DNA from: a virus
IMG/VR virus record: IMGVR_UViG_3300001213_000227
Location: 1 to 25,401 of that record
DNA length: 25,401 nucleotides
Reading direction: 5' to 3' (one strand)
The translations under genes were made by a program, and so were the position numbers. Below the pieces are notes generated by a model that was not told the DNA's origin, searched no databases, and was given only the letters and a program-made list of their open reading frames with translations. Positions 1 through 25,401 of this stretch are shown piece by piece. Position 1 is the first letter of the stretch, and each line of letters begins with the position of its first letter.

Positions 1-1
1 G

Positions 2-1243
2 GGCAACATTCCTGAAATGATTGCCAGTCCACCGGTTGATAAGCTGAATGTTGAGCAGGTAGCCCAATTCGAGCGAAAGTTCAATGATATGTTGACCGGG
101 AACGATGCCGCACGCTCGAAATTGCGCTTTTTCCCCTGGCCTGCTAACACGCAAATCTTGAAGTCGTTCAACTACGACACCAAACTGGATTTGTGGATGT
201 TACAGATCACCTGCGCCGCTTATGCGGTGACCCCTTCAGAGATCGGGTTCACCGGCGACGTGAACCGGGCTACGGCTGACTCTCAAGAAAACATTACCTA
301 CCGCAAGGGTCTAAAGCCACTCGCTAAATGGCTTAAACAGCTCTTTGACCGGATCATTGCTATTGAGTTGGGATTTCCTGATCTTGAATGGGTCTGGAAA
401 TTTAATGAGGCGGAAGACAACCTGACCAAAGCGCAAGAACTGCAAATCTACATTCAGAACGGGGTGTTAACCCCTGGTGAAGTTCGGGCAATGCAATTCA
501 GTGGTGAGGTTGAGGGCGATGCACCAACAACACTACCTGCCAGTGGTGCGAGTGATACGGATAGCGCACCTCCTACAGACGACAGTAGCACTAGTGCTAC
601 TGATAGTAGTAACACAGACGATCAAACCAGCGTCGATGTAACTGATAGCACAGATCAATCAGCGATTGATACGGATTTGCCTAGTAATGTGACTGATTTA
701 AGCGGTGATGAAACTCAAAAGCTTATGACGACTATTTTTGAAAAAGCCCGAAAGAAAGGGCCGGGTTCACGGGGCGGTAAATTCTGGCTCGATAAAAATG
801 GCATTGCCCACTACGGAGCGCCGCCAAAAGGTACACGGGCGCACTCATCACAGGAACAGCTTAATCAGCATATCCGCAATCTGGCTAAACAGCAATTAAC
901 AGGGGTTAAAACTGTCGCTGATTTAAACAATTTGGATGGCTCATGGGAAGTAGGAGTTGATGGCCCGAATAGCAATGAAGAGGGCGGGTACAACCATTTT
1001 GGGTCTGGTAAGGACGGTCACGATGCTGCAATTGAAGCGGCAACTCAGGCAGCCAAAGAACACCCTGATATTACTTACGCAATTATCAAAGTTGACGGTA
1101 ACTATGTACTGGCTGGCAAATCCACCTCTGACCTTCAAAAAGATGCAGCTCAGGAAGATAACGAGCCAGCATCTCAGAGGGCAGCAAATACAGCAGCCCG
1201 GCGCAAGAAGGCACGTGGTGATAAGCCGGATAACGTGGTGTAA
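2..1243 (+). CDS. Phage portal protein, C-terminal part (cut by window edge)
   Basis: Reading is open to the left edge, so the gene starts outside the window; the first in-window ATG at 17 is internal to the frame. The first ~170 visible residues have the look of a siphovirus portal C-terminal half: a basic helix, a stretch with NITYRKGLKPLAKWLKQ, then an acidic helix typical of the clip/crown region. The portal forms the dodecameric ring at the capsid vertex through which DNA is packaged and ejected. After residue ~170 comes a Ser/Thr/Asp-rich low-complexity linker (to ~235) and then a separate C-terminal module beginning near GSRGGKFWLDKNGIAHYG, rich in Lys/Asp/Asn, which I do not recognise as part of the usual portal fold. 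The stop lies 2 bases before the next start, as in a compact late operon. Portal call is by sequence feel and by order (next genes are neck, protease and capsid); the tail module function is unknown. Confidence 0.75.
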   Translation, partial: GNIPEMIASPPVDKLNVEQVAQFERKFNDMLTGNDAARSKLRFFPWPANTQILKSFNYDTKLDLWMLQITCAAYAVTPSEIGFTGDVNRATADSQENITYRKGLKPLAKWLKQLFDRIIAIELGFPDLEWVWKFNEAEDNLTKAQELQIYIQNGVLTPGEVRAMQFSGEVEGDAPTTLPASGASDTDSAPPTDDSSTSATDSSNTDDQTSVDVTDSTDQSAIDTDLPSNVTDLSGDETQKLMTTIFEKARKKGPGSRGGKFWLDKNGIAHYGAPPKGTRAHSSQEQLNQHIRNLAKQQLTGVKTVADLNNLDGSWEVGVDGPNSNEEGGYNHFGSGKDGHDAAIEAATQAAKEHPDITYAIIKVDGNYVLAGKSTSDLQKDAAQEDNEPASQRAANTAARRKKARGDKPDNVV

Positions 1244-1245
1244 CT

Positions 1246-1680
1246 ATGGCCGAGGGGCTATCGCTAACAACTGAAGTAACAGGCTTAGTCGAGCTTTTGG
1301 ACGGACTAGGGAATTTACCCAATGACCTAGCGCAGGTCATTCAAGAAGCGACAGCTCAGGATTTACAGGAAGCCGCTTACCTGTTGGCAAATTACCCGCC
1401 AGCCCCGCCAGGTAGCCTCTATGCACGGACTGGGGATTTAGGACTTGGTTGGATTGGAGCAAAGCCACAAATTGACGGCACGGGGCTGGAATTTTCAGCA
1501 CAAATCAACAACCCAGTAGCCTACACCGGGTATGTACAAGGGGGTAGTGAGGCTAGTCCCCGGCAAGCTTGGATGCACGTCGGGCGCTGGCAAACTACCG
1601 ATCAGGTAATGGCACAGAGTGAAGAGAAGGCTAGTAGCCGTTTAGAGCAAGCTTTACAAGAGGTTTTGAGCAAACTATGA
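1246..1680 (+). CDS. HK97 gp10-like neck/head-tail protein
   Basis: 144 residues, ATG two bases after the portal stop. It has the pattern of the HK97 gp10 family: an N-terminal helix, the motif YARTGDLGLGW near residues 61-71, and an aromatic YTGYVQGG stretch near 92-100, followed by a C-terminal helix that runs to the end. Proteins of this family sit at the head-tail interface and are needed for joining tails to filled capsids. In most phages this gene lies after the connector genes; here it lies between portal and protease, so the family call rests on motifs more than on position. The end overlaps the next gene by ATGA, suggesting coupled translation. Confidence 0.6.
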   Translation: MAEGLSLTTEVTGLVELLDGLGNLPNDLAQVIQEATAQDLQEAAYLLANYPPAPPGSLYARTGDLGLGWIGAKPQIDGTGLEFSAQINNPVAYTGYVQGGSEASPRQAWMHVGRWQTTDQVMAQSEEKASSRLEQALQEVLSKL

Positions 1681-3341
1681 GTAAGTTATCAGCAGAGGAA
1701 CGACGAAAATTGCCTTTATCAGATTTTGCCGGGTCAGGTCGGACTTTCCCGATTGTAGATCAGTCGGATGTACACGATGTAGCTAGGCTAATCGGTCACG
1801 CCTCCAACCCCAATGCGGTCAAGGCTAAGATTATCAGGATTGCCCGGCGCAAGGGTTTTTCTTTACCTGCCGAATGGGAAGCTGAAAAGAAACCAGGCAT
1901 TAAAAAAGCAGCCCTGACCGGGGCAACTGACTTTACTCAGTTCGTGCAATTCGCCAAAGTCGGTAATGATGAAGAGCGGATTGTAGAGGGCTATATCTCT
2001 TCAGAACGGCTTGATGATCAAAATCAAGTGGTGACTTTCCAGGCCATTAGCAATGCAATGCCCGATTACCTCAAGTGGTCAAACATACGTGCAATGCACA
2101 AACCTATTGCCGCTGGCAGGGTGATTTCTGCCAGACCTTTGCCAGAAGTACACAAGTACTATGTGCAAGGGCATATCGTTGACGATGATAGCTGGAATAA
2201 GGTCAAAGCCGGGGTGTATAAAGGTTTTTCTATAGGCGGCTCTATCTTGCCCGGTGGCGCTGAAATGGCAAAGCTTGAAGATGGCACGCCTTACCAGCGG
2301 TTGAACAAAATCAAATTAGTAGAAATTTCTTTAGTTGACCGCCCGGCCAATCCCGACGCGGTTTTGACGCTATGGAAAGGGGCGAATTTAGTGGAAGAAC
2401 AAACAACTCAAGCCGCTACTGGCACGGGCGAGAATGTCGCCCCTACCCACGCGGATAATTTTGAGCCAATCATTATTCAAAAAGCGGCAACGCCTGACCC
2501 GTCCGCCGTATTGCAGCAATTACAGGCACTTCGCAATCAATACGAAACTGACCGCAACATGGACGCGGCTCAAATGATTACTGAAGCCATTTCGCTGATT
2601 TTAGAGGCTGACTCAGATGAGCAAACCGACGAGAATGGGGGCGATGGTGACGTGGATGATGCTGCCGTAGATGCCGCAACCGGCGCGGGAATAGATGCTA
2701 CAGATACCCCGGTTGCAATGGCTTCTAAGGTTTTAGACCTGGTTAAGGCAGGTAGGGTGATGAACAGTGAGCTTATGGGCCATGCTCAAACAGCACACGA
2801 CTCGCTTGAAAAGATGGCCCGTGCCGCTGGTCATAGCTTTTGCAAGGGCGACGGCTTTACCGCTGACGCTGATACTACCGACCAGGGAGCGACCAACCCA
2901 ACTGGCCCGGCGAACACTGTCACTACTAGTACCGGGTTGGTAGCACGGGATGATAACGCTAATAAGCACAAACTACCGGCTAAAAAGTTTTCAACCTCAA
3001 CCGGCGCAGATAGTTTTGAGAAAAGCTTTATGCCTAAGTTCGAGCAGTTTGCCAAGTCTTTAGGCGATAAGTTTGACGGCGTGCTTGCCCGGATTGAGCG
3101 GTTGGAAAGTCAGCCTCAAGGCGGAGGGCCGGTGTTGACCGGGGCAATTAACAAAAGCATAGGAGTAGGGGGCGGGCAGCCGACACAAAACCCGCTCGAC
3201 TTAGAAATTACCCAGACTATGACCGCGATTAGTGGCGCGCCTAATGACTCCGTGCGAAAGTCCCTGGAAAGTCACCTGACCACCTTACAAATCAGAAAAG
3301 CGCAATCCGTACCAATCAACCCCATCGATTTCTGGGGATAG
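1677..3341 (+). CDS. Capsid maturation protease fused to scaffold (S78-like)
   Basis: 554 residues, starting in the ATGA overlap with the preceding gene. Three parts are visible. Residues ~8-65 carry a short basic domain resembling DUF6582 (LPLSDFAGSGRTFPI, then IIRIARRKGFSLP), seen in other phage proteases. Residues ~85-235 look like a prohead protease of the HK97/XkdF type: RIVEGYISSE, MHKPIAAG with candidate catalytic His141, YKGFSIGG with candidate nucleophile Ser185, and the signature VEISLVDRPANPDA at 215-228. Residues ~260-554 are acidic, low-complexity and helical (KFEQFAKSLGDKFDGVLARI), as expected for an internal scaffold that is removed during maturation. The capsid gene follows. 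The protein also carries the 12-residue peptide ANTVTTSTGLVA (412-423) that recurs at the capsid N terminus. Confidence 0.8.
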   Translation: MSKLSAEERRKLPLSDFAGSGRTFPIVDQSDVHDVARLIGHASNPNAVKAKIIRIARRKGFSLPAEWEAEKKPGIKKAALTGATDFTQFVQFAKVGNDEERIVEGYISSERLDDQNQVVTFQAISNAMPDYLKWSNIRAMHKPIAAGRVISARPLPEVHKYYVQGHIVDDDSWNKVKAGVYKGFSIGGSILPGGAEMAKLEDGTPYQRLNKIKLVEISLVDRPANPDAVLTLWKGANLVEEQTTQAATGTGENVAPTHADNFEPIIIQKAATPDPSAVLQQLQALRNQYETDRNMDAAQMITEAISLILEADSDEQTDENGGDGDVDDAAVDAATGAGIDATDTPVAMASKVLDLVKAGRVMNSELMGHAQTAHDSLEKMARAAGHSFCKGDGFTADADTTDQGATNPTGPANTVTTSTGLVARDDNANKHKLPAKKFSTSTGADSFEKSFMPKFEQFAKSLGDKFDGVLARIERLESQPQGGGPVLTGAINKSIGVGGGQPTQNPLDLEITQTMTAISGAPNDSVRKSLESHLTTLQIRKAQSVPINPIDFWG

Positions 3342-3405
3342 TCTTTAAGTTTTAGATTTTATTATTTAGGCCTGGGACTATCACCGGGCAAAGGGAATTA
3401 TTGAA

Positions 3406-4902
3406 ATGCCTGATCTTACTCAAGAAACGTTGCGTTTAATCAAGAACGCCACTGATATTCGCAAGGCGAATACTGTAACTACCTCTACCGGGTTGGTCGC
3501 CTATGACCTGCAAGCGCCTGCAAAGAATTTGTACCCGGTCTATACGCCTATCCGAAACCGCGTACCCCGTGTTGGCGGCGGTAAGGGTACGGCAACCAAC
3601 TGGAAGCAGGTAAGCGCCATAGGCAACTCTGGCGGCTATGCGGCTAACCCGTTCGTGGCTGAAGGCCAGCGTGCCAATGCTATGAGCATCACCACTGCCA
3701 ATAAAGCCGCCACTTATCGCACTATCGGCCTTGAAGCGTCTGTGACCTGGGAAGCTGAAAGCGCCGCTAATGAATTTGAGGATGAACGAGCCGAAACCGG
3801 GCGGCGGCTTTTAGAGCAAACCATGCTTATGGAAGAAATAAGCTTGTTAGGGGGCAATACTTCTGTAGCCCTCGGTACTCCTACCGCTCCTACGCTTTCC
3901 GTTGCTGGTTCAACTGGTACTCTACCGGCTTTGACCTATTCAGTGATAGTAGTTGCTCTGACCCTGGAAGGCTGGATTAACGCCACTAATGGTACTGCTT
4001 TGACCTTGACCCAGACCAAAACCATAACTGGGCAGGACGGTCAAACCTATACCACTTACGGTGGATACTCAAATAAATCGAGCAACACTACCCAGGCCGT
4101 AACGCTCGGTCAAATCCTGAGTTGCACTGTACCAACTATTACGGGCGCAATCGGTTACGCCTGGTATGTGGGTGCAGCGGGTAGTGAAAAACTGGAACGT
4201 ATTACCACCCTTAACAGCACTACCTTTTCCGCCCCGTTACTAGGCACAGGCCAGCTTGCCAGTGCTTTGACCGCCGCTGACTATTCTAGTAACACTAATG
4301 CTTATGACGGTTTTTTGGCTACTGCATTCAACAATGTTGGTACTAGCTACACCAATATTTTCGCCACTGGTACACCGGGCACGGGCACAACTCTAACTGG
4401 GGATGGCGCGGGTAACATTGTTGAGCTTTTGGCAATGTTCAAGAGCATGTGGGACAAGTGGCAGGTGTCTCCGTCTGTGCTTTTTGTGAATAGTCAAGAG
4501 CTGACCAATATCATTGCTAAGACCTATTCCAAATCCACCCAACCGCTTTTGCAATACATTACCCCGGCAACACCGGGCAGCCCGGCAATGATTACGGGAG
4601 GCGCATCTGTCACTGGGTTGCTGAACCCCTACACGGCAGATCAATCCAAAAAAATCGTACCGCTTATGCTTCACCCGAATATGCCGCCCGGTACTATCGT
4701 TTCGTGGGCTGAGGAGTTACCGACTCAGTACAAGTCGCATAATACGCCGCGCCTCTGCGAAGTCCGAACCCGGCGCGACTATTACCAGATCGACTTCCCG
4801 ATGATCCGGCGTGCCTACGAAATCGGGGTTTATTCAGAACAGGTGTTTGTCCCCTACTTCCCGGCTGGAATTGGGGTTATCACCAATATTGCTAACGGTT
4901 AG
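3406..4902 (+). CDS. Major capsid protein, HK97 fold with inserted Ig-like domain
   Basis: 498 residues. A ribosome-binding stretch (aaaggga) precedes the ATG after a 64-base gap, longer than elsewhere in this operon. N-terminal residues 21-58 (shared peptide, then YDLQAPAKNLYPVYTPIRNR) and the C-terminal RRAYEIGVYSEQVFVPYF region are the pattern of HK97-fold coat proteins; several hundred copies build the icosahedral head. The N-terminal helix of ~20 residues is short for a cleaved delta domain, in line with the scaffold being fused to the protease. Residues ~158-282 are a Thr/Ser/Gly-rich beta segment (TPTAPTLSV through TFSAPLLG) that looks like an immunoglobulin-like domain inserted in the coat protein, a common surface decoration. 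Position directly after the protease and before connectors supports the call. Confidence 0.88.
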   Translation: MPDLTQETLRLIKNATDIRKANTVTTSTGLVAYDLQAPAKNLYPVYTPIRNRVPRVGGGKGTATNWKQVSAIGNSGGYAANPFVAEGQRANAMSITTANKAATYRTIGLEASVTWEAESAANEFEDERAETGRRLLEQTMLMEEISLLGGNTSVALGTPTAPTLSVAGSTGTLPALTYSVIVVALTLEGWINATNGTALTLTQTKTITGQDGQTYTTYGGYSNKSSNTTQAVTLGQILSCTVPTITGAIGYAWYVGAAGSEKLERITTLNSTTFSAPLLGTGQLASALTAADYSSNTNAYDGFLATAFNNVGTSYTNIFATGTPGTGTTLTGDGAGNIVELLAMFKSMWDKWQVSPSVLFVNSQELTNIIAKTYSKSTQPLLQYITPATPGSPAMITGGASVTGLLNPYTADQSKKIVPLMLHPNMPPGTIVSWAEELPTQYKSHNTPRLCEVRTRRDYYQIDFPMIRRAYEIGVYSEQVFVPYFPAGIGVITNIANG

Positions 4903-4916
4903 TTTAAGGGGCTGTA

Positions 4917-5525
4917 ATGGATTTTACGACACTGGCAAACGTGAAAACCTATGGGGATATTCAGAGTACCGGCAACGATACTCTGTTATCTTCGCTTATC
5001 ACTGGTTATTCGGCTCAAATTGAGAACGAAGTTAACCAGGACGTAAGTCAACAGGTATATACCAACAAGGCTCTACATGGCGTTATTGACCGTGATGGGG
5101 TGTTGGTAGTTTACCCACGCACGCCAGTTATCCAGTCCCTTACCGCCGCTTCCTACCGGATTGCCGGGGTTGCTGTACCAGCGGCCTTTACCAGCCTTGA
5201 CGTAACTAATGCTGAAATCGATTGCTATTCGCACGGTAGCGAAGTCCGTTTTATGGGAGTGAACCTAGCCCGTTATCGAGATATGCGGGTAAGGGTGCAA
5301 ATCTCTGGCACGGTTGGTTACTCAGGGGTGGCAACTGGTAGCTATCCAGTCCCTAATGATCTCGAAATGGTCTGTCGTCGTTTGGTTTGGTGGGGCTATA
5401 AGAAACGCGATGCGGCGGTTGAAAAAACCGCAATACCTGAAATGGGCGTGCTGATTATCCCTGGTAATTGGCCGGAGGATGTTAAGCGCGTTTTGGGAAA
5501 TTACAAAAGCGTGGTGGCTGGTTAG
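4917..5525 (+). CDS. Head-tail connector (gp6-like adaptor)
   Basis: 202 residues, preceded by a good ribosome-binding site (aagggg) 14 bases after the capsid gene. The N-terminal half is helical (LANVKTYGDIQSTGNDTLLSS, then an Ile/Glu helix) and a beta part follows with YPRTPVIQSLTAASY; the C-terminal helix carries VPNDLEMVCRRLVWWGYKKRD. This pattern of DNA-packaging/adaptor proteins (HK97 gp6, SPP1 gp15 type) forms the ring that attaches below the portal. The position right after the capsid gene is the usual one for this family. Confidence 0.7.
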   Translation: MDFTTLANVKTYGDIQSTGNDTLLSSLITGYSAQIENEVNQDVSQQVYTNKALHGVIDRDGVLVVYPRTPVIQSLTAASYRIAGVAVPAAFTSLDVTNAEIDCYSHGSEVRFMGVNLARYRDMRVRVQISGTVGYSGVATGSYPVPNDLEMVCRRLVWWGYKKRDAAVEKTAIPEMGVLIIPGNWPEDVKRVLGNYKSVVAG

Positions 5526-5534
5526 GAGGCAACT

Positions 5535-5771
5535 GTGAAGAAACCTATTGAGGGTAGCATAGTGCATTATGTGTTACCAGACGGGCGGCATAAAGGTGAG
5601 CATCGTGGGGCAATTGTTACTAAGGTTGGGGATCGAAGTTTAGTAAACCTGAGTGTGTTTGGGGATAGCTCCAATGATGGGCCACAGTACGCGATGGGGT
5701 CGGTTTGGCGCACTTCTGTGCAGTTTTCAGAGGGAAAAGAGCCGGGTACTTGGCACTGGATTGAGAAATGA
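5535..5771 (+). CDS. Small conserved phage protein of unknown role
   Basis: 78 residues with a GTG start; AGGAGG at 5524-5529 overlaps the upstream stop and decides this start. The protein opens with IVHYVLPDGRHKGEHRGAIV and ends in GTWHW. I know this layout (HYVLPDG ... GTWHWPE) as a frequent small protein in phages of Gram-positive bacteria, without an established function. It is Gly/Val/Ser rich and most likely a compact beta fold. It lies between two head-tail joining genes and overlaps the next start by ATGA, so a structural or assembly role is a reasonable guess only. Confidence 0.6.
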   Translation: MKKPIEGSIVHYVLPDGRHKGEHRGAIVTKVGDRSLVNLSVFGDSSNDGPQYAMGSVWRTSVQFSEGKEPGTWHWIEK

Positions 5772-6241
5772 GCATAGCCAATACACTAACAGCAATCGGG
5801 AATAAGCTACTACTTGCCACGCCACAAACTCAACCAAAACTGGTTAGGGTTTACTCAAATCCGGCTGAAGCGGTCAATATGGCTGATTTCCCGTGTGCAA
5901 TCTTAGCTCTCGCGCCGGGGCAACAAAACCAGTGGGCATTTGAAACCGCTGGGGGCTGGGGACGCAATGATTACACCGTTGCAATCTGGCTTTTAGTAGG
6001 AGCAAGGACTACCGGCATAAATGAGCTTTATGGGCGTATGGTGGACTGGCCTAAAGCGATTGCCGATGTACTGGCAGCGGATATTACTCTATCCGGGCAA
6101 GTGGCGTTTATTGGAGACGAACACAACTCTAACCAGTTATTCCAATGGTCGCCCAAACTCATCCCCTGGGCCGATGGTACTTATTTCGGGTTAGAGTTTT
6201 TGTTACCAGTGTGTGAGCGGTTTGTACAAACGATTGGGTAG
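5768..6241 (+). CDS. Probable tail terminator / tail completion protein
   Basis: 157 residues, ATGA overlap with the preceding gene. N-terminal helix (IANTLTAIGNKLLLA), then alternating strands with PCAILALAPGQ and YTVAIWLLVGARTTG, a second helix (LYGRMVDWPKAIADVLAA) and final strands (YFGLEFLLPVCERF). This alpha/beta layout and size fit the tail terminator family (lambda gpU / SPP1 gp17-like) that caps the tail tube and joins it to the head. The position between connectors and the tail tube gene supports it; no single diagnostic motif is seen. Confidence 0.5.
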   Translation: MSIANTLTAIGNKLLLATPQTQPKLVRVYSNPAEAVNMADFPCAILALAPGQQNQWAFETAGGWGRNDYTVAIWLLVGARTTGINELYGRMVDWPKAIADVLAADITLSGQVAFIGDEHNSNQLFQWSPKLIPWADGTYFGLEFLLPVCERFVQTIG

Positions 6242-6247
6242 GTAATT

Positions 6248-6400
6248 ATGGAAATCGTTTTGAAATATGTAGGAAATGGCTACTGGATACCCGGTGTACC
6301 GGCGCGTGATTTAACGCAAACCGATATTGATGCAACGGGCTATTCAATAGCGCAGTTAAAGGGCACTGGCTTATACCAGCCCGTAACACAAAAGGTGTAA
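6248..6400 (+). CDS. Short phage protein before tail tube gene
   Basis: A 50-residue frame from ATG 6248 to TAA 6398-6400, filling the only gap between the terminator and tail tube genes, with 6 bases before and 4 after. The product starts MEIVLKYVGNGYWIPGVPAR followed by DLTQTDID. The GYWIPGVPARDLT stretch matches a type of tiny protein I know from many siphoviruses in exactly this place, next to tail tube or completion genes. No function is established. Its snug packing and family-like motif argue that it is real despite its size. Confidence 0.65.
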   Translation: MEIVLKYVGNGYWIPGVPARDLTQTDIDATGYSIAQLKGTGLYQPVTQKV

Positions 6401-6404
6401 GTAA

Positions 6405-7424
6405 ATGGCAACTGGTATAAAACGGCTTCAGAAAATCCAGTGGGGGAAAGAAACTACGGCGGGCACAGCAGTTCCCGCTACTGCCCTCTGGCGCGGCTCT
6501 GGGAACATGCCCGAAGACCAGCGAAAGATTAACCAGGTAGAAGAGAATGTTGGCATCCTGACCGACACCACTCGGACTAATATTAGTTCCCTGCAAGGTA
6601 AAATTTCGCTTAACTCGATCACCGCTACTTTTGAGCAACTCCAGTACCTTTTTGTTATGGCCTTTGGCGGCCCTACAACGGGCGCGGCGGACGGCTCTGG
6701 TTCGGATAAAATCTATACAACCAACTTCCCTACTACCACGCTCCCAACTGCAACCCCTTACACCATTGAGGCGGGTGACAACTTTGAAGTAGAGCGTATG
6801 GAGTATGCGCTTTGCACCAAGCTAGAACTATCCGGCGACTCAGGCGGTGAGGTGAAAGTAAATGCGGAACTTCAAGGCCGTCAAGTCCAGCAATACGACA
6901 CTGGTTTCGCCCTAGTTTCTGTGCCAACTGTCGAAGATATTTTGTTTCAAAAGGGCAAAGTTTACCTTGATGCTATTGGCGGTGCTTATGGTACTACTCA
7001 AGTAGCCAATGCTATTGAAGGCTTCAAGATTTCGATGGACGTTAAGTGGAAATTTGAGTTTACCGCTGATGGCAATCTTTACTTTACTACTGCCAACTTT
7101 ACCGGCTATGACATTTCGGGTGAACTGCTCTACCTTCACGATAGCGGTGTAAGCGGTACAAGCGGCGCTAAATCTTTCTTCCGTAACCAGGCCAAAAAGC
7201 TGTTACGTCTGGACTTCTCTGGCAACAGCGTAACAACGGGCGGTACTACTTACCAGACCAAACATCTGATCTTAGATTTGCCTATCTTCTTTCAAAAGGT
7301 CGGTGTTTTGGGTGATAAGGACGGTACAAGCACAGTTTCAATGGGGTTCAACGCTGCTTATGACCCCACTGCCGGGAACGCTGGTAAGTCTATTATCGTC
7401 AACGAAGTGGCAACACTCGCTTAG
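6405..7424 (+). CDS. Major tail protein (tail tube)
   Basis: 339 residues. Opens with GIKRLQKIQWGKETTAGTAV, a common start of tail tube proteins in which a short helix precedes the tube strands; SSLQGKISLNS, a Gly/Thr-rich loop region and long beta segments follow. Copies stack as hexameric rings around the tape measure to make the siphovirus tail. Its place immediately before the chaperone pair and tape measure gene is canonical. The C-terminal third (GVSGTSGAKSFFRNQ onward) remains beta-rich; I see no clear added Ig-like domain. Confidence 0.82.
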   Translation: MATGIKRLQKIQWGKETTAGTAVPATALWRGSGNMPEDQRKINQVEENVGILTDTTRTNISSLQGKISLNSITATFEQLQYLFVMAFGGPTTGAADGSGSDKIYTTNFPTTTLPTATPYTIEAGDNFEVERMEYALCTKLELSGDSGGEVKVNAELQGRQVQQYDTGFALVSVPTVEDILFQKGKVYLDAIGGAYGTTQVANAIEGFKISMDVKWKFEFTADGNLYFTTANFTGYDISGELLYLHDSGVSGTSGAKSFFRNQAKKLLRLDFSGNSVTTGGTTYQTKHLILDLPIFFQKVGVLGDKDGTSTVSMGFNAAYDPTAGNAGKSIIVNEVATLA

Positions 7425-7435
7425 GAGTATTTAAC

Positions 7436-7696
7436 TTGAAAGAAATCGTAATCGATCCGAATAAGATCACACTCCGTGTTTTGGGTAAATTCCGCAAGGC
7501 AATGCAAACTACTACTGAAGTCACAGACCCGGAAGAACAACTTGAAAAACAAGCTAAACTTTTAGCTGAACTTACGGACAATTGGACTGTTGATGATGTG
7601 CTTGACCTGCCCTTAAAAGATTTCATTGGGTTTAAGGATGCGATAGATCAAGCTCTCAATGGTATAGTCCCAAACGGGAGCGCAACCAACTCCTAG
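7436..7696 (+). CDS. Tail assembly chaperone, short form (gpG-like)
   Basis: 86 residues from a TTG start with the SD sequence taggagt just upstream. The protein is small, acidic and helical (DPEEQLEKQAKLLAELTD; WTVDDVLDLPLKDFIGF), as is usual for the N-terminal tail assembly chaperone that coats the tape measure protein during tail building. The slippery heptamer CCCAAAC at 7669-7675 lies six codons before the stop in the correct phase (gtC CCA AAC), so a fraction of ribosomes should shift -1 into the overlapping frame and make a 150-residue fusion. Confidence 0.75.
   Translation: MKEIVIDPNKITLRVLGKFRKAMQTTTEVTDPEEQLEKQAKLLAELTDNWTVDDVLDLPLKDFIGFKDAIDQALNGIVPNGSATNS
7669..7675 (+). promoter_or_regulatory. 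Programmed -1 frameshift site CCCAAAC
   Basis: The heptamer fits X XXY YYZ exactly in the zero frame (gtC CCA AAC). Pro and Asn tRNAs can re-pair on CCC and AAA after slipping one base back. A short possible stem (GGGAG 7676-7680 with CTCCT 7690-7694, one G-T pair) follows directly and a second (CGCC 7724-7727 with GGCG 7734-7737) lies farther away; neither has the ideal spacing, so a stimulatory structure is uncertain. Confidence 0.75.
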
Positions 7697-7887
7697 CGGC
7701 TTTGAAGTTTGGTAGCAAGCAAGCGCCTGAATGGGCGTATTTATTAGAAGCCGCGAAAGATTGGGGTATGCCTCCCTGGGAAATCGAGGGAAAAGCACCA
7801 ACATACTGGTTACAGCGCTGGCAAACGTATCGGCAAGCTCGTTATTTTGCCGAACACCCTGAAAAGATGAACGATTTTGAGGATTAA
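7675..7887 (+). CDS. Tail assembly chaperone, -1 frameshift extension (gpT-like)
   Basis: This frame is open from 7636 and has no good start codon or ribosome-binding site of its own (a TTG at 7702 is unlikely). Joined at the slippery site, it reads RERNQLLAALKFGSKQAPEW and continues through LLEAAKDWGMPPWEI, a pattern typical of the second tail chaperone in siphoviruses, including the RE-R-N-LL start of the T domain that would be lost with a start at 7702. The fused product would be 80 + 70 = 150 residues. Its stop touches the tape measure ATG. The joint product is thought to recruit the tube protein to the tape measure complex. Confidence 0.72.
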   Translation, partial: RERNQLLAALKFGSKQAPEWAYLLEAAKDWGMPPWEIEGKAPTYWLQRWQTYRQARYFAEHPEKMNDFED

Positions 7888-10722
7888 ATGGCAAACGTAC
7901 AGATAACCTTCAAAGGAATAGATAACGCCTCCAGCGTCATTAGCCAGGTCAAAAATACTAGTGATGGATTGGCGACCGCTTTAGGGAAGCTAGGCAGTAG
8001 TGGTAGCAGCATACTTTCATCGGTTGGGTCGGGTGTACTAAAGTTAGGGGAAACTGGCGTTTCTGCAATGAGTAGCTTCATTGGTAGCTCTGTCAAGGCT
8101 TCTACTGAGTTCAACGCGAAAATGAGCGAGGTAGCTGCCGTGTCCGGGGCAACTGGCATCCAATTAAATGCTATGAAACAAAAAGCCCTTGAGCTTGGCG
8201 CTCAATTCCCGGTAAGCGCCTCTGATGCCGCCGACGCTATGGGGGAGCTTGCTAAAGCTGGTATGACTGCTGACCAGGCTATATCTGCCTCAACAGGAAC
8301 TGTACAACTGGCTAGTGCTACTCACTATACGATGGCTGATTCGGCTACTATCCTAGCCACCTCCCTAAACGGATTTGGGTTGGCAGCAGATCAGGCCAAT
8401 CGTGTTACCGACCTCTTAGCACAAACTGCCAACGCCAGTGCCGTGGACGTAAAAGATTTAGGCAAGACGTTTGAATACGTCGGACCTATCGCTAAGGTCG
8501 CCGGTTTTAGTATCGAAGATGTATCAAAGGCGACTGGTTTACTAGGAAATGCCGGTATTAAAGGTACAGCGGCGGGAACTGGCCTTCGCACAATCCTAAC
8601 TCAATTAGCATCCCCCTCTGATAAAGCTAAAGCGGCCTTTGACCAATTGGGCTACTCCATTACAGATTCAGCCGGAAAAATAAAACCTCTTGGTCTACAA
8701 ATGACCGAACTTAGAGAAAAGTTCGCCGGATTGTCTCAAAGCGAGAAAATTGACTTAGCTCAAAAAATCGCTGGCAAGGAACACATGTCTAAGCTCCTTG
8801 CCATCGTTGACGCTACCCCAGATTCGTTCAAACAGATGAGCGATGCCATTGATGGGGCAGGGGGGGCTGGCAAGCGTATGGCTGACACGATGAATGATAA
8901 CGTGGCGGGGGCGATGGAGAATCTAAAAGGCTCTGTCGAAACTGTACAGATCAAAATCGGTAATGCCCTACAACCAGCAATTAAAATCCTATTAAATTTG
9001 CTGGCTGACTTATTAAACCAACTGAACCCATTGATTGATAAGCTCGTTGCGGGTTTGACACCTGTCCTGGAAACCGCAGCTAACAAGTTCAAGGACATGG
9101 TACCTGCCGTTGAAAGTTTCCTGGTTAAACTCGAACCTATAGCGGTCAAAATTTTCGAGGTTGTTTCGGCCTTTTCGCCGCTTAATACTGTACTTGATGT
9201 ATTTGTGGGTTTTCTGAATGGAGGGGTAGCAGGGGCGGTCACTGCTTTTGGGCAACACATAGTTGCAGCGGGTAATGTTTTAGGCGTGGATTTATCAGGG
9301 GCGGTTTCAACAGCTACAACTTTTATCAATGGCACGTTACTGCCCACTTTGGGCAATATTGGCACTTTTATTCAAACCACTGTTGTTCCGGCCATAATGG
9401 AATTTGCCTCTTGGCTCGGTTCGACTTTAGGGCCAATCTTTACATCTATTGGTACAACCATAACCACTACGGTTGTACCGGCCATAAGCCAATTTGCCGG
9501 ATTTATACAAAGCACCTTGATTCCGATGGTTGCTCAGGCAGCGGCCTGGATTGGTCAAACCTTAGTCCCTGTTATCCAAAGCATTGCGGCCTTTATCGCT
9601 AATCCTGTAATTCCGATGATTGGGCAACTGGTTTCAGTTGTCCTAACCACCGTAATACCAACATTAACCAGCTGGGTACAGGTGATTGCATCTTTCCTAA
9701 AGCCGATAATCGAGGCCCTGGCAAGCTTTATTCAAAACACCTTGCTACCAATAATGACCACTATCGTAAATTTCATTATAAGCAATGTACTACCCGCCTT
9801 CAAAAACATCGGGGATTGGATAAATGCAAATGTAATGCCAGTGCTGCAACAATTAGCTGAATTTCTTGGCAATGCCCTGGCATCGGCATTTCGGATGATA
9901 CAAACAGTAGTAGAAGGAGTTTGGCAACAAATTCAAAACGCGATAAAAACGGCCTGGGGAGTTATCCAGGGTGTTTTCAACATAATTAAAGATGTACTCC
10001 GAGGGGATTTTGCGGGGGCGTTCAGGGATGCCCAATCGTTAGTACAAACCGTTTGGCAAGGGATACAGACGGCGATTTCTGATGCGTGGGCTACTATATC
10101 AGGGCTTTTCGATCAAATAGTTTCCTTCCTTGCAACTACGTTAGGGGATGCTTTCAATACCCTTTTGACAGTGGCCGGGAACGTCTGGAATGGTATTGTG
10201 TCGGCTATATCCGGCGCGGTAGGGCAAATCGGGGACGCTGCCGGGCAAATTGTAGATTTCTTTGCCCAAATCCCTGGCAAGATATGGGATTTGCTTTCAT
10301 CCCTACCGGGAAAACTAGCAGACATTGGCCGAAATATGATAGCAAGCCTAGTCAGAGGGCTGACTTCTATACATATCAGCTTACCCCATATCAGCGTATC
10401 ATGGTCTAATGCCAGTTTTGGCCCGGTTGATGTGCCTATCCCTAATTTCAGCGTGGCCTGGTATGCAAAGGGCGGTATTTTCAACAGCCCACAAGTTATC
10501 GGTGTCGGCGAGTCTGGCTCAGAGGCAGTAGTACCGATTGATAAACTTGTCCCCTTGCTAACAGATGCTTTAAAGTCAGCAACCGGGGCAAACACTCGCA
10601 ACACACAATCTCAAGCAGGCACTACCAACATATTTAACCTCACGGCTAACTACGCTCACCAAGAGCGCACTAGCCTGGTAAACGACATAAAAATGATGCA
10701 GCAATTAGGGGCTAGGACTTAA
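7888..10722 (+). CDS. Tail tape measure protein
   Basis: 944 residues, ATG directly after the chaperone stop; the longest gene in the window. Residues ~80-390 carry the TP901-type core (EFNAKMSEVAAVSGATG, FPVSASDAADAMGELAKAGM, GLRTILTQLASPSDKAK). Residues 486-665 are twelve exact 15-residue repeats with an invariant proline. The hydrophobic middle and C-terminal thirds could form membrane-spanning helices on ejection. Near 862-885 lies GGIFNSPQVIGVGESGSEAV, a motif common near the C terminus of these proteins. The protein sets tail length and passes into the cell envelope during infection. Compared with other tape measures its size is average. Confidence 0.93.
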   Translation: MANVQITFKGIDNASSVISQVKNTSDGLATALGKLGSSGSSILSSVGSGVLKLGETGVSAMSSFIGSSVKASTEFNAKMSEVAAVSGATGIQLNAMKQKALELGAQFPVSASDAADAMGELAKAGMTADQAISASTGTVQLASATHYTMADSATILATSLNGFGLAADQANRVTDLLAQTANASAVDVKDLGKTFEYVGPIAKVAGFSIEDVSKATGLLGNAGIKGTAAGTGLRTILTQLASPSDKAKAAFDQLGYSITDSAGKIKPLGLQMTELREKFAGLSQSEKIDLAQKIAGKEHMSKLLAIVDATPDSFKQMSDAIDGAGGAGKRMADTMNDNVAGAMENLKGSVETVQIKIGNALQPAIKILLNLLADLLNQLNPLIDKLVAGLTPVLETAANKFKDMVPAVESFLVKLEPIAVKIFEVVSAFSPLNTVLDVFVGFLNGGVAGAVTAFGQHIVAAGNVLGVDLSGAVSTATTFINGTLLPTLGNIGTFIQTTVVPAIMEFASWLGSTLGPIFTSIGTTITTTVVPAISQFAGFIQSTLIPMVAQAAAWIGQTLVPVIQSIAAFIANPVIPMIGQLVSVVLTTVIPTLTSWVQVIASFLKPIIEALASFIQNTLLPIMTTIVNFIISNVLPAFKNIGDWINANVMPVLQQLAEFLGNALASAFRMIQTVVEGVWQQIQNAIKTAWGVIQGVFNIIKDVLRGDFAGAFRDAQSLVQTVWQGIQTAISDAWATISGLFDQIVSFLATTLGDAFNTLLTVAGNVWNGIVSAISGAVGQIGDAAGQIVDFFAQIPGKIWDLLSSLPGKLADIGRNMIASLVRGLTSIHISLPHISVSWSNASFGPVDVPIPNFSVAWYAKGGIFNSPQVIGVGESGSEAVVPIDKLVPLLTDALKSATGANTRNTQSQAGTTNIFNLTANYAHQERTSLVNDIKMMQQLGART
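9343..9882 (+). repeat. Twelve tandem 45-bp coding repeats (15 residues each)
   Basis: In the tape measure, prolines occur at residues 486, 501, 516, 531, 546, 561, 576, 591, 606, 621, 636 and 651, exactly 15 residues apart. The unit is roughly P-h-h-x-x-h-h-x-(F/W)-h-x-x-x-h-h, with Phe or Trp 8 residues after the proline in most copies. DNA copies have diverged, though pairs such as ccggccata at about 9390 and 9480 are still close. Tape measure repeats elsewhere are best known with other periods (for example 11 residues); the fixed proline is the striking point. Confidence 0.9.
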
Positions 10723-11606
10723 TGGGAACTGTTGTTTATGCCCTGGTTGGGCAGAATATTTACAACCTTACTGACGGGTCTATTAGCTGGCGTATTGCCG
10801 ATGATAATTTAGCCAGCCCAACGATCAACCGGCTTGAAGAGAACGGGCCGCTTCAGCACGGGGTGACTGACTTAGGTTTTCGTTTGGGGGCAAGGATTTT
10901 CCACCTCACCCTGAAAACCCAGGGTACGACTATGGCAACCCTGATAAACCAGCGTAAGCAGCTTATAGATATTTTCAAGCCGGTTACAGCAACTCCGATC
11001 AAGCTGCTGTATGTTTTCGATAATGGGGATCAACGGCAGATCGATTGTTATGCTACCGGGGATTCAGCCATTAAGATGGATGAGCAAGACAGGGAAGGGT
11101 ATATGCAGACAGCGGTGATTACGCTGAAAGCACCTGACCCCTGTTTTTATGACCCAATTCAGCAATCAGTGACTTTCGGCAACCCTGTAGCAGGAGGACT
11201 TCAGATACCTATGGGAGTGGCTGTAACCATAGGGCAGCAACTGCTAAACCAGATAACTCCGATAAATTACATGGGGACTTTTATCAGTTACCCGGTTATC
11301 ACAATTCAAGGGCCAATTACCAGCCCAATAATCAGCAACCTGACAACAGGCGAAAACATTAGCTTTTATGGCTTAATCTCTGGGACGGCTATCATAGATT
11401 GCAGGCCGGGCTACAAAACCGTAACAGACGGCAACGGGAACAATCTCTTCTATTTGTTATCAGACAACACCAACCTGGCAACGTTCCACTTGGAGCCAAG
11501 CCCAGTAGCGTATCAGGGTAATAATCTGTTTTATTTTTATGCCGTTTATGTAAATGCATCATCAGCGATTACCGTAAACTGGTATTCACGTTATTTAGGA
11601 GTTTAG
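10722..11606 (+). CDS. Distal tail protein (Dit-like)
   Basis: 294 residues; its ATG shares a base with the TAA of the tape measure gene (TAATG). The N-terminal ~140 residues (ISWRIADDNLASPTINRLEE, GTTMATLINQRKQLIDIF, LKAPDPCFYDP near 142) fit the siphovirus distal tail family, where APDP/PDPxFY closes the conserved N-terminal domain. Residues ~150-294 are a beta sandwich-like extension that may be a galectin/CBM-like part found in longer Dit proteins. The protein forms the hexameric hub joining tail tube and tail tip. The order tape measure then Dit is canonical. Confidence 0.75.
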   Translation: MGTVVYALVGQNIYNLTDGSISWRIADDNLASPTINRLEENGPLQHGVTDLGFRLGARIFHLTLKTQGTTMATLINQRKQLIDIFKPVTATPIKLLYVFDNGDQRQIDCYATGDSAIKMDEQDREGYMQTAVITLKAPDPCFYDPIQQSVTFGNPVAGGLQIPMGVAVTIGQQLLNQITPINYMGTFISYPVITIQGPITSPIISNLTTGENISFYGLISGTAIIDCRPGYKTVTDGNGNNLFYLLSDNTNLATFHLEPSPVAYQGNNLFYFYAVYVNASSAITVNWYSRYLGV

Positions 11607-11607
11607 T

Positions 11608-12309
11608 ATGGCAGAGAGTTCCTTATTTTGGACAACTAACGGCACAGGGGACGGGGTTATTGGTTACACTCAATCCCAATTGTTCGACTGGCTATCAAGA
11701 ACTTTTCTAGCAGACCCTACCAGTCAGGGAGTTGTACCAAGTTACCTGAATAAGTTGGCAGTAAGTGGTACCGCCAGTCCGCTAACCGTCGCAACCGGCG
11801 CGGCGGTAGTTGCCGGTATACCTTACAGCAATTCCGCCCCGGTAAGCGTGGCAGTAACCACGCCTAGCGTAGGAACTACCGGGGGACGGATTGTTCTTAG
11901 AGCAAATTACACTTCCCAGGTGGTCAGGATTACCAAGTTACAGTCTGCGGATGGCACAGCCGCATTTCCGGCTATTACTCAAGTAGCCGGAACGGTTTGG
12001 GATATAGTGTTATGCAACTACACCATCACCACTGCCGGGGTAATCACCCTTACCGATGTCAGATCATTTTTACCTATGGCTATTTTTGGAGGATTTTCCA
12101 CCGCAACGGCAACAAGGGTGCAAATGGGAACAGCGACCGGTTCACCGGCCACAATCACTTTCCCTGTGGCATTTAGTGCTACCCCAATAGTGTTTTTTTC
12201 AGTCAGTGGGGGTACTTTCACCATAACTGCCGGGCCTACTACATCTAGTGTAACCATAACTACTACTACTGCCGGAACTGTGAACTGGTTAGCCATTGGG
12301 CCATCATAG
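11608..12309 (+). CDS. Tail tip / fibre protein with lectin-like C terminus
   Basis: 233 residues with the ribosome-binding site ttaggag upstream. An N-terminal segment (FDWLSRTFLADPTSQGVVP) precedes Gly/Thr/Val-rich strands with GAAVVAGIPYSNSAPVSVAV and VLCNYTITTAGVITLTDVRS, the pattern of baseplate/upper fibre proteins that carry a short conserved head domain. The last ~65 residues (TITFPVAFSATPIVFFSV, ending VNWLAIGPS) resemble an H-type lectin / gp53-like fibre domain, which binds cell-surface sugars. A receptor-binding role is inferred from composition, that C-terminal pattern and position between Dit and the tail hub. Confidence 0.55.
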   Translation: MAESSLFWTTNGTGDGVIGYTQSQLFDWLSRTFLADPTSQGVVPSYLNKLAVSGTASPLTVATGAAVVAGIPYSNSAPVSVAVTTPSVGTTGGRIVLRANYTSQVVRITKLQSADGTAAFPAITQVAGTVWDIVLCNYTITTAGVITLTDVRSFLPMAIFGGFSTATATRVQMGTATGSPATITFPVAFSATPIVFFSVSGGTFTITAGPTTSSVTITTTTAGTVNWLAIGPS

Positions 12310-12318
12310 GGATAACTT

Positions 12319-13407
12319 ATGCCTGCTGAGTACTACATCATATTACGTGACCCATCGGGGAACAAAGTCGCTGAAATAGACGACTTTTGGGACTTGACCT
12401 ATTCAAAAAGGCGTTGGGAGCCGGGGTTAGCCCAATTCTCGATGGACGGCAATTCGAGCAAAATCCCGCTGTTTGTGAGCAATGCCCAAATTGAAGTTTG
12501 GCGGCGCAATCCTCAACAGGGGATTGATTGGTACTGTGATTTTTATGGGCTTTTCCGTAAGCAGGTCAGAGAAACCCCTAACCAGATAGACTATTTCCGG
12601 GTGTTTGCACCGGGGCAAATGACCATGCTCGGTTGGGCGTGTGTTATGTGGCCTGATAAGACCACCGGGCGGTCTGTTTTCACTGGCTTACCTGCCGAAT
12701 CCATTATGAAAAAACTGGTGAATTGGAATGTAACGACAAATGCCACGACTGCCAACGGACGGTTAGTAAGCTGGCCTTTTAGTACTATTTCGGTGCAAAC
12801 CGATGGCGGTAGAGGCAACACTATCGACTGGAAATGTGCCCTTAAAAACCTGCTAACTGAATTACAGTCTATCGCTGCCGTCGCCGGTGGTGATTTTGAT
12901 CTGGTAAAAACCGGGCCTGCCGCATGGGAATTTCGGTTCTATCCCGGTCAGATGGGCACTGACAGGACTGCAACCGTCCAGTTTGCATTGAACCTGGGGA
13001 ATATGGCAGAGCCGAAATATACGCGCGACCAAACCAATGAGGCCACAATTGCGGTAGTTGGTGGTAAAGGGGATGCTCGAGACCGCACGTTCGTTACTGT
13101 GACCGGGGCAACTTACAACATAGCTACTAACTACATCGAAACTTTTGTAACCGCAACTGACCAAGACTCAAATGCTTACCTGACCGCCAAAGGGAAGGAG
13201 GCTTTGTACAAAGCTCAGGCACGTAATCAGTTTGGTTTCACCGTATTACAGACACCCTCAACTCAGTATGGCCGGGATTACTTTATGGGCGACCTGGTTA
13301 GAGCAAACTACAAAGGGTTCATCTTTAACCAGGTGATCCACGGGGTTACGGTGAACTATCCTAAAGAAGGGAAAGAAACTATCAGGGTGGAGACTAGGGA
13401 TTTATGA
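12319..13407 (+). CDS. Tail tip hub protein, ReqiPepy6 gp37-like
   Basis: 362 residues. The N terminus IILRDPSGNKVAEIDDFWDL, then YSKRRWEPGLAQFSM, and WYCDFYGLFRKQVRET match the Siphovirus Gp37-like family (first described from Rhodococcus phage ReqiPepy6), which is related to tail-associated (Tal/gp27-like) hub proteins. Later segments (VVGGKGDARDRTFVTV, YFMGDLVRANYKGF) are the conserved C-terminal half of that family. It likely closes the tail tube at the tip and opens on receptor contact. It is preceded by agggata as ribosome-binding site and overlaps the next gene by ATGA. Confidence 0.75.
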   Translation: MPAEYYIILRDPSGNKVAEIDDFWDLTYSKRRWEPGLAQFSMDGNSSKIPLFVSNAQIEVWRRNPQQGIDWYCDFYGLFRKQVRETPNQIDYFRVFAPGQMTMLGWACVMWPDKTTGRSVFTGLPAESIMKKLVNWNVTTNATTANGRLVSWPFSTISVQTDGGRGNTIDWKCALKNLLTELQSIAAVAGGDFDLVKTGPAAWEFRFYPGQMGTDRTATVQFALNLGNMAEPKYTRDQTNEATIAVVGGKGDARDRTFVTVTGATYNIATNYIETFVTATDQDSNAYLTAKGKEALYKAQARNQFGFTVLQTPSTQYGRDYFMGDLVRANYKGFIFNQVIHGVTVNYPKEGKETIRVETRDL

Positions 13408-14027
13408 GCAATTACAACAGTGGTAACGATCTTACAATGCAATTGATAGAGCAGATTAGCCAACTCAGGCAAAGGGTTGACCGGCTTGAAATCTTAGAAC
13501 GTCCGGCGCTGTCTACCGGGGCGTGGACAGATAAACCCGTTAACCCAATTAACAGGGAACGCTATTTTGCTACAGATCGTAGCATTGAGTATTTTTATGA
13601 TGTAACAAATGCACGCTGGGTAAGTAACCTGGTTACTGTGCCTTTTATCCAACGGGCCGCGCAACCTTTTGCACAAGGCGCCCAAACCTTCGAGGCAACT
13701 TTCCCATACCCATACTTCACTTATGGTGGGACTTTAGTTGAAAGTATTCAATGCAGTTTTATTCCTTTGAGTGTCGCGCAAAGCATAACCAACTATTACC
13801 AACTTGCCGCTAGTAGCATTAACCAGGCAGGCGTAGTTACAGCTTTAACTCTAAGTAATATTACTAATACCCAACTAGCACCATTAGGACTATGGTACGG
13901 GTTTGCGGCAACTAATGGCAGCGTTAGAGGCACAAACACCGCGCACATCGAAATATCTATGGCCCCGGTAGGCAACCCTGGGACTTATCTTTTCTACGGT
14001 AACTTGGCACTGAGATTTGTGGGATAA
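13404..14027 (+). CDS. Tail fibre / spike-like protein
   Basis: 207 residues in ATGA overlap with the hub gene. Residues ~11-33 (MQLIEQISQLRQRVDRLEIL) form a heptad-like coiled coil suited to trimerisation, followed by a short hinge and a beta-rich body (FEATFPYPYFTYGGTLVES; LGLWYGFAATNGSV) that ends in a strand. This layout is usual for short fibre proteins that follow the tail hub in Gram-positive siphoviruses. I recognise no defined sugar-binding or enzyme domain, so host binding is an inference from layout and place. Confidence 0.5.
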   Translation: MSNYNSGNDLTMQLIEQISQLRQRVDRLEILERPALSTGAWTDKPVNPINRERYFATDRSIEYFYDVTNARWVSNLVTVPFIQRAAQPFAQGAQTFEATFPYPYFTYGGTLVESIQCSFIPLSVAQSITNYYQLAASSINQAGVVTALTLSNITNTQLAPLGLWYGFAATNGSVRGTNTAHIEISMAPVGNPGTYLFYGNLALRFVG

Positions 14028-14031
14028 CGTA

Positions 14032-14343
14032 ATGTTTGATTTTCTTAAAAATATAGACATAACCGGAATAGTCACAATGTTAGCAGCACTCTTAGGGGCT
14101 GGCGGCATTGGTGGCGTAATCGCCACTTTATTAAAAAACGGGCACGATGCCAGAAATGCGGCTGACCTGGCAAGCCACGAACACATGTTAACGCAAGCCC
14201 AACTATCTCAAATAGAGACAGAGATTAGGGGAGAAATGTTAGGCCAAATCACAGAGTTGTACAGGCAGGTAGAGCAATTGGCAAAACGAGTAAGTCTTTT
14301 AGAGACTTTACTCGCGCAACACAATATACCAATTCCTGAATAA
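14032..14343 (+). CDS. Membrane-anchored coiled-coil protein, lysis-associated candidate
   Basis: 103 residues from ATG 14032; an in-frame TTG at 14017 overlaps the previous stop and is less likely. Residues ~9-34 (ITGIVTMLAALLGAGGIGGV) make one membrane segment; the rest is a charged helix with coiled-coil heptads (ITELYRQVEQLAKRVSLLET). One membrane span plus coiled coil resembles XhlA/hemolysin-like proteins that accompany holins, but here the order is reversed (membrane part first). Its place between fibre and holin candidate suggests a lysis or tail-tip role. Function is not established by sequence. Confidence 0.55.
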   Translation: MFDFLKNIDITGIVTMLAALLGAGGIGGVIATLLKNGHDARNAADLASHEHMLTQAQLSQIETEIRGEMLGQITELYRQVEQLAKRVSLLETLLAQHNIPIPE

Positions 14344-14383
14344 TATTCACTGACAATTTCATTCAAAAAAGGAGTATCGAGAC

Positions 14384-14704
14384 ATGTTTACTGTAGATGA
14401 AATCAATCTATTGATCGGGCCATTTTTGCCCTTGTTGGTAGGCTTTTTGACTTCCAAGAGTGTACCATCGTGGGTACAAGGGGCATTACTTTTACTATTA
14501 AGTTTCGTAGCGGCATCTATCCGCTATATGATAGCCGGGCAACCGATTGACCCGGCTGGAATTGGCACAATATTACTTTCAGCGCAATTGGCCTATGCCA
14601 CTGTGCTAAAGAGCCTGTCGCAGTACCTCCAGGGGATTGGGCCGATCAAAGACGCGCCTCAAATTCTAGCTACTCAGGAGATTAAGGCACATGAACCAGC
14701 CTAG
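14384..14704 (+). CDS. Holin candidate
   Basis: 106 residues, with a strong ribosome-binding site (aaaggag, 9 bases before ATG). Hydrophobic segments near residues 10-24, 29-50 and 60-75 give two or three membrane helices; the C-terminal tail is polar. Size, topology and the overlap (14 bases) with the endolysin gene support a holin, which forms the membrane lesion that lets endolysin reach the wall and sets lysis time. Holins are not conserved in sequence, so the call depends on topology and position. The 40-base gap before it is the only break in this lysis block. Confidence 0.65.
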   Translation: MFTVDEINLLIGPFLPLLVGFLTSKSVPSWVQGALLLLLSFVAASIRYMIAGQPIDPAGIGTILLSAQLAYATVLKSLSQYLQGIGPIKDAPQILATQEIKAHEPA

Positions 14705-15443
14705 CATTACCAATCAACCATTGCCAAACCATTGGGGGCGTGGGCGACCTGACGGCTTGCGTCCGGTTTTGCTGGTTATGCACATCCAGGATGGGTACGG
14801 CAACCCCTGGGGTTGGTTTAATAGCCAGGGAACTAATAGCCCCAATTCTGCCGATTGTACTATTTGGAATCCTCGTGCTACTAATGCCCAGCTTTACCGC
14901 TATTTACGGGACGAAGATACGGCGTGGACAAACGGCGGTTGGAGTGAACCGATCAATCATCAAAATCCGGTCATTCAAAACTTATATACCCGCCAGATTT
15001 CTACTAATGATATTGCTCTTACGATTGAACATGAAGGACACCCCGGCGATGGTCTGACTGAAGCACAATTTCAGCGCACGGCGGCTATTTGTGCCTATTG
15101 GTGTCAAAAATGGAATATCCCCGCTGACCGTAACCACATCATCGGCCATTACGAGATTGGGCCACACAAATATTGTCCTGGGGATTTATTCCCGTTTTCC
15201 CGGTTAGTTGCTAGAGTACAGGAGCTTATAAAAATGCCAAATTTCGACCCAAATCCAAATAAATTGAGTGTTGGCGCTGGTATGCTGGCAAAATTGCAGC
15301 AATTAGGACAGGTAGCCCTAACCCCCGAAAGATATACCAGCGATAGTTCAAGCCAATTGGTAGCCAGTGGCGGATTTGTTTTGTTTGCGAATAAAACCGC
15401 TACCGGGCCGGAATGGGAAGTGGTAGCGGTACAAGGCCAGTAG
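14691..15443 (+). CDS. Endolysin: N-acetylmuramoyl-L-alanine amidase (Amidase_2)
   Basis: 250 residues. Residues ~20-180 fit the Amidase_2/T7-lysozyme fold: VLLVMHIQDG with candidate zinc ligand His31, SADCTIWNP, a helix after LTEAQFQRTAAICAYWC, and IIGHYEIGPHKYCPGD with candidate ligands His153 and Cys162. The enzyme cuts the bond between N-acetylmuramic acid and L-alanine of peptidoglycan. The linker at 181-190 (Asn/Pro) leads to a C-terminal part (LSVGAGMLAKLQQLG) that probably aids wall binding but is not a recognised repeat. There is no signal peptide, consistent with holin-dependent release. It is the last gene of the late operon. Confidence 0.88.
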   Translation: MNQPSITNQPLPNHWGRGRPDGLRPVLLVMHIQDGYGNPWGWFNSQGTNSPNSADCTIWNPRATNAQLYRYLRDEDTAWTNGGWSEPINHQNPVIQNLYTRQISTNDIALTIEHEGHPGDGLTEAQFQRTAAICAYWCQKWNIPADRNHIIGHYEIGPHKYCPGDLFPFSRLVARVQELIKMPNFDPNPNKLSVGAGMLAKLQQLGQVALTPERYTSDSSSQLVASGGFVLFANKTATGPEWEVVAVQGQ

Positions 15444-15483
15444 AAAATAAAATACCATTCCTCCTACCGTTAGTCCCAAACAA

Positions 15484-15518
15484 AACACCTGGCTAGAGCA
15501 GGGCCGGGTGTTTTTATT
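15484..15518. terminator. Intrinsic terminator of the late operon (bidirectional)
   Basis: AACACCTGGC (15484-15493) pairs with GCCGGGTGTT (15503-15512), ten pairs with one G-T, loop of nine, followed by TTTTATT on the + strand. On the minus strand the same stem is followed by TTTTGTTT, so it can end the converging minus-strand cluster as well. Confidence 0.85.
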
Positions 15519-15648
15519 CAATTTTATCAGGTTCATAGGGGAATAGTTCCCACGGGCCTACCTCAAAATATTTACACAGTCTATCGAGCAAATCAAACGT
15601 AATTTGCTTAGTTTTCGCGTGGTATAGGTCGTGGCACGTGGTCAGCGG
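15514..15648 (-). pseudogene. XRE-type regulator, 3' remnant
   Basis: Minus-strand frame from about 15648 down to TAA at 15514-15516, without a start codon or ribosome-binding site. It reads LYHAKTKQITFDLLDRLCKY then FEVGPWELFPYEPD, the recognition-helix end and C-terminal part of a small Cro/C1-type (XRE) regulator (compare the usual pattern I-x-tLdrLC-x-L-x-V-x-p-x-eLl-Y-x-pD). The first ~30 residues of such a protein, with the first helices, are absent. Upstream, in another frame and overlapping, lies the start of an HNH nuclease. I read this as the product of a deletion that joined two genes. Confidence 0.6.
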
Positions 15649-15769
15649 TCAAATCTTCGCCCACCATTCCACACGCTACACAAGCATAATTGTACCGCTC
15701 ACACAAGTCAAGCCATTCTTTAGCCGTGAAATCCTTGCGCTGCCGCTCTGCGGGGCGCTTTTGTTGCAT
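15608..15769 (-). pseudogene. HNH-type endonuclease, 5' remnant
   Basis: A 53-residue minus-strand frame beginning at ATG 15767-15769. It reads DFTAKEWLDLCERYNYACVA and goes on with CVACGMVGEDLTADHV, the first half of an HNH endonuclease: first zinc-binding CxxC pair and the D-H of the catalytic strand. The second half, with the CNxxK/N-K-x-H part and the second CxxC, is missing; the frame ends shortly after in PRPIPREN. Just past ADHV the DNA turns into the 3' part of an XRE regulator in another frame. Thus it is probably inactive. HNH genes are common in phages near packaging genes, so its place in an early cluster is unremarkable. Confidence 0.6.
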
Positions 15770-15783
15770 TTAGTCGATCTTGA

Positions 15784-16062
15784 TTATGTCCAATCAACTA
15801 TCTTCATTCCGCCTACAGTTGGTAGTTCAATCATCAGCTTTTCGCGGTTACTTCTGTGTAAAAGGCAAGCCAATCCAAACAGCAAAGCTCGTTTCTTTTC
15901 CGCTCTGGACAGGTTAGGTCGTAGGGCTAAAATCGGCTTGTCCAGTACAGGATGAGCGGTAAACAGTGCGTCTATTCCCCACTTGAAGCGGGTTTCAATC
16001 TCCAGGGTGAAGGGCAACTGCCTGGTTCGCAGTTGCCGCCGCCGTGTTGTAGCTGTTCTCAT
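15784..16062 (-). CDS. Small basic protein of unknown function
   Basis: 92 residues when started at ATG 16060-16062 (4 bases after the upstream stop, with ggggtt before it); an ATG pair at 16081-16086 would overlap the upstream gene by 20 bases and is less likely. The N terminus is very basic (TATTRRRQLRTRQLPF); a second basic, Leu/Ala-rich helix follows (RAEKKRALLFGLACLLHRSN). I recognise no family. It is the second gene of a minus-strand cluster led by a zinc-finger protein, and its stop is 15 bases from the HNH remnant. Nucleic-acid contact is plausible from charge only. Confidence 0.5.
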   Translation of the reverse strand: MRTATTRRRQLRTRQLPFTLEIETRFKWGIDALFTAHPVLDKPILALRPNLSRAEKKRALLFGLACLLHRSNREKLMIELPTVGGMKIVDWT

Positions 16063-16066
16063 AACT

Positions 16067-16585
16067 TTAACCCCAAAACTCATCACGGATTTTTGCTAAC
16101 TCTGCCTCAGTGGGGATAGGTTTGGGGGAGACTACCAGCTGTTCAGTGGGTTTGCAGTTGGTGCGATATGCAATAAACTCTTGCTGGTTTTCTTCAATAC
16201 ATTGCCGACATTCCCCGCCTTGTTCAACAGACGGTAATAATTCGCAACGACAACACATTTCAGCAACATCAAGTAGTTGACTACACTCACTACAGGCTTT
16301 TAGCGCCTGTAAGTGAGTTTTGTATTCTTTTCCGGCTAAAGCAATATGTTTACAGCATTTGGTTGAAGTACAGCTGCATGTTGCTGTTACCTCACCATCT
16401 TCTTTACCAAAAATGACTTGATATTGATTACGCATCCCGTTGTGATCCGCACCAACAACAATGAATAAACCAGCCTGCGGGTACTGGCTAATAATCTCAC
16501 AACCTTCTTTCTCCGCACGAGCTAAATGTTTTTCAGCCTGGTCTTTGGTTATATTTTTTAGATATATAGTAGCTAGAGTTAACAT
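16067..16585 (-). CDS. SWIM-type zinc-finger protein
   Basis: 172 residues; ATG preceded by gaaaggaa. Residues 68-80 (TATCSCTSTKCCKH) give the CxC...CxH pattern of a SWIM zinc finger (C70, C72, C78, H80, with a short spacer). This is followed by three further cysteine groups (C98/C101, C111-C114, C126/C129) that could bind another one or two zinc ions. The N-terminal 65 residues (LATIYLKNITKDQAEKHLAR; YQVIFGKEDGEVTATC) resemble the small strand-helix domain that leads many SWIM proteins. SWIM fingers bind DNA or proteins in recombination and transposition systems. Here the protein heads a short cluster with an untranslated leader of about 100 bases. A role in DNA metabolism or host takeover is conjecture. 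Confidence 0.6.
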   Translation of the reverse strand: MLTLATIYLKNITKDQAEKHLARAEKEGCEIISQYPQAGLFIVVGADHNGMRNQYQVIFGKEDGEVTATCSCTSTKCCKHIALAGKEYKTHLQALKACSECSQLLDVAEMCCRCELLPSVEQGGECRQCIEENQQEFIAYRTNCKPTEQLVVSPKPIPTEAELAKIRDEFWG

Positions 16586-16600
16586 GTTATAATTCCTTTC

Positions 16601-16669
16601 GGTAGGGCGTGACGAACGCCTTGTCGTCTACCCGCTTGACTGTTTCCCCAGTGAGGCGGGTTTTGTTTT
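16601..16669. other. Two adjacent hairpins in the divergent leader
   Basis: Hairpin one: GGTAG (16601-16605) with CTACC (16628-16632), enclosing GGCGT (16606-16610) with ACGCC (16616-16620). Hairpin two: CCCGCTTGACT (16631-16641) with AGTGAGGCGGG (16650-16660), one mismatch, followed on the + strand by ttttgtttt. On the + strand the second is a good intrinsic terminator with no gene ahead of it. On the minus strand both lie in the 5' leader of the zinc-finger gene. They share three bases, so they might compete. Confidence 0.5.
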
Positions 16670-16699
16670 GACTTTCTGTCTTACTAATGTCTTACTTAT

Positions 16700-16727
16700 A
16701 TTATACACAAGGACACAGAAAATGCAA
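16700..16727 (-). promoter_or_regulatory. Candidate minus-strand promoter for the zinc-finger cluster
   Basis: On the minus strand TTGCAT (+ strand 16722-16727) and a perfect TATAAT (16700-16705) are 16 bases apart. Transcription would begin near 16693 and give a ~105-base leader containing the hairpins at 16601-16669. The -10 is perfect, the -35 weak. Confidence 0.5.
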
Positions 16728-16758
16728 TAGGTTTTCAGCCGACTTTACAAAATTCGTC

Positions 16759-16798
16759 TTACTATCGTCTTGCCATGATAGTAATTATGTGTTACTAT
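16759..16798 (+). promoter_or_regulatory. Promoter with overlapping operator half-sites before the XRE gene
   Basis: -35 TTGCCA (16770-16775), 17-base spacer, -10 TACTAT (16793-16798). Three half-sites of TTACTAT alternate in direction: TTACTATC (16759-16766), GATAGTAA (16777-16784) and TTACTAT (16792-16798). Adjacent pairs form inverted repeats with 10- and 7-base spacers, and the third contains the -10 box. A repressor bound here would block this promoter. Direct copies of GTCTTACT also occur at about 16677-16697 and 16756-16763. Confidence 0.6.
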
Positions 16799-16842
16799 TG
16801 TCTTATCGGGAATTTAGCAATAAGAACGGAGGTGATGAATCT

Positions 16843-17115
16843 ATGAAACCTTTACAGGAGTGGCGTGATGAACGTGGCTATAGTATTAGAGATTTAGCAG
16901 AATTGAGTGGAGTTTCAAAAAGTACTATCGAAAATATTGAACGAGGTCACAGGTATAACACTCCTGATAAACAACTTGAAATTCAGCCAAGTACTATGAG
17001 AAAGATAGCTGGGATACTAAAAGTGGAAATTATGGAAGTATCACAGTTTGTGCAAACAATTGAACAGAAACGAAAAAAAGAAACCGCACCTCGGATAGCA
17101 GCAATAATTAGCTGA
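16843..17115 (+). CDS. XRE-family (Cro/C1-type) regulator
   Basis: 90 residues from ATG 16843, chosen because GGAGG (16828-16832) lies ten bases ahead; the frame is open farther upstream but that stretch holds the promoter and operators. Residues ~13-35 (YSIRDLAELSGVSKSTIENI) are a typical helix-turn-helix of XRE regulators, followed by PSTMRKIAGILKVEIMEV, the usual fourth and fifth helices. It likely binds the TTACTAT operators directly upstream, controlling its own expression and the divergent cluster. Whether it is the lysogeny repressor or a Cro-like partner cannot be said; a second repressor gene may lie beyond the right edge, ahead of the ImmA-like gene. Confidence 0.85.
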   Translation: MKPLQEWRDERGYSIRDLAELSGVSKSTIENIERGHRYNTPDKQLEIQPSTMRKIAGILKVEIMEVSQFVQTIEQKRKKETAPRIAAIIS

Positions 17116-17176
17116 TAGGTGCGGTTAAGTACACTTGCGTCGGCTTCCACACACGCGCAAGAAGTACACTTTTATT
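17082..17176 (+). repeat. Long hairpin over the XRE stop codon plus direct repeats
   Basis: AACCGCACCT (17082-17091) pairs perfectly with AGGTGCGGTT (17117-17126), spanning the stop codon with a 25-base loop. Directly after it AAGTACACTT occurs twice (17127-17136 and 17162-17171), flanking an inner inverted repeat CTTGCG/CGCAAG (17134-17139, 17156-17161). A short T-run follows (about 17169-17175). It may act as terminator or stabiliser of the upstream transcript; the purpose is not certain. Confidence 0.45.
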
Positions 17177-17267
17177 GTAGCACAAAAGGCATAAATTTAT
17201 GGCAACTGGAAAATTGGTAAGTATCTATTCTATACGTGATCGGAAATGTGTATTTTTGGGGTAGTTG

Positions 17268-17321
17268 TACGTAGTTTCAAAATAATTATTAATATATATA
17301 TAATTTTCTCGATACTACGTA
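17268..17321 (+). promoter_or_regulatory. AT-rich promoter bracketed by an inverted repeat
   Basis: -35 TTCAAA (17276-17281), 17-base spacer, -10 TATAAT (17299-17304). TACGTAGT (17268-17275) abuts the -35 and its inverted partner ACTACGTA (17314-17321) covers the expected start point. The spacing (38 bases between arms) suits looping or two bound dimers. Downstream, the motif GTTT(T)CAAAA seen at the -35 recurs at about 17324. The rest of the ~260-base gap between genes is AT-rich without a convincing gene. Confidence 0.5.
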
Positions 17322-17377
17322 AGAGTTTTCAAAAGTACAGATTTTCAACTCAAACAGAAAGAAAGGCAAAAAACAGT

Positions 17378-18373
17378 ATGCACAAGAAGCTAAATCAATC
17401 TACTATCCGACACTTTCAAAACCGGATAATCAAGTCTCAAGAAACGGTTGAAAACCTATGGGTAAAATACATGGAAGCCGAAGCCGAATGGGAACGCAAT
17501 AACCCTGTCGTTGTTGTAGCAAACGATATACACCTTGTCCCCTTGTTTGAAGGAGGGGTAACAGCGTATTTCAGATACCTTTCTAATCCTTTTACATTTA
17601 ACATGAAGGTATCTGAGCTGCGCGATTTATTAGAGTCAAAACCTCCTTTTACCACAACTAAAAACGGTAAGCTCGTTGCGGGTAGAGGTGAGGACTTTTA
17701 CTTACAACTTCAAACTGGTGATGATGGGGGTGTATGTCGTCATTACAACGAAGCTTTTACAGATTGTGCGGAAGACCGGGCCTGGTTAGCAAAGGAAACC
17801 GGCTGGACAGATGCACAGATTGATTGGCATATTGTACGAGCGGGATTACATTGTTTAGTAGAAGAAAATTCGCTAGAGGGTAAACGCGCCAAAATAACTA
17901 GGTTTGTTGAAGAGGGGTTGCTAGATGCTAAGCAGGCTGAAGAGTTTATAAACGCTGTTCGGTTAGGTAACATCGAGGAAGAAGAAGAACGTCGTTTCAT
18001 TGGTAGATACGAGCGGCAACTTAAACAGCTTGATGAAGAACAACGCAGGTTGGCAAAAGAGTTCGCCAAAGAGGAGCGAGAGACAGAGCGAGAGGCAACT
18101 AGAATGGAAAAGGAGGAAAAACGCCTGGAAAAATTAAAATCAAGCGGGATGCCCAAAACCAAAACTATTGAGAAAGTTTACCAGGCGCTGAAATCAGCAT
18201 GTAACTCCGAATGGATTGTCGACCTGGGTTGGGACAAAATACTTGAACTTGCCGGGGTAAGTAGCCGCACAACACTTTCTAAAGTATTGACCGAACTGAA
18301 AGAAGCTGGAATAGTCCAGGAACTACCTGGCGTTAAAAAGGCAAAGCTTTACAAGATTGTACAAGGATACTGA
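17378..18373 (+). CDS. Coiled-coil protein with C-terminal winged helix; possible replication or partition factor
   Basis: 331 residues from ATG 17378 (aaagg 11 bases ahead); the longer open frame from 17246 runs through the promoter and is not used. The N-terminal ~190 residues are mixed alpha/beta with YFRYLSNPFTFNMKVSELRD and AWLAKETGWTDAQIDWHIVR, the latter resembling helix-turn-helix packing. Residues ~205-270 are a highly charged coiled coil (EEEERRFIGRYERQLKQLDE onward). Residues ~275-331 form a winged helix: KIEKVYQ-like helix, WDKILELAGVSSRTTLSKVL, ELKEAGIVQEL. Winged-helix plus coiled coil occurs in phage replication initiators and regulators. I do not recognise the family. A terminator follows immediately. 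Confidence 0.6.
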   Translation: MHKKLNQSTIRHFQNRIIKSQETVENLWVKYMEAEAEWERNNPVVVVANDIHLVPLFEGGVTAYFRYLSNPFTFNMKVSELRDLLESKPPFTTTKNGKLVAGRGEDFYLQLQTGDDGGVCRHYNEAFTDCAEDRAWLAKETGWTDAQIDWHIVRAGLHCLVEENSLEGKRAKITRFVEEGLLDAKQAEEFINAVRLGNIEEEEERRFIGRYERQLKQLDEEQRRLAKEFAKEERETEREATRMEKEEKRLEKLKSSGMPKTKTIEKVYQALKSACNSEWIVDLGWDKILELAGVSSRTTLSKVLTELKEAGIVQELPGVKKAKLYKIVQGY

Positions 18374-18392
18374 AATCTCATTAGTACAGCAC

Positions 18393-18417
18393 CCCGGCCA
18401 GTGCCGGGTTTTATTTT
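18393..18417 (+). terminator. Intrinsic terminator
   Basis: CCCGGC (18393-18398), loop cagt, GCCGGG (18403-18408), then TTTTATTTT. It ends the transcript of the coiled-coil/winged-helix gene and separates it from the next module. Confidence 0.85.
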
Positions 18418-18494
18418 GCCTTTCTTTGTTGATTCAGGTAAACAGATTGTTTTTAAAAATTAATACATATTTTGCTACAAAGTACGCAAAAAGA

Positions 18495-18524
18495 TTGCAA
18501 AGTTATACTTATGATGGTATAACT
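18495..18524 (+). promoter_or_regulatory. Promoter with embedded palindromic operator
   Basis: -35 TTGCAA (18495-18500), 17-base spacer, -10 TATAAC (18518-18523). AGTTATAC (18501-18508) and GTATAACT (18517-18524) are a perfect 8-base inverted repeat filling the spacer and the -10 box. Further TTATGAT/ATGATAA half-sites follow to about 18550 (ATTATCATTA, CTTATGATAAG). The nearest gene encodes a ribbon-helix-helix protein, which may bind here and control the whole 18.6-20.5 kb operon. Confidence 0.6.
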
Positions 18525-18593
18525 ATTATCATTAGTAAACCTTATGATAAGAAAAACTTATATTAACTAGCAAGATAAAGAAAGGAATTGTAT

Positions 18594-18800
18594 GTGAAGA
18601 TACCTAGAAAGTTAAGTGTGGAATTGCCCACAGAGCTACACGAAATGTTAAGGCGTTCGGCAAAGGCAAACAGGCGGACACTAACAGGCGAAACAATACT
18701 AGCAATCGAAAAGCATTTACAGCTACCCGCCGCCAATGATACAGCGAGTAGCAAGCCCGCCCAGGTGCATCAATCACCTGAAGGGCAAGAGGGAGTATAG
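18594..18800 (+). CDS. Ribbon-helix-helix (Arc-like) DNA-binding protein
   Basis: 68 residues from GTG 18594, chosen because the SD (aagga, 18582-18586) is correctly spaced; TTG 18588 would be too close to it. The segment RKLSVELPTELHEMLRRSA, then KANRRTLTGETILAIEKHLQ, is a classic ribbon-helix-helix: one strand for the DNA groove followed by two helices. Such proteins (Arc, MetJ and plasmid regulators such as CopG) act as dimers on operators with short half-sites. The last ~20 residues are polar and disordered. It is the first gene of the operon containing membrane and secreted proteins and probably represses its own promoter. Confidence 0.8.
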   Translation: MKIPRKLSVELPTELHEMLRRSAKANRRTLTGETILAIEKHLQLPAANDTASSKPAQVHQSPEGQEGV

Positions 18801-18803
18801 CAC

Positions 18804-19253
18804 ATGTTAACGTCTGAGAAATTAGCAGAAATCCAAGAACGGGCGGAAAACGCCTACGACGGCGAAATGAAAATCGTAACAGACTTCGAGACAGGGAAGC
18901 TTGCCCCGCCTTGTATAGTCGTTGAGCTTGGTCGAGAAGAAAGACTAATCGCTGATTTCACAAGCCATGATCTTACGAGCGCGGAGGACGAACAAAACGC
19001 TGAACTATTCCTCCACGCCAGGGGCGATATTCTCGACCTGGTAGCCGAAGTCGAACGCCTGCAACCTCCCAGCTTACACGCTCAGGTTGCACTAGCTGAG
19101 GCAATCGCGGAAGAACAACGGGCGTGCATATCAATCGTTGACAGGATGATTGATAAGACCAAAGGGCGCTTCCTATACGACTTTAGCCCGGCTGAGATGC
19201 AAGAAATTTTGAAAGCTATCAAAAACGCGATTATAGCGCGTGGGGAGGATTGA
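18804..19253 (+). CDS. Ead/Ea22-like phage protein
   Basis: 149 residues, three bases after the RHH stop. The pattern LAEIQERAENAYDGE, then AELFLHARGDILDLVAEVER is that of Ead/Ea22-like proteins: a segment usually ending in I-A-x-A-R-x-D-v-p-x-L-l-x-e-V-e-x-L, here FLHARGDILDLVAEVERL. These proteins are very common in early or accessory regions of temperate phages and have no agreed role. The second half (VALAEAIAEEQRACISIVDR) is a separate helical extension. Its end has the ribosome-binding site of the tiny gene that follows (ggggagg). Confidence 0.7.
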   Translation: MLTSEKLAEIQERAENAYDGEMKIVTDFETGKLAPPCIVVELGREERLIADFTSHDLTSAEDEQNAELFLHARGDILDLVAEVERLQPPSLHAQVALAEAIAEEQRACISIVDRMIDKTKGRFLYDFSPAEMQEILKAIKNAIIARGED

Positions 19254-19255
19254 AC

Positions 19256-19321
19256 ATGCAATATTTAGTTGCGCTAGGGCTTGCGCTTATTTTATTGATA
19301 ATAGCGGCGTTTTTGATATAG
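19256..19321 (+). CDS. Tiny 21-residue membrane peptide
   Basis: ATG 19256 to TAG 19319-19321, with gggGAGG at 19242-19248 as a well-placed ribosome-binding site inside the end of the preceding gene. The product (MQYLVALGLALILLIIAAFL plus I) is almost wholly hydrophobic, enough for exactly one membrane helix. The next gene begins 11 bases later behind its own ggggagg. Size and style resemble small membrane peptides such as those in type I toxins or in membrane complexes (KdpF-like), yet no antisense RNA gene is visible. A real gene is probable by fit between neighbours and the ribosome-binding site. Confidence 0.55.
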   Translation: MQYLVALGLALILLIIAAFLI

Positions 19322-19332
19322 GGGAGGTAAGT

Positions 19333-19806
19333 ATGAAAAAACTATTGCTTTCAGCATTAATTGCTTTGCTCCTGGCGAATATGATGCAGGTCGCGGTCAA
19401 CGCTGACGATTTTGATTTTAATCAGCAAGTAAGTCTATTCGGGGCGACAGGTACGTTGACTTGCGTGACAGACAACGATGCAAGTGAGCCTGACATGAAA
19501 ATTAGAGTTTATTTGCAATTTTTAGCACTGGATGCGGAAAAGGAGGCGCAAATTACCTCTTTAGTGCAAAATTATTCATTATTGGCTTTTTCCGCAGCCG
19601 GTAAGGATAATTTGCTGATTTTCCCAAAATATGCGGAATTTGAAGATTATTACTCGGATACTTATGGGCATGATGTGAGCTTGCTTACAATAGGATTTGA
19701 ACATGTCCCCTCCCTAGTACCGATTACGAATATTCGTTGGAAAATAATTCACGAAAAATATTTACAAGCCTATCCGCTTTTTTGCTCCGCTTTTAGGGGG
19801 AAATAA
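19333..19806 (+). CDS. Secreted protein of unknown function
   Basis: 157 residues from ATG 19333, with ggggagg 7-12 bases ahead; an upstream open frame from 19240 has no such signal. N-terminal KKLLLSALIALLLANMMQVA followed by VNADD is a clear signal peptide with a likely cleavage after Ala-x-Ala (near residue 24). The mature part is mixed (LFGATGTLTCVTDNDASEPD; LSLVQNYSLLAF-like helix; YGHDVSLLTIGFEHVPS) with two Cys residues that could form a disulphide. I recognise no family. It sits between the tiny membrane peptide and a four-helix membrane protein whose ATG overlaps its stop, so it may work with them at the envelope. Confidence 0.65.
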   Translation: MKKLLLSALIALLLANMMQVAVNADDFDFNQQVSLFGATGTLTCVTDNDASEPDMKIRVYLQFLALDAEKEAQITSLVQNYSLLAFSAAGKDNLLIFPKYAEFEDYYSDTYGHDVSLLTIGFEHVPSLVPITNIRWKIIHEKYLQAYPLFCSAFRGK

Positions 19807-20474
19807 TGAAAGAGGAAAAGTCTATTGATTGGCGAAAATTTGTAGCAAGGGCCGCACTTGTACTCTTGGCAGGTAGCGCCGCTTATGGGGTCTATGCCTT
19901 TTCCGAGCTATTTACACCCTGGCCTATTGCCGCGCTGACTGCAATCAGCTTTGAGGCTTGCTATGTGGGACTGGCCTGCTTATCCGAATTGACAGAACAG
20001 CAAAAGATTGTAGCAAACCGGATAGCTGTTTGGGCGGTCATTGTGTCAATTATTTACAACAGCATTGCCGCCGTTGCCCACTTATCCTCAAAGTCTTTTG
20101 TCAATCTGGACATTACCGCCGTGTGGGGATTGGCTATAATGCACGGGCTACCGCTGGCTTTAACCGGCTACTTCTTGTCAAATCTTTTGCTCCACTCTGA
20201 TAACCCGGTTGGCAAAGAAATTGAGCCTAGCCTTGACAATCACACTTTGCCAGAAACTGACAAAAGTGAGGCTGTTAGCTACTCAATTCCTGACAAAGAA
20301 TTACCCGCGGGTGAACCAACCGAAATAGCGGCTTTATTGGCCGAAACAGAGCCAATCCAGGTCGAGCAAAAGACCTGCGCCGCTGAAGGGTGCGGTGAGA
20401 TGGCCCGGCCACGTGGTAAATATTGCAGTGACACTTGTCGTCAAAAGGCTTTTAGAGCAGCTAAATCCGCATAG
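19806..20474 (+). CDS. Four-helix membrane protein with C-terminal zinc finger
   Basis: 222 residues; its ATG shares a base with the preceding TAA (TAATG). Hydrophobic helices at about 12-32, 39-60, 70-92 and 104-130, including a loop with YNSIAAVAHL and a helix start IMHGLPLALTGYF. This pattern (N..AH between helices 3 and 4, H-x-x-P in helix 4) resembles the DUF2637-type membrane proteins found with conjugative elements of actinomycetes. An acidic linker (~135-185) leads to a zinc finger at 191-213: C191, C196, C207, C211 in CAAEGCGEM ... YCSDTCRQKAF, a finger seen alone in many phage proteins. The zinc finger would lie in the cytoplasm if the N terminus does too. It may bind DNA near the membrane; that is inference. 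Confidence 0.6.
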   Translation: MKEEKSIDWRKFVARAALVLLAGSAAYGVYAFSELFTPWPIAALTAISFEACYVGLACLSELTEQQKIVANRIAVWAVIVSIIYNSIAAVAHLSSKSFVNLDITAVWGLAIMHGLPLALTGYFLSNLLLHSDNPVGKEIEPSLDNHTLPETDKSEAVSYSIPDKELPAGEPTEIAALLAETEPIQVEQKTCAAEGCGEMARPRGKYCSDTCRQKAFRAAKSA

Positions 20475-20477
20475 AAA

Positions 20478-20500
20478 AAGCCAGGCTTTTGACCTGGCTT
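20478..20500. terminator. Hairpin after the membrane protein operon
   Basis: AAGCCAGG (20478-20485), loop of seven, CCTGGCTT (20493-20500): eight perfect pairs. A T-run follows only on the minus strand (the A-run before the stem), so as an intrinsic terminator it suits the minus direction; on + it may be weak. The remaining ~115 bases up to the ATPase gene hold no gene that I can support. Confidence 0.5.
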
Positions 20501-20617
20501 ATCCGTTCCAGCCGCGTTACTCTCACGGGGCAATCACTGATCTGGGTTGCTTTGAACATCCCAGACTTACCAAAGAATATCATAAAAGCAAAGAAACGAA
20601 TGATAGAGGTGTGTTAG

Positions 20618-21997
20618 ATGAAGGTTATTTATGTAGGGGGAGTGGCAATAGCAATCGTTTTTTCTATTGGTTTTATGATTGCCCTCGGCCCGATGCTACC
20701 GCTAGTTGGCTGGATTACTTTTGGGCTGATCTGGCTTATTGCCGCTGGTATGGCCGTTGTGATCGGTCGCCGTTACTGGATAAAAGGCACGGTAGAATTA
20801 TTAAACGCTCAAAAAATCCACGCTGATAATTCCGCAATTCTTATGAAAAATCAAATTCTAGCCTTACCTGCTGGAAACATCGGGTACGGTACGATCAGTA
20901 ACCTTCACACCTACCGGGCCGATGGTAACACGCCTGGGATGTTGCCGTTACAACAGCAAACGCAAATTGTAACGCCACAGCTACCGTTACAGTCTCAACA
21001 ACAAACCGTAACGGCTGAACAGGCCGTGCGAAAACTTCAGCGTGACAGCCTATCATGGTTTTTCGGGGTAGATGAAAACGGGCAAGATGTAACGGCAAAG
21101 ATCGAAGAAAGCGTTCACGTGCTAAACGTCGCTGGATCAGGCCAGGGTAAAACGACGCTAACAGCTAACCTGTTATACCAGCTGGTTATGTGTAACGATA
21201 GTCGTCTTTACCGTTTGATGATTGCCGACATTAAAGGAACGCTCGTTCGCCCGTTTCAGCCCTGGTGTAACACTTCAGGAATGAAGCCAAACGACTATGT
21301 AACGATAATCCAGAAGGCCCGTAACATCACTGAGAAACGGATGGCTAAAGATGCGCGTTACGGCACTGCAAAGGGCGAAGATTTAGTGTTAATCGTTTTA
21401 GAGGAAGCGTTAGCCGTTCGCGCTATGATGGACGAGTCACAGCTTGAGAGTTATTCAGCCAACCTGAATATCGTTGCAACTAACGGTAGGGAATATGGGG
21501 TTTTCTTACTCGCCTGCGCTCAAATCGACTATACCGAAAAAGCGTTTCGCGTTTCAAAGGCGTTATTTATGACCCGGTTAGCCGGGGCATTCCCGCCGAC
21601 TGCCGCTAACAGCATGGGATTTTACGATTACCCGTTAGTAAAACGACTCTGGCAGGAAAAGAAACGCGGTCAGTTTATGCTTGAAGGGCCGGACGGTAGC
21701 CGTTTGTTCCAAGTGCCCCGGCTAGACATGAAAAACGGCGAACTCGACACGCTGTTACAGGCAGTAATTCGACCTGCCGTTACACCTGTAACAGAGGATG
21801 AAACGGAAAACTATATAGAAGTGCAACTTCCACTGGCTCAGGATGAGGTACGAGCGACCGCATATTATTATAACAACGGTTGGACTACGGCCCGGCAACT
21901 AGCCGCCAAAATGACCGAAGCCGGGCGGCAATGTGGCAAAGATAAAGCCCTACGGCTTATCGAAGAAGCTAAACGACAAGGCTTAATTAACGAGTAG
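20618..21997 (+). CDS. FtsK/TraB-like membrane ATPase (DNA translocase)
   Basis: 459 residues, with agaggtg before the ATG. Two membrane helices (about 3-23 and 28-49), a Gln/Pro-rich linker (108-130), then a RecA-like ATPase: Walker A GSGQGKTT (173-180), ADIKGTL (203-209), Walker B region LVLIVLEEA (256-264) with Glu in place of the usual Asp, and the sensor-type Gln in FLLACAQ (296-302). Residues ~405-459 (YYYNNGWTTARQLAAKMTEA ... RLIEEAKRQGLINE) form a winged helix as at the end of FtsK and TraB. Such proteins pump double-stranded DNA across or along membranes. It is shorter than chromosomal FtsK and similar in size to TraB of actinomycete elements. Codon use is odd, with many ACG, GTA and CGT codons and the repeated GTAAC/GTTAC motif. 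Confidence 0.75.
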   Translation: MKVIYVGGVAIAIVFSIGFMIALGPMLPLVGWITFGLIWLIAAGMAVVIGRRYWIKGTVELLNAQKIHADNSAILMKNQILALPAGNIGYGTISNLHTYRADGNTPGMLPLQQQTQIVTPQLPLQSQQQTVTAEQAVRKLQRDSLSWFFGVDENGQDVTAKIEESVHVLNVAGSGQGKTTLTANLLYQLVMCNDSRLYRLMIADIKGTLVRPFQPWCNTSGMKPNDYVTIIQKARNITEKRMAKDARYGTAKGEDLVLIVLEEALAVRAMMDESQLESYSANLNIVATNGREYGVFLLACAQIDYTEKAFRVSKALFMTRLAGAFPPTAANSMGFYDYPLVKRLWQEKKRGQFMLEGPDGSRLFQVPRLDMKNGELDTLLQAVIRPAVTPVTEDETENYIEVQLPLAQDEVRATAYYYNNGWTTARQLAAKMTEAGRQCGKDKALRLIEEAKRQGLINE

Positions 21998-22444
21998 GTG
22001 TCTGTCTGTCTGGTATTTATCGCCTGAAATAAGGCGATTTCATCAGACAGATAGACAGACAGACAGAAGAGGATGAAATGAACGCGAAACTGTTGCAAGC
22101 TCTAATCCGGGCATTAAAACCTTATATCAAAACCGGATCGTACAGCTTTGCCGTTACACTCGTTACTAACCAGTTGCTACAAGCCGTTACGCCTAGTAGC
22201 CAGCTACACGCCTGGTTGTTTGTGGCGTTTGGGCTATCAATTGCCGTTACGGGGCTTTGCTCGTTCGCGTGTCTAGTGTTGTTACGGGCAACGTTTCAGC
22301 CTACTAAGCGTAACAGGCGAAAAACCAACCGTAACGGCAACCGTAACGCCGCTGTAACGCCACGATCCCGGCGCGTTACAGCTAAAAAAGAGCCTGAAAC
22401 GCTTGCACCGGGCTACCGTTACGGCGGTAGGATGAGCCGTAACG
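20771..22444. repeat. Dense cluster of GTAAC/GTTAC (CCGTWACGG) motifs
   Basis: By hand I count 28 GTAAC or GTTAC pentamers in this ~1.67 kb, against 3-4 expected at equal base frequencies; neighbouring 17.3-20.6 kb and 22.5-24.6 kb show about 5 each. Four are full CCGTWACGG: 21006-21014, 22244-22252, 22329-22337 and 22416-22424; many others differ by one or two flanking bases. They fall in all three codon phases (CGT TAC, CCG TTA C, GCC GTT AC, GTA ACG), so the signal is in DNA rather than protein. It covers the ATPase gene and the next gene and then stops. Confidence 0.75.
21999..22057. repeat. Nested inverted repeat between ATPase and membrane protein genes
   Basis: Outer arms TGTCTGTCTGTCTG (21999-22012) and CAGACAGATAGACA (22044-22057) pair over 14 positions with one G-T. 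Inner arms ATCGCCT (22019-22025) and AGGCGAT (22032-22038) pair perfectly around a six-base loop. The right arm continues as a CAGA tetranucleotide run to about 22066 and merges into the ribosome-binding site of the next gene. No T-run follows, so it is not a usual terminator. Confidence 0.8.
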
Positions 22445-22491
22445 AGTTGCCAGACCCTAATGTTATAGATGGTTATTTTAGGAGTTATTAG
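22078..22491 (+). CDS. Small basic membrane protein, partner of the ATPase candidate
   Basis: 137 residues; gaagagg before the ATG. Two hydrophobic stretches (about 22-38 and 43-70, the second strongly so: LFVAFGLSIAVTGLCSFACL) are followed by a very basic tail (KRNRRKTNRNGNRNAAV, PRSRRVTAKK) and a polar end. Much of the tail is coded by CGTAAC hexamers, so its Arg-Asn pattern may be a by-product of the DNA motif. It follows the ATPase gene across the nested inverted repeat. Small membrane proteins with basic tails accompany TraB-type transfer ATPases (Spd proteins) in actinomycete elements; sequence similarity is not claimed. Confidence 0.55.
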   Translation: MNAKLLQALIRALKPYIKTGSYSFAVTLVTNQLLQAVTPSSQLHAWLFVAFGLSIAVTGLCSFACLVLLRATFQPTKRNRRKTNRNGNRNAAVTPRSRRVTAKKEPETLAPGYRYGGRMSRNELPDPNVIDGYFRSY

Positions 22492-22515
22492 CCCGGCGCT
22501 GAACCGGGCCTTTTT
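22491..22515 (+). terminator. Intrinsic terminator between the ATPase module and integrase
   Basis: GCCCGG (22491-22496), loop cgctgaa, CCGGGC (22504-22509), then CTTTTT. It begins in the stop codon of the membrane protein gene and lies three bases from the end of the converging integrase gene. Confidence 0.85.
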
Positions 22516-22517
22516 GT

Positions 22518-23660
22518 CTATCGCTCTTTCCGGGGGCGACCAACCCGCCGTTTCATCGGTTTGCTAATCTCCGGCAGCTGGGCCAGAGGCGAACGGGGTG
22601 CGTAAGCTTCTGCCAATCTATCAGCGTTCTGATGGACATAAACTTGAGTGGTGGTTATCGAAGTGTGCCCCAAAATTTCTTTAAGGGCAAACATTTCTAT
22701 TCCCTGCCGGGCTAGTGTACTAGCGAAAGTGTGCCTGAACTTATGAGCGTGGAAATCCACACCACAACCAGCTTTCAGTCGTCTGACTACCATCCCGAAC
22801 CCCTGGTAAGAGAGTGGCTCACCATCCTCACAAAGCCACAGTTCTTCCTTACCAGACGGTCTGACCTTTAGATAAGCTTTCAAAGCCTCACGACAAGCCC
22901 CCTCAAAGAAAACATGTCTTTGGCCTGTTTTGCCACTAACTATGGCTCGATTTCTTTCCAGGTCTAAATCTGAAAGCTTGATGTTTAACAACTCCCCTCG
23001 CCTAACGCCCGTATCGAGTAAGAAAGCGACCATAGCCAGATTGCGCTTGCCGGTTGACATTGCCAGCCGATCAGGTTGCATCAAATATTGAAAAATCGTT
23101 GACAAATCGGAATCGTCCACAATTTTAATAATCCGGTCTTGTTTGTGTCGACTGGTAAATTTTACAGACTTGTTAAATGGGGATGCCTCAATATAATCTT
23201 CGCGTTCAAGCCAGTTAAAGAAGGCCTTGACCGTCCGACCATAGGCAGCTATAGAAGCGTCACTAAGCTTTTGGCTTTGCTGGGATTTATTGTTTGTGGC
23301 TTTGGTGATGCCCCATCGGAAAGCAACTGTATCACGAAGATAAGCTGCAAACTGCCGCGCTTCCTTGACAGTAATATTTTCAGGATGTGCCCCTAACTTT
23401 TCAGCAAAATGGGTATGGTCATTCCACCACCACCAAAACTTAAAAGTTTTATCGGTGTAGTCGTCTATCGTTTTTGGGGACAGGCCATCGGCTTTACAGG
23501 CAGATAGCCACTCCCTGATTAAACGGCGAAAGGGGCAAGCTTCCTCGGCTGGGTCTGGGTTTGGGGCTACGGCCAGGGCAGTGGTCGTAGTGGTGTTACC
23601 AACGGTTAACATCTGGCTTTTTTGAACGCCAGATAATTTATTAAGATCAGTGGTTTTCAT
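22518..23660 (-). CDS. int: Tyrosine recombinase (integrase)
   Basis: 380 residues on the minus strand; aggag lies ten bases ahead of the ATG. Residues ~43-160 are the core-binding domain (WLSACKADGLSPKTIDDYTD; LSDASIAAYGRTVKAFFNWL). The catalytic domain (~180-350) has all the expected residues: R220 in DTGVRRGELL, K244 in SGKTGQ, H306 and R309 in HAHKFRHTFA, H332 in LGHTSI and Tyr341 in TTTQVYVH. The C terminus (RRVGRPRKER) is AT-hook-like and may aid DNA binding. The protein integrates and excises the element at a tRNA-Lys gene, judged from the attachment sequence 76 bases upstream of its start. The ATPase module is convergent to it. Confidence 0.93.
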   Translation of the reverse strand: MKTTDLNKLSGVQKSQMLTVGNTTTTTALAVAPNPDPAEEACPFRRLIREWLSACKADGLSPKTIDDYTDKTFKFWWWWNDHTHFAEKLGAHPENITVKEARQFAAYLRDTVAFRWGITKATNNKSQQSQKLSDASIAAYGRTVKAFFNWLEREDYIEASPFNKSVKFTSRHKQDRIIKIVDDSDLSTIFQYLMQPDRLAMSTGKRNLAMVAFLLDTGVRRGELLNIKLSDLDLERNRAIVSGKTGQRHVFFEGACREALKAYLKVRPSGKEELWLCEDGEPLSYQGFGMVVRRLKAGCGVDFHAHKFRHTFASTLARQGIEMFALKEILGHTSITTTQVYVHQNADRLAEAYAPRSPLAQLPEISKPMKRRVGRPRKER

Positions 23661-23698
23661 TTCGCTTTTACTCCTATTTTTTGATAGGGGCAGCGAAC

Positions 23699-23809
23699 GT
23701 ATCGAAACAAAAAAGGCTTTGTAATGGGGTGAAAATGACCGCGCCGGGACTCGAACCCGGGACCCACTGATTAAAAGTCTGTCTGTCCAAAAAGCCAGTC
23801 TTTCGATAC
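23699..23809. repeat. Inverted arm-like repeats flanking the att core
   Basis: GTATCGAAA (23699-23707) and TTTCGATAC (23801-23809) are a 9-base inverted repeat placed about 30 bases on the left and 20 on the right of the tRNA-like core. Farther out, CAGTGGTTTT occurs at 23648-23657 (overlapping the integrase start) and 23851-23860, as direct copies. These are likely integrase or excisionase arm sites. Confidence 0.55.
23736..23779 (-). other. attP: Attachment site: 3' half of tRNA-Lys(UUU)
   Basis: Read on the minus strand, the sequence runs from the anticodon loop CTTTTAA (anticodon UUU) through TCAGT, variable loop, T stem CCGGG-TTCGAGT-CCCGG, and the acceptor 3' strand CGCGGTC with discriminator A. 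An intact gene would need GACCGCG and a D arm upstream; both are absent from the next ~80 bases, and the anticodon stem has one mismatch (ACAGA with TCAGT). So this is not a working tRNA gene. It is the identity segment by which the element recombines with, and restores, a host tRNA-Lys gene. Confidence 0.75.
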
Positions 23810-23926
23810 ATTCACGCTCAAATTATAACATTAATCCTTCAATTTTTACCAGTGGTTTTTTGTAATCAGTGGGTCTAGTTCGGCTTTTGTGTGTTGCCTG
23901 ATGTTAACACCTGAGCAGGATAGAGA

Positions 23927-23948
23927 AGGCCGAGGGTTAGCCCGGCCT
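23927..23948 (-). terminator. Possible terminator of the lipoprotein gene
   Basis: On the minus strand AGGCC-GGG, loop of four, CCC-(two-base bulge)-GGCCT, placed just after the lipoprotein stop and followed by TTCTCTATC. The stem is strong, the T-run poor. Confidence 0.45.
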
Positions 23949-23954
23949 GTTGCT

Positions 23955-24572
23955 CTAGCCTAGAGGTACGCTAATAACTATTTTTGCCCCTATAACGGGC
24001 GGTGCATACTCATAAACCAGTTCGGTTGCATCTTTTGGTATTTCGTAAGTTACCCATCCCCTGAGTTTTTGACCGGCAGGCAGGTCGTTGGTGTAATCAA
24101 GCGCGGGTGTTTTCCCTACCGTAGAAGTATAGCTATAACCTTTACTGTCTCGAATTTTACCGTAAAAGGGATTAACATTAACTCCCTTATCTTTTGCACT
24201 TTCAATCGTAATGTCTAATATCGCAAAGGTGTTACCAGCTTTTGGTGTGATGTACGGGCCAGATGTATCGGCTTTTTCAAAACTGTTTATGGTTAAAATA
24301 TAACCATTGCTAGGTATCGGCTGGCCTACTTTAGCGACGACGGTTGGAGTAGCGGCGGCGGTAGTAGGCGCAGCGGTTGTTACCACTGCTTTAGTAGTTG
24401 CTACAGTAGTAGCCGTAGCTAGTCGGGTAGTTGGTGCAATGGTTGGCGTTGATTGGGCTACAGTAGTGGCCTGGACGGTTGCCGCCGCTGGCACGGTCGC
24501 TGTATCGCCACAAGCTGCTAATAACAACATGCTAACCAGGCCGAAAAGTAACGCTAAATAGCGTTGTTTCAT
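23955..24572 (-). CDS. DUF4352-like surface lipoprotein
   Basis: 205 residues on the minus strand; ggag before the ATG. Signal peptide of a lipoprotein with lipobox LLAAC (Cys at residue 21), then a ~60-residue Thr/Ala/Pro-rich spacer and a C-terminal domain from about 85 (NGYILTINSFEKADTSGPYI; FAILDITIESAKDKGVN; GKIRDSKGYSY; LPAGQKLRGWVTYEIP). The pattern of N-x-F-x-I-L-D-I-x-I, then D-x-x-G-Y, then L-x-x-G-x-x-x-R-G-x-V-x-Y-x-I-P is that of DUF4352 (Telokin-like) domains. Expressed from the lysogeny side of the genome, next to the integrase, it may alter the surface of lysogens, for example by superinfection exclusion; that idea comes from place, not from sequence. Confidence 0.75.
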   Translation of the reverse strand: MKQRYLALLFGLVSMLLLAACGDTATVPAAATVQATTVAQSTPTIAPTTRLATATTVATTKAVVTTAAPTTAAATPTVVAKVGQPIPSNGYILTINSFEKADTSGPYITPKAGNTFAILDITIESAKDKGVNVNPFYGKIRDSKGYSYTSTVGKTPALDYTNDLPAGQKLRGWVTYEIPKDATELVYEYAPPVIGAKIVISVPLG

Positions 24573-24591
24573 GGGTATTCTCCGTTTCCAA

Positions 24592-24780
24592 TTAATCTAC
24601 AAATCGACCATTTACCCGCTGATGGATCGAAAGCAAATGACCACATTGAGGACACTTCTTTTGAAACAACCCAACCCATAAACCCCAAAAAAGCCAAATA
24701 ATCAGCCTAAAAATTGCTAAAACCATACTAGTAGCTGCGCTTTCAGTACAACGTGGGCAATCTCTACAGCCTTTTGCCAT
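24592..24780 (-). CDS. Small zinc-ribbon membrane protein
   Basis: 62 residues; aggag seven bases before the ATG. Two pairs of cysteines surround a hydrophobic helix: CRDCPRC near residues 5-11, the helix at about 19-39 (VLAIFRLIIWLFWGLWVGLF), and CPQCGHLLSIH at 43-53. If both cysteine groups bind one zinc, the helix would have to be a hairpin or lie in the membrane surface. Similar small proteins with GCRDCxxCT and CPQCGHPLSxH are frequent in actinobacterial phages and genomes. Function is not known. It lies between the ImmA-like gene and the lipoprotein gene in the same direction. Confidence 0.65.
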   Translation of the reverse strand: MAKGCRDCPRCTESAATSMVLAIFRLIIWLFWGLWVGLFQKKCPQCGHLLSIHQRVNGRFVD

Positions 24781-24803
24781 AATTATTCTCCTATCCTAAC
24801 TAA

Positions 24804-25334
24804 TTAGCCGATAATCCTATACCGTTGTTGTCTGGTTTCCATTCGCCAAACGAGTTGTTGCCACAAACTTAAATTATGCGCTTTTAGAGAGTTAAGTCGC
24901 TCCGCTGCCAACTCTGGCGTAACCCCAAACCGGGCCGCGAATTGGTCAAGAGTGCCAGGGCCGTCATTTATGAACCATCTAATCTCAAGTTCCGTGATTA
25001 GCAGATTGGCAGCCCAACGAAGGGCCTGTTTTTCTATAGGCAAGTTATTGGCCCGGTCGTTAGTACTGTAGAGTACATGGGGTTTGCGCCGCCAGCTCTC
25101 TGGCGTGGTTTTGTGATGCCCTACCTCTTCACCCAAAGTAGAGCGAATTAGTACCCTATCGGGTTTAATCCAGTTGGAAAGCCCTATTAGTGGTATACCA
25201 GTTGGATGTAATAAGTAATACCCCCGGACGGGTGGTTTCAAATCTTCAAATGCTACATCAATGCCTTCTTGCTCAATAATCAATTTTAGGCGTTTGTCGC
25301 TGTCTAATTCTAACCATGTGAACATTTTACCCAT
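24804..25334 (-). CDS. ImmA/IrrE-like metallopeptidase
   Basis: 176 residues on the minus strand, starting at ATG 25332-25334 (or at the internal ATG 25323-25325); the upstream gene ends seven bases before. The motif STLGEEVGHHKTT near residues 65-77 is the EExxHH variant of the zinc site seen in phage ImmA proteins in place of HExxH. It is followed by the helix EKQALRWAANLLITE, in the place of the third ligand helix. C-terminal residues (DQFAARFGVTPELAAERLNS) form the usual helix-turn-helix. ImmA proteases cleave a phage or element repressor to start induction. The partner repressor gene is normally directly upstream, which here would be the partial gene at the edge. Confidence 0.85.
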   Translation of the reverse strand: MGKMFTWLELDSDKRLKLIIEQEGIDVAFEDLKPPVRGYYLLHPTGIPLIGLSNWIKPDRVLIRSTLGEEVGHHKTTPESWRRKPHVLYSTNDRANNLPIEKQALRWAANLLITELEIRWFINDGPGTLDQFAARFGVTPELAAERLNSLKAHNLSLWQQLVWRMETRQQRYRIIG

Positions 25335-25340
25335 TACCCA

Positions 25341-25400
25341 TTAAGAGGCGGGCGCGTCCCGTTCTTCATCACCCGCTAAATGCTGTTCATTTACTTTTTC
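25341..25400 (-). CDS. 3' end of an upstream gene, perhaps the repressor
   Basis: The minus-strand frame is open from the right edge to TAA at 25341-25343; only 19 residues (EKVNEQHLAGDEERDAPAS) are seen, polar and acidic. Its stop lies seven bases before the ImmA-like start, which suggests a shared operon. Repressors commonly precede ImmA genes, but nothing in the visible residues proves it. Confidence 0.45.
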   Translation of the reverse strand, partial: EKVNEQHLAGDEERDAPAS

Positions 25401-25401
25401 T

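Follow-up and report, generated by a model that had tools for sequence, protein, structure and literature searches.

In viruses of bacteria, the start sites of DNA replication often lie inside genes. In phage lambda the ori lies in the O gene, and the corresponding lambdoid origin consists of four 19-bp iterons accompanied by an AT-rich segment (PMC4488673). Short repeated sites that are read by a protein have likewise been described in the genes of Streptomyces plasmids, where the TraB protein recognizes 8-bp repeats via a C-terminal winged helix, and where the clt locus of pWTY27 overlaps the gene for its own motor, TraA, and contains both direct and inverted repeats (PMC3583192). In plasmid pIJ101, the SpdA2 protein binds a 12-bp palindrome (sps) that lies inside its own gene in only 1-3 copies and that affects stability (PMC4170104). 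Finally, the KOPS sites associated with the translocase FtsK are 8 bp long and all point from the origin towards the terminus (PMC2680272).

The locus described here was found in a virus record, the whole of which (25,401 nucleotides, hereafter the window) was analysed; the coordinates of its features are collected in Table 1. The record represents one end of a prophage and comprises a partial portal gene, head and tail genes, an amidase, an early region that starts at approximately 16 kb, a tyrosine integrase and a probable host flank. It is a fragment, and an initiator gene may sit beyond its left end. Within the early region, positions 17246-18373 encode a 375-residue protein of no known family with a weak, HTH-like C-terminal tail, which might be the DNA-binding or initiator protein that the record otherwise lacks; a structure model of the product of 17378-18370 was too poor to use. 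Beside the integrase, the minus strand at 23738-23780 resembles the 3' portion of a tRNA-Lys, comprising its anticodon loop and T arm, and is a likely attachment site. ARAGORN reported no complete tRNA, and part of this stretch recurs as an inverted repeat at 23860-23875. An Rfam search produced no match, and DNA similarity searches returned nothing meaningful.

Table 1. Coordinates of the array, its carrier genes and neighbouring features in the window
Feature	Position	Strand	Remarks
Source record IMGVR_UViG_3300001213_000227	1-25,401		virus record, 25,401 bases
FtsK/TraB-like ATPase gene	20618..21997	+	459 aa; contains 10 GTAACG, 41 AACG
Small membrane protein gene	22078..22491	+	137 aa; contains 10 GTAACG
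Array, dense core	22151..22444		293 bp with 10 GTAACG, divided 6:4 between the strands
Array, looser part, in ATPase gene	20771..21361		9 GTAACG, many AAACG
Intergenic hairpin	21999..22067		DNA fold z -4.9; no motif copy inside
Terminator-like hairpin, upstream edge of cassette	20478..20500	-	consensus match only
Terminator-like hairpin, downstream edge of cassette	22491..22509	+	consensus match only
Tyrosine integrase	22518..23660	-	PF00589, E 8.3e-31

The two genes that carry the array are the last early genes ahead of the integrase. The product of the first, which a first-pass annotation of the sequence had called an FtsK/TraB-like ATPase, matches the FtsK/SpoIIIE family phrog_1358 of the PHROGs collection (E 1.2e-9), falls below the cut-off for the Pfam family FtsK_SpoIIIE (PF01580), and retains the GxDExG, Walker A, DxK, R and Q motifs when aligned with FtsK-domain proteins from plasmids and one phage. 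Hydropathy indicates two N-terminal membrane helices (residues 3-21 and 31-49), and these features agree with the earlier assignment in pointing to a distant FtsK/TraB-type motor. The C-terminal winged helix that had also been proposed is plausible by eye, and a Pfam search of the tail gave no match; a structure model of the protein was of low confidence (40) and too poor to use. Homologues of the ATPase were found neither by whole-protein, core-segment or alignment scans of viral contigs nor in genome contigs, phages or plasmids, and relatives of the phage identified by their portal lack it; weak tblastn matches proved to be ordinary FtsK-domain proteins and served only for comparison of motifs. 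The second protein displays at least one membrane helix and a basic tail (21 K+R vs 5 D+E), and matched no family in Pfam, PHROGs or NCBIfam. Searches of the same three collections returned no initiator, helicase or primase match for either gene.

A recount confirmed the observation that first drew attention to this region, namely 28 copies of GTAAC or GTTAC in 20771-22444, where the rest of the record predicts 4.5-4.8 for the two genes; similarly, CGTTAC occurs 20 times against 0.7 expected from the rest of the record, and AACG occurs 57 times in the gene pair against 13.3. When one-base variants of GTAACG were compared, GTAACG itself (20) and GAAACG (8) were enriched and the remaining variants stood at background, apart from GTTACG (11), which owes its raised count to CGTAACG sites, since its complement CGTAAC is their flank. 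T is rare after AACG (3 of 57). The word is thus a directional hexamer, GWAACG, with A, C or G (V) in the next position; in the rest of the record GTAACG occurs at 0.36/kb and is not over-represented. The first-pass annotation had noted that four copies form the full odd palindrome CCGTWACGG. All four were recovered, and the record has none outside the array stretch, but a palindromic reading of the motif was rejected: the palindromes appear largely incidental, since T precedes GTAACG as often as C does (TGTAACG is as common as CGTAACG).

The array fills exactly the ATPase gene and the gene that follows it, and ends at their edges: WAACG occurs 47 times in 20618-22491, is absent from 19400-20400, and is found once in 22600-23400. 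The cluster does not, as had been supposed, begin inside the ATPase gene at 20771, while its end ahead of the integrase was correctly placed. Both edges coincide with terminator-like hairpins. The density of WAACG across the gene pair is 25/kb, or one per 40 bp, versus 3.6/kb elsewhere, and outside the dense core a halo persists in which GTAACG occurs at 3.3/kb and AACG at 18/kb. Copies are found in all three codon phases and on both strands, as previously noted, with AACG divided into 28 plus-strand and 29 minus-strand copies and showing no runs (runs test p 0.40), so that a polarity of the sites was rejected; helical phasing was rejected as well, since the sites show no helical period.

The relationship of the array to codon use was established by permuting synonymous codons within each gene, which preserves both the protein and its codon use. 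The ATPase gene contains 16 copies of GTAAC/GTTAC versus 8.9 (sd 1.9) in the shuffled genes, with none of 1000 shuffles reaching 16, and the second gene contains 12 versus 7.2 (sd 1.3; p 0.001); under a null that employs the codon usage of the rest of the record, the 20 copies of GTAACG compare with 2.7 (sd 1.5). The word is selected beyond codon use, and the array has shaped the amino acids of both encoded proteins: Val-Thr pairs number 6 in the second protein (0.7 expected) and 6 in the ATPase (2.1 expected), and Arg-Asn pairs number 4 in the second protein (0.9 expected). Once the 306 bases that belong to motif sites are masked, the segment resembles the rest of the phage in its k-mer composition, with chi2/df values of 1.27 for trimers and 1.30 for tetramers that are ordinary among other stretches of the record; a generically foreign composition is therefore unlikely, although these values say nothing against a donor that differed in this one word. 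The alternative of foreign codon or dinucleotide bias, which had been offered alongside the original observation, is disfavoured by the shuffles and by this normal masked composition. Given a sharp motif that is found in every codon phase and on either strand, a bias that it imposes on the amino acids, and a residual composition that is normal, a cis-acting array of protein-read DNA sites, embedded in coding sequence, is well supported by the sequence data.

Other words were seen in excess in other viral genes. GATC exceeds the expectation from codon use in two viral ORFs (L040, 26 vs 13.1; L119, 30 vs 16.0), and in a gene close to that for the capsid (L023:5255-6544 and L025:11493-12782, in G004 and G005) CCGGC reaches 30, where shuffling of synonymous codons gives 15.1 (sd about 3.5).

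Between the two genes lies a hairpin with outer arms TGTCTGTCTGTCTG and CAGACAGATAGACAGACAGACAGA and inner arms ATCGCCT and AGGCGAT. The record contains only two CAGA/TCTG runs, at 22000 and 22043, and these are the arms of that hairpin. They stand 84-150 bp from the dense core, a distance that is mostly 3-15 bp in the swarms of other viruses.

Those swarms were collected by scanning viral contigs for three GTAACG within about 80 bases, so that the comparison set was chosen with this phage's own word. Among the matches listed, many are one-strand coding repeats or weak, and others are compact, mixed-strand swarms, such as 13 copies in about 340 bases (L100) and 13 in about 320 (L086); by count and by mixture of strands, the dense core belongs to this compact class. 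When ORFs that hold or touch a swarm were compared with PHROGs, 14 of 15 among the matches listed corresponded to replication initiation proteins, DnaD-like loaders, primases or helicases (L076, L049, L048, L086 with two ORFs, L073, L100, L043, L085, L113, L107, L126, L144 and L147); the remaining ORF (L112) had no PHROGs match. Two of ten control ORFs, drawn from weak matches of the same pattern, were of replication type. Several further swarms among the matches listed lie in non-coding or unassigned stretches, and the association with replication genes thus appears strong for in-gene swarms and not universal. None of 13 comparison swarms has a GTAACG halo. One-strand swarms (L116, L045, L066, L083, L035 and others) were set aside as likely coding repeats; the carrier in L116 resembles a replication protein by its sequence. 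A CTGACC swarm in the relative G002 (L022:5215-6081) was also discarded as a parallel, as it belongs to a pentapeptide-repeat gene whose repeats mimic a swarm.

Clusters of CAGA/CTGT, which formed no part of the search pattern, adjoin the swarms in L085, L107, L113, L126, L130, L134 and L135. The arrangement of a GTAACG swarm with tandem CAGA/TCTG runs close behind it recurs in initiator genes (L085, L107, L113, L126, L134, L135 and L165), and L130 displays the same swarm and runs at an ORF that has no assignment. A set of 12 initiator genes from named phages, collected by similarity to the initiator proteins of L134 and L113 regardless of GTAACG, contains CAGA runs in 6 of its members, at 0.62/kb versus 0.018/kb around them; across all fetched viral loci the density is 0.042/kb. 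The iteron words of these named initiators vary, with CGTGAC in Pseudomonas phage P7869 and GGCTAA in Cronobacter phage phiES15. The initiator gene of Bradyrhizobium phage ppBjS10J-1 (L165) has five GTAACG in 50 bases on both strands, and that of Acinetobacter phage Silvergun has a few. Iteron words differ among phages while CAGA-type runs recur. A relative of the present phage by its portal (G006) possesses its own mixed-strand swarm, of CGATCACG, together with a CAGA run, inside one gene (22069-23046; L027:2069-3046) that lies about 1.3 kb from the integrase; this gene has no PHROG match, and its product may, by inspection, be a putative winged-helix protein.

The interpretation that we tentatively prefer in view of these parallels, and which we would put at somewhat short of an even chance, is that the array is an in-gene, iteron-like replication origin composed of binding sites for a phage DNA-binding protein. 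The GWAACG(A/C/G) sites, written into two early genes, would be bound by that protein and would form the iteron part of the origin, its dense core falling within the second gene and its looser portion within the gene for the ATPase. The intervening hairpin, which carries CAGA runs on both strands, would act as a partner element for strand opening or helicase loading. The binder might be the ATPase, the protein encoded at 17246-18373, or a protein encoded further to the left, outside the record. One could further speculate that the symmetric layout, in which sites flank a hairpin and CAGA appears on each strand of it, could suit bidirectional helicase loading.

Two traits of such origins are seen at this locus, in that many copies of one short word lie inside an early coding gene beyond the needs of its codons, and tandem CAGA/TCTG runs lie nearby. 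A third is lacking: neither carrier gene matches an initiator, loader, primase or helicase, and for that reason we describe the array as one that would work like an in-gene iteron origin, and do not file it as a member of that class. The swarms in initiator genes (for example L107, L113, L134 and L165) resemble the array in their core word, mixed strands and close CAGA/TCTG runs, but those swarms are compact (about 50-350 bp), have no halo and reside in replication genes. The lambdoid origin is comparable in that an early phage gene carries repeated binding sites within its coding sequence, and differs in that the sites here are 6-7 bp long and extend on both strands over 1.9 kb, with no recognisable initiator gene and no AT-rich segment that stands out beside them. 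The array is also much wider than normal origins. The AT-richness beside the core is unremarkable (a fraction of 0.755 of random stretches are as AT-rich); an AT-rich stretch is missing beside most comparison swarms as well, and this property did not discriminate. The carrier genes, the wide halo and the want of a standout AT-rich stretch all fit an origin poorly, the last being uninformative for the comparison swarms too.

The first-pass annotation had proposed that the repeats are a cis-acting site read by the ATPase in whose gene they are embedded. The cis-acting part of that proposal has held up well; the choice of reader is somewhat unlikely, yet a serious rival to the origin. Under this scheme the array would be a clt-like loading site, at which a membrane-anchored motor, bound to repeats within the gene that encodes it, pumps double-stranded DNA of the element for transfer or segregation. 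It would account for the coincidence of the array with a cassette of ATPase and small membrane protein bounded by terminator-like hairpins, and it draws on several precedents: the two N-terminal membrane helices and FtsK motor match TraA of pWTY27, the Streptomyces systems (pSVH1, pWTY27) likewise combine a membrane-anchored motor of this type with short repeats that lie within the motor gene or adjoin it, and in spdA2, as here, sites in the gene of a DNA-binding protein dictate its amino acids. The ATPase also shares its motor motifs, by alignment, with the FtsK that is associated with KOPS, but the sites at this locus, distributed almost equally over the two strands, do not share the common orientation of KOPS. 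That lack of polarity speaks against a KOPS-type signal and does less harm to a clt-type reading, as direct and inverted repeats both occur in clt loci; known clt loci are, however, compact (about 50-175 bp; PMC3583192), whereas this array extends over about 1.7-1.9 kb. In addition, the winged helix that would read the sites receives no support from profiles or from the low-confidence model, no conjugation function is known in the phage, and no homologues were found in which co-variation could be followed. An origin is the better reading of the two because compact swarms elsewhere sit in replication genes.

Three further explanations were considered. The genomes of cyanobacteria contain one word, HIP1, that is over-represented throughout, and the cassette might similarly be a recent arrival from a donor whose whole genome is enriched in GWAACG, in which case the array would be functionless here. 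The sharp borders at the cassette edges, and an excess that affects both genes in all phases and on both strands, would be expected of such a donor signature, but the donor would have to match the phage in everything except this motif, as the masked tri- and tetranucleotide make-up indicates, and the density of sites is extreme; we regard this explanation as unlikely. Dense, short sites that are neither polar nor phased would also suit a protein that spreads along or coats DNA, as at a partition centromere, in silencing or regulation, or in a methylase-linked switch, but no ParA/ParB-like protein or methylase was present among the record genes searched and nothing connects the motif to such a protein, which leaves these functions more doubtful still. 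Least probable by far is chance combined with the codon and amino-acid preferences of the two genes. These genes do favour Thr ACG, Asn AAC, Arg CGT and Val GTT, and when each ORF is judged by its own codons and its best tetramer, the most stringent null applied, the AACG excess of the ATPase gene ranks only 4th of 496 viral ORFs; the signal is strong yet not unique in kind, and because other genes come close, the case rests on the summed evidence and not on one p-value. Synonymous shuffles nevertheless largely refute this explanation, in that own-codon shuffles over both genes still yield z 7.7 for GTAACG and 7.0 for AACG, single-base variants are not raised, and dipeptides are skewed too.

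It is also conceivable, if improbable, that origin and motor are aspects of a single element, in which a 1.9-kb, non-polar array, co-extensive with an FtsK-like cassette and read by its motor, would provide a temperate phage with one origin for replication and also for transfer or segregation. Cis elements of this kind are not known to have been described for phages. If the array is an origin, the replication start site of this phage could be read from its sequence alone, and the underlying grammar (a swarm of a short word, often with CAGA runs beside it, inside an initiator gene) would allow origins to be called in many uncultured phages. An origin-like array in the gene of an FtsK-like ATPase would, furthermore, connect the replication or transfer of a phage with a DNA motor in the membrane.
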